Shown here piece by piece: positions 1-64,000 of a stretch of 64,000 nucleotides of DNA. The DNA lies in contig NZ_CP053538.1 in assembly GCF_013137895.1 (NCBI RefSeq), forward strand, positions 3,999,001 through 4,063,000, given 5' to 3'. Below the pieces are notes generated by a model. The model had not been told where the DNA came from, ran no database searches, and saw only the letters and a list, made by a program, of their open reading frames with translations. Made by a program: the position numbers and the translations under genes. This DNA is from Hymenobacter taeanensis (GTDB lineage: Bacteria; Bacteroidota; Bacteroidia; Cytophagales; Hymenobacteraceae). The first letter of the stretch is position 1. Every line of letters begins with the position of its first letter.

Positions 1-253
1 TCACGCGCGAGGTCATCACAATAACCACTTCAGCGTCTTTGTCTACCATCGTATGGATGGCCCGCTCACAGGCATCGTGAATGAGCTGCTTAAGCGGGCA
101 GGCCGGGGTGGTAAGAACCACCGTAAACGATACGCGGTTGCCTTCAATTACCACGTCCTCAATCATGTTGAGCGTTACGAGGTCTTTGCCCAGGTCAGGC
201 TCCTCCACGTAGCTCAGGGCCTTGAGAACGTCTTCTTTGGTGATAGTTGCCAT
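1..253 (-). CDS. Mrp/ApbC-type Fe-S carrier ATPase, N-terminal part (runs off window)
   Basis: The window opens inside this gene; about 84 codons from the ATG at 253 to the left edge are visible. The peptide begins MATITKEDVLKAL and has the MIP18/DUF59 domain, including TTPACPLKQLI with its single Cys. In Bacteroidota this domain forms the N terminus of Mrp/ApbC/NBP35 P-loop ATPases, which carry and deliver Fe-S clusters in the cytoplasm. The P-loop domain would lie outside the window, so a stand-alone SufT-like DUF59 protein cannot be excluded. No Shine-Dalgarno motif precedes the ATG. Confidence 0.7.
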   Translation of the reverse strand, partial: MATITKEDVLKALSYVEEPDLGKDLVTLNMIEDVVIEGNRVSFTVVLTTPACPLKQLIHDACERAIHTMVDKDAEVVIVMTSRV

Positions 254-759
254 TATATGTCAGTCGGGAAAGTGCAGATGCAAAGCGCAAAGATAACCCG
301 GAATCAACGCCGGAAGTTGCTTGGAAAGGAACAGTAAAATACACTCCTGGCGTTTAGTGAAAACGAGTGCCACAGGGCTGAGAGATTAGAAGGCATCTGC
401 CTAAAACCATTATTTCTCTCTATGACGTTATTTCAGCTGTCTCTTCACTAATCAGATACTCAGGTAAAAGCAGTAATCAGCCGGTCTTTTCTGATGAAAC
501 TGACGCAGTTTAGAAAATCACCCAAGTCAACAGCTTCCTTGCTTTCTGAGAGTTGCTTAGCACCAGCTGGATGGTTATTTAGCAAATGAAGTGATTTAGT
601 ATTGCCATTGCGGCTATTGCTGCCCCTTACATGTAGGCAGAAATGATCTGCGGCTTAATGAAGGAATGCGCAAGGAGGCCAAATTAGCTGTATTGCAGGT
701 CAGAAAATGAGTTTAAACAAATATGTTAAGTCTATGCTGGATCTTTTAAGGCTGTAAAT
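254..759. other. intergenic region without recognised gene
   Basis: About 500 bases between the divergent Mrp-type start and the 3' end of the beta-helix gene. I see no ORF with coding character, no RNA gene and no repeat. It is more AT-rich than the flanking genes. The left end should hold the promoter of the Mrp-type gene. Confidence 0.5.
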
Positions 760-808
760 GCTTAACATACAAAAGGCTGCCCGTAAGGCAGCCTTTTGTA
801 TGTTAAGC
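760..808 (-). terminator. intrinsic terminator, 22-bp perfect stem
   Basis: A perfect inverted repeat with 22-base arms (760-781 and 787-808) and a five-base loop. It lies 10 bases past the stop codon of the minus-strand beta-helix gene. The stem contains CATACAAAAGG, which recurs in the terminator at 33433-33476. Confidence 0.85.
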
Positions 809-817
809 AGCTTTTGA

Positions 818-3790
818 TTAGTGTAGAATTAACTGCTGTGGAATGAGAGGGAGCCCAGTACCCTGTAGATACAGTAGGTATACGCCAGCATTTAAGAAAG
901 CAGGTAGTTGCAGAGGAACCGCCAGTTGGGTGATTTTATTTAGGGTATGGTTTAGAACAGTACGACCACTCAAGTCACGCAGAGTAATTTGTACAGGCTC
1001 CGGAGTAGCCTTTGGCAGTAACAGCGTTACGCGGTCAGTGGCCGGATTCGGGTACAGGGCGAATTGGTTTGACTGCTCTTTCGCTACAGCCAGAATGCTT
1101 GCACGAAGTAGAACGGTTTTTATCTCAGAGTAGCGTACGCCACTGGCACCCGACTGCCGCAACCGGTAAAAAGCCTGTTTCATATTTGCTACTCCCTGAT
1201 CCTGAAAGGTGTACTTCAGCGGTTGGGCCGTAATGCCCTGACTGGCAACAAGGGCAATTTGCTGCCACGTACTGGCATCAGGGGAACGCTCTACGGCATA
1301 GCCGGCCGTGCTGCCTTCGCTGGTCATAGACCATTCCAAATCCACTGTGCCCGGCTGTGGCTGAGCCGCGGTAAAGCTCGACATCTGGGTTGAAAGCGGG
1401 TTGATAGTTGGCGATAGAGAGCCAAACGTAAAGATGCCAGAGCCGCTGACCGGTTGGCCCGATGCTACAACGCCTGCGCTCAAACCGCCCCCCAGGCTAC
1501 TATTTCCGACAGTTGTCCAAGCACTGCCATTATAGCGTGCTACCTGCAGATCCTGCGAAAAGTCGTCTATGCCACTGCGGAAAGCGTTTTCCCAATACAG
1601 TCCTACCGTAACCGGACTAGCTGAGGCTGACCCTTCCAAAATCCAGTGTTCAACCTGGCTTACCTCACTCAAGGGGGCCGTAGCCGTGCGAATGGTGAAA
1701 GAAGCCGGTATGTATTCAGCTGTGAAAGTCGTAGTAGTGTCTGCTGGAGCCGTAATGCTTAGTCGGGCCCATTGGCCGCCTTTCCCCAGGGGAAACACAA
1801 ATGCCTGCCCGCCTTGCTTACGGATTGGACCTTCAACATAAGAACTGGGGCTGCCTTCCGTGGCCGTGGCGTGGTTGCTGACGGTAAGCAGGGCAGAGGG
1901 GGAGGTTTGCAGCAGCCCTTGGATTAATGTAAGGGCCCCCGTCAGGGTAAAAGGAGCGGCCATGGTCAGGTTTTTACCAGGCGCATTCAGCGTCAGGTTC
2001 TGTAAGGAGGTAGCCCCGGTGTTAACCAGAGTCAGGCTGCGTGTTACCATCACATCACCCTTATAGAGGCCGTCAGTGGCGTTTAGGGTGCCATTGTCAG
2101 CTAGCAGATTAGCTGCCTCTTGTAGAGGGGGTACTGGTCCGGCCTGCGGGCTGTTAGCCTCTGTATGCAGATACGCATACATGGTGGCAGCGCCAGATGC
2201 TGCTCCAGCATCGGCGGCGGTATGGAGATAGGGCGAAAAGTCAATCAGGCCGGTAGGCGCAAAGCTGGATACAGGCGCAAAATTGGTAGTTGGCCCGCCT
2301 AACGTTACCACAGACCCGTCGATGCCCGCTGTGCCGCGCACGGTGGCGGGTAGGGAACTGCCGAGCCAGTTCAATGAAGCATCTACTACGTTGGTCAGGT
2401 TAATAGCCCGAATGGCCGTGACGCAGCTATCTAATCGGTTGCCTCGAACACTGTCGCCTACGGAGGGAAGGTAGCCGTTGCGGGACATGTTAAAGAAAGG
2501 GGTGGCGCCGGTGCTATTGTCAGGCCGGTCCTGCACCTGCACCGCAATCTGACACTGCGCAACCACATTGCCGAAAACTTTGTTGCTGATGCCCTCTATA
2601 ACCACACCAAACCCATTAAAAAAGCTAGCTGAGCTGGATGCATCGGCCAAGAAGCCACGAATGGTATTTCCCTGAATGTAAGCACCACCCGTGAGTAAGT
2701 CGCCGTTACGGCCGCCGCCCGCATTAATAACGTTCCGGTCACGGTCAATGAATACAATGCCCGCATGATCAATGCTTAGGGCTGCCGAGGCACTCAAGGG
2801 GCGAGCTATATAGTTGTTGCGCACCACGAAACTGCCCGCCCCGCTCCGCTGACCATTACCGGTACACGATTTCAGCTCCATACCTACCGCCGCATTGTTT
2901 CGGATAATATTGCCTTCAATAAGGGCGGACGAGCTGGTAAAGGTGCCATTGGCGTCGCGCTGACCTCCGGCGCCTAACACAGCCAAAGCTGGCTCCAGGT
3001 TTTGCTCGAACAGGTTACCGCGCACAACCAGCCCGCTCACGCTGCCATCGTTCACATCGATGCCGCTACGGCGGTTGCCCTCGAACACGCCGTTCTCAAT
3101 CACAATATTCTGCTTGTGGCCGTTTACCAGAAACAAGCCACGGCCTGCTCCATTACTGTTGGTGTTGGCTCCCTCAGCGCTGCGAGAAGCCGTTACTCGC
3201 CGGAAGGTAAGGTTTTGAGCACCTCCCAGGCAGTTCCAGAAAATACCGCACTGTCGGTTGGCAATAGTTTCCACGTCTTCTACCAACACGTTGGCGCGTG
3301 CTGCGCCATCGGTCTGGATGCCGAAGTCGTAAGCACGTATGGTGAGGTTAGCAATCCGGAGAGGCTGAGTGCTTGTGCCGCCGCTGGCAGTGAGCAGCAG
3401 CCCAACCTCCAGGGTTTGGGTTGGATTAGGCTGGAGGCCGCCCTCGAAAATGGTTGCACTCGCTGGTTGGGCCGTGGCAGTACCTGCTCCTCGCAGGTTC
3501 ACGTTCTTATTGAGGATGATACGCTCCTTATAGGTGCCAGCGTCGATAAAAATCGTTTGGGTACCGGAATCTGCCTGGGCCAGGGCCCGAGCAATTGTGG
3601 CGTAAGGCGCCGCCGTGGAGCCGTTGCCAGTCGCATCACTTCCGGCAGCGGTAGTGAAAACGTCGCCGGTAGTTGCGGCGTCATTCACATATAAGGCAAC
3701 CGTGCTGCTCGGCGCCTGGGCCGTAGCCTGCCCCAAAGACAGCCCAAGCATCAGCAGGAATGAGCAAACGTAAGGTAGAGTTGTTGTCAT
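818..3790 (-). CDS. secreted right-handed beta-helix protein with T9SS sorting domain
   Basis: A 990-residue exported protein. Residues 1-25 form a signal peptide ending AQA. The next stretch (DATGNGSTAAPYATIARAL) is the DUF1565-like entry to a parallel beta-helix, followed to about residue 560 by repeats rich in N-x-I and G-N turns, typical of pectate-lyase-like folds that bind or cut polysaccharide. The middle and C-terminal parts look like Ig-like or fibronectin-like surface modules. The last 80 or so residues, from FALYPNPATDRVTL to a beta-rich end, match the type A C-terminal sorting domain of the type IX secretion system, so the product should reach the surface or medium. I cannot assign a catalytic site; it may be an adhesin rather than an enzyme. 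It stands alone and ends at a strong terminator. Confidence 0.85.
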   Translation of the reverse strand: MTTTLPYVCSFLLMLGLSLGQATAQAPSSTVALYVNDAATTGDVFTTAAGSDATGNGSTAAPYATIARALAQADSGTQTIFIDAGTYKERIILNKNVNLRGAGTATAQPASATIFEGGLQPNPTQTLEVGLLLTASGGTSTQPLRIANLTIRAYDFGIQTDGAARANVLVEDVETIANRQCGIFWNCLGGAQNLTFRRVTASRSAEGANTNSNGAGRGLFLVNGHKQNIVIENGVFEGNRRSGIDVNDGSVSGLVVRGNLFEQNLEPALAVLGAGGQRDANGTFTSSSALIEGNIIRNNAAVGMELKSCTGNGQRSGAGSFVVRNNYIARPLSASAALSIDHAGIVFIDRDRNVINAGGGRNGDLLTGGAYIQGNTIRGFLADASSSASFFNGFGVVIEGISNKVFGNVVAQCQIAVQVQDRPDNSTGATPFFNMSRNGYLPSVGDSVRGNRLDSCVTAIRAINLTNVVDASLNWLGSSLPATVRGTAGIDGSVVTLGGPTTNFAPVSSFAPTGLIDFSPYLHTAADAGAASGAATMYAYLHTEANSPQAGPVPPLQEAANLLADNGTLNATDGLYKGDVMVTRSLTLVNTGATSLQNLTLNAPGKNLTMAAPFTLTGALTLIQGLLQTSPSALLTVSNHATATEGSPSSYVEGPIRKQGGQAFVFPLGKGGQWARLSITAPADTTTTFTAEYIPASFTIRTATAPLSEVSQVEHWILEGSASASPVTVGLYWENAFRSGIDDFSQDLQVARYNGSAWTTVGNSSLGGGLSAGVVASGQPVSGSGIFTFGSLSPTINPLSTQMSSFTAAQPQPGTVDLEWSMTSEGSTAGYAVERSPDASTWQQIALVASQGITAQPLKYTFQDQGVANMKQAFYRLRQSGASGVRYSEIKTVLLRASILAVAKEQSNQFALYPNPATDRVTLLLPKATPEPVQITLRDLSGRTVLNHTLNKITQLAVPLQLPAFLNAGVYLLYLQGTGLPLIPQQLILH

Positions 3791-4094
3791 TACTTGAGAA
3801 GTAAACAGTACTGTTATGTATACAATTGAAAGAGTGCAATAATTATAAAATTATAATTATTGCGAGAGGTAATTGACTTATGGTTTGTTGTTTAATATTA
3901 AAATTAACCATCTAATAATGAGAGTTTAAATGATAGGTTGATAGAAAAAGTGTCTTTCTATGTCTATATTTATGCGTGGTTGAAATATTGATTTTGTTAT
4001 AAAGTTATGGAAAATACACTTTTAATTTGTCTTGATTCACCACTTATATAATTTAAATTATGGTAATGCGCTTATAATGAGAGTCTTTCAATAA
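3791..4094. other. AT-rich promoter region of the beta-helix gene
   Basis: About 300 bases that are strikingly AT-rich compared with both neighbours, with runs of T/A such as AATTATAAAATTATAATTAT near 3838-3860. No gene is visible. The region must hold the promoter of the minus-strand beta-helix gene, but I could not pick a single convincing -7 box. Confidence 0.45.
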
Positions 4095-4235
4095 ATGATA
4101 AAGCTGGCATCAAAGCCTTGTGCCCTTGGTACTTACTTCCTGCACCAAGGGCCAGGAGGCGGACACCAGAGGTATAGGGCGGCTTTTGAAGTATTAAAAG
4201 AGGTGCACCAAGCAGAGTTGCGAAACTGGCTCTGA
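4095..4235 (+). CDS. possible 46-residue small protein upstream of dnaG
   Basis: An ATG at 4095 opens a 46-codon ORF that ends at TGA 4233-4235. The product begins MIKLASKPCALG and ends in a helix-like stretch AAFEVLKEVHQAELRNWL. The second half looks more protein-like than random translation, but I recognise no family. It could be a real small gene, the degraded end of a larger gene, or chance. A hairpin (GCCCTTGG 4122-4129 with CCAAGGGC 4145-4152) lies inside it. Confidence 0.3.
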   Translation: MIKLASKPCALGTYFLHQGPGGGHQRYRAAFEVLKEVHQAELRNWL

Positions 4236-4414
4236 CTTGTGGTTAAGCGCCACAACGTAGCATTGTTAGCTACATTGGGGTTGCAAGGCCAGAACTCATT
4301 AGACAGTACTTGAGCTGCACTGACAGTACAGCTGTATATAGCGGCTACAAGAATAAAACCAGCGAGTTCTAGGCCACCTGTGAAAAGCTGCGTAAGGCAG
4401 ATCAGGTTCGTGCC

Positions 4415-4422
4415 TACCTTTG
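4415..4422 (+). promoter_or_regulatory. dnaG promoter -7 box TACCTTTG
   Basis: Perfect match to the Bacteroidota -7 consensus TAnnTTTG. Only seven bases separate it from the dnaG ATG at 4430, so the transcript would have almost no leader. Confidence 0.6.
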
Positions 4423-4429
4423 TAGGTGT

Positions 4430-6502
4430 ATGGCTCGCATCCCGAAGGAAACCGTTGATCAAATTATTCATCACGCCGATATTGTGGAGGTGGTGGGCGA
4501 CTTTGTCTCGCTGAAGCGCAAAGGCCAGAACATGTGGGCCTGCTGCCCTTTCCACCACGAGAAGTCGCCGAGCTTCTCGGTGGCGCCGGCTAAGGGGCTC
4601 TATAAGTGCTTTGGCTGCGGCAAGGCCGGTGGGGTAGTGCAGTTTATCATGGATATTGAGGGCACCAGCTATGTGGAGGCCCTGAAGTACCTCGCCAAGA
4701 AGTACGGCATTGATGTAGAGGAGGAGGAAAAGACCCCCGAGGAGCAGCTGGCGCAGAATGAGAAGGACTCGCAGTTCATCGTTTCTAACTGGGCTAAAGA
4801 CCACTACCATAGCCTGCTGCTCAACACCGATGAAGGCCAGAGCATCGGGCTTAGCTACCTGCGCCAGCGGGGCCTGAACCAGGCTACCATCAAAACCTTC
4901 GAGCTGGGCTACTCCCTCGATCAGTGGGACGACCTCCTGAAAACTGCCGAGAAGCAGGGCCATCAGCGCAAATACCTGGAAAAGACGGGCCTCATCATTA
5001 CCCGCGAAGACGAGCAGGGCAAGGATACTGGCCGCCGCTACGACCGTTTCCGGGGCCGCGTGATGTTCCCGATTCATAATGTCTCGGGCCGTGTGATTGG
5101 CTTTGGGGCGCGTACGCTCAAGCCCAACGATAAAACCGCCAAGTACCTCAACTCGCCTGAGTCAGAGATTTATCACAAGTCGGATGTGCTTTATGGCCTG
5201 TACCAGGCCCGCCAGGCTATCCGGACCGAAGAGCTGTGTTATCTGGTAGAGGGCTACCTAGATGTGCTGAGCCTACACCAGGGCGACATCAAGAACGTGG
5301 TGGCCTCATCGGGAACCTCACTCACCGATGGGCAGATCCGCCTGATCAAGCGCTATACGGATAATGTAACGGTGCTCTACGACGGCGACGCGGCCGGCAT
5401 CCGGGCCTCGCTGCGGGGCATTGACATGCTGCTGGAAGGTGGCCTGAACGTGCGCGTGGTGCTGTTCCCCGATGGTGACGACCCCGACAGCTACATTCGG
5501 AAAGTAGGCGACCAGCGTTTCAAGGACCACCTCGAAAACGCCAGCCAGGACTTCATTCAGTTTAAAACGGACCTGGTAGCCCGCGAAGCCGCCCAGGACC
5601 CGGTGAAAAAGGCCGAGGCCATCCGCGACGTGCTGCAAAGCATTGGCAAAGTGCCCGACCCCATTAAGCGGCAGGTATTTCTGCAGCAAACCTCGCATGC
5701 CTTTGGCATTGATGAGCAGGTGCTGATTACGGAGTACAACAAGCTGGTGCGCAACGCTACGGGCAAAGCCGCCGGTGGCAACCCCAGCTCCACGGGCAGC
5801 GCTGGTGGTGGGAGCAGCGCCGCTGCCGGCCCTGGTACTGCAGCCCCGCGGCCGGCTCCCAGGCCTATGAGCCCCGAAGAAGAGGCCGAAGCGCTCATGT
5901 ACGGTGCCTCTCCCGAAGACCTGGCCGGAAACGGCGGCGACACCTTCTTGGCGCCCAAGGAAGACCTGGAGCCTGTGCCCGATGTGCAGGAAAGCTGCGA
6001 ACGGGAGGTGGTGCGCCTATTGCTGCTGTACTCACCCCAGCCGCTGGCTCCGGAGGTAAGCGTGGCGCAATACCTGCTGCAGCAACTCGACGACACTCCC
6101 TTTAAAACCGGCATCTACGGCGACCTGCTGCACCTGTGCCGCGAGGAGCTGGAGCAGGGCCGCTGGCCCGAGGTGCGCACCCTCATCCAGCATGGGCGTA
6201 GTGATATCAGGGCCCTGGTAGCGGAGCTGGCCACGGAAAAGTACGAACTCAGCCCCAACTGGACTACTCACCAGATTTACGTACCCCGGGAACTGGATCA
6301 GCTGCAGATTGCCTGCGATAACGCTATTCTGCGCCTCAATAAGGTAAACGTGGAGCGGGAGCTGGCCGTACGCCTCGAAGCCCTGCGCCACCCCCTTGAT
6401 GATGACACCATGATGGAGCACCTGCAAACCATCCGGCTGCTTAAGCAAATGGACAACCAACTGGCCAGCATGCTCGGGACGGTTATTCCCAGGGGAGCTT
6501 AA
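4430..6502 (+). CDS. dnaG: DNA primase
   Basis: DnaG (690 residues) lays RNA primers for replication. The N-terminal CHC2-type zinc ribbon is present (CPFH near residue 39, then CFGCGKAGG about 20 residues on). The catalytic core has the TOPRIM signature, with the acidic EGYLD at about 274 and DGDAAG at about 318. A low-complexity Gly/Ala/Pro/Ser linker at roughly 440-480 separates the core from the C-terminal helicase-binding region. Length is slightly above the usual 600-660 because of the linker. The start fits the zinc domain and follows a perfect -7 box by seven bases; no SD is present. It seems to be transcribed alone, with the potassium channel gene about 100 bases downstream. Confidence 0.97.
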   Translation: MARIPKETVDQIIHHADIVEVVGDFVSLKRKGQNMWACCPFHHEKSPSFSVAPAKGLYKCFGCGKAGGVVQFIMDIEGTSYVEALKYLAKKYGIDVEEEEKTPEEQLAQNEKDSQFIVSNWAKDHYHSLLLNTDEGQSIGLSYLRQRGLNQATIKTFELGYSLDQWDDLLKTAEKQGHQRKYLEKTGLIITREDEQGKDTGRRYDRFRGRVMFPIHNVSGRVIGFGARTLKPNDKTAKYLNSPESEIYHKSDVLYGLYQARQAIRTEELCYLVEGYLDVLSLHQGDIKNVVASSGTSLTDGQIRLIKRYTDNVTVLYDGDAAGIRASLRGIDMLLEGGLNVRVVLFPDGDDPDSYIRKVGDQRFKDHLENASQDFIQFKTDLVAREAAQDPVKKAEAIRDVLQSIGKVPDPIKRQVFLQQTSHAFGIDEQVLITEYNKLVRNATGKAAGGNPSSTGSAGGGSSAAAGPGTAAPRPAPRPMSPEEEAEALMYGASPEDLAGNGGDTFLAPKEDLEPVPDVQESCEREVVRLLLLYSPQPLAPEVSVAQYLLQQLDDTPFKTGIYGDLLHLCREELEQGRWPEVRTLIQHGRSDIRALVAELATEKYELSPNWTTHQIYVPRELDQLQIACDNAILRLNKVNVERELAVRLEALRHPLDDDTMMEHLQTIRLLKQMDNQLASMLGTVIPRGA

Positions 6503-6607
6503 TTGACTTAGCGGCCGTTGGAGCCGGCCCTGGCAGGAACATTGTGTACACTCCGAAAGTAGAAGGTACCTTCACCCCGCTACACTCGCTTGTAGGCCTG
6601 TCATTTT

Positions 6608-7699
6608 ATGCCTGAATCGAAGTCTAACTCGTCGGGGGCTTTGCGCTACGTGCGCGCCATCTGGCACCGTTTTAATCTTAGTCGGTTTGTGGGCGCGCTG
6701 GTGCTCACGGCCAGCAGCTTTGCCGTGGGCATTGGCGGCTTCATGTGGATTGAGAAGTTCAACTTCATCGATGCCTTCTACATGACCATGATAACCGTAT
6801 CAACGGTGGGATTTGGGGAGTTGCACCCCATGTCGCCGGCCGGGCGGGTATTTGTGTCGCTGTATATTTTCTTTAACCTCTTGATGCTGGCCTACCTGTT
6901 GTCGGTGCTTACCACCTACATCTTCGACGGGGGCCTGCGCAACATGTTCGCCATGCTGAAAAACGACCAGGAAATTCGTCGCTTCGAAAACCACGTAATT
7001 GTCTGCGGCTTTGGGCGCAATGGGCAGAAGGCCTACCACGAGCTGCGGGCTAGTGGGGCGCAGGTAGTAGTGGTAGAACAGAACGACAGCCTGCTGAAGG
7101 ATGCCGTGGAGGACTCCAGCGAAGCCATTGCCTCGGTTATCGGCGACGCCACCCTCGATGAAACCATGCGGGGGGCGGGTATAGCCCGGGCCCGCGCCAT
7201 TATTACGGCTCTGCCCAAAGATGCCGATAACGTGTTTGTGGCCCTCACAGCCCGCGAGCTTAATCCGCACATCACCATTATTGCCCGCGCCAGCCTGAAA
7301 AGCAGCGAAACCAAGCTGCTGCGGGCCGGCGCCGACTCCGTAGTGATGCCCGATGAAATTGGCGGCTCGCACATGGCAAACCTGGTTATGCGGCCCGAGG
7401 TAATCCGGTTTCTGGACATGATCAGTGGCCTAGGCCCCAGAAAGCTGCGGCTGGAGGAGCTTAGCACCAGCGAGATGCGGCAGGAGCTCCAGGGGCTCAG
7501 CATCCGCGACCTGAATGTTCGGTCCCGCACCGGGGCCACGGTCATTGGCCTAAAGCGCCACGATGGCGAATTGGTGGTGAGCCCGTCTGCCGATCTGATA
7601 CCGGGCCCCAGCGACGTATTTCTGTTTCTGGGTACCGATGAGCAGATCACTACTGTGCTAAACCAGTTTCGGAAGGAAGCAGGGGAGTCGAAGCGTTAA
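6608..7699 (+). CDS. potassium channel with RCK/TrkA domains
   Basis: A 363-residue inner-membrane channel subunit. TM1 lies at about 28-48, the pore loop carries the K+ selectivity filter TVGFGE (66-71), and TM2 at about 83-108. The cytoplasmic part starts with an RCK/TrkA-N Rossmann fold (HVIVCGFGRNGQKAY) and closes with a TrkA-C domain. This is the MthK/Kch architecture: four subunits form a K+ pore gated by ligand binding to the RCK ring. The ligand (Ca2+, nucleotide) cannot be read from sequence. It follows dnaG by 105 bases on the same strand but is functionally unrelated. Confidence 0.9.
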   Translation: MPESKSNSSGALRYVRAIWHRFNLSRFVGALVLTASSFAVGIGGFMWIEKFNFIDAFYMTMITVSTVGFGELHPMSPAGRVFVSLYIFFNLLMLAYLLSVLTTYIFDGGLRNMFAMLKNDQEIRRFENHVIVCGFGRNGQKAYHELRASGAQVVVVEQNDSLLKDAVEDSSEAIASVIGDATLDETMRGAGIARARAIITALPKDADNVFVALTARELNPHITIIARASLKSSETKLLRAGADSVVMPDEIGGSHMANLVMRPEVIRFLDMISGLGPRKLRLEELSTSEMRQELQGLSIRDLNVRSRTGATVIGLKRHDGELVVSPSADLIPGPSDVFLFLGTDEQITTVLNQFRKEAGESKR

Positions 7700-7883
7700 G
7701 GTAAACTACGCATGACAAAACGGTTCTGTCTGTAAGGCTAGCAGTTTACAGGCCGTTGCTGTTCAATGGCTACGCCGCTTTCTGCCTAATCAGGTACTGG
7801 CTATACGCTAGGAAAGGCATTGATGCGTTGTGCTTTAGCGGTTGCCTGCTACCAGGAGCCGCTGCATGTCGGTTGCTCCTGCG

Positions 7884-7891
7884 TAGCTTTG
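7884..7891 (+). promoter_or_regulatory. promoter -7 box TAGCTTTG for the glycosyltransferase pair
   Basis: Perfect TAnnTTTG match 30 bases before the GTG at 7922. It lies inside the longer open frame that starts at 7820, which argues that the downstream GTG is the true start. Confidence 0.55.
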
Positions 7892-7921
7892 TGCACTTCT
7901 GGCCCAGATTTCCTCGCTTCC

Positions 7922-9142
7922 GTGCACATCCTGCAGCTCTGTCCGCGCGTTCCGTATCCGCCCACCGATGGAGGCGCTATTGCCATGTATGATGTAACGG
8001 CAGGCCTGGCGCGGGCCGGCCACCGCGTGACGGTGCTGGCCCTCAATACCCCCAAGCACCATCAGCCCGCCGAAGTGCTCGACCACCTGGGTCCCAACGT
8101 GCGCCTGGTGCCCGTGGAAGTGGATACGCGCCTTTCACCGGTAAACGCCCTGCGCAACCTGCTGTTCAGCAAGCTGCCCTATAATATTGAGCGCTTTGTG
8201 AGCCCTGAGGTGGAGGCGAAGCTGCTGGAGCTCCTGCGTGCGGAGCAGTTTGACGTCGCCCAGATTGAAGGAAGCCTAGCCGCCTGGTACATCGAAACAC
8301 TCAAGCGCCTGGCGCCGGAGCTACCGGTGGTATTTCGGGCTCATAACGTGGAGTACACTATTTGGCAGATGCTGGCTGAGCGGGAGCACAACGTGCTTAA
8401 GCGCGTGTATCTGCGCCACCTGGCCCAGCGTCTGCGCCGCTTTGAGGAGCATGTGTTTCCGCAGTTCGACGCCGTAGCCGCCATTACCGAGCCCGACCAG
8501 CGCCGCTTGCGCGCCATGGGCTGCCAGGAGCCCGTGGTATTTGTGCCCGCGGGCGTAGACATGGCCCGGTTCCAGCCCGACCCGCGCATCAACCCCAAGC
8601 CCCGCACGCTCTTCATGATTGGCTCCCTTGACTGGCTGCCCAACCAGGAGGGCCTCGACTGGCTGCTGGCTCACGTGTGGCCTACGGTGTCCAAACTTTA
8701 CCCTGATCTGGAGCTGCACATTGCCGGCAAGGAAATGCCCCTGCGCTTCCAGCAGCTGAAAGTGCCCGGCATTGTAGTACACGGGTTTGTGGAGTCGGCG
8801 GCGGCGTTTATGCAGCAATATGATGTAATGCTGGTACCGCTGCTGAGCGGGGGCGGTATGCGCATCAAGATTATTGAGGGCATGGCGCTGGGCAAGTGCA
8901 TCATCAGCACCTGCCTCGGCTCCGAAGGCATTCACGTGCGCGACGGCTTTGATATTGTGCTGCGCGATGAGCCTACCGCCTGGGTAGAGTGCATTGGCCG
9001 CTATTACCGCAACGAGCTAGGCCACCTTGCTATTGGCCTCGAAGCCGCCCACACCATTGCCCGGCTATATGATAACCAGCGCGTGGTGGAAAGCTTCCAG
9101 GATTTGTACACCATCTTACTCCCTGAGCGAGCCAAATGCTAG
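7922..9142 (+). CDS. glycosyltransferase family 4 (GT-B fold)
   Basis: About 406 residues, starting MHILQLCPRVPYPPTDGGA from GTG 7922. The frame is open back to 7820, but the extension reads as non-protein and contains a promoter box. The N-terminal Rossmann half has the glycine-rich acceptor loop PPTDGGAIAMYD; the middle has HNVEY; the C-terminal half has the nucleotide-sugar binding pattern (HIAGKEMP, then LSGGGMRIKIIEGMALGK) of group 1 glycosyltransferases. It should transfer a sugar in the cytoplasm to a lipid carrier or glycan. Its stop overlaps the start of the next glycosyltransferase by seven bases (ATGCTAG), so the two are translated from one message and probably act in the same glycan pathway. 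Donor and acceptor are unknown. Confidence 0.88.
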   Translation: MHILQLCPRVPYPPTDGGAIAMYDVTAGLARAGHRVTVLALNTPKHHQPAEVLDHLGPNVRLVPVEVDTRLSPVNALRNLLFSKLPYNIERFVSPEVEAKLLELLRAEQFDVAQIEGSLAAWYIETLKRLAPELPVVFRAHNVEYTIWQMLAEREHNVLKRVYLRHLAQRLRRFEEHVFPQFDAVAAITEPDQRRLRAMGCQEPVVFVPAGVDMARFQPDPRINPKPRTLFMIGSLDWLPNQEGLDWLLAHVWPTVSKLYPDLELHIAGKEMPLRFQQLKVPGIVVHGFVESAAAFMQQYDVMLVPLLSGGGMRIKIIEGMALGKCIISTCLGSEGIHVRDGFDIVLRDEPTAWVECIGRYYRNELGHLAIGLEAAHTIARLYDNQRVVESFQDLYTILLPERAKC

Positions 9143-10332
9143 GGGTAGTGGCCGCTTTTGTGTTATGGATGAGCCTGTTGCTGGTGGCGCATACCTACGT
9201 GCTGTTCCCGCTGCTGCTGGCCCGCATGGCCCGCTCCCGCCGCCAGAATCAGCAGGTGTACGCCCCCGATGCTCCCGATTTGCCCGCTGTGGATATTCTG
9301 CTGGCCGTGTATAACGAGGAGCAGGTGATAGAGGAGAAAATCCGCACCACTTTTACCACCACCTATCCGCTCCATAAGCTCACCTTTTACATCGGCTCCG
9401 ATAACTCCCAGGACGGTACCAACGCCCTTGTGCAGCGGCTGGCGCAGGAGTACCCTGGCCTACGGTTCCGTCCATTTAGCCAGCGCACCGGCAAGCCCGG
9501 TGTAATAGAGGCGCTAGGCCAGGAGGCCACCGCCCCGGTTCTGGTGCTCACCGACGCCAACGTTTTTTTCGCGCCCGATACGATCTATCAGCTCGTCAAG
9601 CACTTCTGCAACCCAGTGGTAGGCCAGGTAGGGGGCAACATTATAAACCCCGAGCACCGGCGGGAGGGAATATCGGGTCAGGAAAAGGCCTATCTGGAGC
9701 GGGAGAACTTAATTAAGTTTCAGGAAGGCATAGTGTGGGGTGCCATGATTGGGGCCTTTGGGGGCTGCTTTGCCGTACGCCGCGCCTGCTACCACCCGGC
9801 GCCGGCCTCATTTCTGGTGGATGACTTCTTCATTTCCATGGCGGTGCTGCAAGATGGCTACCAGGCTATCAATGAGCTTGATGCAGTGTGCTACGAGGAC
9901 GTTTCTGACCGGCTACCAGAGGAGTTCCGGCGGAAGGCGCGTATCTCGGCTGGCAACTTCCAGAACCTGCTGGCTTTCCGGCGACTCTTGTGGCCGCCCT
10001 GGCACGGGGTGAGCTTCGCGTTTTGGTCGCATAAGGTGTTGCGCTGGCTCACGCCGCTGCTGCTGGTGCTCATGTTGCTGGCCAATGCTGTGCTGGTGGC
10101 GCTGGGGGCCGGCTGGGTTTACAGGCTCACGCTGCTAGGCCAGGTGGGCGTACCCTTGCTGTTGCTCTTAGATGTGGCCCTGCGCCGAGTGGGCACGCAC
10201 TCCCGGTTGCTCCGCTTCATCACGCACTTTTACAGCATGAACGCCGCCTTGTTTGTGGGGCTTTGGCGCTTTCTGCGCGGTGTGCGCTCCACGGTCTGGG
10301 AGCCTACCCAGCGGTTTCAACAGAGCAAGTAG
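9136..10332 (+). CDS. membrane glycosyltransferase family 2 (GT-A fold)
   Basis: 398 residues. An N-terminal membrane helix (about 5-28) is followed by a GT2 domain: AVYNEEQVIEEKI, GSDNSQDGT, the DxD-like TDANVFF, GGNI and GGCFAVRR, then VDDFFI as the probable catalytic acid region. Three or four hydrophobic helices close the protein. The layout resembles processive polysaccharide synthases and the glycosyltransferases that extend lipid-linked glycans at the inner membrane. It overlaps the upstream family 4 gene and is likely in an operon with it. The product glycan (capsule, exopolysaccharide or O-antigen) cannot be told from two genes. Confidence 0.88.
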   Translation: MLGVVAAFVLWMSLLLVAHTYVLFPLLLARMARSRRQNQQVYAPDAPDLPAVDILLAVYNEEQVIEEKIRTTFTTTYPLHKLTFYIGSDNSQDGTNALVQRLAQEYPGLRFRPFSQRTGKPGVIEALGQEATAPVLVLTDANVFFAPDTIYQLVKHFCNPVVGQVGGNIINPEHRREGISGQEKAYLERENLIKFQEGIVWGAMIGAFGGCFAVRRACYHPAPASFLVDDFFISMAVLQDGYQAINELDAVCYEDVSDRLPEEFRRKARISAGNFQNLLAFRRLLWPPWHGVSFAFWSHKVLRWLTPLLLVLMLLANAVLVALGAGWVYRLTLLGQVGVPLLLLLDVALRRVGTHSRLLRFITHFYSMNAALFVGLWRFLRGVRSTVWEPTQRFQQSK

Positions 10333-10380
10333 GAGCATGAATGCTCATTTGAACAAGAGAGAGTATGAGCTAAAATTGGC

Positions 10381-10500
10381 CGTTATGCTGAGCGCAGCTG
10401 AAGCATCTTTATCTCTGGCTTATCCACTGGCCTAGCTTGTAGCTTGCTAAACGAAGCCTTGGAGACGCTTCGCCAGCAGAAATCAGATGATGCATGTTGG
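10381..10500. repeat. degenerate dispersed intergenic repeat (MLSAAEAS type)
   Basis: The spacer after the glycosyltransferases contains ATGCTGAGCGCAGCTGAAGC (10385-10404) followed by an imperfect pair AACGAAGCC / ACGCTTCGC. From memory, near-identical text (translating as VMLSAAEASL) is scattered between genes in Hymenobacter genomes. Only one copy is visible here, so the assignment rests on recall and not on comparison inside the window. Confidence 0.35.
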
Positions 10501-10531
10501 TCATTTTTAGCCTACAGTCCACGTAGCCTAG

Positions 10532-10539
10532 TACCTTGG
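10532..10539 (+). promoter_or_regulatory. proC promoter -7 box TACCTTGG
   Basis: One mismatch to TAnnTTTG, ending five bases before the proC ATG at 10545. This predicts a leaderless or nearly leaderless transcript. Confidence 0.45.
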
Positions 10540-10544
10540 CGCTC

Positions 10545-11357
10545 ATGGAAAACATACGCATCGCTATTCTGGGCTGCGGCAACATGGGCCTTGCCTTCGC
10601 CAAAGCTTTCCTGCAATACAACCTTATTCGTCGCGAAGACCTGCTGCTCATTGGCAAGGACGATGGCCAGTGTGAGCGCCTGCGCCTAGCACAAGCTGAT
10701 GTGCCAGTAGGCCAGTTAACGGCAGAAACGGGCACTTACGATATCGTGCTAGTAGCCGTGAAACCCCAGGATTTCAGCAAAACTGCCGGTAGCCTGCGCG
10801 CCGTGCTACGGCCTGAGCAAGCCGTTCTCTCTATTATGGGCGGTATTCCCATTGCGCGCCTGCAACGGGAGCTGAATCACCGGCAAGTGCTGCGGGCCAT
10901 GCCCAACACCCCCGTGCTGCTAGGCATGGGCATCACCGGGTTTACGGCCGCGCCCGAGGTAGAGCGCACCCTCATGCACCGCATAGAGAACCTGTTGAAT
11001 GCCACGGGCCGGTCCATCTTTCTGGAAGATGAAAGCATGCTTGATGCCGTGACAGCTGTGAGCGGGAGCGGGCCGGCCTATTTCTACTACATCGTGCAGG
11101 CCATGATGCGGGCCGGGCAGGAGCTGGGCTTCTCTGAGTCAGTGGCCGGGCTGCTGGTGAAGCAAACCATGATTGGCGCCTTTCACCTGCTCAATAACTC
11201 TGACCAAAGCCTCGACCAGCTCATTGCCAACGTAGCCTCTAAGGGCGGCACTACCGAAGCTGCCCTCCGGGAGTTCCGGGCTGGGAGCCTGCAGGAAACA
11301 CTCATTTCCGGCATAAAAGCCGCCCAGCAGCGCGCCACTGAGTTGGCCAGTGAATGA
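10545..11357 (+). CDS. proC: pyrroline-5-carboxylate reductase
   Basis: 270 residues. It reduces 1-pyrroline-5-carboxylate to proline with NAD(P)H, the last step of proline synthesis. The N-terminal dinucleotide fold starts IAILGCGNMGLAFAKAF, followed by LVAVKPQDF and IMGGIP, and the P5CR signature covers MPNTP, TAVSGSGPAYFYY and the C-terminal SKGGTTEAAL. Length matches the family. I use ATG 10545; the TTG nine bases earlier falls inside the -7 box. It is transcribed alone and is followed by a terminator nested in a longer palindrome. Confidence 0.96.
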   Translation: MENIRIAILGCGNMGLAFAKAFLQYNLIRREDLLLIGKDDGQCERLRLAQADVPVGQLTAETGTYDIVLVAVKPQDFSKTAGSLRAVLRPEQAVLSIMGGIPIARLQRELNHRQVLRAMPNTPVLLGMGITGFTAAPEVERTLMHRIENLLNATGRSIFLEDESMLDAVTAVSGSGPAYFYYIVQAMMRAGQELGFSESVAGLLVKQTMIGAFHLLNNSDQSLDQLIANVASKGGTTEAALREFRAGSLQETLISGIKAAQQRATELASE

Positions 11358-11400
11358 GGTAGTGCCTAAGTACCTTAAGCAGCGTGTTATAGCGAGGATA

Positions 11401-11537
11401 CAGCACGAAGCAATCCTCCCTTGCGTAAGATGACACTTCTGCAAAAGGATAAAAGCCCTTACTTCCACAGGGGAGTAAGGGCTTTTGTGTAGGTAAATTA
11501 AGCTTACAGAAGTTGAAGGAAGGATTGCTTCGTGCTG
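11401..11537. repeat. long intergenic palindrome enclosing a terminator
   Basis: The left arm 11401-11422 (starts CAGCACGAAGCAATCCT) pairs with the right arm 11516-11537 with one mismatch in 22. The terminator hairpin at 11451-11486 sits in the loop. The outer arms are not needed for termination, so this is probably a mobile or REP-like repeat that contains, or was inserted around, the proC terminator. Confidence 0.6.
11451..11486 (+). terminator. proC terminator, AAAAGCCCTTAC family
   Basis: Thirteen-base arms AAAAGCCCTTACT / AGTAAGGGCTTTT with a 10-base loop. Nearly the same hairpin occurs at 14213-14255 and 37259-37295. Confidence 0.8.
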
Positions 11538-11703
11538 CTCGCACTGGCCGTGCTGCCAGGCTACTTTACTAAGTCACTCCATCACTAACTCACCGTTTGT
11601 GTAACTTCGCGGCGCCGTTGGTGGTTGTTCCTCCAGCTTCGCGGCCGTATGATCTTATCCGGCGCTCAGCGAAATTATTTCACTCCTAGCTAATCAGCGA
11701 ATC

Positions 11704-12942
11704 ATGCTTGATTCCATCGAAGACGCCATTGCCGACATCCGCGCCGGAAAGGTGGTAGTGGTTGTAGACGACGAAGACCGCGAAAACGAGGGCGACTTTA
11801 TTTGCGCCGCCCGTTGCGCCACACCTGAAGTCATTAATTTTATGGCCACCCACGGCCGGGGCCTCGTGTGTGCTCCGCTCATTGAGCAGCGCTGCGAAGA
11901 GCTGGGCCTGGAGCTGATGGTAGGCCGCAATACCGCCCTGCACGCCACGCCCTTTACCGTAAGCATCGACCTGCTGAAAAACGGTGTAACCACTGGTATT
12001 TCCGCTTCTGACCGCAGCAAGACCATTCTGGCCCTCATTGACCCCGAAACCAAGCCCGAAGAACTGGGTAAGCCTGGCCATATATTCCCGCTGAAAGCGC
12101 GCAAAGAGGGCGTACTGCGCCGGGCTGGTCATACTGAAGCCGCCATTGACCTGGCTCGCCTGGCTGGCTTTGAGCCCGCTGGCGTGCTGGTAGAGATTCT
12201 GCGCGAAGACGGCGAAATGGCCCGCCTGCCCGAGCTGCGCGAGGTGGCCACCAAGTGGGGCCTCAAGCTGATTTCGGTGCAGGACCTGATTAAGTACCGC
12301 CTGAAGCAGGAAAGCCTCATTACCCGCGAAATCTCGGTGAAGCTTCCCACGGAGTTCGGTGACTTCGACCTGATTGCCTACACCCAAACCTCCACCAACG
12401 CCCAGCATCTGGCCCTGGTGAAAGGTGATATTTCGGGCCCCGAGCCCGTACTGGTGCGCGTGCACAGCTCCTGCGTAACCGGCGACATCTTCGGTTCCTG
12501 CCGCTGCGACTGCGGCCCCCAGCTGCACCGCGCCATGCAGCAAATTGAGCGCGAAGGCCGCGGCGTGATTGTGTACATGAACCAGGAAGGCCGCGGGATA
12601 GGCTTACTAAACAAGCTGCGCGCCTATAAGCTGCAGGAGCAGGGCCGCGACACCGTAGAGGCCAACGTAGAACTTGGCTTCGGCATTGATGAGCGCGACT
12701 ACGGCGTGGGGGCTCAAATCCTGCGCGACTTAGGCATCAGCAAGATGCGCCTGCTGTCTAACAACCCCCGCAAGCGCACCGGCCTCATCGGCTACGGCCT
12801 CGAAATTGTGGATTCCGTGGCTATTGAGGTAGAGCCCAATGAGCACAATGAGCGCTACCTCACCACCAAGCGCGACAAGTTAGGCCACACCATCCTGCAC
12901 AAAGACCGTACCCCACACCCTGATACGGAAGCGGCCGTGTAA
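11704..12942 (+). CDS. ribBA: bifunctional DHBP synthase / GTP cyclohydrolase II
   Basis: 412 residues carrying both entry enzymes of riboflavin synthesis. Residues 1-205 are the DHBP synthase (ribulose 5-phosphate to 3,4-dihydroxy-2-butanone 4-phosphate), with the acidic loop [10 protein letters not shown] and the ATHGRG stretch. Residues 210-400 are GTP cyclohydrolase II, with the zinc cluster [15 protein letters not shown] and the catalytic region NQEGRGIGL. Both halves have their active-site residues, unlike some plant-type fusions where one is dead. I looked for an FMN riboswitch in the 160 bases upstream and saw none; TAACTTCG at 11602-11609 may be the -7 box. It is monocistronic here. 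Confidence 0.97.
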
Positions 12943-12969
12943 ATCCTTATTTACTGAGTTGCTCTCTAC

Positions 12970-13008
12970 AGCCCCGACCTGGCCTTGCTGCTGAGTCGGG
13001 GCTTTTTG
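12970..13008 (+). terminator. ribBA terminator
   Basis: AGCCCCGAC (12970-12978) pairs with GTCGGGGCT (12995-13003), followed by TTTTTG. Confidence 0.85.
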
Positions 13009-13262
13009 TATGATTTCTTTAAAATAGTATATAGTGACTGGGTTGCCTGTCGAGTAAAAGTCATTCTGATCTGATAGAGGTAGTTTTTAACCCTAACACT
13101 ATTTGCAACTCTAAAACTATAGAACACTCAGATGAGCAATAGCAAGTGCCAACTACTGGCCACTATAAAACGAAGCTTCCTATAGCTTCATTTCTGCTCT
13201 TGTTAGCACCTATAGCCTACATTTCCGGGAACATCCTGGCGCAGGAAGCCGTTGCGGAAATG

Positions 13263-13270
13263 TATCTTTC
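13263..13270 (+). promoter_or_regulatory. promoter -7 box TATCTTTC
   Basis: Seven of eight match to TAnnTTTG; seven bases before the ATG at 13278. It lies inside the longer frame from 13146, which supports the downstream start. Confidence 0.45.
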
Positions 13271-13277
13271 CTTTATC

Positions 13278-14120
13278 ATGAAAGCCTCCCATTACTTCCG
13301 TTTTTCCACCACTGGCCTACCCGGGTTTCGGCTGCTACTACCGGCTTTGCTGTGTTTAGCATTAGAGGCCCAGGCTCAGCGCGGCGGGCAGGGGTTTACT
13401 CAGCAGTTTACCAATGCCACCGTTTTGCTCTCTACCGGTGATACCATTGCTGGCCCTTTGGCGCTGCACCGCTCTGAGGATATTTTGACCATGACCATGT
13501 CGGATAATACGGTGCGTACGCTGCCGGCCGTGAACGTGCAGAGCTTTGCCGTGCAGGGAGAGCGATACAACCGACAGCGCGAGCAGTATTATTACGACGA
13601 CTTTTACGCCATGCGGCAGGGGTACTATTACGGCAACCCCTACTTTAACTCTATGCCGCTACCTCGGCGCCGGGAGCGGCCCGATACGGCGCTGGTGCGC
13701 GTGTTCCGTACTTACCGCTGGAACCGCGACAATGACTACAGCGACTTCAGAACCCCTGGTTTCTTTGAGCAGCTCAGCAGCGGACCCGTTATTCTGCTGC
13801 GGCGGGAGGGACTGGTGCAACGCCCCGTTACGTATAACTCGCCTTATGACTACGGATATGGTTATGGCGCCCCATATGGGATGGGGCGCCCAACCGCCTA
13901 CTACACCGAGGTAAAAGACAGCTTCTTTCTGGGCCTGCCCGACGGTAACGTGCTGCCCTTGCGCAACACGAAAAAGGATTTGCTTTCCTTCTTTCATAGT
14001 TACTCTCGGCAGGTTGAGCAGTACGCAAAAACCAACAAGCTTGACTTCACCGATCCTCGTGAGCTGGCCTACATTGTAAACTATGCCAATTCGCTAAGTG
14101 GTGATAAAGTGAAACAATAA
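13278..14120 (+). CDS. exported protein of unknown function, Tyr-rich middle
   Basis: 280 residues from ATG 13278. The N terminus is a signal peptide (basic start MKASHYFRF, hydrophobic LLLPALLCLALEAQAQ), so the periplasm or outer membrane is expected. Residues 40-95 (FTNATVLLSTGDTIAGPLAL) read as small beta strands. The middle is rich in Tyr, Gly and Asn (YYYDDFYAMRQGYYYGNPYF and a YGYGYGAPYG run). The C-terminal third is charged and helical. I recognise no family. The longer frame from 13146 adds a second hydrophobic stretch but has the promoter inside it. It is convergent with the M14 peptidase gene and shares its terminator. Confidence 0.75.
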   Translation: MKASHYFRFSTTGLPGFRLLLPALLCLALEAQAQRGGQGFTQQFTNATVLLSTGDTIAGPLALHRSEDILTMTMSDNTVRTLPAVNVQSFAVQGERYNRQREQYYYDDFYAMRQGYYYGNPYFNSMPLPRRRERPDTALVRVFRTYRWNRDNDYSDFRTPGFFEQLSSGPVILLRREGLVQRPVTYNSPYDYGYGYGAPYGMGRPTAYYTEVKDSFFLGLPDGNVLPLRNTKKDLLSFFHSYSRQVEQYAKTNKLDFTDPRELAYIVNYANSLSGDKVKQ

Positions 14121-14212
14121 AGTAGAGAGTGGGCAAGCTCCAGGGGCTGCATGTAGCTTCATAAGTCCAGAGCCTAAGCCCCAGCAGTATACTATAGTTA
14201 TTCTCTTCTCAC

Positions 14213-14255
14213 AGCAAAAGCCCTTACCTCCTGCGTGGAAGTAAGGGCTTTTGCT
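14213..14255. terminator. bidirectional terminator, AAAAGCCCTTAC family
   Basis: Arms AGCAAAAGCCCTTAC and GTAAGGGCTTTTGCT with a short loop, between two convergent genes. Second of three near-identical hairpins in the window. Confidence 0.75.
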
Positions 14256-14363
14256 TGGACCAAGGCTCAGAGTTGAATAAGGGTGGCTTAACTAAGTACC
14301 TGGTGAGGAACTCTGTTATTGCCCTCGCGCTGGCACCAGGCTACTTTACCCGTCAATCAGTGC

Positions 14364-16133
14364 CTACTTCACTTTTGCTTGCGGAAGCTTGCCGCCATTC
14401 CACCGAACGATGGGGTAGCGCAGGTGGGCCTTCTCGTAGTTCGGCGACTGCCGGTATACCCAATCAAGCTGAGCGGCTCCACTGGCAGCGAAGGCGGGAT
14501 TTTGCTTCTTGAGGTTCTCTAGTCGCTGCCGCAGGGCGGGGTCTTGGCGGAGCAGGTCGGCGGCTACGTCTTCGAACACGTAGTCGGAGAAGTACTCTTT
14601 CTGCTGTAGTATGCTGTCAAAGAACCCCCAGGCGAAGAAGGAGTCGGTGGCTTGAGGCTCCAGGGTTTCAATCAGGTAGCGTGCGGCCGGCTGGTTGAGC
14701 CATGCTACATAATCTCCTTGCCGGAAAGTGAGGAGCTGCTGCCCTGGGCGTAGCTCTACCTGGTTGTGCAGGTAGTGACCCTCGTAGGGTTTGGTACCGG
14801 TTTTGTAATCCTGAATGTAATATACCTCCGCGGTAATGGTGGTGTCGCGGGTGAGGCGCTGTAGTTGGGTGCCGGCTCGCCGCAGGTGCTCTACCACCTC
14901 ACCCCAGGCCTGCGGAATAAGGTAAGCCGCTGGCCGCGCTACGGTAACGGTGGGCCGGAAGGTGTTATAGTAGTTGATCTGGCGGGAGTAAGGGGCCGTG
15001 CGGTCGTAGTAAAGCCGGGACTTGCCGCTTACTTCGCTGGGCTTCATCCGGCCCTCGTAGCCCAAAAAAGTAACTTGCTCAACGGCAGTGGTATCTAGTT
15101 TCCAGGCCAGCGGAAAGGTGGTTTGAGCGGCCAGCTGGCGGTTGGCTTCGGCACGGGCCTGGCCTAGGGCATCCGCATCATGTGCTACAGCCCTAATCAT
15201 CAGGTCCAGAAAGTCATACTGAGCTTTTACGCGGGGCGTGTAGGCTTTCAGCATGTGTGTTTCGGTGATAAACCCAATGGTATTAAATAACGCCGTATAG
15301 CCGCTGGAGTAGCGGGGCGTTTCCAGAAAGCCCACCAGGCCGCGGGCATCGGGTGTGCGGCCTTCAAAGTCTACGTAGGGCGTCATGGGTTCCTGGCGCT
15401 GGCTCATGCCTTGGTAGAGTTGGGGCAGGAGGCTACCATTCAGGTACTTGCTCAGCGCCGGGTGTAGCTTGCTCTGCTGCGTGGCAATGAGCGTCATCAC
15501 GTACTGATAATCAGCTCCGTCGGAGGTGTGCGTGTCCACGAATACATCGGGCTGCCAGCGGGTGAGCAGCTCCGCAAAGCTGCGGGCGTTCCGCGAGTCC
15601 TGCTTCACGTAGTCGCGGTTCAGATCAAGGTTGCGGGCATTGCCCCGGAAACCGTACTGCTCCGGCCCATTCTGGTTGGCGCGGGTGGTGCTGTTGCGGT
15701 TAAGTGAGCCGCCCACGTTATAAATTGGGATGATAACCAGCGTTACATCCTGCAGCTGCTGGCGCAGCTCCGGCTTCTGCACGTAGTCGCGGGCCAGCAT
15801 CATGGCCGCATCAATACCCTCGGGCTCACCAGGGTGAATACCGTTCTGGATGAGTACGACTCGCCGGTTTTTGCTGCGGGTTTTCGCTGGGTCAAAGGTT
15901 TTATCCAGCGACACAATTACCTCGTGCAACGGCTCTCCGCTGTCCGTAGTGCCTGCTACTTGCAACCTAATCTCCGGGTAGGCCTTGTCAAGCCGCTGAT
16001 AATAGGCAATGCACTCGGCGTAGGTAGTGGTAGTGTTGCCTTTCCCCTTCTCGAAGGGGGTGCGCCAATCAGTTTTGGACGTAGCGTTTGTGGGCGAGGT
16101 AAGCAGGAGGGCAGAAAGCAGAAATGACAGCAT
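14364..16133 (-). CDS. exported M14-family zinc carboxypeptidase
   Basis: 589 residues from ATG 16133. The frame is open to 16250, but MLSFLLSALLLTSPTNATS at 16133 is a clean signal peptide. The M14 catalytic domain follows: first zinc ligands in HPGEPEGIDAAMML, substrate-binding NRDYVKQDSRNAR, third ligand in VDTHTSDGADYQ, and the catalytic Glu in GFITETHML. The C-terminal 250 residues are probably beta-rich accessory modules. It should cleave C-terminal residues from peptides in the periplasm or outside; specificity is not evident. It is followed by no partner gene. Confidence 0.88.
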   Translation of the reverse strand: MLSFLLSALLLTSPTNATSKTDWRTPFEKGKGNTTTTYAECIAYYQRLDKAYPEIRLQVAGTTDSGEPLHEVIVSLDKTFDPAKTRSKNRRVVLIQNGIHPGEPEGIDAAMMLARDYVQKPELRQQLQDVTLVIIPIYNVGGSLNRNSTTRANQNGPEQYGFRGNARNLDLNRDYVKQDSRNARSFAELLTRWQPDVFVDTHTSDGADYQYVMTLIATQQSKLHPALSKYLNGSLLPQLYQGMSQRQEPMTPYVDFEGRTPDARGLVGFLETPRYSSGYTALFNTIGFITETHMLKAYTPRVKAQYDFLDLMIRAVAHDADALGQARAEANRQLAAQTTFPLAWKLDTTAVEQVTFLGYEGRMKPSEVSGKSRLYYDRTAPYSRQINYYNTFRPTVTVARPAAYLIPQAWGEVVEHLRRAGTQLQRLTRDTTITAEVYYIQDYKTGTKPYEGHYLHNQVELRPGQQLLTFRQGDYVAWLNQPAARYLIETLEPQATDSFFAWGFFDSILQQKEYFSDYVFEDVAADLLRQDPALRQRLENLKKQNPAFAASGAAQLDWVYRQSPNYEKAHLRYPIVRWNGGKLPQAKVK

Positions 16134-16248
16134 AAGGGCAACGTTCGGCAAATTTGACCGAAACTGGAAAGAATCCGTCGGTTTCAGTGAGCTGGCCCAG
16201 CAGCTCATAGGCCAGTAAGAGGCCACCTCACGGGTAGTGGTTCCACCC

Positions 16249-16286
16249 AAAAAAAGTAGGCCACCCCAATACGCGGGGTGACCTAC
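16249..16286 (-). terminator. terminator of the DoxX gene
   Basis: GTAGGCCACCCC (16256-16267) pairs with GGGGTGACCTAC (16275-16286) with one mismatch. On the minus strand a run of seven T follows. Confidence 0.8.
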
Positions 16287-16312
16287 ACCAGATCAGTAAA
16301 ACCGTAAAAAAA

Positions 16313-16747
16313 CTAGTATAGCCGGCGGCGCGCCGGGAACAGCACTTGATCCAGGCTATAGCGACCGGGCCCGGCAAACAGTAGGCCCATAAACAAAAAG
16401 GCCGCTTCCAGGGCATGAGAATACACCTGAAACCCATCGCCGGAGCTTACGTGCTGGATGGTAGCCATGAGCATTGTGCCCAGTAACAGGGCGCAAGCCA
16501 GCCTAAAGAACAACCCAATGGCTAGTAGCTGTCCGCCCACGGCTTCGGCAATGGCCGCTAGCAGCCCCCAAAAGGCCGGCGCAAAATCAAGCCCAACCAG
16601 CTTCATGGTGCTCCCTACTTTGGCCCAGGCCTCGGGGCCACCAATAAGCTTAGGGTAGCCATGAATGGTAAACATGACCCCAATACCCACGCGCAGAATC
16701 AAGAGGCCTAGGTCGTGGGTTTTGTAGCGGTTTTCAAACAGGGCCAT
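16313..16747 (-). CDS. DoxX-family membrane protein
   Basis: 144 residues with four predicted membrane helices, the usual DoxX length. The N-terminal LLILRVGIGVMFTIHGYPKL is the family signature, followed by the conserved Gly/Ala-rich helix LAAIAEAVGGQLLAIGL. DoxX proteins are inner-membrane proteins linked to thiol or quinone redox balance in several bacteria; the exact reaction is unsettled. I use ATG 16747; the frame is open six bases further to a TTG. It is a single gene with its own terminator. Confidence 0.85.
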   Translation of the reverse strand: MALFENRYKTHDLGLLILRVGIGVMFTIHGYPKLIGGPEAWAKVGSTMKLVGLDFAPAFWGLLAAIAEAVGGQLLAIGLFFRLACALLLGTMLMATIQHVSSGDGFQVYSHALEAAFLFMGLLFAGPGRYSLDQVLFPARRRLY

Positions 16748-16866
16748 GGGCAAAAGAGCGGGTAGAAGCCGGTTGCTTAGTTATAGAGGGAACAGGTCTC
16801 TGCAGGAAGCGTTGCGTTGCCAAAGTACAAGTTTTGTGGCGTAATACAACTGGCCCACTGGTTAGC

Positions 16867-17577
16867 TTACCGGTAAAGTAATACGCCTGTAATGCGGGCA
16901 GCAGGCGGAATATCGGCGGAGTTCATTTCCTCGGGGTGCTTTTCGGGCAATGACTTGGGGTCAATAACCCAGGCCATTTGCACCTGCCCCGATACCGCCG
17001 CAAACCCCGCTGGTGTGGGGCGCACTTTAGTCAGGCCCAGGTTCTGGCGGGCCGCTCCAAAGGGAGAGCCAACCCCAATACCTTCTGCCGTACGGTACTG
17101 CGGGTCATAGATGCGAATACGGCGCAAGCGGAAACCGCCCACGGAGTCGCCGATGAAGTGCAACACGGTGGCGGGGGCGCTAGGCTGCTGGGCATCCAGC
17201 ATTTCGTAGGCCGGAAGCGGCTGGCCCTTATCAAGGTAGGTTGTGCGGCGCAAAAGTTGGGTGGGCACTACTTTTTTCAGTTTGGCTTCCGTCATGCCGA
17301 GACGCAGACGCCCGGCCCGGCCGGGGCTGATCAGGTGCAATGAGTCGGGAGTGAGGGCCCCGCTCATCGGGGGGGTAGCAGGGGCCATTTGCGCTACGGG
17401 AGCGGCGCCCGGAGAAGTAACCGGAGTACCATCAGCGGGCACAAAGGGTTGTTCGGCGGTGGTAGTGGCGCCAGCGGAGTTGCCGGGCTGCCCATTGCAG
17501 CTGGTTAGCAACAGGAGGGTGCCGGCCACGGGCCACAGGCAGAGTATAGACGTGAACGAATTGAGCATGATGTGCAT
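16867..17577 (-). CDS. predicted lipoprotein of unknown function
   Basis: About 236 residues. The N terminus has a lipoprotein signal peptide ending LLLLTSC, so the mature protein should be anchored by that Cys. A Thr/Ala/Pro-rich linker follows to about residue 80, then a folded region with LISPGRAGRLRLGMTEAKL, reminiscent of the short domain that begins 'aGrirlGmt' in many Bacteroidota envelope proteins. I do not recognise a named family. ATG 17577 or the one three codons later (17568) can be the start. It is divergent from surE. Confidence 0.7.
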   Translation of the reverse strand: MHIMLNSFTSILCLWPVAGTLLLLTSCNGQPGNSAGATTTAEQPFVPADGTPVTSPGAAPVAQMAPATPPMSGALTPDSLHLISPGRAGRLRLGMTEAKLKKVVPTQLLRRTTYLDKGQPLPAYEMLDAQQPSAPATVLHFIGDSVGGFRLRRIRIYDPQYRTAEGIGVGSPFGAARQNLGLTKVRPTPAGFAAVSGQVQMAWVIDPKSLPEKHPEEMNSADIPPAARITGVLLYR

Positions 17578-17710
17578 ACGAGCGGCAGGGGCGGGTTGTT
17601 GGTCCGGAACAGACCCTTCTGGCCGCACAACCGTAGCAGAACCCTAACTACCTCTCCGTGGTGGCCTACGTACCTTTACGCACCTTTCAATTTAAATCAA
17701 CCCATTGCCC

Positions 17711-18580
17711 GTGACTGCACCCGCCCGCAAGCCCCTGATTCTGATATCCAACGACGACGGCATTACGGCCCCTGGCATTGCCACGCTGGTGCGCGTGATG
17801 AGTCGCATTGGCGAGGTAGTAGTAGTGGCTCCTAACTCGCCCCAGTCGGGGATGGGGCACGCTATTACCATTGGCCACCCGCTCCGCCTCGATGCCAGTA
17901 CTATTTTTGAGGGCATTGAGGCCTACGAGTGCAGCGGCACCCCCGCCGACTGCGTGAAGCTGGCCAAGCACTTTGTGCTGCGCGACCGGAGCCCCGACCT
18001 GGTAGTCTCAGGCATCAACCACGGCTCAAACTCCTCCGTGAATGTGCTGTACTCCGGCACTATGTCGGCGGCCATTGAGGCGGCTATTGAGGGGCTGCCT
18101 GCCATTGGGTTCTCGCTTTGCGAATACGGCCACGATGCCGATTTCTCTCACACTGAACCCTGGATTGAGCACCTGACCCGGCAGGCCCTGGAGCACGGGA
18201 TACCGCAGGGTACAGCCCTGAACATCAATATTCCCAAAAACTCCGAGACGCCCATCGCCGGAGCCCGCGTGTGTCGCCAGGCTCGGGCCAAGTGGCAGGA
18301 AGACTTCGACCTGCGCCACGACCCGCACCGCCGCCCATACTACTGGCTCATTGGGGAGTTTGTGAATTTAGACAAGGGTACCGATACCGATGAGTGGGCC
18401 CTGGCCAATAATTACATTTCCATTGTGCCCTGTCAATTTGATCTGACTGCGTTGCATGCCATTGGGGAAATGAACTCGCAGTGGGACTTATCTACCACTG
18501 TGCCGGCAAATGCGCAGCCGGCCCCCACGCAGGGCAGTGCCACCCCTGCACCCGGCGAGTCTGCTGAGGGGCTAGGCTAG
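17711..18580 (+). CDS. surE: 5'/3'-nucleotidase SurE
   Basis: 289 residues from GTG 17711 (a TTG at 17705 is the alternative). SurE is a metal-dependent nucleoside monophosphatase involved in stationary-phase survival. The signature ISNDDGITAPGI contains the metal-binding Asp pair; PNSPQSGMGHAIT, CSGTPADCV and SGINHGSNSS complete the active site. The usual length is 250-260; here the extra residues are a low-complexity Pro/Ala/Thr tail after the fold. A TACCTTTA box lies about 40 bases upstream. Confidence 0.95.
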   Translation: MTAPARKPLILISNDDGITAPGIATLVRVMSRIGEVVVVAPNSPQSGMGHAITIGHPLRLDASTIFEGIEAYECSGTPADCVKLAKHFVLRDRSPDLVVSGINHGSNSSVNVLYSGTMSAAIEAAIEGLPAIGFSLCEYGHDADFSHTEPWIEHLTRQALEHGIPQGTALNINIPKNSETPIAGARVCRQARAKWQEDFDLRHDPHRRPYYWLIGEFVNLDKGTDTDEWALANNYISIVPCQFDLTALHAIGEMNSQWDLSTTVPANAQPAPTQGSATPAPGESAEGLG

Positions 18581-18604
18581 GCCACTTCAGGCGCCTCGCT
18601 ACAT

Positions 18605-18704
18605 GCAAGCAGCCGTAGCGCTCCAGGTAACTACCACAATTTCAGCAAGCCGTTGCGCCTGGTGTAATGGAGGTGGTTGCCAGGAGCGCTACGGCTGTAT
18701 TTGC
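18605..18704. repeat. imperfect palindromic intergenic repeat (GTAGCGCT family)
   Basis: AGCCGTAGCGCTCC (18611-18624) pairs perfectly with GGAGCGCTACGGCT (18683-18696), and the pairing continues imperfectly inward (GGTAACTACCAC with GGTGGTTGCC) and outward (GCAA / TTGC). The same layout and related words (AGCGCT, CTACCAC, TTTCA, GGAGGTG) occur at 27993-28072. This looks like a REP-like or MITE-like dispersed element. Confidence 0.6.
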
Positions 18705-18722
18705 CTATGGTGTAGGTGCTTG

Positions 18723-18929
18723 CTACTTGGTTGCAGTATGGTGGTGCCCAGCATATAGGGCAGGGGGCACTGTAGTCACGTGCTTAATGGGAGCAACGTC
18801 GTGAATGGGTTTACGGATGATGGGGACGGCGGCAACCGGGGGGTGGGCAGGTGATGGTGGCTGCCGTAGCAGCAGCGCCAGCGCAGTTCCTGCAGCCAGT
18901 GCCAAAACCGCCAAAAGCAGCTTTTTCAT
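18723..18929 (-). CDS. small membrane-anchored protein downstream of a histidine kinase
   Basis: 68 residues from ATG 18929. A hydrophobic helix (MKKLLLAVLALAAGTALALL) is followed by a Pro/His-rich tail (PPSPAHPPVAAVP, then GHHHTATK). It may be an anchored periplasmic tail or a processed secretory peptide. It lies 72 bases downstream of the histidine kinase gene on the same strand, so it may belong to that operon. The His-rich end could bind metal, but this is only an inference. I know no family. Confidence 0.5.
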   Translation of the reverse strand: MKKLLLAVLALAAGTALALLLRQPPSPAHPPVAAVPIIRKPIHDVAPIKHVTTVPPALYAGHHHTATK

Positions 18930-19001
18930 GGGAAGGATGGGGCAAGGGCAACAATAGGTATAAGCTACCTCCGCCAACGTGAAGGATGCGTGAAACCGGC
19001 G

Positions 19002-20324
19002 TTATTTAAAGCGTAAGCTGAACGTTGTGCCCTTGCCCACTTCTGACTCTACGGTGAGGGTTGCCTTATGAAACTCAGCAATGGTTTTGGCAATGGGCAG
19101 GCCTAGGCCGTACCCTTCGGGGGCAGAAGCGCCCTTCTGGAACCGCCGGAAACGGTCAAATAAATGCGGTATGTTTTCGGGGGCAATGCCAGGCCCGGTA
19201 TCCGTAACCGAAACCGTGTAGCCACCCCCTTGATGCGGGCGGCCCACTACCGTAATGCTGCCGCCCCAGTTGTTGTACTTAATGGCGTTGCTGATCAGGT
19301 TAAACAGGAGCGTAAACAGCAAGGTGCGGTTGGCCTTGAGCAGCACGTAATCGGGCTGCAGATCTTCCAGTAGGTGCAGCTCCCGCTGGGCCAGCCGGTC
19401 TTCCAGCTCGTTAGTTACCTCGGCCAGCACGGTAGCAACCGATACCGTGTCTTCGCGCAGGTACTGCTCATTCTCGATGTTGGCAATGAGCAAGAGGGTC
19501 TTAACGGTATTGCGCAGGCGGTAAAGGGTCTTCTGCGAGTCAACGATCTTGAGTGAGTGCGCGTGGCCCAGCTCAGGGTCCTGGAGCATGTTCTCAAACC
19601 GCGACTGCAGGATGCTCACCGGGGTCAGCAACTCATGCGATACGTTTGACATAAACTCGCGCTCCTTCTCAAACGCCGACTGAATCTTGCGCATCATCTC
19701 GTTCAGGCTCTCATCCAGGCGCCGGAAGTCGGCAGTGTCCGTCTCGAGCGGAGTGTAGGAGAAGGCGGAGGGGTGGTGCACGCCTTCCAGCTTGCGCAGA
19801 ATCAGCTGGCGCAGGGGGCGTAGCAGGTAATGCGCAAAAGCCGCATCAGTACATACTGTAATCAGGGCCCCAATTACCAGTACCCACAGGGCCATGTGGC
19901 GCAGCGTGTCCGTGAGCAGCTCCACGGTGGCCAGTGAGGAGCCAATTTCCAGGCGGTACTCTTTCTGGTTGATATTGAAATTGTAGCTCAGAATCCGGAA
20001 ATCCTCAATCTCATTGTCTACCTGCCGGGGCTCGTCGAAAATGCGGTGCATGCCTGGCGGCTCGGTGGTTGCGGGCAGCGGAGTGAGCGTAATGTACTCC
20101 TGCTTCAGAATGTTGTAGTCGGCGTAGGCCTCTCCCTTCACAAACGCCGAGATACCATTGCGCCGGATGAGCTGCATTACTTCCGCTTGCTTCTCCAGCA
20201 GGCGCTGATCGGTGTGGCCTACCGCCACGCGGCTTACCACCGGCGGAATTACTACGGCACCCAATAACACCAGCAGCAGCTTTGAGAGGGCATTAAACAG
20301 GGCAAGCTTAGCCTCTAAACGCAT
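19002..20324 (-). CDS. sensor histidine kinase
   Basis: About 440 residues. Two membrane helices (about 10-30 and 160-180) enclose a periplasmic sensor region; a HAMP-like linker follows. The HisKA box is FMSNVSHELLTPVSI with the phosphoacceptor His at about 230. The ATPase domain has the N box NLISNAIKYN, the G1 box DTGPGI and the G2 box GYGLGLPIAK. It should autophosphorylate in response to an envelope signal and pass phosphate to the response regulator encoded just upstream (gap about 50 bases). ATG 20324 is used; a GTG at 20336 is possible. The signal is unknown. Confidence 0.93.
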   Translation of the reverse strand: MRLEAKLALFNALSKLLLVLLGAVVIPPVVSRVAVGHTDQRLLEKQAEVMQLIRRNGISAFVKGEAYADYNILKQEYITLTPLPATTEPPGMHRIFDEPRQVDNEIEDFRILSYNFNINQKEYRLEIGSSLATVELLTDTLRHMALWVLVIGALITVCTDAAFAHYLLRPLRQLILRKLEGVHHPSAFSYTPLETDTADFRRLDESLNEMMRKIQSAFEKEREFMSNVSHELLTPVSILQSRFENMLQDPELGHAHSLKIVDSQKTLYRLRNTVKTLLLIANIENEQYLREDTVSVATVLAEVTNELEDRLAQRELHLLEDLQPDYVLLKANRTLLFTLLFNLISNAIKYNNWGGSITVVGRPHQGGGYTVSVTDTGPGIAPENIPHLFDRFRRFQKGASAPEGYGLGLPIAKTIAEFHKATLTVESEVGKGTTFSLRFK

Positions 20325-20372
20325 GCGCACATACACTAGTGAAATAAGGAACGGAGTTCAGGAATGCCACAA

Positions 20373-21059
20373 TTAGCTGGGCTCGGCTACGCGGTAACCA
20401 ATACCTCGCACGGTTTCCAGAAAGTCGGCGGGAGCAAACTGGCTGAGCTTTTTACGAATATTCTTGATGTGCACATCAATGTAATTGGAGTCGGAATCGT
20501 CTTCCAGCACGTTGCCCCATAGGTGCTCACCTAACTGCAGGCGCGTAAGCACGCGGTTTTTATGCAGCAGCAGATAGTGGAGCAAATCAAACTCCTTTTT
20601 GGTCAGCGACACATCTTGTCCATTGTAGCGTAACGTGCGGCCCGTGGCATCCAGCTGGAACCCATCACCGAACAGCATTTCCTGGCGTTTCAGGCCAAAC
20701 TTGCGGCGCATAATGGCCTGCATGCGGCTTTGCAGCTCCAGCAGCGAGAAAGGTTTGGGCAGATAATCATCAGCGCCCAAATCTAGGCCCCTGATTCGGT
20801 CATCGAGGGCGCCGCGGGCCGTCAGGATGATGAAGGAGGCCTCCTGCTTGTCGTTCTGGCGGGCCTCGCGCAGCAGCTCCAGGCCGTCACCATCGGGCAG
20901 GCCCAGGTCAAGCAGCACAAAGTCGTAACTGTTCACAAAGATCTTCTCGGAAGCCTCCGCAAAGGTGAAGGCCGAGTCGACGAGGTACTGAGACTGCAGT
21001 AGAAACTGCTGCACTTCCTGGTGCAGGCTTTTTTCGTCTTCTACAATAAGAACGTGCAT
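20373..21059 (-). CDS. OmpR/PhoB-family response regulator
   Basis: 228 residues. The receiver domain has the acidic pair in VEDEKS, the phosphoacceptor D51 in LLDLGLPDGDG, and the conserved Lys in LPKPFSL. The C-terminal winged-helix DNA-binding domain runs from about 130 (LTKKEFDLLHYLLLHKNRVLTR to the recognition helix region VDVHIKNIRKKL). It is first in a two-gene operon with the histidine kinase. Nearby targets cannot be inferred. Confidence 0.95.
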   Translation of the reverse strand: MHVLIVEDEKSLHQEVQQFLLQSQYLVDSAFTFAEASEKIFVNSYDFVLLDLGLPDGDGLELLREARQNDKQEASFIILTARGALDDRIRGLDLGADDYLPKPFSLLELQSRMQAIMRRKFGLKRQEMLFGDGFQLDATGRTLRYNGQDVSLTKKEFDLLHYLLLHKNRVLTRLQLGEHLWGNVLEDDSDSNYIDVHIKNIRKKLSQFAPADFLETVRGIGYRVAEPS

Positions 21060-21169
21060 AGAGACCTAGAGAAGTAGTTGATGCTGCAACATACGTACCC
21101 CAGGCGTGAAGAGTGCATGAACGGAGCAGGTGGGCGGCGCTAATTTTACCGGTCCAAGGCCGCCGTGGC

Positions 21170-21177
21170 TACTTTTG
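21170..21177 (+). promoter_or_regulatory. promoter -7 box TACTTTTG
   Basis: Perfect TAnnTTTG match upstream of the glycosyltransferase at 21244. Confidence 0.5.
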
Positions 21178-21243
21178 GGCCGCTGCCCGGTATCCTGCTG
21201 GCCCTAACCGACGTATTTGCCTCCTGACGCATTCTATATTCCC

Positions 21244-21984
21244 GTGAGCCACGCCAACTCTCCGTCCTCGGCTGCGGCGCCGGCCCTGGTGAGCATCATC
21301 ATCCCAACTTACAACGAGGCTCCCGGCATTGCCGGGCTGCTAGGCCACCTGCGGGCAGCTGCCGGCCCCGGCGAGGCAGTAGAAATACTGGTGGCCGACT
21401 GCAACAGCCCCGATGGCACCGCCCAGCTTGCCCGGCAGGCCGGTGCCCGAGTTGTAACCTGTGCCCGTAAGGGCCGGGCGGCTCAGCTAAACGCGGGTGC
21501 GGCGGCGGCTGAGGGCAGCATCCTGTACTTCTTGCACGCCGATACGTACCCGCCCCCTGACTTTCTAACCCATATTCGGGCGGCCGTGGCGGCCGGCGCT
21601 GGCAGTGGCTGCTTTCGGCTCCGCTTCAACGATACCCACTGGTTTCTGCGCGCCAACGCCTGGTGTACCCGCTTTGATATTGACCTGATTCGGTTCGGCG
21701 ACCAAAGTCTGTTTGTGCAGCGCCCGGTGTTCGCGCAAGCCGGTGGCTTTCGGGAAGACCTGCTGGTTATGGAGGACCAGGAAATTATTGGCCGCCTGCG
21801 GAAGGCGGGGCCGTTTCGGGTGTTGCCACAGGCCGTAGAAACCTCCGCCCGCAAGTACCATGATAATGGCGTGTTCCGGCTGCAGGGCCTTTTTACCCTC
21901 ATTGCCGTGTTGCATTGGCTGGGCGTATCGCAGGCCCGGTTAGTACGCCTCTACCGCCGGTTTATTCGGCAGGGCAAAATGTAG
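21244..21984 (+). CDS. family 2 glycosyltransferase, TIGR04283-like
   Basis: 246 residues from GTG 21244 (MSHANSPSS); a TTG at 21217 is the alternative. The GT-A fold starts VSIIIPTYNEAPGI, then VADCNSPDGT, the segment CARKGRAAQLNAGA and the metal-binding FLHADTYPP. GGFREDLLVMEDQEIIGRL supplies the acceptor/catalytic part. This combination matches the small soluble glycosyltransferases called rSAM/selenodomain-associated transferase 2. The natural acceptor is not established for the family. It is convergent with the ABC transporter operon and stands alone. Confidence 0.85.
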   Translation: MSHANSPSSAAAPALVSIIIPTYNEAPGIAGLLGHLRAAAGPGEAVEILVADCNSPDGTAQLARQAGARVVTCARKGRAAQLNAGAAAAEGSILYFLHADTYPPPDFLTHIRAAVAAGAGSGCFRLRFNDTHWFLRANAWCTRFDIDLIRFGDQSLFVQRPVFAQAGGFREDLLVMEDQEIIGRLRKAGPFRVLPQAVETSARKYHDNGVFRLQGLFTLIAVLHWLGVSQARLVRLYRRFIRQGKM

Positions 21985-22002
21985 ACTCTAGTGCTAAGGT
22001 GC

Positions 22003-23565
22003 TTACTTGCGAAGGAAGGCACTCAACTCTGAAACCGAGGCAATGCCTAACTGCTCAGCCTGCTGGCGGCGCATAAGCAGGGCGTAAGTGTTATTGAAGC
22101 CCAAAGGTGCCAGCCATTCCAGCCCGTAGCGCCGCCTGAATTCTTGCCGCACGTAGGCCAGTACTGCCCCCGGCCGGCCGCCTAGCGAGTCAATAGCCGC
22201 TTGCGCAGGCTGCAGCACCACCAGCAGCCCTGTGCCTGTGTACTCGGGGTAGAGGTCGATGGAGCCGGCGCGCAGGGCCTCAAAGCAAATACTGGTGCCT
22301 CCTAGGCCAGTTTTAGAATCCACATCGAGGCCGGTGTAGCCCCGAATAAGCGCTTCGTACATCTCAGCCAGAATGTACTGCTCGGCAAAGATCTTGGAAC
22401 CCAGCCGGATAGTACCACCGGCCACCGGCAATGGGTCGTGCCACAGGCCCCGCTGGTGCAGAAAGGCGTGGGCTACGGCCCGGGGAGTTTCGTGCAGATA
22501 GTCAACGCGGTAGTTAAGCTCCGTCATCACAGAGTCAGAAATCTGCCCTTCCAGCTTGGCCAGCACCGGTGTTAGCTCCGGGTGCTGAGCCAAGGTTTCG
22601 GCCCGCACCACGGGCGCCGCCTGGTAAGGTGGGAAGGCTTGGCGGTCGTCACGCAGCACGCGCAGGTCGTAGGCCCTGATGCGCCCATCGGTGGAGTAGC
22701 CGTCAATGACGTCAACATCGCCCTGGTGGGCCGCCTCATACACCAACGCCGGGGCCAGCACTACTGAGGCCGTGCGGAGGCCATACTTCTGCTGCAGCCC
22801 CGGCAAGCCATCGGCCCGGCCCACAAACTCCGGGCTGAACCCGGCTAGCAGGCGGCTGGTGGCGCGCGGCAGCAGGTACAGCCCCGCCAAAATGGGCAGC
22901 ACGAGTAGCAGAGCCTGGCCTACGCGCACCAACCGCCGCACCGGCTGGCGTTGCAACAGTGCTAGGGCACCATCAAAAGCCAATGCCAGCGCTGCGGCCG
23001 GAATTGCACCGGCCAAAATCATGGCAGGGTTATTCAGGGCAATACCCCCGAATATGAATTCGCCTAGGCCACCCGCCGCTATGTACGCGGCCAGGGTAGC
23101 TACGCCCACGTTGATTACGGCTGCCGTGCGAATACCCGCAAACAACACGGGTAAGGCCAGCGGCAACTCTACCCGGCGCAGCACCTGTTTATCGGTCAGG
23201 CCCAGGCCGCGGGCGGCATCCACCACAGCCGCATCCACGCCCTGAATGCCCGCTACGGTATTACGCACAATGGGCAGCAGCGCATACAGGAACAACGCAA
23301 AAATGGCGGGCCCTGGCCCAATCCCTAATGCCGGAATCAGGAAGCCTAACAAGGCAATGCTGGGTATGGTTTGCAGGATACTGGCGCCGCCTAGCACCCA
23401 GGGAGCCAGCTTAGGGCGGCGCGTAACTAGTAGGCCTAGGGGCACGCCAAGCAGTACGCCAAGCAGGAGGGAAGCGGCCGTTAGGCCGATGTGCTGGAGG
23501 GTTTGCTGGCCTAGCTTATCGGCTTGAGCGTGCCAGAAAGCCAGGAGTTCGGTGAGCGTATTCAT
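22003..23565 (-). CDS. osmoprotectant ABC transporter permease fused to a circularly permuted binding domain
   Basis: 520 residues. Residues 20-232 are an OpuB/ProW-type permease with five or six helices and the EAA loop DAARGLGLTDKQVLRRVELP that docks the ATPase. The rest is an OpuBC/ProX-type substrate-binding domain, but with its halves swapped: the normally second half (ADGLPGLQQKYG, DGYSTDGRIRAYDL, FPPYQAAP, NYRVD; residues 242-378) comes first, and the normally first half (LGSKIFAEQYILAEM, GLGGTSICFEAL, YPEYTGTGL, GFNNTYALLM; 385-520) comes last and ends the protein. It should capture glycine betaine, choline or a similar compatible solute in the periplasm. It overlaps the ATPase gene by four bases (ATGA), so they form one operon with the ATPase first. 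Confidence 0.9.
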   Translation of the reverse strand: MNTLTELLAFWHAQADKLGQQTLQHIGLTAASLLLGVLLGVPLGLLVTRRPKLAPWVLGGASILQTIPSIALLGFLIPALGIGPGPAIFALFLYALLPIVRNTVAGIQGVDAAVVDAARGLGLTDKQVLRRVELPLALPVLFAGIRTAAVINVGVATLAAYIAAGGLGEFIFGGIALNNPAMILAGAIPAAALALAFDGALALLQRQPVRRLVRVGQALLLVLPILAGLYLLPRATSRLLAGFSPEFVGRADGLPGLQQKYGLRTASVVLAPALVYEAAHQGDVDVIDGYSTDGRIRAYDLRVLRDDRQAFPPYQAAPVVRAETLAQHPELTPVLAKLEGQISDSVMTELNYRVDYLHETPRAVAHAFLHQRGLWHDPLPVAGGTIRLGSKIFAEQYILAEMYEALIRGYTGLDVDSKTGLGGTSICFEALRAGSIDLYPEYTGTGLLVVLQPAQAAIDSLGGRPGAVLAYVRQEFRRRYGLEWLAPLGFNNTYALLMRRQQAEQLGIASVSELSAFLRK

Positions 23566-24605
23566 ACAGTATGCGCCTGTTGGAGAGCCTGGCCAAAAGC
23601 CGTCATAAGCCCGGGCATCGTAAGGGGCAGAAGGGTTGCTGCGGGGCTTGGTTTTTCTGACTCAACCCACGCCACTGTTTCTTCGGCAGGGTTAGGTTGA
23701 TTGGCCGCCAAAGCGCTTAGTACTTCAATAGCTTGTTGAACTGAAGCACTAAGTGGAAGTGTGTTATCGGTTGATATGTAATTGTTTATTGCTGGTTTTT
23801 CGTGCCCAGAACCGATGTGTGCCAATACGTCAGCCAGCCGGAGTGTGCGTAGTTGTAAGGAGAGTTGCTCGGCCTCAAAGAAGGTGCGCACAAAATCATT
23901 GGCTGGCCGGAATAGCAGCTCACGTGGAGTGCCTAATTGCTGCACCTGACCGGCATTCAGGAGCATAATCCGGTCGGCTAATTCAAAGGCCTCGGTTACA
24001 TCGTGAGTCACCAGTACCACGGTCTTGCGCCGCAGTTCTTCCAGCTCCCGAAACTCCCTTCTGATGCTGGCGCGGGTTATGGGGTCGAGGGCCCCGAAGG
24101 GCTCATCCAGTAGAATGATGGGAGGGTCGGCAGCCAGGGCCCGGGCCAGCCCAACCCGTTGCTGCTGCCCGCCGGAGAGTTGGTGCGGGTACTGTCCGGC
24201 AAACCGATCGGGGGGCAGGTGCAGCCGCTCCAACAACTCCTGGGTGCGGGTAGTAACCTGGTCGGGCGCGTGGCCTAGCAGCCGCGGCACTACTCCCACG
24301 TTTTCGGCCACGGTGTAGTGGGGCAGCAGGCCTACCTGCTGAATCACGTAGCCAATGCCGCGGCGTAGCTCGGCGGCCGGCTGGGTACGTACATCCTGCC
24401 CATGAATGGCTACGTGCCCGGAATCGGGCTCTACCAAACGGTTAAGCATACGCAGCAGTGTGGTTTTGCCGCAGCCGCTGGGCCCCAGCAGCACGAGCGT
24501 TTCACCAGCGGGGAGCTCAAATGAAACGTTCTGCACCACCGTGTGGGAGCCGTAGCGCTTGCTGAGCTGGTGGGCTTGAATGGCAGTGGGAGGGGAAGAG
24601 GTCAC
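23562..24605 (-). CDS. osmoprotectant ABC transporter ATP-binding protein
   Basis: 347 residues. It powers the permease/binding fusion encoded downstream. The ATPase domain is complete: Walker [11 protein letters not shown] loop [12 protein letters not shown], signature LSGGQQQR, Walker [13 protein letters not shown] and switch His in VTHD. This is the OpuA/ProV class (the [10 protein letters not shown] loop is typical). After about residue 245 an extra 100 residues follow; these do not show the paired CBS pattern of ProV proteins, so ionic-strength sensing by CBS domains is not supported. The stop overlaps the next start by four bases. Confidence 0.92.
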
Positions 24606-24771
24606 GCGCAGGGGCTGGTTTACGAACCATGAAAGGTAGAAGGGAATCTTGAGATAGTGATCTTAAAGCTTTGGCCACGCTGTTTTGCTGAGGCCAGTAG
24701 GCCAGGCTTGGGCCGCACCTGGCCTAGTGTGTATCTTGCCCACTTGCAACCCAACTTCTCCCACCTCCAGT

Positions 24772-25770
24772 ATGAAAAAAGTTCTTCTTAGCCTGCTGCC
24801 CGTTCTTTGGCTGGGCATAGTTAAGCCCGCTGTTGCCCAGGTATATACCGCCTCCGACCCGCTGGCGCATACCTACTCTATTGTAGCCCGCGACCCGCAA
24901 ACCGGCGACTTTGCCGTGGCCGTGCAAAGCCACTGGTTTTCAGTGGGCACATCCGTCAGTTGGGCTGAGGCCGGAGTAGGCGCCGTGGCTACGCAGTCTT
25001 TCACCAACAAATCATTTGGCCCGCGCGGCCTGGCCCTGCTGAAAAGTGGTAAGTCGGCCCAGGAGGCCCTTGATGAGCTGCTGCGCACGGATGAAGGCCG
25101 CGACGTTCGGCAGGTAGCCATAGTCGATAACCAAGGGCGTGTGGCTACTCATACCGGTGCTAAGTGCATTGATATGGCTGGGCACCGCCAAGGCAGTCAG
25201 TTTTCGGTGCAGGCTAATATGATGCTCAACAATACGGTGCCCGCCGCCATGCAGAAAGCGTATGAGCAAAATGCCAAGTTGCCCTTCGCTGAGCGGGTGG
25301 TATCGGCGCTACAGGCTGCCCAGGCCGCTGGCGGCGACATACGGGGGCGGCAGTCGGCGGCCCTGCTGGTGGTGCGCGCCAAAGCCACTGATGCCCCCTG
25401 GACCGACCGCCTCATTGACCTGCGCGTAGATGATGCCGCCGAGCCCCTGCGCGAGCTAAGCCGCCTGCTGAGCTTACACCGGGCCTATGAGCACATGAAT
25501 GCCGGTGACCTGGCCGTGGAGAAAAACGACGTGCCGGGCGCCATCCGGGAGTATGAAGCCGCCGAAAAGCTTTTCCCACAAAACCTGGAAATGAAGTACT
25601 GGCACGCCATCAGCCTGGCCAATAAGCAACAGGTACCCGCTGCCCTCAAACTGCTGGCTCCTATTTTCAAGCAAGACCCTAACTGGCGCACGCTCACGCA
25701 ACGCCTTCCCAAAGTAGGCCTGCTGACCGTTACTGATGCGGAGCTGAAACAGATACTGGCCCTTAAATAG
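24772..25770 (+). CDS. exported DUF1028 protein with C-terminal TPR-like tail
   Basis: 332 residues from ATG 24772, which begins a signal peptide (MKKVLLSLLPVLWLGIVKPA, cut near VAQ). The frame is open to 24685, but the -7-like TATCTTGC at 24732-24739 lies between. Residues 25-225 match DUF1028, an Ntn-hydrolase-like family: HTYSIVARDPQTGDFAVAVQ, AGVGAVATQSF, HTGAKCIDMAG and QANMMLNN. The C-terminal 100 residues (NAGDLAVEKNDVPGAIREYE, then EMKYWHAISLANKQ) look like two or three TPR helices. The family's reaction is unknown to me; an autoprocessed periplasmic hydrolase is a guess. It is monocistronic. Confidence 0.85.
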   Translation: MKKVLLSLLPVLWLGIVKPAVAQVYTASDPLAHTYSIVARDPQTGDFAVAVQSHWFSVGTSVSWAEAGVGAVATQSFTNKSFGPRGLALLKSGKSAQEALDELLRTDEGRDVRQVAIVDNQGRVATHTGAKCIDMAGHRQGSQFSVQANMMLNNTVPAAMQKAYEQNAKLPFAERVVSALQAAQAAGGDIRGRQSAALLVVRAKATDAPWTDRLIDLRVDDAAEPLRELSRLLSLHRAYEHMNAGDLAVEKNDVPGAIREYEAAEKLFPQNLEMKYWHAISLANKQQVPAALKLLAPIFKQDPNWRTLTQRLPKVGLLTVTDAELKQILALK

Positions 25771-25776
25771 ACTTCC

Positions 25777-25824
25777 TGCGCGGCAGGGTGGCCTAGCTGC
25801 GCAGCTAAGCCACCCTACTGCGCA
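25777..25824. repeat. imperfect palindrome between two genes
   Basis: TGCGCGGCAGGGTGGC (25777-25792) faces GCCACCCTACTGCGCA (25809-25824). There is no T run, so it is not a typical terminator, though it could end transcription of the DUF1028 gene. Confidence 0.5.
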
Positions 25825-25865
25825 CTAGTTCACCACTTTGACTTTTGTAGACTCTAAGAGTTAGG

Positions 25866-26420
25866 ATGAAAAACCTCCTGAACCCATTGTGTTGGTTGCT
25901 GCCACTCGTAACCCTGCTAAGCAGCTGCGGCGGCTCGGCGCACTTGCGCTCCGTTGGTAGCCCCACTACCGTATATATAGCTCGGCACGCCGAGAAAGAC
26001 CCAACGCCTGGCCTCGCCGACCCAGCCCTGACCGAGGTAGGGCAGCAACGGGCGCAGGCCTTGCGTGAAGAGCTCACAAAAGCACCCAAGCCAGTGTCTG
26101 TCATCTTCAGCACTAACACTCTCCGGACCCGCACTACGGCCATGCCGCTGGCCACCCAGTTGCAGGTTCCAGTTGAGGTGTATGATGCCCGCCAGCTGCC
26201 CGCTCTGGCTGCCCGCATCCGGCGCGACTACCCTGGTAAGGCCGTGTTGGTAGTAGGCCACTCCAACACCATTCTTGAAACGGTAGAGGCCCTTGGTGCG
26301 CCGCGGCCCGTGCCCACCGTTGCCGACAACGAGTACAATTACTTCCTGGAGGTGACCATGCCCCGGGACTCTACTAAGACTCCTACCGCCGTTGCGCGCC
26401 GCTACGGTGCCGGCAAATAA
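25866..26420 (+). CDS. histidine phosphatase-family lipoprotein
   Basis: 184 residues. A lipoprotein signal peptide ends LLSSCGGS, so the protein is anchored by Cys at about residue 20. The histidine phosphatase (phosphoglycerate mutase-like) core follows: RHAEK with the phosphoacceptor His, the conserved Arg in NTLRTRTTA, and the second His in VVGHSNTI. The usual motif is RHG; RHAEK is common in the SixA-like and exported subgroup. The substrate, a phosphorylated metabolite or peptide in the envelope, is unknown. It precedes the M28 peptidase gene by 150 bases. Confidence 0.85.
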   Translation: MKNLLNPLCWLLPLVTLLSSCGGSAHLRSVGSPTTVYIARHAEKDPTPGLADPALTEVGQQRAQALREELTKAPKPVSVIFSTNTLRTRTTAMPLATQLQVPVEVYDARQLPALAARIRRDYPGKAVLVVGHSNTILETVEALGAPRPVPTVADNEYNYFLEVTMPRDSTKTPTAVARRYGAGK

Positions 26421-26568
26421 GGGGTGAGCCATTAGCACTGATGGCGTTATTTCGCTGAAGGAGGCTTAGGCCAATTCTTGGGGCAACGTTGGCCACTGCC
26501 TGCAACCTGCTCAACATTTTCGCTTCTATTCCGCACTTTTGTTCGCATACCTCTTCCTGTTCCATTTT

Positions 26569-27968
26569 ATGCGCATTTCTTCCCTTTGCCGCAGTGTACT
26601 GCTGGCGGCCATGTTGCCGGCCGTGCCGCTGGTGGCTACGGCCCAGTCGGCCCGCATCAACACCATTGATTCACTCAACATCCGTAAAATCTACGATGAG
26701 GCCCTGGCCCACGGGCAAAGCTATGCTAACCTCAGGGAGCTTACGGGCACCATTGGGGGGCGCCTGAGTGGCTCGCCCGAGGCCGAAAAGGCAGTGCAGT
26801 GGGGGAAAGCCACTATGGAGAAAATGGGCCTCGACCGGGTGTACCTGCAGGAGGTAATGGTGCCTCACTGGGTGCGTGGCGCGAAGGAAAAAGCGCAGGC
26901 GCGCGGGGCCAAAGGCAAGGGCATAATGCTTAACGTGTGCGCCCTGGGTGGCTCTGTGGGTACCAATGGCAAGCTCAAGGCGCAGGTTATAGAAGTGCAA
27001 AGCATGCAGGAGCTGGCTGCGCTGCCAGCTGACCAGGTTAAGGGCAAATTTGTGTTTTTTAATCGGCCCATGAACCCGCTGTATATTGAAACGGGCCGGG
27101 CCTACGGAGAGGCCGGCGACCAGCGCCGGAGCGGAGCCGCCGAAGCGGCCAAGCGCGGAGCAGTAGGTGCGCTCGTACGCAGTCTGTCCCTGGCCCACGA
27201 CGATTTCCCGCACACCGGTACTATGCGCTATGAGGATGGCGTAACTCAGGTGCCGGCCGCTGCCCTGAGCACCAACGGTGCCGATGAGCTTAGCCAACTG
27301 CTGAAAGCCGATAAAACGCTGACGGTAGAGCTGGAAATGAGCTGCCAGACCCTACCCGAGGTAAAAAGCTATAATGTGGTAGGAGAGATAAAGGGTACTA
27401 AGTACCCCGATGAAATAATTACCGTGGGCGGCCACCTCGACTCCTGGGACCTGGCCCAGGGCGCCCACGACGATGGCACTGGCTGCGTGCAGAGCATGGA
27501 GGTGCTACGCCTATTGAAAGCTAGTGGCCTACGCCCTGAACGAACGGTAAGAGCGGTGCTGTTTATGAATGAAGAGAACGGCACCCGCGGTGGTAATAAG
27601 TATGCGGAGCTGGCAAAGAGCGCCGGGGAGAAGCACTTGGCCGCTATGGAATCGGATGGGGGGGCTTTACGCCGCGTGGCTTCAACATTGAGGCCGATGC
27701 CGCTACTGTACGCAAAGTGCAGCAGTGGGAGCCCCTTTTCGTGCCGTACGGTAGCGGTGAGTTTACGCCCGGTCACGCCGGCACCGATATCGGCCCCCTG
27801 AAGAGCCAGGCCAAAGCCCTCATCGGCTATGAATGCGACTCTCAGCGGTACTTTGATATTCACCACACCGCCGCCGATACCTTTGATAAAGTAAACCGTC
27901 GGGAACTGGAGCTAGGGGGCGCCAGTATGGCTTCTCTGATTTATCTGATCAGCAAATACGGGCTCTAG
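26569..27968 (+). pseudogene. exported M28 metallopeptidase gene broken by a one-base shift in a G7 run
   Basis: Signal peptide from ATG 26569 (MRISSLCRSVLLAAML to ATAQS). A PA-like insert follows, then the M28 zinc core: GGHLDSWD, AHDDGTG, NEENGTRGG and MESDGG. At the run of seven G (27658-27664) the frame is lost and ends about 45 codons later. Adding one G restores GFTPRGFNIEADAA and the rest to 27968, including YFDIHHTAADTFD with the last zinc ligand. The restored protein would have about 466 residues, a normal length for this exported aminopeptidase/carboxypeptidase Q-like group. As read, the product lacks a metal ligand and should be inactive. A base-calling error in the homopolymer is as likely as a mutation. 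Confidence 0.85.
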
Positions 27969-27992
27969 GCCAGTAGATTACGGCTGCCCGCA

Positions 27993-28072
27993 GCCAGAAA
28001 CACGAAGCGCTGCTACCACTTTCAATTCCTTGTCAGGGGTTGGAGGTGATAGTAGCGCTTCGTGTTTCTGGC
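27993..28072. repeat. palindromic intergenic repeat (AGCGCT family), second copy
   Basis: Nineteen-base perfect arms: GCCAGAAACACGAAGCGCT (27993-28011) and its complement at 28054-28072, with weaker inner pairing. It shares words and layout with 18605-18704. Confidence 0.65.
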
Positions 28073-28133
28073 GTATCTAACCAGCATATTACTGCGTAAG
28101 TAACCCAACTCTTAAGAGTGGTTGCAAGAGTAT

Positions 28134-28679
28134 ATGGATTTGTATTTGGTAGCTGTGCTTCCTCCTGAACCCGTGCTAGGCCAGGTGTGGGCCTTGAAAC
28201 AAGAGGTGCATGAGCGCACTGGAAGCCGTAATGCTATCCGGCTGCCTCCGCATATTACCCTCATTCCGCCTACTCGCCAGGCTACCGGGTTTGAGGCTCA
28301 GGCCACGGCGGTCTTATCAGAATTTGCCAGGAACCACTCACCATGTAATGTCGGCCTCCATAATTTTTCCTGGTTTGGGACGCGTACCCTGTTTGTTAGG
28401 GTGGTTGAAACACAGCAACTCTTAGTGCTACACGCCGCTTTGCAAACGTGGTGCAGTGAGCAATTGCCCACCATTACGCCTGAAAAAAGGTCCTTTACGC
28501 CCCACATGACGCTTGCAACCCGTGATTTGCCGCCAGCCGCAGTGCCCGCGTTACAAGAAGAATTTAGCCGCCGTGAATATCAAGCTGCCTTTCTAATAAA
28601 AGAGCTTTATTTATTTAAGCATAACGGTCAAAATTGGGAAAATATAGAGCAATTCCCGTTAGACTATGTAGCTGGCTAG
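28134..28679 (+). CDS. 2H phosphoesterase (2'-5' RNA ligase / LigT-like)
   Basis: 181 residues from ATG 28134 (MDLYLVAVLPP); a TTG four codons earlier is the alternative. Two HxT motifs define the 2H fold: PHITLIPP near residue 42 and PHMTLATR near 122, about 80 residues apart as expected. Such enzymes act on 2',3'-cyclic phosphate or 2'-5' linkages in RNA or small nucleotides; the true substrate of this bacterial group is often unknown. It is cytoplasmic with no signal peptide. A bidirectional terminator separates it from the convergent small gene. Confidence 0.85.
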   Translation: MDLYLVAVLPPEPVLGQVWALKQEVHERTGSRNAIRLPPHITLIPPTRQATGFEAQATAVLSEFARNHSPCNVGLHNFSWFGTRTLFVRVVETQQLLVLHAALQTWCSEQLPTITPEKRSFTPHMTLATRDLPPAAVPALQEEFSRREYQAAFLIKELYLFKHNGQNWENIEQFPLDYVAG

Positions 28680-28726
28680 TATAAAGAAAGCCCGGTAAGC
28701 GAATAGCTTACCGGGCTTTCTTTATA
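28680..28726. terminator. bidirectional terminator between convergent genes
   Basis: AAAGAAAGCCCGGTAAGC faces GCTTACCGGGCTTTCTTT with a five-base loop; about 20 perfect base pairs with A/T tails on both sides. Confidence 0.85.
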
Positions 28727-28742
28727 AGTAATGCTTAATTAT

Positions 28743-28976
28743 TTAAGCAGGGTTTTCGCTTTTTCTCGGACGGCCGGGGCGCTTGCCAGTGGCAGAAACG
28801 GCACGTGGCTTGCGCTCTTTACGCTCAGGCTTAAAACCGGGCTCCAACATCGTGTTAACTTCTGCAATAAGTTCGGCCACTTTCGTCATGTTCTTCCGAA
28901 TCTGGCTGATTACATATTCGTTTTCTTCTGCACTAGCCAAAATTTGCTGGAGCTTATTGAGGTCGGGAGCGGCCAT
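28743..28976 (-). CDS. small protein with AT-hook-like tail
   Basis: 77 residues. The N-terminal 45 form a likely amphipathic helix or coiled coil (LNKLQQILASAEENEYVISQ). The C terminus is strongly basic and ends with GKRPGRPRK, a match to the AT-hook core (R-G/P-R-P) that binds the minor groove of AT-rich DNA. This suggests a small nucleoid-associated or regulatory DNA-binding protein that may dimerise through the helix. I know no named family. The gene borders a 900-base AT-rich gene-free region to its 5' side, which holds its promoter. Confidence 0.7.
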   Translation of the reverse strand: MAAPDLNKLQQILASAEENEYVISQIRKNMTKVAELIAEVNTMLEPGFKPERKERKPRAVSATGKRPGRPRKSENPA

Positions 28977-29920
28977 GTTAGTGTTTATTTAGAGTAAATG
29001 ATTTTCAAAGGTGTAATAAAAACGCACGTTAGACAAATAATGTTTGGTTGAATTGGGAATACTTAGGAATGCCTGATTTTGGGAAAGCTCGCGGCCTAAT
29101 TGGTGTGATGCATCAATAAGCTTATCCAAATTTTTAAATGCTCAACGTACGTTAGGTGCACACAATAATGCAGTGTAGTACTTGTAAATGTTTTAAGTAG
29201 TTGATAGTCAATGATAAAACTAGTAAACATATCCCCTTCTCTTATCCTGAAATGTTAACTTTACAACCGACACAGGGTAAGGGTGCTGCTACATTTTTAT
29301 TCCGCCTAACTTCAGTAGGGATGAGAACAGCTTGGGTAAACTGTTTAGCTAATTAACATGAAGCTAACCGCCCATTAAAAGATAAGTGTATAAATAATTT
29401 ATTCGCTTACCACATGGGAAACGAGTGCGTGAATAGCTCCTAGATCAGTGATATGCTAGCTATGAGATTGATTATGACTATCATCAATACAGGAAAATTA
29501 GGAGTGGTATCTTCACTTTGCTAAGCCCTTGTATTTAATATGGTAAAGCTGTTGGAAGTAAAAGCACTACGTTTTAAAGCTCATTAGATAAAGAACTAGT
29601 TTCTGTTAAGAAAAAAGTGGTGTTCTTGCTTGTAGAACGTATGTACATGAGTAGTGCAAGTGGAAAATCAATAGTCATACTCCTTAATGCCTTAAAACCT
29701 TACAAGGCCTTAGGAATGATGACATTTAGCCAATTACCGTTATTGATACTACTGCGATATTTTCACAGTGCGCTCTTCAGATAATCGTGAAAAATGCACA
29801 TAAGAGAAGCTGAGTTTACGTGTTTAGCTGACGCCTTTTGAGTTAGCCTAGCCTAACAGTTATATAGGGTCTGGAACATGCATAATGACGGCAATTCTCT
29901 GTGCCAACAAGCATTTGCCG
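28977..29920. other. AT-rich gene-free region of about 950 bases
   Basis: The longest stretch without a supported gene in the window. It is clearly more AT-rich than its surroundings and has stops in all frames. It contains no clear hairpin with T run, no tRNA and no long repeat. It holds the promoters of the AT-hook-like gene (leftward) and, at TACCTTGG about 29921-29928, the S8 gene (rightward). It could be the decayed remains of a lost gene or a regulatory spacer. Confidence 0.5.
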
Positions 29921-29964
29921 TACCTTGGGAGACAATTGTAGAGTGTACCCTTAGTCTTTTTCCC

Positions 29965-31752
29965 TTGCACCGGTCTTCGCTTACTTCTGCTGTGTGGCGG
30001 TTGCTGCTGAGTAGCACGCTGTTGGTAGCGGGGCGTACTGCAACCGCGCAATCCGCCGCCGTAACCAAGGCACCTGACCCAGGCCAGTATTGGGTCGTAT
30101 TCACGGATAAAGCAGGCCAGCGGTTTTCGCCAGATCAGTACTTCAGCCCCCAGGCCCAGGCACGGCGACAACGGCAGCACCTGCCCGCCTTCGACAGCAC
30201 TGATTTTCCTGTCCGTCCGGATTATGTGGCCCGCGTGCAGGAGCAAGTGGGAGCTCCACAGTTCGTGAGCCGTTGGTTTAATGCAGTAGCGTGCCGCGCT
30301 ACTCCCGCTCAGGCGGCCAAACTGCGCCAGTTGCCTGGTGTGCGTACAGTTGAGGCGCTGCCAGAAGCCGCGCTGCTCCCCGCCGCCCGCACAACCGAGC
30401 TGGCTGGTGGCTCCATGAACCTCTCGGCTACTGACCGGCAACTGGCCCGTCGGCAGACGGAAAGCTTGGGAGGACGGGAGTTTCAGCGGGCTCGTCTCTC
30501 GGGGCAGGGCGTGCGAATTGCAATTTTTGATGTAGGCTTCAATGGGGCAGATCAGCACGTGAGTTTTGCCCATCTGCGGAAGCGGAAAGCCATTGTTGAG
30601 ACCTACGACTTTCTCAAGCACACCCCCCATGTTTATCAGGGTGGTTCGCATGGTACCGAAGTACTGTCCTGCATTGCCGGCCGCCTGCCCGACAGTACGT
30701 ACCTAGGCCTGGCCCCGCAAGCAGAGTTTCTGCTGGCCCGTACCGAGCAAATGTACCGGGAGCGGTACGCTGAGGAACTGGCCTGGCTGGCCGCAGCGGA
30801 ATGGGCCGACCGTAATGGTGCCGATATCATCAACTCTTCCTTGGGTTACACCACCCGGCGGTACTTTCCGGAGCAAATGAACGGCCGCACCAGCTTGGTT
30901 GCCCGGGCCGCTGAGCTTGCAGTGCGTAAGGGTATTCTGGTGGTGAATGCGGCCGGTAATGATGGGGATGATGCGCAGTGGCGCACCGTAGGCACCCCCG
31001 CCGACGGCGACTCCGTATTGGCTGTGGGCGGCATTGACCCTGACACCTATCTGCATATTGATTTTAGCAGCTATGGGCCTACGGCCGATAAGCGCTTGAA
31101 GCCTAACGTGGCGGCCTTCGGAACGGTGATGGCAGCGGCTCCGGGCGGGTATGTACGTACTCAGGGCACCTCCTTCTCCAGTCCGCTCATGGCGGGCTTT
31201 GCCGCCTGTGTGTTGCAGCAGCAGCGCGACTTGCCCGTTATGACCTTATTTCAGAAAATTCAGAGTTCCGGCAGCCTCTTTCCATACTTCGATTACGCTC
31301 ATGGCTACGGGATGCCCCAGGCGGCCTATTTCACCCAGAGCACACCGAATGCAATAGCTCCGTCCTTCGACTTTGTTCGTCAGGATTCTACCGTGGCTAT
31401 TATTATCCGGCCTGAAGCTGCCTTCATCCCCGCCCGTACTCTACCTCTCTACGCAGACTCCATTGGGGCTGTAACGCCCAACGGCTCCGATGCGCCTCCC
31501 GTGGCCAAGCTAGGCCAGGAGGCTTCTCACCAGCCAGAACCCTCCTTGCCTAATCAGGAGCCGGTAGTGGGCCCCGTGCCGCCCGATTACTTGTACTGGC
31601 AAATATTGGACGCAAACGGGGTAGTGCGGCGTTACCAAGTGCTTGAGGTAACCCAGCGTGCCGTGCTACGGGTGCCGCTAGAGCGGCTGCGGCCAGGTGA
31701 TGTGCTGCGCGTGCACTACCGTGGTTTCACTCAAGCGTATTCTGCCTCATGA
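29965..31752 (+). CDS. exported S8 subtilisin-like serine protease
   Basis: About 595 residues if started at TTG 29965, which gives a standard signal peptide (HRSSLTSAVWRLLLSSTLL, cut after ATAQS). ATG 29878 opens the frame but a TACCTTGG promoter box at about 29921 lies between, and GTG 29992 is also possible. After a propeptide-like region (YWVVFTDKAGQRFSPD) the S8 domain holds the catalytic triad: Asp in IAIFDVGFNGA, His in GGSHGTEV, Ser in GTSFSSPLMAG, plus the oxyanion Asn in NAAGNDGDD. The C-terminal 170 residues are an unassigned beta-rich domain without a T9SS signature. The next gene overlaps the stop by four bases (ATGA), so the two are co-translated. Confidence 0.9.
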   Translation: MHRSSLTSAVWRLLLSSTLLVAGRTATAQSAAVTKAPDPGQYWVVFTDKAGQRFSPDQYFSPQAQARRQRQHLPAFDSTDFPVRPDYVARVQEQVGAPQFVSRWFNAVACRATPAQAAKLRQLPGVRTVEALPEAALLPAARTTELAGGSMNLSATDRQLARRQTESLGGREFQRARLSGQGVRIAIFDVGFNGADQHVSFAHLRKRKAIVETYDFLKHTPHVYQGGSHGTEVLSCIAGRLPDSTYLGLAPQAEFLLARTEQMYRERYAEELAWLAAAEWADRNGADIINSSLGYTTRRYFPEQMNGRTSLVARAAELAVRKGILVVNAAGNDGDDAQWRTVGTPADGDSVLAVGGIDPDTYLHIDFSSYGPTADKRLKPNVAAFGTVMAAAPGGYVRTQGTSFSSPLMAGFAACVLQQQRDLPVMTLFQKIQSSGSLFPYFDYAHGYGMPQAAYFTQSTPNAIAPSFDFVRQDSTVAIIIRPEAAFIPARTLPLYADSIGAVTPNGSDAPPVAKLGQEASHQPEPSLPNQEPVVGPVPPDYLYWQILDANGVVRRYQVLEVTQRAVLRVPLERLRPGDVLRVHYRGFTQAYSAS

Positions 31753-32474
31753 GGTTTTCATCGGTTGCCCTCGCCTCCACCTTGTTGCTAGGGCTTTGTG
31801 GGGCTCACCGTAGCCTGGCGCAGCGGGTGCTGCTCAGGTCAACTACCAGCCGCGATACTGTGCGAGCAACCTACGGGCCTAACCGCGCATTTTTTCGCCA
31901 CCTATACGTGGGGTATGCTCCCGTAGTAGGTGCGGCTAACGGCCCCGGGGCTGAGCTGCGACCATTTAAGTCGGGGGAGTATTTTTTGGGCCTGCGGCAC
32001 AAGTATCGGTTATCTAACAGCCTGGCAACCGGGTTTGACGTTCGGTATACCCGGCTCACGTATGCATTAGCACAAACCACTGATAAGGTACTACCATCTT
32101 CGGCCCAGCACTATTCTGAGGCCCTGGCTTTGCATGAAGTGCTAGCTGAGCCGTACGTGCGCTTTAATGTTGGGCGCAGGGGCAACGTGGTAGGCCACTA
32201 CCTAGACGTAACCGGTTGGGCAGGTTGGGTGGCAGGCACCGTGCACACGTACGAAGACCGCCAGGGGGTAACAGGTGCCGCGCGCGTCGTGGTGCATGAA
32301 CGGGGCCTGTCTTACATGCGTCGGTGGCCCGCTGGAGTAGGGGCAAGAGTGGGCTCTAACCGCTACGCGGCTGTTGTTCGCTACCGTTTAACCGATACCT
32401 TTACTGAAACAGCACCGGCCAACTACCCTGAGCTGCCAAGGTGGACTATCGGAATTGAGCTTGGTCTGTTTTGA
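31749..32474 (+). CDS. exported protein, probable outer-membrane beta barrel
   Basis: 241 residues with a signal peptide (MRFSSVALASTLLLGLCGAH to SLAQ). The rest alternates polar and hydrophobic residues in short strands (EYFLGLRHKYRLSNSLATGF, YAAVVRYRL) and ends in an aromatic-rich strand finishing IELGLF, typical of outer-membrane beta barrels that end in Phe. The start overlaps the S8 protease stop (ATGA). It may help display or export the protease, but this is only inferred from the coupling. No named family recognised. Confidence 0.7.
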   Translation: MRFSSVALASTLLLGLCGAHRSLAQRVLLRSTTSRDTVRATYGPNRAFFRHLYVGYAPVVGAANGPGAELRPFKSGEYFLGLRHKYRLSNSLATGFDVRYTRLTYALAQTTDKVLPSSAQHYSEALALHEVLAEPYVRFNVGRRGNVVGHYLDVTGWAGWVAGTVHTYEDRQGVTGAARVVVHERGLSYMRRWPAGVGARVGSNRYAAVVRYRLTDTFTETAPANYPELPRWTIGIELGLF

Positions 32475-32804
32475 TTCGGCTAAGCTGCTGTAGCAAATCC
32501 TTGTGTAAGTAAGTGATACTGTGCGAAAAAGCGCTGATTTACTAGAAATGTTAAACCAGGCAAGATCAAATAAGCGTAAAAAGCGGTGAAAGGCTCTTTT
32601 GTTCAGGTCAGGTTTTCATGGCCTGTGGTTCATTGGCAACGTTGCTGATGCTGTTGTAGCCGGTTTTACTGGCGTATAGCTAACTAGGTCACGTAGTTAT
32701 TCACAACTCCTTTCATATAATACTGGCTAGCCCTCCCGGCTATCCGCCTATCTGTCGGGAGGATTCGTATTTTGGCGAATTGAACGATGGTTGATTTCCT
32801 TCAC
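32475..32804. other. intergenic region with one hairpin
   Basis: No gene seen. CCTCCCG (32732-32738) and CGGGAGG (32756-32762) form a hairpin just before TATTTTGG (about 32769-32776), a probable -7 box for the following lipoprotein gene. Confidence 0.45.
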
Positions 32805-33407
32805 ATGAAAAAGTATATACTCCCTGTAGCTTGCGCTTTTCTACTGGTGCAAACTACCTCCTGCATCAACACGGAGCGCGAAGTGGGGACTTCCAAAAAT
32901 GCCCAAAAGGTATTTACACCCACACCTGAAGGTAGCCGCGCCCGCCTAACGGAGCGCAGCGTACTCCGGACGGTAAATGCATCGCACTACTTCTCTAACA
33001 CCAAAACCAAAGACAACTTTGTATTGCAGCTGCGCGGCACCAAGATTGCCACGGCTCAGGCTAATTTTATCATTCTAAGCAGCAAAGGTGACACCTTACG
33101 CAAAGAGGTAATGCCCGCTTCTGCCCTGATCAATGAGCGTGACTTAACTGATCCGGCCGTAGCAACTACGCGCGATAAGGAAATTGCCATTCTGCAAGGC
33201 ATGAATACTTTCTTCCGCGACGACCGTTTTGTGCAGCCCGCCATCCCAAAAACGTCGGTGCAACCACAAAACGTGGATGTCCTCTCCTGGAGCTCTGTGA
33301 AGGATGATAATAAGGCCGTTGGCTTTGACTATATAGGGTCTGGCGGGCGTGAGCGGCGCTTAGCATACTCCAAAAAGCTCAGCAAAGCCGTAGTTATTGC
33401 CGAGTAA
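32805..33407 (+). CDS. predicted lipoprotein of unknown function
   Basis: 200 residues from ATG 32805 (MKKYILPVACAFLLVQTTSC), which gives a lipoprotein signal peptide with Cys at residue 20; the upstream ATG at 32787 is less likely. The mature part has two predicted strands and helices (ANFIILSSKGDTLRKEVMP, FFRDDRFVQPAIP). No family is recognised. It should be anchored in the periplasm or outer membrane. It is a single gene with a strong terminator. Confidence 0.75.
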   Translation: MKKYILPVACAFLLVQTTSCINTEREVGTSKNAQKVFTPTPEGSRARLTERSVLRTVNASHYFSNTKTKDNFVLQLRGTKIATAQANFIILSSKGDTLRKEVMPASALINERDLTDPAVATTRDKEIAILQGMNTFFRDDRFVQPAIPKTSVQPQNVDVLSWSSVKDDNKAVGFDYIGSGGRERRLAYSKKLSKAVVIAE

Positions 33408-33432
33408 AGGCCAAATTTCTTTAGCTGTCCTT

Positions 33433-33476
33433 GCATACAAAAGGCCCGACTAAGAATAGTCGGGCCTTTTGTATGC
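33433..33476 (+). terminator. terminator with 20-bp perfect stem
   Basis: Arms 33433-33452 and 33457-33476 are perfect complements around the loop AGAA. The outer part (CATACAAAAGG) matches the terminator at 760-808. Confidence 0.9.
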
Positions 33477-33698
33477 TACTAACGTTGGGTATGCGCAAAA
33501 AACGCGGTGCAACCTTCCTGAGAAGGCTACACTGCGTTGTACTCCAATCACCGTACCAAACGTAGCGGTGGGTGCATGAACAAAGCATGAAGCGCGCTAG
33601 TGGCCTACCTTCTGCTGTAAGTCAAGTAATGGTGTAATGCTTGCCTACTTCAGAATACTATGCCATGTTTGGTAGTGGCAGCCCTAAAATAGCCTGGC

Positions 33699-35036
33699 TT
33701 ATGAAGCCGTGGGAGCCAGCCACCCTACGCGGCCATTTGTGCGTCGTACCAGGCGGTACCCTGCAAACTCACCCAGCACAGCCACCGTGGCCTTAGCGGG
33801 TACCGAGTCAAGGGTTTGGGCATTAGGTTGCGGCAGGGCAAACAAATCAGTGGCTACGGCCAATGACTCGCGCCGTAATGGCTCGGCCTTAAGCACCGTG
33901 CGCGCCGGTACAAAGCCAGTGCGGCCCGTGGGCAGCTGCACCCGTAGCCAGTCAGTGGTTACGCCTAACACCAGCAGGGGGGTGGGTTTGGCCGTGGTGC
34001 CAACTGTTTTGCTTTTGGCAGCCGGACTACGGTGCAGCGCCAGCTTGGCCTCCTTGGCGCGCACCCACTGGCCTAGGCGCTCCGGAGCGACACGCGGCGC
34101 AGGGGGCAGCGCATCAGCTCTTCGCACAAACGGGAAAGGGTCAACGGCACCGGAACCACTGCGGTACACCCCAAAATGCAGGTGCGGGTTGGTGGTGCGA
34201 GCATTGCCGGTGTTACCCACCAGGCCTAGCGTATCGCCAATGCGCACCTGCTGGCCTGGTTGCACCAGTTGTTTATCAAGGTGGGCGTAATACAGGTGTT
34301 GCCCGTGCTCATTATCTGCCAGCCAAACCACCAGGCCCCCAAGGTTGGTCTCGTTGACGCGTGTAATGAAGCCATTGGCGGCAGCAATGGCTGGGGTGCC
34401 TCGCTTGGCGAAAATATCAATTCCCTCGTGACGGCGGGCCCCACCATCACGGTCGGAACCCCAGAAGCTGCCTACGGCTGCATCATTCTTGCCCCGGACC
34501 GGGAAGCTCAGGCTAGGCTCTCGTTGCACGCGTAGTGTATACCGGCCGGCCCGCAGCAACTCCGGCTGCACGCGCAATACGTGCTGCTGGTCGTTGCTGG
34601 CGGTGTACCGGAACGATAGATCGGTGGTATCGGCTGAGGCCAGCAGCGTAGGTTTGGCCTGGGCAGGATGGAGTTCGAAGGCATCAAGAAACACACGGGC
34701 ATCGGTGCCGGGGGCCAGCTTGAGGCTCACGTGAATGGTTTCGCCACTCCTGACTTTGTACCGGTAGCCCACGGCCGTGGCGCGGTCGGCGGGGAAGAAG
34801 CCGCTTTCCTGGAAAGGCAGTGTGATGGTCAGGGAGTCGTGCAAGGCCTGCTCGGCAGCACGCAACCAGTCTCTGCCCAGGGCAGTTTCATCCAGGCGTG
34901 CCTGCCGCAGCCGGCGGGCGTATTCCTCGTGAGGCGTTGATTTCTGGAATATACCCTGCAGCGTCTGACTCTGGCTACAGGCGGTAAGAAATAATACAAG
35001 AACTACGGCAGGCAGGGCACGAAGGCGGTGCAGCAT
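33699..35036 (-). CDS. M23 (LytM) peptidase lipoprotein with SH3 domain
   Basis: 445 residues. The lipobox is LVLFLTACSQ. The LytM domain holds the zinc site: HEGIDIFAKRGTPAI (first His and Asp), YYAHLDKQ, and the HxH motif in NPHLHFGVYR. It should cut peptide cross-links in peptidoglycan, or, if it lacks activity, act as an amidase activator; here the metal ligands are all present. The C terminus is a bacterial SH3-like domain (VGTTAKPTPLLVLGVTTDWL, later RTNGRVGWL) that can bind cell wall. It is a single gene facing the HMG-CoA lyase gene across about 190 bases. Confidence 0.92.
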   Translation of the reverse strand: MLHRLRALPAVVLVLFLTACSQSQTLQGIFQKSTPHEEYARRLRQARLDETALGRDWLRAAEQALHDSLTITLPFQESGFFPADRATAVGYRYKVRSGETIHVSLKLAPGTDARVFLDAFELHPAQAKPTLLASADTTDLSFRYTASNDQQHVLRVQPELLRAGRYTLRVQREPSLSFPVRGKNDAAVGSFWGSDRDGGARRHEGIDIFAKRGTPAIAAANGFITRVNETNLGGLVVWLADNEHGQHLYYAHLDKQLVQPGQQVRIGDTLGLVGNTGNARTTNPHLHFGVYRSGSGAVDPFPFVRRADALPPAPRVAPERLGQWVRAKEAKLALHRSPAAKSKTVGTTAKPTPLLVLGVTTDWLRVQLPTGRTGFVPARTVLKAEPLRRESLAVATDLFALPQPNAQTLDSVPAKATVAVLGEFAGYRLVRRTNGRVGWLAPTAS

Positions 35037-35226
35037 GGAAGAGGATCAGGCGATGGTAGATAAGTAATAAGATAAACCCCCGCCGCCGCGTAGTAGTTCG
35101 GTCTGGATTGCTTCCATCATCTGTTGCTCAGCTGCTGTTGGCCTCCCTAGGCATATGGTATAGCTTGGCCGCAGAACAGTCGGCAGCCACCACTACCTTT
35201 ACGCTCCCAAGCAAGCCCCACCTTCC

Positions 35227-36084
35227 ATGCTCCACCTCACCGAATGCCCCCGCGATGCCATGCAGGGCTGGCCTACGTTCATACCCACCGCCGATAAAAT
35301 TGCCTATCTCAATGCACTGCTGCGGGTAGGCTTTCAAACCCTCGACTTTGGCTCCTTTGTGTCGCCGAAGGCTATTCCGCAGCTTGCCGACACGGCCGAA
35401 GTGCTCGACGGGCTGGATCTAGGCCAGTCGGGCACGCATTTGCTGGCCATTGTGGCTAATCTGCGCGGAGCCGAAACCGCCGCCCAGCACCCCCAAATAC
35501 GGTACATCGGCTTTCCATTGTCGGTGTCTGAAACCTTTCAGCAGCGAAACACCAACAAGAGCATCGCCCAGGCCTTCGATGATGTAGCGCGGATGCAGGA
35601 ACTGTGCGCCCGCACTGGGCAGGAGCAGGTGGTATACCTGAGCATGGGCTTCGGCAACCCCTACGGCGACCCGTGGAGCCCCGGTGTACTGGGAGAGTTC
35701 ACCCAGAAACTTGATGCGCTGGGCGTGTCTATTGTGGCGCTTTCTGATACCATTGGCGCCTCTACGCCTGCTACCATCAGTCCTGCCTTCCGGGAGCTGA
35801 CGGCGGCCTTCCCGAACATCCGATTTGGTGCTCACCTGCACACTACCCCTGATAGCTGGCAGGAGAAAGTGCAGGCCGCTTATGAATCTGGCTGCCGCCA
35901 CTTTGACGGTGCCCTGGGCGGCTATGGCGGCTGCCCTATGGCCGCTGACCAGCTGACCGGCAATATGCCCACCGAGCGCCTACTGGAGTTTGGCGTGACA
36001 GTGGAAGAGGAGCCCATTCTCAATTTAGAAGCTCTCACTGATGCCCTGGAGTGGAATCAGCGGATTTTTGCTGGGCATTACTAG
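35227..36084 (+). CDS. hydroxymethylglutaryl-CoA lyase
   Basis: 285 residues. It splits HMG-CoA into acetyl-CoA and acetoacetate in leucine breakdown. The HMGL-like TIM barrel is clear: ECPRDAMQGW (the substrate/metal-binding R-D pair), LDFGSFVSPKAIPQL, LSDTIGASTP, GAHLHTTPD (metal-binding His pair) and GGYGGCPMA with the catalytic loop Cys. Length is close to the family's 300. TACCTTTA about 35195 may be its -7 box. Other leucine pathway genes are not adjacent. Confidence 0.93.
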   Translation: MLHLTECPRDAMQGWPTFIPTADKIAYLNALLRVGFQTLDFGSFVSPKAIPQLADTAEVLDGLDLGQSGTHLLAIVANLRGAETAAQHPQIRYIGFPLSVSETFQQRNTNKSIAQAFDDVARMQELCARTGQEQVVYLSMGFGNPYGDPWSPGVLGEFTQKLDALGVSIVALSDTIGASTPATISPAFRELTAAFPNIRFGAHLHTTPDSWQEKVQAAYESGCRHFDGALGGYGGCPMAADQLTGNMPTERLLEFGVTVEEEPILNLEALTDALEWNQRIFAGHY

Positions 36085-36176
36085 CCTAATTAGTGGGAAG
36101 AGCACTTGTAATAAGTGGCAACTAGTGAGTACTACTTGGCATGAATAGCCTCGATTTAGCGTGAATTTTGACGCGA

Positions 36177-36368
36177 ATGAAAATTCGCAACGACTCTTAC
36201 GACTTGAGAGGTGGTTTTCCCAACGAGGCAATGTGCCTGAATAGGAACGGTCAGGCCTGGGAGGTGTATTACAGCGAGCGAGGTAAAAAAACGAACTTGC
36301 TGAGCTTTAACTCAGAGGATATCGCTTGCAAATACTTGCTTGGAACGCTGGTAGGAATGTTTTATTGA
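36177..36368 (+). CDS. small conserved-looking protein of unknown function
   Basis: 63 residues from ATG 36177. It carries MCLNRNGQAWEVYYSERGKK and then FNSEDIACKYLLGTLVG, a beta-hairpin plus helix pattern that I associate with small immunity-like or regulatory proteins in Bacteroidota, but I cannot name a family. It uses more AT-rich codons than its neighbours. It lies between the HMG-CoA lyase and the LutA-like gene on the same strand. Confidence 0.5.
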   Translation: MKIRNDSYDLRGGFPNEAMCLNRNGQAWEVYYSERGKKTNLLSFNSEDIACKYLLGTLVGMFY

Positions 36369-36439
36369 TATTACCCTAGTTCGACCTGCCTCATTCGTGC
36401 CATCAATCTCTTTATCAAGCATCACCAGTACCCTTCAGT

Positions 36440-37177
36440 ATGTCTGCCCCTCAAGTCGACCTGTTTATTCCCTGCTTCGTAGATCAGCTCTTTCCTGAAA
36501 CCGCCATGAACATGGTGAAGGTTCTGGAAGCAGTGGGCTGCGAGGTACACTATAATGCCGCCCAAACCTGTTGCGGGCAGCCCGCTTACAACGCCGGCTA
36601 CAAAGAGCAGAGCCGGGAAGTAGCCTGCAAGTTTCTCGACGATTTCCCTACCCAACACGAACGGTACATCGTGAGTCCCTCGGCTTCCTGCATCGGGATG
36701 GTGCGCAACACCTACGCTGAGTTGTTTGAGGGCACCCCTGATGCTGGCCGTTACCACGGCGTAGAGCGGCGGGCGTTTGAAATGACCGAGTTTCTGGTGG
36801 ATGTAATGGGCGTGAAGTCCATTCCGCAGGCGCGCCTGCAAGGCAAGTACACCTACCACGACTCCTGCTCCGCCCTGCGCGAGTGCGGTATCCGGGAAGC
36901 GCCGCGGCTGCTCCTAGATGCCATACCTGGCCTAGAGCGCCTTGAGATGGCCGAAACTGAAACCTGTTGCGGCTTTGGGGGCACCTTCGCCGTGAAGTTC
37001 GAAGCCATATCCGTGGCCATGGCCGAACAGAAAGTAGAACATGCCCTGGCCACGGGCGCCGACTACCTCATCAGCACCGACACCAGCTGCCTCATGCACC
37101 TCGATGCCTACATTCGCCGCGAAAAAAAGCCCATCAAGACGCTACACGTAGCCGATGTGCTGGCCAGCGGCTGGTAG
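36440..37177 (+). CDS. lutA: (Fe-S)-binding protein, LutA/LldE-like
   Basis: 245 residues with two CCG domains: CFVDQLF with QTCCGQPAYN near residue 51, and SCSALRECGI with ETCCGFGGTFAVK near 178. In LutABC this subunit, with LutB and LutC, oxidises L-lactate to pyruvate; related Cys-rich proteins serve in glycolate oxidase and heterodisulfide reductase. No lutB or lutC is next to it here, so the partner is unclear and the symbol is by similarity. It is monocistronic with a downstream terminator. Confidence 0.85.
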   Translation: MSAPQVDLFIPCFVDQLFPETAMNMVKVLEAVGCEVHYNAAQTCCGQPAYNAGYKEQSREVACKFLDDFPTQHERYIVSPSASCIGMVRNTYAELFEGTPDAGRYHGVERRAFEMTEFLVDVMGVKSIPQARLQGKYTYHDSCSALRECGIREAPRLLLDAIPGLERLEMAETETCCGFGGTFAVKFEAISVAMAEQKVEHALATGADYLISTDTSCLMHLDAYIRREKKPIKTLHVADVLASGW

Positions 37178-37258
37178 GCTACTCAGGCCCGGGCAAGGAC
37201 ACAGCAATTGTCGGTTGGTGTAGGCTCCCTTCTGTAGCGGTAAAAGCAGTAAGTAACA

Positions 37259-37295
37259 AAAAGCCCTTACTTCCGTGGTGGAGGTAAGGGCTTTT
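37259..37295. terminator. terminator, AAAAGCCCTTAC family (third copy)
   Basis: AAAAGCCCTTAC (37259-37270) pairs with GTAAGGGCTTTT (37284-37295). Nearly identical to the hairpins at 11451 and 14213. Lies between convergent lutA and dapA. Confidence 0.8.
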
Positions 37296-37370
37296 AGATT
37301 GACAAGTGTGAGTGCTCACATAAGAACAGCCTCTTTACAAGCGCTACGTCCTTGCCCGAACCTGAGTGGC

Positions 37371-38240
37371 CTAGATTAGTTTTTGAATCCGAGTTCTGAG
37401 GCCTTCCGAGGCATCCACGAGGGGGAGGCGCACGGAGCCGGAGCATACGCCAAGGCTTTCTAAAGCGGCCTTTACGCCCACCGGGTTGCTCTCCTCATAC
37501 ATCAGCGGGTTGAGCTCTACAAAGCCGAACAGCAACTGGCTGGCTGCTTTATAGTCGCCGGTCAGGGCGTGACGGGTCATGTCGGAGAAGCGGCGCGGAA
37601 AGGCGTTGGCCAGTACCGAGATGATGCCTACGGCGCCGAAGCTGATGAGGGAAGTGGTCATCATATCATCACCCGAAATCAAGAGGAAGTCCTCTGGCTT
37701 AGCGGCGGCAATGGCAATACACTGCTCTAAGTTGCCGCTGGCCTCCTTGATGCCAATGATGTTGGCGTGCTGGGCAAGTAGCAGGGTAGTAGCGGCGGTA
37801 AGGTTAGAACTGGTGCGACCGGGCACGTTATAAAGCAACACTGGCACCGGCGAAGCGTCGGCAATGCGCTCATAGTGGGCAATGATGCCGCGCTGGCTGG
37901 GCTTGTTGTAGTGGGGGCTGGCTGAGAGCAGCGCCGTGATACCCGATAGGTCAGTATTCTGAATGGTGCGAACTACGGCGGCCGTATCATTCCCGCCAAT
38001 GCCATACACCAGTGGTACGCGGCCATTAACTTGCGCACGCACTACGCGCAAAATCTCGGCCTTTTCTTCCGTGGTGAGAGTCGGCGACTCGGCCGTGGTG
38101 CCGTTGATAACGAGGTATTCTACCCCACCTTCGAGGGTAAAATCAACTAGACGGCGCAGAGCGTCGTAGTCGACGGCGCAATCAGGAGTAGGAGTGAAGG
38201 GAGTAACGAGGGCTACGCCAGTGCCACGGAGTTTGTCCAT
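37371..38240 (-). CDS. dapA: 4-hydroxy-tetrahydrodipicolinate synthase
   Basis: 289 residues. It condenses pyruvate with aspartate semialdehyde, the first committed step of lysine and diaminopimelate synthesis. The TIM barrel has the GTTAESPTL loop, Tyr137 in VLLYNVPGRT, and the Schiff-base Lys165 in IGIKEASGN. Length matches the family. No lysine riboswitch is visible in the 120 bases upstream; TACCTTCG (plus-strand coordinates 38282-38289) is the probable -7 box. It is divergent from the polysaccharide deacetylase gene. Confidence 0.96.
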   Translation of the reverse strand: MDKLRGTGVALVTPFTPTPDCAVDYDALRRLVDFTLEGGVEYLVINGTTAESPTLTTEEKAEILRVVRAQVNGRVPLVYGIGGNDTAAVVRTIQNTDLSGITALLSASPHYNKPSQRGIIAHYERIADASPVPVLLYNVPGRTSSNLTAATTLLLAQHANIIGIKEASGNLEQCIAIAAAKPEDFLLISGDDMMTTSLISFGAVGIISVLANAFPRRFSDMTRHALTGDYKAASQLLFGFVELNPLMYEESNPVGVKAALESLGVCSGSVRLPLVDASEGLRTRIQKLI

Positions 38241-38281
38241 GCGGGAAATTAGCGGTTGATTTGTAATGGGAAGACCCGCAG

Positions 38282-38289
38282 CGAAGGTA
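38282..38289 (-). promoter_or_regulatory. dapA promoter -7 box TACCTTCG
   Basis: Seven of eight match to TAnnTTTG on the minus strand, about 40 bases before the dapA start. Confidence 0.4.
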
Positions 38290-38363
38290 CTATGCCAACG
38301 GCGAAGGTCAGCTCGTTTCCTGTAAAAGTTCGGCTCTCCGGGCCGGTCGCGTTAACCCATTTC

Positions 38364-39290
38364 ATGAAGTTCACTTATTACCCGTTGCTGGCAGCTGCCA
38401 CCATCGCCACGCTCAGCGCTCTAACGGCCTGCAACGACGCCAAAACGGCCACAGCCGCCGAAAATGCAGCATCTGCCACGGCCATTGCCGTTGACTCAGC
38501 CTCTACGGCTACCATTACCACCGCTGGCAACGCTACCGCCGCCGACATCAGCACCGGCAGCCCGGCCACCATCCCGGCCAGCAAGCGTGCCGATGCCGCC
38601 GCCATTCTGGCCCGGCCCCAGGTGCCCATTCTGTGCTACCACCAGATTCGCGACTGGCGCGCCAAAGACTCGAAAGGAGCCAAAGACTACATCGTACCGG
38701 TAGAGCAATTTAAGGCGCAGATCAAAATGCTGGCCGACTCCGGCTACCACAGCATTCTGCCCGATCAGCTATTTGCCTACCTCACCACCGGGGCGCCGCT
38801 GCCAAGCAAGCCCATCATGCTCACCTTCGACGATACCGACCTCGACCAGTTCACCGTTGCCCGGCCCACGCTGGACAAGTACGGCTACAAGGCCGTGTAT
38901 TTTGTGATGACCGTGAGCCTGGGCCGCCCCAACTACATGACTAAGGCACAGGTGAAGCAGCTTTCCGATGAAGGTAACGTAATCGGTTCGCACACCTGGG
39001 ACCACCACAACGTGAAGAAATACCAGGGCCAGGATTGGGTAACCCAGATCGAGAAGCCCACCAAGCAGCTGGAGGAAATTACTGGCAAGAAGATCAACTA
39101 CTTCGCTTATCCCTTCGGCCTCTGGAACCCTGAGGCTTTCCCGGAGCTAAAGAAGCGCGGTATGGATGCCGCTTTCGTGCTGGCCGAGAAGCGCGACCAG
39201 CAAGACCCGTTGTTCACCATCCGCCGGATTATTGCCAGCGGTTACTGGAGTCCTCGCACCCTGCATAACAGCATTGTACAGAGCTTCTAA
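38364..39290 (+). CDS. polysaccharide deacetylase lipoprotein (CE4)
   Basis: 308 residues from ATG 38364, with a lipoprotein signal peptide ending SALTACND; the frame is open to 38256 but that part lies over the dapA promoter. A Thr/Ala-rich linker runs to about residue 85. The CE4 NodB domain has the catalytic base motif LTFDDTD and the metal His pair in GSHTWDHHN, then the pocket segment YFAYPFGLWN. It should remove acetyl groups from peptidoglycan or an exported polysaccharide. Confidence 0.9.
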   Translation: MKFTYYPLLAAATIATLSALTACNDAKTATAAENAASATAIAVDSASTATITTAGNATAADISTGSPATIPASKRADAAAILARPQVPILCYHQIRDWRAKDSKGAKDYIVPVEQFKAQIKMLADSGYHSILPDQLFAYLTTGAPLPSKPIMLTFDDTDLDQFTVARPTLDKYGYKAVYFVMTVSLGRPNYMTKAQVKQLSDEGNVIGSHTWDHHNVKKYQGQDWVTQIEKPTKQLEEITGKKINYFAYPFGLWNPEAFPELKKRGMDAAFVLAEKRDQQDPLFTIRRIIASGYWSPRTLHNSIVQSF

Positions 39291-39304
39291 GCAATAGTAC
39301 AGTG

Positions 39305-39357
39305 CCAAACACAACGGCCCGGCTCACCTATCTGGTGGGCCGGGCCGTTGTGTTTGG
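39305..39357 (+). terminator. deacetylase gene terminator
   Basis: CCAAACACAACGGCCCGGC (39305-39323) pairs perfectly with 39339-39357. Confidence 0.8.
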
Positions 39358-39416
39358 TGAGGCCATGGCTTCTAGGCCACTAGCAGTTTCAGGATAGTAT
39401 GCTCACCCGTAGGTGG

Positions 39417-39845
39417 CTATTTCACGCCGCCTTCCTGCAGCGTTTTAAAGGCCCCGGCATTAATGACATTCTTGAATCCTTTTTCCTGAAAGAGCACCGT
39501 GGCTTTGCCGCTGCGGTTTCCGGAGGCGCAGTACAATACATAGGTTTTCGTGGGGTCAAGCTGACTGACCTGAGTGGTAAAATCTGCAGCCCGAAAATTT
39601 ACGTTCTGCGCATTGCTGAGGTGGCCCGCCGCATACTCCTCAGGGGTACGCACATCCAGCAGAACCACGCCGGGTTTCGCCAGTGCCCGCTGTACTGTTG
39701 CCAAGGAGGCTACGGGCACCGTGGGCGCTACAACTGTGGTTGGGGCGGTGCCAGCAGCAGGAGAACCTGACTGGGGTTGACCCTGCGCGAAGGCACCAGT
39801 GGCGGCCAAGAAGAGAGCTGAGGCTAGAAAAGCAAAACGGATCAT
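39417..39845 (-). CDS. exported rhodanese-like protein
   Basis: 142 residues with a signal peptide (MIRFAFLASALFLAATGAFA) and a Pro/Thr linker. The rhodanese domain has VVLLDVRTPEEYAAGHL and the active-site loop YCASGNRSG with the persulfide Cys. Exported single-domain rhodaneses move sulfane sulfur or serve in redox stress; the target here is unknown. It is a single gene. Confidence 0.88.
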   Translation of the reverse strand: MIRFAFLASALFLAATGAFAQGQPQSGSPAAGTAPTTVVAPTVPVASLATVQRALAKPGVVLLDVRTPEEYAAGHLSNAQNVNFRAADFTTQVSQLDPTKTYVLYCASGNRSGKATVLFQEKGFKNVINAGAFKTLQEGGVK

Positions 39846-40007
39846 ATGGAGTTCTAAGTAAGGAAGTAGCGGAGCACGTTGTAGGGGCGGCTGGCTTTTG
39901 GGTAACTGGCCTGTCCGGGAGAATGTTCCTTAGATAGGCCAGTACCAGCCCTGAGCCAGCCTTTTGGGGCGCACGTTTGGAATGGGTATAGTAACCGTAA
40001 GCCCTTG

Positions 40008-42197
<2,190 letters not shown>

Positions 42198-42370
42198 TTA
42201 CGTTGCTGGCAGCTGAATGGGCAAACCAAACGCCGCCAACAGGTGCGCAAGCTACGCATTGGGCATTTGTCGTGCTCAAAGAAAAGGCGGTAATACGGGT
42301 CTAGCCGGCCCATATTTTCAGAACGAGTGGGCTAGCGGAGTAGAGTAATACTGCTGAACCTATTACGCTA

Positions 42371-42411
42371 AAAAAACAGCAAGCTCCCTCACACGTGCGA
42401 GGGAGCTTGCT
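42371..42411 (-). terminator. terminator of the DUF4920 gene
   Basis: AGCAAGCTCCCTC (42378-42390) pairs with GAGGGAGCTTGCT (42399-42411). Runs of A/T flank both sides, so it can act in both directions. Confidence 0.85.
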
Positions 42412-42439
42412 AAAAAAAAGGGGAGTACTGCTGGCTGGG

Positions 42440-42958
42440 TTAATCGGCTACTAGTACCCCATCAGCTTCAAAGGTATACTGCTGCTCAGGCTCGGTAATG
42501 GCTGCCACCTCTTGCGTTGACTTACCTGCATCCTGGGCGTAATGCTGTAGGTCAGAAACGGGAACGGTTTCGCGGTGAGCCCAGCCATTAATTATCACGG
42601 TCTTACCGGCAATGTCCTTCGGCACAAAGAAAGCGTAGTCCTTAAAGCGGACACGCATGGGCTGGCCGTCCGGGGTTTTCATGGTTAGCCAGCAGCCTTT
42701 GGCTTGGCACACAGCATCGGCGGTGCCAACCAGCTTCACCTGGGCCGAGTCTCTACTGCCGAGGACCTGTTGCAGTGTAGCTATCGGTTGGGCCCCGCTG
42801 GCACTAATGGCCTCCCCGTAGGTTTTACCCGTAAGGGTTGGCGTAGCGGCAGGGGAGCTACCCTGAATAGCGGCCGTTTCCGGCGCCGACTGGCAGGCTC
42901 CCAGGTGCAGCAACACTACGGCAGCGGCCAGCAGATTACGAAAAGCGTTGAAACCCAT
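42440..42958 (-). CDS. DUF4920 lipoprotein
   Basis: 172 residues from ATG 42958. The lipobox is LLHLGACQS. The DUF4920 region includes KTYGEAISAS, VCQAKGCWLTM (conserved Cys pair), MRVRFKDYAFFVPKD and VINGWAHRETV. This domain is common in Bacteroidota envelope proteins and may bind metal or heme through its Cys pair; no reaction is established. It is followed leftward by its terminator and preceded by another exported-protein gene with a 25-base gap, so the two may be co-transcribed. Confidence 0.85.
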   Translation of the reverse strand: MGFNAFRNLLAAAVVLLHLGACQSAPETAAIQGSSPAATPTLTGKTYGEAISASGAQPIATLQQVLGSRDSAQVKLVGTADAVCQAKGCWLTMKTPDGQPMRVRFKDYAFFVPKDIAGKTVIINGWAHRETVPVSDLQHYAQDAGKSTQEVAAITEPEQQYTFEADGVLVAD

Positions 42959-42983
42959 AATCCGCAAAAAGTTAACTGAGGGG

Positions 42984-43787
42984 TTATTTAAGCTTGGTTT
43001 TGACTTTCTGATGCAGTGGCTCTGTTGCTTGCGCGCTTGAGCCGTTGCGCATGGTCAGCAACCGAACCTGCTCAAGATTACCTTTTTTATCATAAAACTC
43101 ACTTTTTACCATGCCTATTTCCGGCGAATAGTAATCAACCACCCGCTGAGAACTACGCATTATTAAGTCGGCGCGGGCGGCAGTGCCATGTTCCCGCTCT
43201 GACTCTACCTTGTAGCACTGAAAAGTACCCGCTGGGGTAGTCACTGGCTCTTGCCCACTAACTACTTTCCGGTTCTTAACCGTGGCATACACCTTGGCAA
43301 TATCCACGGCCGTGCTGCTTACTTGCACCGTAACGCCCCCCGAAGGCAGGGTAGAGCCCACCGTAGGGTGGTTAGGCCAGGCCAGCGGAACCGGATCATA
43401 GGTAAAGAGCCGGTTACGGAACGAGCTAAGGCTTTCTGCATTTAACTCGCTGGTGCCATCGGTAAAGCATGTGTCCTGGCGGCACATATAGCGGAGGTCC
43501 TGCAGGTTCTCAAGCTTGTTTTTAGTATCATACATCCCACTCTTGAGCAGGGCCGTGGTAGTAGTGATGGTTTGTTTCTTGTTTTGCTCAGTAGTGAAGT
43601 TTACCACCCGGTTCCGGATAACGCCCACGGGTTTCCCTTTGCCATCCTGTAGCTGATACACTATTTCCATTCTGTCGGTAAGGCCGAAAGGCCTGGCATC
43701 AGCAGCGGGTTGCTGCTGGGCCAGCGCGGAACCAGCCGTTAGTACCAGCGTGGAAGCAAAAGAAAGGAAACGGGAAAGGGAAGTCAT
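42984..43787 (-). CDS. secreted TapB/DUF3108-like protein
   Basis: 267 residues with a signal peptide (MTSLSRFLSFASTLVLTAG to ALAQ). The rest is beta-rich with repeated strand pairs (GKPVGVIRNRVVNFT, TPAGTFQCYKVESE, VVDYYSPEIGMVKSEFYDKK), matching the pattern 'tpaGtf.cykv ... yy.peiGmVk' of TapB/DUF3108-like periplasmic proteins. Four Cys could form two disulfides. Function unknown. It lies 25 bases upstream of the DUF4920 gene. Confidence 0.75.
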   Translation of the reverse strand: MTSLSRFLSFASTLVLTAGSALAQQQPAADARPFGLTDRMEIVYQLQDGKGKPVGVIRNRVVNFTTEQNKKQTITTTTALLKSGMYDTKNKLENLQDLRYMCRQDTCFTDGTSELNAESLSSFRNRLFTYDPVPLAWPNHPTVGSTLPSGGVTVQVSSTAVDIAKVYATVKNRKVVSGQEPVTTPAGTFQCYKVESEREHGTAARADLIMRSSQRVVDYYSPEIGMVKSEFYDKKGNLEQVRLLTMRNGSSAQATEPLHQKVKTKLK

Positions 43788-44105
43788 AAAGCAAGGGAGG
43801 GTGAAAGGGTAGTTACTGGCTGCATACGCAGTTTAGCTGCTTAGGATTTTGTCTGGTTGGGCTTCGGTCCACCTCAAAAGTCCAAGCACTACAGCAAGCC
43901 AGTGCAAATGGCCTGCCAATACGCCACCACCTCACTGATTACAGAGGCTGATGTAACTTGCGCGCGGCCCTATCGTTGAGAATTATCACTGCTAAGCAGA
44001 AATTTTTCGGCTGGCGGCCATGCATACGCTCCTAAAGCAACTGGCATCTTTCTAAGAACGGCCGGTGGCTTTTATCATCTTTCATTCTCTTACCACGCAT
44101 TCATC
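43788..44105. other. intergenic region without recognised feature
   Basis: About 320 bases between two divergent transcription units. No gene or strong hairpin is visible; it should hold both promoters. Confidence 0.45.
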
Positions 44106-44685
44106 ATGCCTGACCCAAACTCCCAACCCTCTTGGGCCGATACCGCGGCTTCCTTACTTTCAAAGCTTTCTGGCGGCGTAGAGCTGGCTCTGAATTTCGA
44201 TCAGATGGAGCTGCAAATGCCAAATGCGCAAAACCCCAGCTCTCCTACCACGTGGCGCCTCAACGGAGCCTTGCGCATCCGTACCCGCGGCGAGAACCCG
44301 CCGGCCGCCACGTTGCCACCCGCAACTCCTATTTCCCTTGGCTAGCGGCCTCGAGATAGATGCGCAGTTGGTGGTTACCCTGGATGGCGACGACGTTAAA
44401 ATTGTGGCTGTTGGGACCTATCTAATAATTAATTTCCCAAGTCAGCGGGTGTTTGACAAGATTACGAGCGGACCGCCCAAGGACCCCAGCGCGCCTAAAA
44501 AAGCCAAAGACCCAAATGCGCCCGACCCCTTAAAGCAACTCAATGAACTGGCCCTGCGCTTAGGGCTGGTGCTGGATTTGCGCGTGGCCAACAAAACGCA
44601 CGTAACCTTTGGCGCGGGCAACTCCCCTAAAATTACGTTTAATGCCGTCCTCGGAAAGATAGGCTCTTTTTTCAAGGGAAATTAA
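44106..44685 (+). pseudogene. hypothetical protein gene with a one-base frameshift
   Basis: The frame from ATG 44106 encodes MPDPNSQPSWADTAASLLSK and onward to PPATPISLG, then stops at 44343. Removing one G at 44340 joins it to SGLEIDAQLVVTLDGDDVKI and the frame runs to TAA 44683-44685, giving about 192 residues that read as a single protein. The middle has a Lys/Pro/Asp linker (KDPSAPKKAKDPNAPDPLK). No signal peptide and no known family. Either a recent mutation, a programmed or error-derived shift, or an assembly error. Confidence 0.75.
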
Positions 44686-44836
44686 GGTCCAAAAAGCCTG
44701 AAAATTGAAACAGCCAGGGTGGCATTTTTACGTATCTTGCTGGTACGCCCCTATGTGCCCCCGGTGCTTCCCGGCTGGAACTAATGGGCTCCCGATTGGT
44801 TTGCATAACCACGAAGCTGCCCATTTTTTCCGCCCG

Positions 44837-45487
44837 ATGAATTCTGACAGAGAACATAGAGATAAAGTAGGAGCTGGCCGTGCCGCCTCCACTTTCCAGA
44901 AGATGGAGCGGATGCCCGTTTTGCTCGTCATGCTATATCTAGGGCTGGTTGGAATTACGGTGTTGTTTGTGGTGCTGGTGGTGGCCTACGCGCGCCTGCG
45001 CTACTCCACTGATGTCCCTATTGGTAACCATCCATTTCCGCGCTACTTCTCCCTAAGCACCATTGTGTTGCTGGTGAGCAGCTATACCATCAGCCAGGCA
45101 AAACGACTGTACCAGCAAGATGATATGCAGAACCTGGTACGCTGCCTGGGCGCTACGCTGCTGCTGAGCAGTATTTTTGCCGGTCTGCAGTTGCTAGGCT
45201 GGAATGAGCTGCGCACCCAGGGCGTACTACTCAACGACCCCCAATCCGCTACCGGCACGTTTGTGTATCTGATTTCGGGCTTGCACGTGGTGCACCTTTT
45301 TGGGGGTATGTTGTTTCTGCTGGCATTGTTGCTGCGTACCATTCATGCCTCCCGTGATGGGGTGCGTAACCTGGTATTCATCCGCAACCCGTACCGCCGT
45401 TTGCAGCTGCACATGATTACCGTGTACTGGCACTTTATTGATGTGCTCTGGGTAGGGCTGTTTGCTGCCTTTCTGTTTCTGTACTAG
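44837..45487 (+). CDS. cytochrome c oxidase subunit III-like membrane protein
   Basis: 216 residues from ATG 44837; the frame is open to 44705, but TATCTTGC at about 44731 is a likely promoter box. Five membrane helices. COX3-like signatures are ISGLHVVHLFGG (helix with His) and VYWHFIDVLWVGLF at the C terminus. Subunit III helps proton uptake and stability in heme-copper oxidases. No coxA/coxB is adjacent, so it is a stand-alone or orphan paralogue whose oxidase partner is elsewhere. Confidence 0.8.
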   Translation: MNSDREHRDKVGAGRAASTFQKMERMPVLLVMLYLGLVGITVLFVVLVVAYARLRYSTDVPIGNHPFPRYFSLSTIVLLVSSYTISQAKRLYQQDDMQNLVRCLGATLLLSSIFAGLQLLGWNELRTQGVLLNDPQSATGTFVYLISGLHVVHLFGGMLFLLALLLRTIHASRDGVRNLVFIRNPYRRLQLHMITVYWHFIDVLWVGLFAAFLFLY

Positions 45488-45509
45488 TAGCTTAGGCTAT
45501 GAGCTGTTT

Positions 45510-45546
45510 ACGTCCCTGGCTTCTGCAGAGAGCCAGGGACGTTTTG
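45510..45546 (+). terminator. COX3-like gene terminator
   Basis: ACGTCCCTGGCT (45510-45521) pairs with AGCCAGGGACGT (45531-45542), then TTTG. Confidence 0.8.
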
Positions 45547-45697
45547 CGTTAAGCCAGGGCATGGTTTGCCAAGTAAGCCACAGGCCGCGTGGCTTTAAGC
45601 CCAATCCGTTACATGCATATTTCAGCTTCAGGGGCGTATCTTGGCAGGGTATATTGTCGCGCTGGTAATCCCGTTTCCTATTTTACTTACTCTGTAT

Positions 45698-47719
45698 ATG
45701 TCCCGAGTTTTCGCCGCGTTAGCGACAGGGTTATTGCTGTTAGGCCATGCTTCGCTGGCGCAACTGCCCACGTACCAGGCCCGTCCCGCCGATATACTAG
45801 GCGCTGCTGAGGGCTGCGCGCAGGCGCGCATCAGTGATGCCGGGCGGGTGGCCTATGCCAGCCTAAACCATCGGCAGCGTATGGCGCGCTATGATGTGAG
45901 CTTTTATAAGCTGGATATCAGCTTGGAAAACAACTCCCGCAACGTAGCCGGGGCAGTGCGCATCAAAGCCCGCTCCTTGACTTCAGGCTTAGATTCCCTG
46001 GCGTTTGAGCTGTACCCAACCTTAGTTATCGACTCAGTGGTAGTGGATGGCCGCAAGAGCCCGGGTTGGCGCCGGGCGGCCGGCGATGTAACTGCCGCCT
46101 TGCAGCAGCCAGTTGGCAACCAGGTGTTTTTCAATGCGCTCATTTACTACCGTGGCACTGCCCCCAACGGCAACTCGGCGGCAATTGGTAATGCTCTCAA
46201 CTCGGCGGTTGCGCCTACTTACGGCGTGAGCACTACCTGGAGCCTCTCAGAGCCCTACAATGCTTATGAGTGGTTTCCCTGCAAGCAGGTGCTCACTGAT
46301 AAGGCTGATTCTTCGGAAGTGTGGGTAACTACCTCGGCCATTAATAAGGTGGGCTCCAATGGGCTTCTGCAGGCCGTAACTCCCCAGCCCAACGGCAAAG
46401 TACGCTACGAGTGGAAATCAAAGTACCCCATTGACTACTACCTGATTTCAGTGGCCGTAGCGCCGTACGTAGAGTATGTAAACTACGCCAATCCAGTAGG
46501 AGGTCCCCGCATCCCTATTGTTAACTACCTCTATAACCAGGCGGCGCTTACTACTTACCGCACTGAAATAGACCGTACGCCGGGCTTCATTGAGAACTAT
46601 TCGCGCTTGGTAGGCCTGTACCCATTTGCCAAAGAAAAGTACGGCCACAGCATGGCGCCCATTGGTACGGGCAGCGGCATGGAGCACCAGACCATGACCA
46701 CCCAGGGCGGCTTCAACTTCACCCTTACCGCCCACGAGCTATTTCACCAGTGGTTCGGCGACAACGTAACCTGCGGGGCCTGGGAAGATATCTGGCTGAA
46801 TGAAGGCTTTGCTTCGTACGGGGAGTACATCTCGCTAGGCCAGTTCTCCACGGCTCAGGCGGCGCGGCAGTGGATGGACCAGGCCCATGCCTCCGTCATG
46901 ACCATTCCCAGCGGAAGCGTATTTGTGTCGGATACTTCGGATGTGAACCGGATTTTCAGCTCCCGCCTGAGCTATAAGAAGGGAGCGGCCCTTATTCACA
47001 TGCTGCGGTACTTGCTTACTGATGATGAGAAGTTCTTCAGGGCGTTGAAAACCTATCAGACCACTTACGCCGGCCGCACGGCCCGCACCCGCGATCTGCA
47101 GCGCATATTTGAGGCAGAAGCCGGCGTGTCGTTGCAGTATTTCTTTGATCAGTGGTTCAGGGGCCAAGGGTACCCCACTTTCGCTGTGCGCTGGAATCAG
47201 GTGGGGCAAACAGTTTATCTGCAGTCAACGGAATCGGTTTCTATGCCCACTGTCACGCCATTTTTCAATACGGAGGTAGATTTGCGGCTGGAGTTTACGG
47301 ATGGCACCTCCCGCACAGTGCGCTTGCGCCAAGATCAGCCCGTGACTGGCCTAGGCCTCACTGAAAGCCGGATACTCAGTAACATTGTGATTGACCCGGA
47401 CCAGTGGATATTGAACGGGGCCGGCTCGGTAGCCCGAGACAACGGGCTGGTGCTGGCCACCAAGAACGCGGTTACGGTTACTACCTTACACGTGTACCCT
47501 AATCCCTGCCTCCACCAATTACGAATTACCGACCTGAAGCTGAGTCGCGCACAGGCGGAGGTGGTTGATGCTACCGGGCGGGTGGTGTTACGCCAGGTAG
47601 TTACTGCTCCTGCGCCGGTGCTTGATACCCGCACCTTAGCCCCCGGAATATATCACCTGCGCCTCACCTCACCCGATGGAAGTGTGGCCCGCGCACGTTT
47701 TGTCAGAGCTTCTGACTAG
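45698..47719 (+). CDS. exported M1 aminopeptidase with T9SS sorting domain
   Basis: 673 residues from ATG 45698 (MSRVFAALATGLLLLGHASL, signal peptide). TATCTTGG at about 45637 is its likely -7 box. The gluzincin core has HELFHQW (first His at about 346) and the distal Glu in NEGFASYGEY, so the zinc site is complete; the substrate motif is GTGSGMEHQ, a variant of GxMEN. The last 80 residues (VYPNPCLHQLRITD to YHLRLTSPDGS) are a T9SS type A sorting domain, so the enzyme should reach the cell surface or medium and remove N-terminal residues from peptides. Confidence 0.92.
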   Translation: MSRVFAALATGLLLLGHASLAQLPTYQARPADILGAAEGCAQARISDAGRVAYASLNHRQRMARYDVSFYKLDISLENNSRNVAGAVRIKARSLTSGLDSLAFELYPTLVIDSVVVDGRKSPGWRRAAGDVTAALQQPVGNQVFFNALIYYRGTAPNGNSAAIGNALNSAVAPTYGVSTTWSLSEPYNAYEWFPCKQVLTDKADSSEVWVTTSAINKVGSNGLLQAVTPQPNGKVRYEWKSKYPIDYYLISVAVAPYVEYVNYANPVGGPRIPIVNYLYNQAALTTYRTEIDRTPGFIENYSRLVGLYPFAKEKYGHSMAPIGTGSGMEHQTMTTQGGFNFTLTAHELFHQWFGDNVTCGAWEDIWLNEGFASYGEYISLGQFSTAQAARQWMDQAHASVMTIPSGSVFVSDTSDVNRIFSSRLSYKKGAALIHMLRYLLTDDEKFFRALKTYQTTYAGRTARTRDLQRIFEAEAGVSLQYFFDQWFRGQGYPTFAVRWNQVGQTVYLQSTESVSMPTVTPFFNTEVDLRLEFTDGTSRTVRLRQDQPVTGLGLTESRILSNIVIDPDQWILNGAGSVARDNGLVLATKNAVTVTTLHVYPNPCLHQLRITDLKLSRAQAEVVDATGRVVLRQVVTAPAPVLDTRTLAPGIYHLRLTSPDGSVARARFVRASD

Positions 47720-47747
47720 GTGTAGCCCAAGACTGTAGCTTTCACAC

Positions 47748-47785
47748 AAAGAGCGGGCTTCCTCATTAGAAGAAGCCCGCTCTTT
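47748..47785. terminator. bidirectional terminator between convergent genes
   Basis: AAAGAGCGGGCTTC (47748-47761) pairs with GAAGCCCGCTCTTT (47772-47785). Confidence 0.8.
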
Positions 47786-47806
47786 GATTATGCTCTAGGC
47801 TCAAGA

Positions 47807-48523
47807 TTACTTGCGGGCGTATTTCTTGATTAGCTTCTGTACTTCGGGTGGGGCCGGCGGCATATCAAGAATGGCGGCCAGCATTTCGTCAAAGCTGTGG
47901 GCCGGGGTAAAAATGTCGTTGGCGAAGGGGTTGCTAAAGAGGCGCAGGAAACCCGGTTGCCCATTTATGCTTACCAGATCAATGGTGATGTTGCCATAAA
48001 GCTGGTTGCAACGGCCCGTTTGGGTGCAGTCGCGGGGTTGGGGCTTTAGGAAATGCTTGTAAATAGTTTCTGTATAGGAGGCGTGGTGGACGCTGCGCTG
48101 ATCGGAGGTGGAAAGGTTGTAGCCAAGCGCCACTACCCGGTCACGCATAAAATCGAAGAGGTGGCGGAAGTTGCCGGGGCCAATGCTGGGATCGTAAAAG
48201 AACAAAGCACCCTGCCGGCCTTCTTCGTGGAGCAATTGCACCCGAAAAGTGGCGTTGGGAAGGCCTGCTTTCTGGTAATGATAGGCTTTAAAATAGGGGC
48301 CCATCCAGTTCAGATACACTTGCTCCTGCACCCATTGCTGCCGCAGCCGCTCTTCGGCTGCGCTGCGCTGCAGGGGCTGCCAATCAGTGGCAGAAGCCGC
48401 AGACCCTGATGAAAAAAGTTTTTTGAGAAAGGGTAACAAGGGCGGGGGAGTTTCAGGAGTAACATATGCCTGCTTAAATAGTTTTCTAGGCAGCTGCAAC
48501 CGGAGCGCCCCGGATGGGTCCAT
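47807..48523 (-). CDS. uncharacterised cytoplasmic protein
   Basis: 238 residues from ATG 48523 (MDPSGALRLQLPRKLFK); the frame is open to 48622, and ATG 48562 would overlap the divergent start at 48561. The sequence has FRVQLLHEEGRQGALFFYDP, HHASYTETIYKHFLKPQP with three Cys after it, and GNITIDLVSINGQPGFLRLF. No signal peptide or membrane helix. I recognise no family. It is divergent from the Gre-like gene with a gap of only about 37 bases, so they may share regulation. Confidence 0.7.
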   Translation of the reverse strand: MDPSGALRLQLPRKLFKQAYVTPETPPPLLPFLKKLFSSGSAASATDWQPLQRSAAEERLRQQWVQEQVYLNWMGPYFKAYHYQKAGLPNATFRVQLLHEEGRQGALFFYDPSIGPGNFRHLFDFMRDRVVALGYNLSTSDQRSVHHASYTETIYKHFLKPQPRDCTQTGRCNQLYGNITIDLVSINGQPGFLRLFSNPFANDIFTPAHSFDEMLAAILDMPPAPPEVQKLIKKYARK

Positions 48524-48560
48524 TTCTGTCTTGCTTAATGAATGAAATCTAGCTTCTGCC

Positions 48561-49028
48561 ATGTCTACAACTCGTGCATCTGCTGTTCTCAAACACCAAC
48601 TATTGGCGGAGTGTCGCCGCATTCAGGAAGAGAAAGTCCATAATGCCCGGCAGGCCATGCTGGAGGTGCAAGAAAGCGCCCTCGAAGGCGACACGGCCGA
48701 GGAAGCTATGGAGTCGTTTCGGGAGGTGTGCCAGCGCCAGCGCGACCTGTTTGCGCGGCAGTTAGATGAGGCTCTTAGTGGCCTACAGGTGTTACGGCGG
48801 GTGCCCGAGGTAAAGCCACTACCCAACCAGGCGGGCCTGGGCTCCGTGGTGGTAACAGACTCGCAGCGGTTCTACGTGTCAGTGAGCCTAGGCGAAATAA
48901 AGGTGGAGGGGCAGCCGTACTTTGCGCTGTCGGCCTTTTCACCCTTGTACCAGGCCATGGCACAGGCGCACTCCGGCGACACGTTTACGTTCCGGGGCAA
49001 ATCATATAAAATCAAGGAAATTCTGTAG
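48561..49028 (+). CDS. GreA/GreB-like transcription factor domain protein
   Basis: 155 residues. The N-terminal 75 form a long coiled coil (AECRRIQEEKVHNARQAMLE to RDLFARQL). The C terminus resembles the FKBP-like Gre domain: VVVTDSQRFYVSVSLG, then LSAFSPLYQAMAQAHSGDTF and FRGKSYKIKEI. Gre factors insert the coiled coil into the RNA polymerase channel to rescue backtracked complexes, but the tip acidic pair is not obvious, so this may be a Gre-like regulator that blocks the channel rather than a cleavage factor. Short relatives occur widely in Bacteroidota. Confidence 0.65.
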   Translation: MSTTRASAVLKHQLLAECRRIQEEKVHNARQAMLEVQESALEGDTAEEAMESFREVCQRQRDLFARQLDEALSGLQVLRRVPEVKPLPNQAGLGSVVVTDSQRFYVSVSLGEIKVEGQPYFALSAFSPLYQAMAQAHSGDTFTFRGKSYKIKEIL

Positions 49029-49149
49029 CCTAGCTATAGCGGCCGGCATATAGAAATAGAAGGAGGGGCCCGGACCTGCAACGCTACAAGAGGGCCGTGA
49101 GGTAGTTTTGCTCCCTTTTACCTGCTCTACTAAAAACAAACAGCCAGGC

Positions 49150-49611
49150 CTAGCGCACCCGCGTCCAGTAATGAGAGCGGCCAATGAAGGGAAAGCCAAT
49201 GTAGCCCTTCACCTCCAGGCGGTTTTTGGAAAGGAGGCGAAGATAGCAGGAGTAGGTGCGGCCATTATTGGGGTCATAGATTTCGCCGTCTTCCCAGCGT
49301 GCGTCACTGGCATCGTAGCGCAGGCCGCGCAGAACCTGCAGGTTTAGGAGCGGATGCTGGCGCTTTGTAGCGTCGGGGTTATGAGCATCAAGCTGGGGCC
49401 TGCGGGCGGCGCTATCCGCCATGGGCTGCAGCCACACCAGCTTGCCGCACAGCTGCTTATCGTTGCAGGTATACAGCTCAATGTGCGTGTTGCTGGAGTC
49501 ATCAAGCCAGACACCAACGGGAGAGAGGCCCTGGCCCAAGCCTGTGGTTGAGACGCACAGGCCTAGGGCCAGGGCAGATAAACGCATAAACCAAGGAGTG
49601 CGCTGTGTCAT
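49150..49611 (-). CDS. exported DUF2147 protein (paralogue 1)
   Basis: 153 residues from ATG 49611 with a signal peptide. DUF2147 signatures: SPVGVWLDDSSNTHIELYTC, LCGKLVWL, GEIYDPNNGRTYSC and LEVKGYIGFPFIGRS, ending in TRVR. The fold is a small beta barrel; no enzyme activity is established. It follows the second DUF2147 gene on the same strand, past a terminator, so each is expressed alone. The pair is a tandem duplication; they share the frame of motifs but only moderate identity. Confidence 0.88.
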   Translation of the reverse strand: MTQRTPWFMRLSALALGLCVSTTGLGQGLSPVGVWLDDSSNTHIELYTCNDKQLCGKLVWLQPMADSAARRPQLDAHNPDATKRQHPLLNLQVLRGLRYDASDARWEDGEIYDPNNGRTYSCYLRLLSKNRLEVKGYIGFPFIGRSHYWTRVR

Positions 49612-49686
49612 AAGTTGCTCTCTAAAGCAATAGGAAGGAGTGCTGATGATGCTTACTACCAAGTAACGGTAAGATAATTAACAAAA

Positions 49687-49716
49687 AAGCGACGCTTCTG
49701 AGTAGAAGCGTCGCTT
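49687..49716 (-). terminator. terminator between the DUF2147 genes
   Basis: AAGCGACGCTTCT (49687-49699) pairs with AGAAGCGTCGCTT (49704-49716), with a T run on the minus strand. Confidence 0.85.
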
Positions 49717-49745
49717 ACAAGATAATGGCCTAGTACTAGTGAAAT

Positions 49746-50186
49746 CTAGCGTACTCGCGTCCAGGTCTGAGACTTACCAATCAGCGAGAAGCCAATGTAG
49801 CCTTTCACCTCCATGGTGTTCTGGTTTTCCATCTTCATGTAGCAGGAGTAAGTTTTGCCGCTTTCGGGGTCATAGATCTTACCGTCGTCCCACTTATTGT
49901 CTTCGTCATACTCAAAGCCCTGCATAAATACCAGGCCCAGGCGCGGACGGCTGCGCAGCTTGGGGTCGGGGTTCATGGAGTCAGTTTTGGGCTTGCCGGT
50001 CTTAGGATCGTTCGGGACCGTGAGCGATACAATTTTGCCACAGAGCTTATTGCCACACTGGTAAATCTCAAAGGTGGCTTTCTTCTCGGAGTTGGTCCAG
50101 ACGCCCAAGGGGGAGAGTTTTTGGGCCGAGGCAGCGCCAATCACACCAAGCAACAGGGTTAGACAAAGGAACAGGGTTTTTCTCAT
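49746..50186 (-). CDS. exported DUF2147 protein (paralogue 2)
   Basis: 146 residues with a signal peptide (MRKTLFLCLTLLLGVIGAAS). DUF2147 signatures are SPLGVWTNSEKKATFEIYQC, KLCGKIVSL, GKIYDPESGKTYSC and MEVKGYIGFSLIGKSQTWTR. More Lys/Asp-rich than the neighbour copy. Expected in the periplasm; function unknown. Two Cys pairs are shared by both copies and may form disulfides. Confidence 0.9.
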   Translation of the reverse strand: MRKTLFLCLTLLLGVIGAASAQKLSPLGVWTNSEKKATFEIYQCGNKLCGKIVSLTVPNDPKTGKPKTDSMNPDPKLRSRPRLGLVFMQGFEYDEDNKWDDGKIYDPESGKTYSCYMKMENQNTMEVKGYIGFSLIGKSQTWTRVR

Positions 50187-50401
50187 GGTGATAGGGAAGT
50201 GTGGGTTTTTCGTGAAAAAGATAAAACAAAAACTGATCAGTCCAGCCAGTTACCTGTAGTGTTTGTGCGCAGAGGAATAGACAAGTTTGAGGCCAGAGAA
50301 AATAGAGTGGGCATTTGCTACCGTGGTAAAAAAATAAAGCCCCTGATCATCAAGGGTATGCCCAGTAAACGGGCTGGGGCGCGTAAATAATGGCCTTTTT
50401 A

Positions 50402-50432
50402 TTTTGAACCATCCGGGGGGATTTTAACTTTA
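50402..50432 (+). promoter_or_regulatory. promoter TTTTG-N18-TAACTTTA
   Basis: A -33 TTG (50404-50406) and a -7 TAACTTTA (50425-50432, seven of eight match to TAnnTTTG) with 18 bases between, within the Bacteroidota range. Predicted transcription start near 50438. Confidence 0.6.
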
Positions 50433-50528
50433 CTAACCGTAGCGAGTGCTACAGCCCCCGCCAAGCAGCCCTAAGGTGCTGGGAAGCGAAGCCCGGGTTA
50501 TGTCGGATCTAAAGAAAGGAGGTACAAA

Positions 50529-50600
50529 ATGTCTAGTAGTCCCAAACAAATCCTGCCAAGCCTGTCGAATGTAGTCCGCTTCACCGCCGGACGCGCTTAA
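50529..50600 (+). CDS. 23-codon ORF with an unusually strong Shine-Dalgarno
   Basis: AGAAAGGAGGT (50513-50523) precedes ATG 50529 by five bases and is complementary over 11 bases to the 16S rRNA end ACCUCCUUUCU as I recall it for Bacteroidota. The ORF encodes a 23-residue basic peptide (begins MSSSPKQ, ends RFTAGRA). No other gene in the window has such an SD. The peptide matches nothing I know. It may encode a functional small protein, or translation of it may serve as a sensor of ribosome state. Confidence 0.4.
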   Translation: MSSSPKQILPSLSNVVRFTAGRA

Positions 50601-50724
50601 CAACAGCTTTCGCGCGGAATTCGCTCCTATTTGAGTTATTCCCGCATTCTGGCAAGGTCTTACTTGATAAGTGGATGATGGGGCTGTACCCCAGACTCAT
50701 CGCTTGGTAAGATTTGAAGGATTA

Positions 50725-50786
50725 GATGCCCGGTTCGCCCAGCAGCCCTACATGGTACTGCATAGGCGACCGGGCATCGCTTTTTT
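50725..50786 (+). terminator. terminator of the candidate RNA
   Basis: GATGCCCGGTTCGCC (50725-50739) pairs with GGCGACCGGGCATC (50765-50778) with one bulge, followed by TTTTTT at 50781-50786. Confidence 0.8.
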
Positions 50787-50886
50787 AGGGATAGTTGAAA
50801 TAGGAGTGATGAGTTTACGAAATGGCACAACGAAGCAGTAGCAGAGCTCCTAGGCCACTGCATATAGTCTGCTAATCACCAAATTA

Positions 50887-51453
50887 CTATAGCACCCGGC
50901 GGACCTGCATAAAGCGGCGCTCGTAGTCGGTGCCCTCTACCTGGCTGACTTTCACGCCAGACTCGCGGCGCGCTGAAGAGGAATGCACAAAGCGTAGGGG
51001 CTGGCCGGGGTCAGAGATAACAATGCCCGCGTGCCCGGGAGAGGTTGAATTGCTGGCCGTACCGGTAAATACTACAATATCGCCGCGGCGGGCTTCCTGG
51101 CGCGGCACACTTCTGCCAATATTTATAAGTAAGGCTGTAGAGTGCGGAACAGGGACTTTGTAACGGGCAAAAACGTAGTTCACGAAGCCCGAGCAATCAA
51201 AGCCGGTTGCGGGAGTACTACCGGCGTAGCAGTAGTTGGTGCCTAGTTGGCGCATGGCAAAGGCCACTATACTATCGGCGCGCACGGGTACCCGCTTGCT
51301 GCTGACCACATAAGCTACGCGCTGCACCGGTGTAGCGGCCGGAACACTGGTGCCGGTGGCTACGGGCACGGCCGCAGGACGTAGGTGCACCCAGGCCAGG
51401 CGGCCTAGCAGCACACCAGCTAAGGTCAGGAAAACAAGCCAAATGTATCGCAT
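50887..51453 (-). CDS. NlpC/P60 cell-wall peptidase
   Basis: 188 residues. The N terminus has a membrane helix or signal anchor (IWLVFLTLAGVLLGRLAW). The NlpC/P60 domain has the catalytic Cys87 in GFDCSGFVNY, His141 in PGHAGIVIS and the third polar residue His157 in RFVHSSS. It should cut D-iGlu-L-Lys/mDap bonds in peptidoglycan from the periplasmic side. Short form without SH3 or LysM domains. Single gene. Confidence 0.9.
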   Translation of the reverse strand: MRYIWLVFLTLAGVLLGRLAWVHLRPAAVPVATGTSVPAATPVQRVAYVVSSKRVPVRADSIVAFAMRQLGTNYCYAGSTPATGFDCSGFVNYVFARYKVPVPHSTALLINIGRSVPRQEARRGDIVVFTGTASNSTSPGHAGIVISDPGQPLRFVHSSSARRESGVKVSQVEGTDYERRFMQVRRVL

Positions 51454-51663
51454 AACAAAGTGGCCGGGGCCTATATATCGTTCGTAACGGGGCGGGCAGT
51501 GCTCAGGTTCCGCTAAAGGTGGAGCTTAACCTACCTAAACAGCGCAAATTTCAATCCGCATTTGCAGCCTCAGGTGGTTTTGCCCGTTCTTTGGCCACCC
51601 GGTAGTGGCTGCACCCGCGCTACGTGGTTCATCACCTCATTTTTCAATCCTTCCCCCCAACCC

Positions 51664-53469
51664 ATGCTCCATTCCCGTACCCGCTTGCTGTTGGCGGCGG
51701 CCTTGGTGGCACTGCTAAGCCAGTTCAACCTGGCTTCTGCCGCGTCTCCTACGCTGCGCTACGTCTTGTCGATGCCGGCGCCGCAAACGCACTACTTTGA
51801 AGTAGAAACAACGCTGAACGGCTTTAACAAGGCCTACACCGACCTAAAAATGCCCGTGTGGGCTCCTGGCTCATACTTGGTGCGGGAGTTTGCTAAAAAT
51901 GTAGAGGGCTTCCAGGCCACCTCGGGCAGCGAGAAGCTGCGAACTGAAAAGATTAGCAAGAATACTTGGCGCGTATACCATGCCAAGGGCAAGGAAGTTA
52001 AAGTAAACTACCGCGTGTATGCGTTTGAGCTGAGCGTACGCACCAGCTTTATTGATGCCGCTCATGGCTACCTTAATGGCAGCAGCGTATTCATGTACCC
52101 CGCTGATAACAAGCAGCTGGGCAGTACGCTGGAGGTGCACCCCGCCCAGGGCTGGACGCAGGTCAGCACCAGCCTCAAGCCCGCCGGAGGTACGTTTACC
52201 TACACCTCATCCAACTACGATGAGCTGGCCGATTCCCCCATTGAAATCGGTAACCAGAAGATTTACACCTTCACCGCCAATGGTACACCCCACACGGTGG
52301 CTATGTACGGCGACCCGAAAGTGGATGAAGCCCGCCTGACGCGTGACATGAAGCGCGTGTGTGAGGAGGCCCAACGCGTAGTAGACCGCAACCCCCTGGA
52401 CCGCTACCTGTTCATTGTGCACAACATTGACCGGGGCACGGGTGGCTTGGAGCACCTGTTTTCTACCACCTTGTCGGTGTCGCGCAACGCGTACTCTTCG
52501 GAGGCTGGCTGGAAGGGTTTCCTGGGCCTGGTGGCGCACGAATACTTCCACCTGTGGAATGTAAAGCGCATCCGGCCAATTGCGCTGGGGCCGTTTGATT
52601 ACGACAATGAAAACTACACCCATATGCTGTGGGTGAGTGAGGGCGGTACGGAGTACTTCTCAAACCTGATTGTGCAGCGCGCGGGCTTCCTGACGCCCGA
52701 CGAGTATCTTGGGGACCTGAGCAACAGCATCAACCGCGTAGAAAACACCCCCGGCAATAAGCAGCAATCGGCTGCTGAGTCGAGCTATGATGCCTGGATT
52801 AAGTACTACCGCCCCAACGAAAACTCGGTTAATACTGGCATCAGCTACTATGACAAAGGGGAGGTAATTGGCGCCGTACTTGATTTGATGGTAATCAACG
52901 AAACCAAAGGCCAGAAGCACCTCGACGATGTAATGCGCTACCTCTACGACCAGTACTATAAAAAGCTGGGTCGGGGCTTCACCGATGAGGAGTACCAGGA
53001 TGCGGTAGCTAAAGTAGCCGGCCGCCGCTTTGATGATTTCTTCCGCCGCTATGTATATGGCACCGAAACGCTGCCCTACGAAACAGCTCTGGGCTATGCT
53101 GGCCTGAAGCTTTCAGTGGCTACTGCTGCAGCTACTGACGTAGCCCTGGGCGCAAACTTCAGCGCTGCGGGTGGCAAGCAAACCGTTTCCAGTGTCTTGC
53201 GCGACGGCAGCGCCTGGCAAGGTGGCCTAAGTGTGGGCGACGAGATTCTGGCTGTTGATGGTGCGCGCGTTACCGACGACCCCAATAAGCTAATGACCAA
53301 CCGCGCAGTAGGCTCGCAGGTGAAACTGCTTGTAGCCCGCGAAGGCCAAACCAAGGAGCTAACGTTCCCGCTATTGGCTTCTTCGGCTCGTCGCTACCGC
53401 ATTGAGCGCCAGACCAACCCAACCGCTGAGCAGCAGACCGTGCTCAATAAGTGGCTACCTGTACGCTAA
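51664..53469 (+). CDS. exported M61 glycyl aminopeptidase with PDZ domain
   Basis: 601 residues from ATG 51664 (MLHSRTRLLLAAALVALLSQ, signal peptide); the frame extends to 51562 without support. The gluzincin core has HEYFHLW (first His at about 292), NVKRIRP and the distal Glu in SEGGTEYF. The C-terminal PDZ-like domain (SVLRDGSAWQGGLSVGDEIL) at about 510-580 is the usual M61 companion and binds peptide ends. It should trim peptides in the periplasm. A strong terminator follows. Confidence 0.93.
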   Translation: MLHSRTRLLLAAALVALLSQFNLASAASPTLRYVLSMPAPQTHYFEVETTLNGFNKAYTDLKMPVWAPGSYLVREFAKNVEGFQATSGSEKLRTEKISKNTWRVYHAKGKEVKVNYRVYAFELSVRTSFIDAAHGYLNGSSVFMYPADNKQLGSTLEVHPAQGWTQVSTSLKPAGGTFTYTSSNYDELADSPIEIGNQKIYTFTANGTPHTVAMYGDPKVDEARLTRDMKRVCEEAQRVVDRNPLDRYLFIVHNIDRGTGGLEHLFSTTLSVSRNAYSSEAGWKGFLGLVAHEYFHLWNVKRIRPIALGPFDYDNENYTHMLWVSEGGTEYFSNLIVQRAGFLTPDEYLGDLSNSINRVENTPGNKQQSAAESSYDAWIKYYRPNENSVNTGISYYDKGEVIGAVLDLMVINETKGQKHLDDVMRYLYDQYYKKLGRGFTDEEYQDAVAKVAGRRFDDFFRRYVYGTETLPYETALGYAGLKLSVATAAATDVALGANFSAAGGKQTVSSVLRDGSAWQGGLSVGDEILAVDGARVTDDPNKLMTNRAVGSQVKLLVAREGQTKELTFPLLASSARRYRIERQTNPTAEQQTVLNKWLPVR

Positions 53470-53492
53470 GCGTACCATACCACCACTTCCTA

Positions 53493-53529
53493 AAAAAGGC
53501 CCGATGCAGTGTATGCATCGGGCCTTTTT
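53493..53529 (+). terminator. M61 gene terminator
   Basis: AAAAAGGCCCGATGCA (53493-53508) pairs with TGCATCGGGCCTTTTT (53514-53529). Confidence 0.9.
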
Positions 53530-53599
53530 GTTTGGCTGCTGGCAGGTATTAGCTGGTTAATATTTCAGAACGCAGCAACCAACAATCATAGTCAACACC

Positions 53600-53868
53600 T
53601 TAAAGCGGTAGGCCACCTATTGCAGTGGCCACATCTACACGGCCCCACCCAAAGCTGCTGCTGGCGGCAATAAGGCGGCTCATGAGCTGGGCGCGGGTGT
53701 CAGTGGGGAGCGGGCCCATTCCATACCGGCCATGCTGCTGGTTGCTACTGATGAGCCGCCCACGGTGCCAGGGGCATTACCGCTCATAGCCAATGAAAGC
53801 GACTTAACATCGTTGGAGGCGCGCTGCATCACCACCGTAAACTCCACGTCACTCCCCACATGGCAGTC
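53600..53868 (-). pseudogene. C-terminal remnant of an S8 serine protease
   Basis: On the minus strand the text reads DCHVGSDVEFTVVMQRASND, LAMSGNAPG, then GGSSVATSSMAG with the S8 catalytic Ser, then after a frameshift near 53710 TRAQLMSRLIAASSS and FGWGRVDVATAIGG to a stop at 53600. The order and spacing are those of the end of a subtilisin-like protease, but the N-terminal two thirds, including Asp and His, are missing and the frame is broken. It is a decayed gene. The complete S8 gene at 29965 is only distantly similar. Confidence 0.7.
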
Positions 53869-53869
53869 A

Positions 53870-53907
53870 AAAAAGGCTCCTCTGCCTGGTGGTAGAGGAG
53901 CCTTTTT
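53870..53907 (-). terminator. kup terminator
   Basis: AAAAAGGCTCCTCT (53870-53883) pairs with AGAGGAGCCTTTTT (53894-53907), 18 bases past the kup stop. Confidence 0.85.
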
Positions 53908-53925
53908 GTGTGAAGGGTTTGAAAG

Positions 53926-55878
53926 CTATTGAATCCGCTTTAAGGCCACGTCGCGGACGGGCGTAATTACGAGTGGTACTTTCTCCACTTTCACGGAGCT
54001 GGTATCCAGACCGAAGTACTTGTCTTCCGAAGCAATGAACTGCTTGATGTAGAAGTAGGCCTGCATGACCAGCTTCTCCACCAGCGGGAACTCATTTTCC
54101 ACTGACAGAAATTTCTCCAGCACCACAAAGCGGAAGTCGCCGGTTACGTGCTGCTTGCTCAACGACTCGTAGCGGGAGGTTATATCTACTTCCTTGTTAC
54201 GCACCAGGTCTTCTACCACTTTGCGGAAGTACAGGTTAATGCGCTGCTCCACCCGGAAGCCCAGGCGGAAGGTAATGCGGAAGGCATCGTCGGGGGCCAG
54301 CTCTGTTACCTTATACTCCATGGTATATGGCTCATCAGTAGTATCTACGTGCACAAACCAGTAAATGTCGGCCCGTTTCGGCCGCTTCTGGAAAATGGAG
54401 TAGATGATCTTTGATTCGATTTCCGAGGCCCGCTCCGCAGAGCTCATGAACACGAGGTGGGTGGCGTATTTCGAAATGGATTCATCGTCGGAGAGCTGCT
54501 TGAGGGCCTCCATGTAGGGCTCAATCTTCACAAACTCGGTGAGGCGGCGCTTGATGTAATAAGCTCGTAGCCACACGTACATTACCCCCATAAGCGTGGC
54601 CCCAATAGCCAATGATACCCAGCCTCCGTGAGGAAACTTGATGAGGTTGGCCACCAGAAAGGAGCCCTCAATGGCACCATAAACCAGCACAAACAAGCCA
54701 ATAGCCACCATAGGCACCCGCTTAGAGTACAGCCACATGGTAAGCAGCAGTGTGGTCATGAGCATAGTGAGCGTAATGGCCAGGCCGTAGGCCGCTTCCA
54801 TGTTCTCTGATTTCTGGAAGTATAGCACTACTCCAATACAGCCCGCCAGTAGCAGGCGGTTCATGCTAGGTACGTAGAGCTGGCCCTTTACATCGGTGGG
54901 GTAGTTGAGCTTTACCTTAGGCCACATGTTTAGGCGAATGGCTTCGGCTACCAGCGTAAATGAGCCCGTAATAAGGGCCTGGGAGGCAATAATAGCCGCA
55001 ATGGTGGCAATACCAATCCCGATGAGCAGGAACCACTCGGGCATAAGCTCATAGAAGGGGTTACGGGTGCCCAGCATTTCGCCCTGGTGGGTAATTAGCC
55101 AAGCTCCCTGGCCCATATAATTGAGCAGCAGAGCCGTTTTTACAAAAATCCAGCTGATGCGGATGTTGCCCTTGCCGCAGTGGCCTAAGTCGGAGTACAA
55201 GGCCTCGGCCCCGGTGGTGCACAGGAATACGGCCCCCAACAGCCAGAAACCGCCCGGGTAATGCACCAGCAGGTCGTAAGCGTAATAGGGGTTCAGGGCC
55301 TTCAGGATCTGGGGGTGTTCGGCAATCCAGACCCCGCCCAGCACGCCCAGCATGGAGAACCAGATGAGCATGATCGGCCCGAATGCCTTGCCCACAATCT
55401 GGGTGCCAAAGCTTTGCAGCAGGAACAGGGCCATCAGAATGCCAATAACAATGGGCACCGTAGGAATATGCGGATACACGGCTTCAAGCCCCTCAATGGC
55501 CGACGAAACCGAAATGGGCGGCGTAATTACTCCGTCGGCCAGCAGGGCAGAACCCCCAATGATAGCCGGGATTGTTAGCCACCCCGCCCGCCGCCGAACC
55601 AGGGCGTACAGAGAGAAAATACCGCCTTCCCCGTTGTTATCCGCGTTGAGGGTGAGCAGTACATACTTAATGGTGGTCTGGAGCGTGAGCGTCCAGAAAA
55701 CGCAGGAGATACCGCCATACACCAAATGCGAATCAATTTGCCCCGGGCTTACCGACTGCGACTGGATGATGGATTTCATCACGTACAGCGGAGATGTTCC
55801 AATGTCCCCGTAAATAATACCGAGGGCGATAAGCAAACCGGCCGTCGACACAGCGGTGTGCTGATGTTTTGCGTCCAT
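53926..55878 (-). CDS. kup: KUP-family potassium transporter
   Basis: 650 residues from ATG 55878 (MDAKHQHTAVSTAGLL); the frame is open to 55956 but a perfect -7 box lies there. Twelve membrane helices are expected; the signature GIIYGDIGTSPLYV near the N terminus is the KUP/HAK hallmark, with the later GGIFSLYALVRR and ADGVITPPISV loops. The C-terminal 200 residues are cytoplasmic. It takes up K+ with H+ at the inner membrane. Together with the TrkA-type channel at 6608, the window holds two K+ systems. Confidence 0.95.
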   Translation of the reverse strand: MDAKHQHTAVSTAGLLIALGIIYGDIGTSPLYVMKSIIQSQSVSPGQIDSHLVYGGISCVFWTLTLQTTIKYVLLTLNADNNGEGGIFSLYALVRRRAGWLTIPAIIGGSALLADGVITPPISVSSAIEGLEAVYPHIPTVPIVIGILMALFLLQSFGTQIVGKAFGPIMLIWFSMLGVLGGVWIAEHPQILKALNPYYAYDLLVHYPGGFWLLGAVFLCTTGAEALYSDLGHCGKGNIRISWIFVKTALLLNYMGQGAWLITHQGEMLGTRNPFYELMPEWFLLIGIGIATIAAIIASQALITGSFTLVAEAIRLNMWPKVKLNYPTDVKGQLYVPSMNRLLLAGCIGVVLYFQKSENMEAAYGLAITLTMLMTTLLLTMWLYSKRVPMVAIGLFVLVYGAIEGSFLVANLIKFPHGGWVSLAIGATLMGVMYVWLRAYYIKRRLTEFVKIEPYMEALKQLSDDESISKYATHLVFMSSAERASEIESKIIYSIFQKRPKRADIYWFVHVDTTDEPYTMEYKVTELAPDDAFRITFRLGFRVEQRINLYFRKVVEDLVRNKEVDITSRYESLSKQHVTGDFRFVVLEKFLSVENEFPLVEKLVMQAYFYIKQFIASEDKYFGLDTSSVKVEKVPLVITPVRDVALKRIQ

Positions 55879-55919
55879 GTGAGGGGATAAATGGGTAATG
55901 GCTAGTGTGAAAGCGGCGC

Positions 55920-55927
55920 CAAAGGTA
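55920..55927 (-). promoter_or_regulatory. kup promoter -7 box TACCTTTG
   Basis: Perfect TAnnTTTG match on the minus strand, about 40 bases before the kup start at 55878; it lies within the longer open frame and so supports the shorter protein. Confidence 0.6.
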
Positions 55928-55991
55928 GGACATGCAGCAATAGCAGCCGTAAGCAAACGTAGGCGAAGGGGCTCCTAAAGTAAAGAGTGGC

Positions 55992-56651
55992 CTAGAAAAG
56001 ATCTGACGGTGAGGAGGTTAACTTAGCCGCCTGGCTGGCATTCCAGGAACTCTGCAACCAATACTCGTCGGCAGCGGCAGCCTCATCGTGGCGCTTCCGA
56101 ATGCGGCGGTTGGCCTCGGCCGCCAGCTGCTGCCAGCTTCGCGCCGCCCCCGACAAGGCGAAGTAAACAGCTTCCTGCCCCGGCCGGTGCAGGCGCCACC
56201 GGTTAGAGCCACGGGTACCAAAGGCCAGCAGTAGCGCACCAAGAGCCATGCCCGCCGCGGCCGGAATAGTGCGCAGCCAGTTCTGCAGAAAGCCCAGCAT
56301 AAAGCCCGCCAGTATAAAACCGCCCAGCAGAAACCAGAGCAGCCAGCGCACCGGCTGCACATCTACGCCGGCCAGCTCCCGCCATCCGTAGGCCTGTCCG
56401 TTCACCTCCAGGGTGTCGTTGGTTAGGGCCATGCGGCCATCTTCACTGCGCACCACGGTAAACTGCTCCGGTGGGGGTGGGGGCAGCAAGAAAAAGCCCG
56501 AGTTCTGGCTACCTAAAGGCAGGGGAGTGCCATCAGCTGCTTGAGGTGCCTGAGCAGTAGGGTGCGGCGTGCCCGGCTCCGCGGGCGGCGGGCCAGTAGC
56601 TGCGGAGGAATCCTCAGCGGGATCAGGAGAAGAGGGAGGCGGAATAGACAT
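55992..56651 (-). CDS. uncharacterised membrane protein with Pro-rich N terminus
   Basis: 219 residues. Residues 1-60 are Pro/Ala-rich and disordered. A small domain (FTVVRSEDGRMALTNDTLEV to GWRELAGV) follows, then two membrane helices (WLLWFLLGGFILAGFMLG and the Ala/Gly-rich AAGMALGALLLAFG), and a charged C-terminal region with RRIRKRH. No named family. It is 80 bases from the FKBP gene on the same strand but separated by a terminator. Confidence 0.7.
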   Translation of the reverse strand: MSIPPPSSPDPAEDSSAATGPPPAEPGTPHPTAQAPQAADGTPLPLGSQNSGFFLLPPPPPEQFTVVRSEDGRMALTNDTLEVNGQAYGWRELAGVDVQPVRWLLWFLLGGFILAGFMLGFLQNWLRTIPAAAGMALGALLLAFGTRGSNRWRLHRPGQEAVYFALSGAARSWQQLAAEANRRIRKRHDEAAAADEYWLQSSWNASQAAKLTSSPSDLF

Positions 56652-56653
56652 AC

Positions 56654-56720
56654 AAAAAGAAGCCCCGCTACCCGGTAAAGCTCCCCTGAAGCGGGCGGGC
56701 TGTTCCAGAAAGCGGGGCTT
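56654..56720 (-). terminator. terminator of the FKBP gene
   Basis: AAGCCCCGCT (56660-56669) pairs with AGCGGGGCTT (56711-56720) around a long, partly self-pairing loop; on the minus strand a T run follows. Confidence 0.7.
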
Positions 56721-56734
56721 GAAATGTCAATAGC

Positions 56735-57364
56735 TTAGTTGTTGACTTTCAGGAGTTCCACGTCGAAGATAAGCGCGGTATCCGGGCCGATGTCGCGGCC
56801 AGCGCCACGGCGGCCGTAGGCCAGATCAGAGGGAATGTAGAGGCGCCACTTAGAGCCTTCGGGCATCAACTGCAGCGCTTCTGTCCAGCCGGCAATTACC
56901 TGATTTACGCCAAACGTAGCCGGCTGGCCGCGCTGGTAAGAGCTATCAAACACGTTGCCGTTGATGAGCGTGCCGTGGTAGTGAGTAGTAACCGATGAGC
57001 CGAGGCCAGGCTTCTTGCCGGTGCCTTCCGTCAGCACTTCGTACTGTAGGCCACTGGGCAGAGTCTGCACGCCGGGCTTGTTCTTGTTTTCCGCGAGGAA
57101 AGCTTCGCCTTCTGCTTTGTTGTTCATAGAGTTGGAGTCTTGAGATTCATCTTCTTCCTGCCCAACACCCATTTGCTCCTGCAGCTGCTGCATGGCGGCT
57201 TGCATTTGCTCGGGGGTGAGGCGGCTGGGCTCGCCGCCCAGAGCTTCTTTCATGCTCTGCGCAAACGTATCAACATCAATGTCGAGTCCTTGTTGCGCAA
57301 AGTTGCGGGCCATGTCGCGCCCAATGATGTAGCTGATCTGCTCTTTCAGGCTGGTCAGGTTCAT
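56735..57364 (-). CDS. FKBP-type peptidyl-prolyl isomerase
   Basis: 209 residues. The N-terminal FKBP-N helical region (SYIIGRDMARNFAQQGLDID, dimerisation) and the C-terminal FKBP domain (YEVLTEGTGKKPG, VTTHYHGTLINGNVFDSS, GVNQVIAGWTEALQLMPEGS, YIPSDLAYG) are both present, as in FkpA/FklB/Mip. It lacks a signal peptide, so a cytoplasmic FklB-like chaperone is likely. A Glu/Ser-rich linker with QEEDESQDSNS separates the domains. It has its own terminator. Confidence 0.93.
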   Translation of the reverse strand: MNLTSLKEQISYIIGRDMARNFAQQGLDIDVDTFAQSMKEALGGEPSRLTPEQMQAAMQQLQEQMGVGQEEDESQDSNSMNNKAEGEAFLAENKNKPGVQTLPSGLQYEVLTEGTGKKPGLGSSVTTHYHGTLINGNVFDSSYQRGQPATFGVNQVIAGWTEALQLMPEGSKWRLYIPSDLAYGRRGAGRDIGPDTALIFDVELLKVNN

Positions 57365-57693
57365 ATTTGGTGTGGTATGCAGCGCGGCGCGCGGCGGCTC
57401 TTACCCTTCGGCAGGAGGCGCCAGCACCGGCAGCGGTGAGTAATACCGGCGACTCGCGCGAGCCGCCGAACTGTGAAGTACAGTAAACTGCCGGGAATGG
57501 ATGCGGTTTTTTTGATGCCGAGCTGCTAACCCCTTGATGGTGAAAGCCGGATTATTACTTCTAGTGCACTCAAGCGGCCAAAAGAGGAAGCTAGCTCTGG
57601 GTGATAGCCAAAAAACTATACGGCTGAATTGCACCACAACTCCACAGAAACACACCTAACAGGTAGGGCCGCAAGTACGGGTAGGCCTAAACG
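57365..57693. other. intergenic region without recognised gene
   Basis: About 330 bases upstream of the FKBP gene; presumed to hold its promoter. I see no gene, RNA or repeat. Confidence 0.45.
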
Positions 57694-57724
57694 CCACGAA
57701 CTCCGCCGGGGGCGGAGTTCGTGG
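57694..57724. terminator. hairpin after the 45-codon ORF
   Basis: CCACGAACTCCGCC (57694-57707) and its perfect complement (57711-57724) with a GGG loop; weak T run, so a terminator or stabiliser for the small ORF message. Confidence 0.5.
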
Positions 57725-57746
57725 AAATGACTAAGAGCGGCACCAC

Positions 57747-57884
57747 TTAGCAGAAGTGCAACTCTTCTTCGTCGCGTAGGTCGAAAAATAGGTTCATGTC
57801 GCGTACCTGAGCAGCCAGATAGCGCAACGACCCCAGGCCTCCCAGAACAAGTAGAGAAGAAACGGCAGCAGTGCTCTTTTTCAT
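57747..57884 (-). CDS. 45-residue membrane-associated small protein
   Basis: A short ORF from ATG 57884 to TAA 57747. It begins MKKSTAAVSSLLVLGGLGSL, a likely signal peptide or membrane anchor, and ends acidic (DLRDEEELHFC) with a terminal Cys. A perfect -7 box (57925-57932, TATCTTTG on the minus strand) lies 40 bases upstream and a strong hairpin lies 23 bases past the stop. This promoter-ORF-hairpin order supports a real transcription unit. No family recognised. Confidence 0.6.
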   Translation of the reverse strand: MKKSTAAVSSLLVLGGLGSLRYLAAQVRDMNLFFDLRDEEELHFC

Positions 57885-57924
57885 AGTGCTTTATGTATGT
57901 TGATGTAATTCAGTTTATTGAGTG

Positions 57925-57932
57925 CAAAGATA
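57925..57932 (-). promoter_or_regulatory. promoter -7 box TATCTTTG for the 45-residue ORF
   Basis: Perfect TAnnTTTG match on the minus strand, 40 bases from ATG 57884. Confidence 0.55.
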
Positions 57933-58163
57933 CTATGCAAAAGTTAAGAAAGTGTTATGCAAGCATCATTTATTTGAGAAGAAAGCCTGATGAAGAAGGC
58001 ACCCTAAACACTCAGGTGGTGCAGTGGCCGGTCTGCAACGAAGTTAGATGTGTAGGGTTGTGTTTAAACCAATGGTAATACTGTAAAACTCTATAAATAA
58101 GATGTTTATGATCTGTGCGAAATTGGTGCCACGGGCTGTCAGTAGCGTAACCTAGCGCAAGTA

Positions 58164-58195
58164 TTGCGGTTCTGAGGCCACAGCACCTATATTTG
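58164..58195 (+). promoter_or_regulatory. ClC gene promoter TTG-N21-TATATTTG
   Basis: A -33 TTG (58164-58166) and a perfect -7 TATATTTG (58188-58195), 21 bases apart. The transcript would start near 58201 and carry a 16-codon upstream ORF (58204-58254). Confidence 0.6.
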
Positions 58196-58253
58196 CTGAG
58201 CATATGGTGATGGATTTCCACCGCGAACCGCCAGCAGCCCCGGCTCTGCGCTG

Positions 58254-59612
58254 ATGATTCCTACTGAACGGCTGCTCACGTTGGGCGGCTGCCTGCTTCA
58301 TCGTGTTGTTCGCCTTATGCCTCTTCGTCCCGTTTCTCTTACTCACTTGTTCTCAGGGCTGCGCGCCCTCAACCTGCCTGCTACCCTGTATTTTATATTG
58401 CGGTGGTTGGTGCTCAGCGCATTAATTGGCGTGTTGGCTGGTTCGGCATCGGCCTACTTTCTGGTTTCTCTGGAGTGGGTAACAACTTACCGCGAGCTGC
58501 ACGAGTGGATCATTATGTGGCTGCCCCTGGCCGGGCTGGTTGTAGGAGCTGGGTACCATTACTTTGGTGATAGGGTAGCGCGCGGCAACAATCTGGTATT
58601 AGAGGAGATTCATGCGCCCCGCATGCTCATTCCGCTCCGGCTGGTACCGCTGGTGCTGGGCGGCACGCTTATCACGCACCTGTTTGGGGGCTCAGCGGGC
58701 CGTGAGGGGACAGCCGTGCAAATGGGTGGCGCCCTAGCCGACCAGCTTACCCGCGTCTTTCGGCTCCGGCCCCGCGACCGGCGCCTGTTGCTTATTGCGG
58801 GCATGAGTGCCGGCTTTGCTTCGGTGTTTGGTACGCCGCTGGCAGGAGCAGTATTTGGGCTGGAGGTGTTTCTGCTGGGCACTATTCGGTACGATGCCGT
58901 GCTACCGGCCTTCCTGGCCGCCGTCAGCGCCGATTTTGTTACCCGAGCCTGGGGCGTAGGCCACACGCACTACCCGCAGCTGGCTGCACTGCCTCTCACG
59001 CCCCTTGGGCTGGGCTGCACCTTACTGGCCGGGGGGCTATTTGGGCTCACCGCGCGCAGTTTCGCAACGCTTACTCACTGGGTTAGCCGGCAGTTTGCCC
59101 GGGTGGCCTACGCACCCTTGCGGCCCGTATTAGGGGGGGCGCTGGTGGTGGCAGCCATGTGGAGTTTGGGCACTACTCGCTACAGTGGCCTAGGGGTGCC
59201 AGTAATTGTGGAGGCGTTTCACGTGACTCTGCCGCCACTTGATTTCACCCTGAAATTGCTGCTTACGGCCCTCACCCTAGGTAGCGGCTTTAAGGGAGGA
59301 GAGGTTACCCCGCTGTTTTTTATTGGGGCTACGCTGGGTAGCGCGCTATCAATGGTGCTGCCGCTGCCGGTGGCGCTATTGGCGGCCATGGGCTTTGTGG
59401 CCGTGTTTGCAGGAGCCGCCAACACCCCGCTGGCCTGTACGCTCATGGGGCTGGAGCTATTTGGCATTCAGGGAGGCGTTTATTTGGGGCTAGCGTGCGT
59501 AGTGGCCTACTTATTTTCGGGGCACCGGGGTATCTACTCAGCCCAGATGATTGGCCAGGCCAAGCACCTGGGCCTGGGCCGCGAACAAGGCAAGCGCTTA
59601 GGTGAGCTATAG
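58254..59612 (+). CDS. ClC-family chloride channel/transporter
   Basis: 452 residues, about ten membrane helices. The ClC signature is GGSAGREGTAVQMGGAL (family GREGP, here GREGT) with the gating Glu. Later signatures include FGTPLAGAVFGLE and FKGGEVTPLFFIGATLG with FAGAANTPLACTLMGLELF. It moves Cl- or another halide, possibly with H+, at the inner membrane. The ATG at 58254 overlaps the TGA of a 16-codon upstream ORF (TGATG), which suggests coupled translation and favours this start over ATG 58317. It lacks CBS domains. The next gene, copA, is on the same strand 277 bases away. Confidence 0.9.
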   Translation: MIPTERLLTLGGCLLHRVVRLMPLRPVSLTHLFSGLRALNLPATLYFILRWLVLSALIGVLAGSASAYFLVSLEWVTTYRELHEWIIMWLPLAGLVVGAGYHYFGDRVARGNNLVLEEIHAPRMLIPLRLVPLVLGGTLITHLFGGSAGREGTAVQMGGALADQLTRVFRLRPRDRRLLLIAGMSAGFASVFGTPLAGAVFGLEVFLLGTIRYDAVLPAFLAAVSADFVTRAWGVGHTHYPQLAALPLTPLGLGCTLLAGGLFGLTARSFATLTHWVSRQFARVAYAPLRPVLGGALVVAAMWSLGTTRYSGLGVPVIVEAFHVTLPPLDFTLKLLLTALTLGSGFKGGEVTPLFFIGATLGSALSMVLPLPVALLAAMGFVAVFAGAANTPLACTLMGLELFGIQGGVYLGLACVVAYLFSGHRGIYSAQMIGQAKHLGLGREQGKRLGEL

Positions 59613-59889
59613 GGAAGCCCACCGACTCAGGCTATGAGCTTGCGCGACTTGGCTAGGCCACCATGGCGCAGAGGTATTTGGCTGAAGACGTACCCGAAAG
59701 CCTTTCGGCTTGCCATAAGGTGTTTGGCTAGGTGATACAAACCACTTAAACACGGCTAGTTGCACTGCTGATAGTGGCACCCGACGGAATTCTGTAACGT
59801 TTATCCAGAATCCCGTACAGCCAACGGCCCTTGTGAGCTGTTGATTTGTAGGGAGGGAGGTAATTTCCCTTACGCCCGACGTTTACGCT

Positions 59890-62388
59890 ATGAATCAGCA
59901 AGATATAGTGTGCGGAATGATGGTTGATGAGGCTACGGCCACGCATCGTTCGCACTTCCATGATAAAGAGTACGTTTTTTGCTCCGCAAACTGCCAACAT
60001 AAGTTTGAGGCAAACCCTACCCAATACGTTGCCGCCGAACCGGCAGCATCTCCGGCGGCCGCAGCAACCCGGCAGGCTGAATCAGCCAGGGAGCAGGTAG
60101 CTCCGCCCACCCAGGCCCCCGCCGATACTGCGCTGGCTACCCTTGATATCGAGGGGATGACCTGTGCCTCCTGTGCCTCCTTCGTGGAGAAGTCATTGTC
60201 GCGTACGCCGGGCGTACACAAAGCCTTAGTGAACTACGCCACTGAGCGGGCCACCGTGGAGTACCTGCCTACCCAAGCCTCGCCGGAAACGTTGAAAGAG
60301 GCCGTGATGAAGGCCGGCTACGGAGTAGCGGCCCCTGCCGCCCCCGATACCAGCGCCGCCGACCGCCAGGCTGAGCTAGACCAGCAGAAAGCCGTGGCCT
60401 ACCAAAAGCTTAAGCGCCGCCTGTGGGTGGCGGTGGGACTGGCTGCTCTGGTTATGCTGCTCACCATGGTTATGCTATGGCCCGCATTAGCCGCCCGTAT
60501 CAATATGCAAGGGCTCAACTATGTGCTGCTGGGTCTTACCCTGCCAGTACTACTGTACAGCGGCCGGGAGTTTTATACGTCTGCCTGGAACGCCTTCCTG
60601 CACCGGGCGGCCAATATGGACACTCTTATTGCAGTGGGTACCGGTGCAGCTTTCCTGTATAGCCTGGCGGCCACCGTGGCGCCGCAGTTCTTTATGCAGC
60701 ATGGCCTTATGCCGGAGGTGTATTATGATACTACTGCCACCATTATCGCCCTGATTCTGGTGGGGAAGGTGCTAGAGCAACGGGCTAAAACCCAAACCTC
60801 CGCCGCCATTAAGTCGCTGATGAGTCTGCAGGCTAAAACCGCCCGCGTAGTGCACGGAGAGCAGGAAATTGACCTCCCCATTGAGCAGGTGCGCCCTGGC
60901 GATGTAGTAGTAGTGCGCCCCGGAGAAAAGGTAGCCACCGATGGCGTAGTGGTGCTGGGCCACTCCGCCGTGGATGAAGCCATGCTCACGGGCGAGAGTC
61001 TGCCAGTGGAGAAAAAGACTGGCGACAGCGTTTTTGGGGCTACGCTGAATAAAACCGGCTCTTTCCGTTTTCGCGTTACCAAAGTAGGCGCCGAAACCAT
61101 GCTGTCGCAGATTGTGAAGCTGGTGGAGGATGCGCAAGGTAGCCGGGCGCCCATTCAGCGCCTCGCCGATAAGGTTAGCGCCGTATTCGTGCCCACGGTG
61201 GTTTGCATCGCCATCCTCACCTTCGTGCTTTGGTTTGACCTGGCCCCCGTTGCAACGCGGTTTCCACTGGCTCTGGTCAACTTTGTAGCCGTATTAATCA
61301 TTGCCTGCCCTTGCGCACTGGGGTTAGCTACACCCACCGCCATCATGGTGAGCACCGGTAAGGGCGCCGAAAATGGGGTGCTCATCCGCAACGCCGAAGC
61401 CCTGGAGAAAGCGCACCAGGTCACTACCATCTTGCTTGATAAAACCGGCACTATTACCCGCGGAGAGCCCGCCGTAACGGACGTGCTTGTAGCCGCGACT
61501 TATGATATCAACCAAGTGCTCCAGCTAGTGGCAGCCGTGGAGCGTCAGTCTGAGCACCCGCTGGCGGAGGCCGTAGTACGGTATGCGGAGGCTGAGCAGG
61601 TGCCCCGCGCGGCAGTGGAAGGCTTTCGGGCCGTGGAAGGGCGCGGTGCTACCGCCACCGCAAACGGGGAGCAGGTACTTATTGGCAACCAGCGCCTGCT
61701 CACAGAAGCAGGGGTAGAGCTGTCTGCGGAGCTGGCAGCACAAGCCAACGAGTTGCTGGGCCAGGCTAAAACAGTACTATACGTTGCCATTGGGGGACAG
61801 GCCGCCGCCCTAATTGGCGTAGCCGATACGGTGCGCGAAACCTCAGCTGCCGCAATTCACCGCTTGCAGACTATGGGCCTGGAAGTGGTAATGATGACGG
61901 GCGACAATCCGCAGACCGCCGAAAAAATTGCGCACCAGGTGGGCATTAAGCGGTTTTTTGCCGAAGTGCTACCCCAGGATAAGGCCGGCAAGGTGCAGGA
62001 GCTACAGGCTGAAGGCCGCGTGGTGGCCATGGTGGGCGACGGCATCAATGATGCCCCCGCGCTAGCGCAGGCCGATATTGGCCTGGCCATGGGGGCTGGC
62101 ACCGACGTAGCTATGGAAGCCGCCGGCATCACGCTCATGCGCTCTGACTTGCAGGGCGTAGTAACGGCCATTCAGCTGTCTAAGCAGACCATCCGAACCA
62201 TCCGGCAGAACCTGTTTTTTGCCTTCATCTACAATGTGCTGGGCATTCCTATTGCGGCAGGGGTACTGTATCCGCTGTTCGGCATTGCCCTTTCACCCAT
62301 GCTGGCCGCCGGGGCCATGGCCCTGAGCTCCGTATCGGTGCTTACCAATTCACTGCGGCTGCGCTCCTTTGAAGGGGCTAAGTCATAA
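59890..62388 (+). CDS. copA: copper-exporting P1B-type ATPase with N-terminal YHS domain
   Basis: 832 residues. Residues 1-45 are a YHS-type metal-binding domain (CGMMVDE and the CSANC pair at 31/35). An HMA domain at about 80-150 has the Cu-binding GMTCASC (Cys92, Cys95). The transmembrane CPC motif is in [14 protein letters not shown] (about 472). The phosphorylation site is DKTGTITRG (Asp at about 517), with the hinge [12 protein letters not shown] and the HP-type SEHPLAEAV. It pumps Cu+ out of the cytoplasm. It is followed two bases later by a cupredoxin-like gene, probably in the same operon. Confidence 0.95.
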
Positions 62389-62390
62389 GC

Positions 62391-62783
62391 ATGCTACTTC
62401 CCCCTATGGAAAGTCCTGAAATACTAGTAACCCTGGTAGGCCTGAGCCTCATTGCTTTTGTGCTGTGGTACTTCTTTTTCTCAACCCGTGAGGCGGTGAG
62501 TGCGGTATCTTCCTCCTCGGGGGTGCAGGAGGTTGATATCACTGTGAAAGGAGGCTACTCACCCGATGTAATTGAGGTGGAAAAGGGCAAGCCTGTGCAG
62601 CTGCATTTTTACCGCGATGAAGAAGCCAGCTGCTCCGAAGAAGTGTTGTTTCCTGATTTCGGGATTCGGCGGGAGCTGCCGGCCTTTCAGACTACGCTCA
62701 TTGAGCTGCTGCCCCAGCAGGCTGGCAGGTTTGAGTTTACCTGCGGCATGGGCATGCTACGCGGCAGCTTGGTGGTGAAATAA
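62391..62783 (+). CDS. membrane-anchored cupredoxin-like protein
   Basis: 130 residues. An N-terminal membrane helix (ILVTLVGLSLIAFVLWYFFF) is followed by a plastocyanin/azurin-like domain: ITVKGGYSPDVIEVEKGKPV, the ligand-bearing SCSEEVLFPDFG, and CGMGMLRGSLVV with Cys and Met ligands. It should bind copper on the periplasmic side, either to accept Cu+ from the pump or to buffer it. It begins two bases after copA, so they are co-transcribed. Start ATG 62391 or 62406. Confidence 0.8.
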   Translation: MLLPPMESPEILVTLVGLSLIAFVLWYFFFSTREAVSAVSSSSGVQEVDITVKGGYSPDVIEVEKGKPVQLHFYRDEEASCSEEVLFPDFGIRRELPAFQTTLIELLPQQAGRFEFTCGMGMLRGSLVVK

Positions 62784-62804
62784 GGTGGCGTGCCAGCCGC
62801 TTGC

Positions 62805-63146
62805 CTATTCCTCTACCAGCAAGGTGCTGGGATGGTGAGCCTGGTGACGGTGCAACACACCTAAAATGGTAAGGCGCTTATTTCTGAACCTGATCCAGCC
62901 CAGTACAACCGTGCCAAGGCCAACGGGCACCAGTATTACGCCCACCCACACATAGAAATTGCCCCGGAAAAAGTTAATCAGAGAAAAACCGGCCACCACC
63001 AGCGCAATGCCGGTGCGTAGGTAAGCCAGAACCGTCCGCTCATTGGCTAAACGGGTGCGTTCCAGGGCCAGCCGGTCGCTGATGCCCAGTGTGGCATCAG
63101 GGTGGGCGCCAGGCAAGGCGTGAGAAACCAGAGGAGAGGAGGCCAC
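62805..63146 (-). CDS. DUF202 (YidH-like) small membrane protein
   Basis: 113 residues. The DUF202 motif LALERTRLANERTVLAYLRT is followed by two or three membrane helices (ALVVAGFSLINFF, VWVGVILVPVGLGTVVLGW). No ATG is in frame; GTG 63146 or TTG 63152 is the start. YidH/YidG-type proteins are small inner-membrane proteins of unknown function. It is convergent with the copA operon. Confidence 0.8.
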   Translation of the reverse strand: MASSPLVSHALPGAHPDATLGISDRLALERTRLANERTVLAYLRTGIALVVAGFSLINFFRGNFYVWVGVILVPVGLGTVVLGWIRFRNKRLTILGVLHRHQAHHPSTLLVEE

Positions 63147-63311
63147 AGGCAAAGATGAGTTCAGACGGGATGTTTAGCCCTAGCAGGTAAACGCTTTTTC
63201 TACGTGAGCCGCCCCGGCCAGAGTTACTTCAGGCCAACAACCAGCCTGGCGTAAACTGGCTGTATTAGCCTGAGAAGTGGCCTAGGCCTGCGTAGCAGAA
63301 CCTCTTTACCA

Positions 63312-64000
63312 CTAGCCGGCCTTGTGGTAAAAGTATTCCTGCGGTTTGGTAGCCCCTGCCTGCTGACGGTATTCGGCCTCCTGCGCACGTAATTCTATCC
63401 GCCTGATTTTACCGCTGATAGTTTTGGGCAGCTCCGTTACAAACTCCAGAATGCGCGGCATCTTGTACGGCGCCAGCTGCTCACGGCAAAACCGGAACAG
63501 CTCGGTGGCCGTAGCGGCAGAGGCCTGCGCCGACGGGTGTAGAATGATAAAAGCCTTGATTTCGTGACCCTTAATTGGGTGGGGTGAGCCAACAACTGCC
63601 GCTTCTACCACGGCCGGGTGCTCCACCAGCGCACTTTCTACCTCAAACGGCCCCACCCGATAGTCCGATGACTTTATTACGTCATCATCGCGGCCAACAA
63701 ACCACAGGTAGCCATCGGGAGTGCGGTAGGCTTTGTCGCCGGTGTAATATAGGCCGTGCTGAAACACACTGGCCCCGCGCTCCGGCTCCCCGAAATATTC
63801 CTTAAAAATGCCGTTGGGCCGGCCGGTATCCATGCGCACGGCAATGTGCCCTTCCTCGTAGGGAGCTAATTCCTGGCCTTGTTCATCCGCAATTACTACC
63901 TTATACAGAAAAGAGGGCTGGCCCATCGAGCCCAGCTTAACCTCACTAGTGGGAAGGTTATACACCATGGCGGTGCTTTCTGTTTGCCCGTACCCATCCC
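63312..64000 (-). CDS. acyl-CoA synthetase (AMP-forming), C-terminal part (runs off window)
   Basis: The right edge cuts this gene; about 229 residues are visible. They start with the A5 motif GYGQTES, then the adenylation core GLYYTGDKAYRTPDGYLWFV and the hinge GRDDDVIKSSDYRVGPFEVE, and end with the C-terminal domain carrying the catalytic Lys in TISGKIRR. The pattern fits medium-chain or acetyl/propionyl-CoA synthetases, which activate carboxylic acids with ATP and CoA. The ATG at 63968 is internal, since the frame is open and conserved to the edge. The N-terminal part lies outside. Confidence 0.88.
   Translation of the reverse strand, partial: DGYGQTESTAMVYNLPTSEVKLGSMGQPSFLYKVVIADEQGQELAPYEEGHIAVRMDTGRPNGIFKEYFGEPERGASVFQHGLYYTGDKAYRTPDGYLWFVGRDDDVIKSSDYRVGPFEVESALVEHPAVVEAAVVGSPHPIKGHEIKAFIILHPSAQASAATATELFRFCREQLAPYKMPRILEFVTELPKTISGKIRRIELRAQEAEYRQQAGATKPQEYFYHKAG

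Follow-up and report, generated by a model that had tools for sequence, protein, structure and literature searches.

A stand-alone, structured RNA carrying one short translated ORF is predicted on the plus strand of the Hymenobacter taeanensis genome (4.88 Mb, a single contig), where it is present in single copy, flanked by DUF2147 and NlpC/P60 genes on the minus strand. The unit is conserved across Hymenobacteraceae and scattered in other Bacteroidia, and this conservation is the strongest evidence that it exceeds chance. Comparison of the copies supports the view that the conserved structured RNA contains an ORF that is translated, together with a Shine-Dalgarno (SD) sequence that is kept complementary to the 16S rRNA tail. 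We tentatively read the unit, with somewhat less than even confidence, as a translation-gated RNA switch that reads the amount of 30S subunits with an exposed anti-SD; the RNA may thus report on ribosome state. Positions refer to the window, the stretch of 64,000 nucleotides that was analysed, and the features of the unit are collected in Table 1.

Table 1 Features of the unit and their positions in the window
Feature	Position	Strand	Sequence and remarks
Promoter (predicted)	50402..50432	+	TTTTGAAC at 50402-50409, TAACTTTA at 50425-50432; 18-nt spacer after TTTG
Predicted RNA	50437..50786	+	About 350 nt; ends placed from promoter and terminator positions
P1, 5'-terminal hairpin	50439..50452	+	GUAGC-GAGU-GCUAC; RNAalifold, 38 copies
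P2 stem	50453..50499	+	AGCCC 50453-50457 with GGGUU 50495-50499; apical part variable
Linker between P2 and SD	50500..50512	+	AUGUCGGAUCUAA (50500-50509 = AUGUCGGAUC); AUGU near-invariant in 27 diverse copies
Extended Shine-Dalgarno	50513..50523	+	AGAAAGGAGGT (RNA AGAAAGGAGGU); complementary to the entire 11-nt 16S tail
ORF	50529..50600	+	23 codons and stop TAA; peptide MSSSPKQILPSLSNVVRFTAGRA
P5, 5' strand	50537..50542	+	UAGUCC, codons 3-5; pairs with GGAUUA 50719-50724
P4, 5' strand	50547..50561	+	CAAAUCCUGCCAAGC, codons 7-11; pairs with 50702-50716
P3 hairpin	50574..50592	+	Inside 3' part of the ORF; RNAalifold
P6, possible alternative helix	50655..50663	+	AGGUCUUAC with 50707-50715; exclusive with P4 here
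P4, 3' strand	50702..50716	+	GCUUGGUAAGAUUUG
P5, 3' strand	50719..50724	+	GGAUUA, conserved motif before terminator
Terminator hairpin and T-run	50725..50786	+	GC-rich arms 50725-50739 / 50765-50778; TTTTTT 50781-50786

Locus and transcript boundaries

The original prediction had placed a stand-alone transcription unit, flanked by a promoter and a terminator, at 50402..50787. Both elements are present and the stand-alone character of the unit held, but the transcribed unit probably starts near 50437 rather than at 50402; the 5' end of the predicted RNA would fall at or just before hairpin P1 and its 3' end at the T-run of the terminator. The arrangement TTTG-N18-TAACTTTA resembles what we take to be the Bacteroidota promoter type, and TTTTGAAC and TAACTTTA are both near-invariant in the conservation line over all 61 copies of the genus alignment; a sigma-70 scan found no promoter. 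The terminator stem shows double changes in RNAalifold, and a clean T-run is missing from several copies of the genus. A simple terminator scan left the hairpin at 50725-50778 unlisted, its loop being larger than the stated limit of the scan. The predicted fold of the RNA beats 100 of 100 shuffles (z -3.3), and the conserved block of the RNA is present in 60 of 60 other genomes of the same genus.

Two tandem DUF2147 genes, at 49150-49662 (-) and 49746-50186 (-), adjoin the unit; the names DUF2147 and NlpC/P60 were assigned from Pfam in the window only. Among 149 deduplicated units, a gene of the DUF2147 cluster lies upstream in 88 and one of the NlpC/P60 cluster downstream in 90, and both flanking genes, both on the minus strand, were found in 60, some loci being too short to show their flanks. 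Beyond the family, flanking genes were common only to the close relatives L064 and L066, which argues that the unit acts on its own. A leader or attenuator of a neighbouring gene was rejected, given that the next gene, NlpC/P60, is on the opposite strand and that the same two relatives are the only ones outside the family to share a downstream gene.

Distribution in Bacteroidia

A DNA search gave a match in 65 of 99 genomes, comprising all 61 of the genus, the source genome included, and 4 of the 38 genomes from elsewhere in the order. With a model of the 65-position core, 150 of 150 family genomes matched at E <= 0.01; a second match occurred in 6 of the 150, the only one listed having E 0.001. 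A model built from 27 diverse copies matched 54 of 291 genomes of the order at E <= 1.4e-8, distributed as 45/45 in family f1, 7/8 in f5, 1/1 in f17 and 1/10 in f20, where the family denominators were counted from the listing of another sample of the same size. At E <= 5.1e-8, nine of the 395 genomes of the class sample matched (four of the genus, four of family f23 and one of f51). Copies outside the family are rare, with five in the 395-genome class sample and nine in the 291-genome order sample, and the RNA therefore cannot be a general sensor; the absences are soft because the searches apply strict filters above 40 genomes.

An exact pattern, which requires the SD, was found in named genomes in 101 stretches, 81 of them in Hymenobacter. 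The 20 others came from Rufibacter, Adhaeribacter, Nafulsella turpanensis, Rhodocytophaga aerolata, Anditalea andensis, a Fulvivirgaceae isolate, a Marivirga MAG and other Bacteroidota MAGs. On one 191-kb contig of Hymenobacter profundi the unit occurs twice, as identical copies in opposite orientation (L243 and L323), which may reflect duplication or an assembly effect. Weaker matches were set aside: three genomes of the class sample matched at E 4e-4 to 6e-4, of which L230 and L231 are without P1 or terminator by eye and L232 is without an SD-like site, and eight further matches at E 8e-4 to 0.0075 (L183 and L186-L192) were treated as chance after a scan for SD-like sites only.

An extended Shine-Dalgarno sequence complementary to the 16S tail

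The 11-base SD that had been reported five bases before an ATG was recovered at that spacing, with ACAAA separating AGAAAGGAGGT from the ATG at 50529. The 3' end of the 16S rRNA of the same genome, at two loci found by pattern, reads ..GGATCACCTCCTTTCT, and its tail ACCUCCUUUCU pairs at 11 of 11 positions with AGAAAGGAGGU; mature 16S rRNA presumably ends at UUUCU. Of 26 RNA-bearing genomes searched, 15 gave a match to the 16S pattern, which required ACCTCC, and TTTCT follows at each of the 30 loci read.

The motif AGAAAGGAGGT-N4-12-ATG occurs once in the 4.88-Mb genome, against no control matches. For AAGGAGG-N3-10-ATG the count is 55, below the 73 of the reversed control; SDs are therefore not generally used in this genome, as the original prediction had maintained for Bacteroidota. 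Its companion statement, that no other gene of the window has an SD, was nearly right: AGGAGG-N3-10-ATG gave 2 matches in the window against 3.5 expected, the second of them at 25061.

Because the 149 units had been gathered with an SD-like pattern, the constancy of the SD was recounted in 61 copies of the genus from a full-length search and in 62 of the 84 family copies from other genera. It is identical in 121 of these 123 copies (AGAAAGGAGGT in 61 of 61 and in 60 of 62), and the two exceptions, AGAGAGGAGGT and AGAAGGGAGGT, each change an A-U pair with the 16S tail to G-U and so preserve the pairing. Some bias remains in these figures, in that the other-genus copies came from a model trained on SD-bearing copies; the SD was part of the models by which the copies outside the genus were found. 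Outside the family, the SD of L065 is AGAAAGGGGGT, again with a G-U pair, and that of L184 has one mismatch, at the last base. One copy, L394 from a 75%-complete MAG, has a truncated SD (around 1010-1030), although its hairpin, ORF and 3' element are retained.

The complementarity covers the whole 11-nt tail and is the most conserved stretch of the unit. This would fit an RNA directed at the 16S tail itself, a decoy or assembly chaperone for 30S subunits with an exposed anti-SD, in which the ORF would serve only to let bound ribosomes leave. Such a role is improbable: it has no need for a kept stop codon, for the third-position bias of the ORF described below or for a helix over codons 3-12, and the action would require an abundant RNA.

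An upstream ORF starting from the AUG of the linker was considered and rejected, since its frame relative to the SD varies between copies (by eye). Elsewhere in the genome, the similar sites AAGGAGGGTGCTGAAAATG and AAGGAGGGTCTTGAAAATG were seen at G000:C1:1193529-1193547 and G000:C1:1403868-1403886; these are perhaps paralogous genes with SD-like leaders.

The small ORF

The 23-codon ORF was also confirmed. An ORF of 18-23 codons follows the SD by 3-5 nt in 148 of 149 units (121 with 23 codons), with start, stop and length kept in those 148; the sole exception, L183, is regarded as a false match and was left out before the structure tests. All 62 family copies from other genera have an ORF of 22 or 23 codons. 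Among 39 distinct Hymenobacter-type ORFs, pairwise differences at codon positions 1, 2 and 3 number 827, 999 and 2829, the third position taking 2829 of the 4655. All four codons are in use for Val15, and TCG, TCC and AGT for Ser13.

Many synonymous third-position changes, together with the kept start, stop and length, are what would be expected of a small-protein gene, in which the peptide would be the product and the SD and closed helix would control its synthesis. Within genera the peptide is conserved, a sign of a product as well and a point against pure gating. Between distant families, however, its conservation is not recognisable (MSSSPKQILPSLSNVVRFTAGRA versus MSCSNCNLINFITINAYRR), so that its sequence is less strictly kept than its translation and its length. 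We consider a small-protein gene unlikely, given also that P4/P5 constrains codons 3-12, that residue 21 follows the RNA pairing, that the upstream helices P1 and P2 need another reason, and that three peptides searched against NCBIfam gave no match. A type I toxin message encodes a short hydrophobic membrane peptide; by eye, the peptides of the units look polar to mixed.

Helices of the RNA

RNAalifold applied to 38 copies gave P1 to P5 and the terminator unprompted, with double changes in 22 of 76 pairs. The arms of P1 change together between genera (GUAGC/GCUAC, GAAGC/GCUUC, GUGGC/GCCAC and AUAAU/AUUAU). When P1 was located by its pairing, 4.93 of 5 pairs were formed against 4.31 after shuffling, a comparison that is partly circular because of the way in which the hairpin was located; when it was located by its loop motif alone, with many misplaced rows included, the values were 3.05 and 2.42, and 8 of 2000 shuffles reached the observed value. 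P2, which was also picked by RNAalifold, formed 5.90 of 7 pairs against 5.08 with shuffled partners in 105 unique copies, a value reached by 0 of 1000 shuffles. L185 and L239 were without a scored P1 in the P1/P2 test, and one copy was without a recognised linker. Within P3, one pair is C-G in 19, A-U in 17 and U-A in 2 of 38 copies, and a Gly/Val/Glu change at codon 21 goes along with it.

P4 joins ORF codons about 6-12 to the 3' element before the terminator. Its partners are CAAAUCCUGCCAAGC/GCUUGGUAAGAUUUG here, UCUUAGUAAGC/GCUUACUGAGA in L165, UCAAUUUCAU/AUGAAAUUGA in L180 and UUUUCAAACC/GGUUUGAAAA in L239 (Nafulsella). In 40 representatives the P4 score was 23.4, against 16.5 with shuffled partners (maximum 19.1; 0 of 2000 reached the observed value), and in 20 selected representatives it was 24.8 against 16.8. 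The own partner was preferred above all others in only 8 of 20 because many partners are similar. P4 is part of the minimum free energy structure of 34 of the 40. For P5, the observed value was reached by 0 of 2000 shuffles in the 40 representatives and by 3 of 2000 in 29 non-Hymenobacter copies; RNAalifold gives it no covariation within the genus because it is almost invariant there. L012 and L038, in which the 3' element was mis-assigned, were left out of the P4/P5 tests, and L239 and L320 were added for the 20-representative test. P4/P5 together pair codons 3-12 with the 3' element and leave the SD and AUG outside. The shuffle figures are not strict probabilities because shuffling ignores relatedness, and the independent changes seen in distant families are the stronger argument for the proposed helices.

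P6 is a possible second partner of the 3' element, with moderate support: 17.5 observed against 15.9 shuffled (maximum 16.8) in 77 copies. In 31 non-Hymenobacter copies the observed value was 15.1 and the shuffle maximum 15.4, so that at least 1 of 2000 shuffles exceeded it. Forcing P6 costs about 7 kcal/mol (-123.2 versus -130.1). In family f23 a helix comparable to P6 leaves P4 without overlap (by eye).

A conserved 3' element beside the terminator that has, in Hymenobacteraceae, two mutually exclusive partners would also suit a regulatory RNA that acts by base pairing, like RNAIII or SgrS, in which the freed 3' element would pair with target messages and the peptide would be a second function. 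We consider this improbable; the 3' element covaries with the ORF segment, as expected if the ORF is its partner.

Proposed mechanism

As described in one study (PMC9976891), ribosomes of Bacteroidia sequester the anti-SD in a pocket of bS21, bS18 and bS6, initiation relies on low structure, and strong-SD messages are translated more when bS21 is lost. The pairing potential of the SD, the ORF and the helices are read directly from the sequences, and from them we infer how the gate and its output could work. In the closed state of the proposed switch, codons 3-12 would be held against the 3' element before the terminator, with the SD and AUG outside the helix; P4/P5 would thereby cover the part that an initiating 30S subunit must load. 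Normal ribosomes, with the anti-SD tucked away, would initiate poorly here because they depend on start regions free of structure. Ribosomes with an exposed anti-SD, whether lacking bS21 or bS18 or immature, would dock through the 11-bp SD and initiate best. Translation of the 18-23 codons would then unwind P4/P5, free the 3' element and make a small peptide, and in Hymenobacteraceae the freed element could form the alternative hairpin P6. Candidates for the output are the opened RNA, its stability, or the peptide.

The gated switch is favoured by the retention of a full complement of the 16S tail in a genome without an excess of SD-ATG pairs, by the kept ORF, by the covariation of P2, P4 and P5 (P1 being more weakly tested) and by the presence of the unit in all 150 family genomes sampled. 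Against it count the SD itself, which is partly paired in predicted folds (mean unpaired 0.42 in 40 representatives) and truncated in L394, the lack of relation to the SDs of rpsU described below, and the weakness of P6 outside the genus.

Going further, it is conceivable, although rather doubtful, that the unit represents a new RNA class that measures anti-SD-exposed ribosomes and acts in trans, its signal being carried by either the opened RNA or the peptide. Were this so, it would be a message kept closed that only anti-SD-exposed ribosomes open, in bacteria whose normal ribosomes cannot use SD pairing. It is an open question why a perfect anti-SD persists in Bacteroidota although their ribosomes hide it; the best-studied user of this anti-SD is rpsU, and the unit offers a direct handle on whether these bacteria monitor the state of the 30S subunit. 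It also provides an SD reporter for the phylum that is natural and close to unique in its genome, as well as a structured RNA family suitable for inclusion in Rfam.

Relation to rpsU and to known RNAs

The rpsU messages of Flavobacteriales, which are subject to bS21 autoregulation, resemble the unit in having an extended SD that complements most of the 16S tail although the phylum ignores SDs, and the unit would likewise be expected to favour ribosomes with an exposed anti-SD (compare PMC9976891). Unlike those messages, the unit encodes a peptide of 18-23 codons and no ribosomal protein (neither bS21 nor bS18), stands alone, is closed by a covarying helix and is present where rpsU is without an SD.

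Extended SDs are described, in PMC9976891, as characteristic of rpsU across Bacteroidota. The rpsU gene of the source genome, at G000:C1:1019510 and away from the unit, is without an SD. A search of 32 genomes for rpsU gave 30 loci, from which 18 rpsU start regions were readable (11 from RNA-bearing and 7 from RNA-lacking genomes), the first Met of the frame being taken as the start; GGAGGT was present in one, that of G738, which has the RNA. A strong SD is thus absent alike from the rpsU of genomes with and without the RNA, save G738. The contrast with rpsU as the exception in the phylum is accordingly weaker than the original prediction stated. Its suggestion of a sensor, a dual-function RNA or a small protein fared unevenly: the comparisons are consistent with the sensor idea and with the dual-function label, but the rpsU of this genome lacks an SD and GGAGGT was found in 1 of 18, so there is no SD-bearing rpsU here to which the RNA could be a second sensor. 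Replacement by the RNA of a lost rpsU SD was unsupported, the 18 start regions showing no link between the RNA and an SD at rpsU. Overall, the rpsU starts sampled (L097 and L334-L362) are mostly without a strong SD, unlike the published generalisation for the phylum.

RNAIII/delta-hemolysin and SgrS/SgrT are dual-function, structured, stand-alone RNAs with one short ORF in a long-range fold. The unit is similar in having one short ORF and a long-range fold that involves the ORF, and it differs in having no Rfam match and in that the SD itself is its most conserved element. A dual-function RNA is expected to combine a conserved structure with a conserved ORF, and the covariation and the codon pattern point to both. 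In leader peptides and attenuators, translation of a short ORF changes the downstream pairing, and a terminator hairpin follows. The unit would share with them a short ORF whose translation must alter downstream pairing and a terminator hairpin after it; unlike them, it is followed by a gene in the opposite orientation, and outside the family its downstream genes are not conserved. The unit would thus work like an SD-sensing message and appears to be built like a dual-function RNA, membership in either group not being established.

The original prediction was to be abandoned if peptide and structure were not conserved in relatives, or if a known RNA explained the SD-like sequence. The peptide is conserved within genera and the structure in relatives, and Rfam supplied no known RNA: Rfam release 15, searched at the gathering score in the window and the loci of 16 relatives, gave no match within the unit, and a search of 50200-50900 at E up to 5 gave only a chance miRNA match. 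A tmRNA was rejected, as ARAGORN found none in the window and Rfam gave no match. Among the papers listed by searches of open-access PMC literature, preprints excluded, no title or abstract opening described such an RNA. The Rfam matches obtained lie outside the unit and are two in number: a fluoride riboswitch (RF01734) at 58197-58270 (+), at 43.3 bits and above the gathering score, and a cobalamin riboswitch (RF00174) at 1191-1417 (+) of L180, downstream of the homologue of the unit in a Bacteroidia genome.
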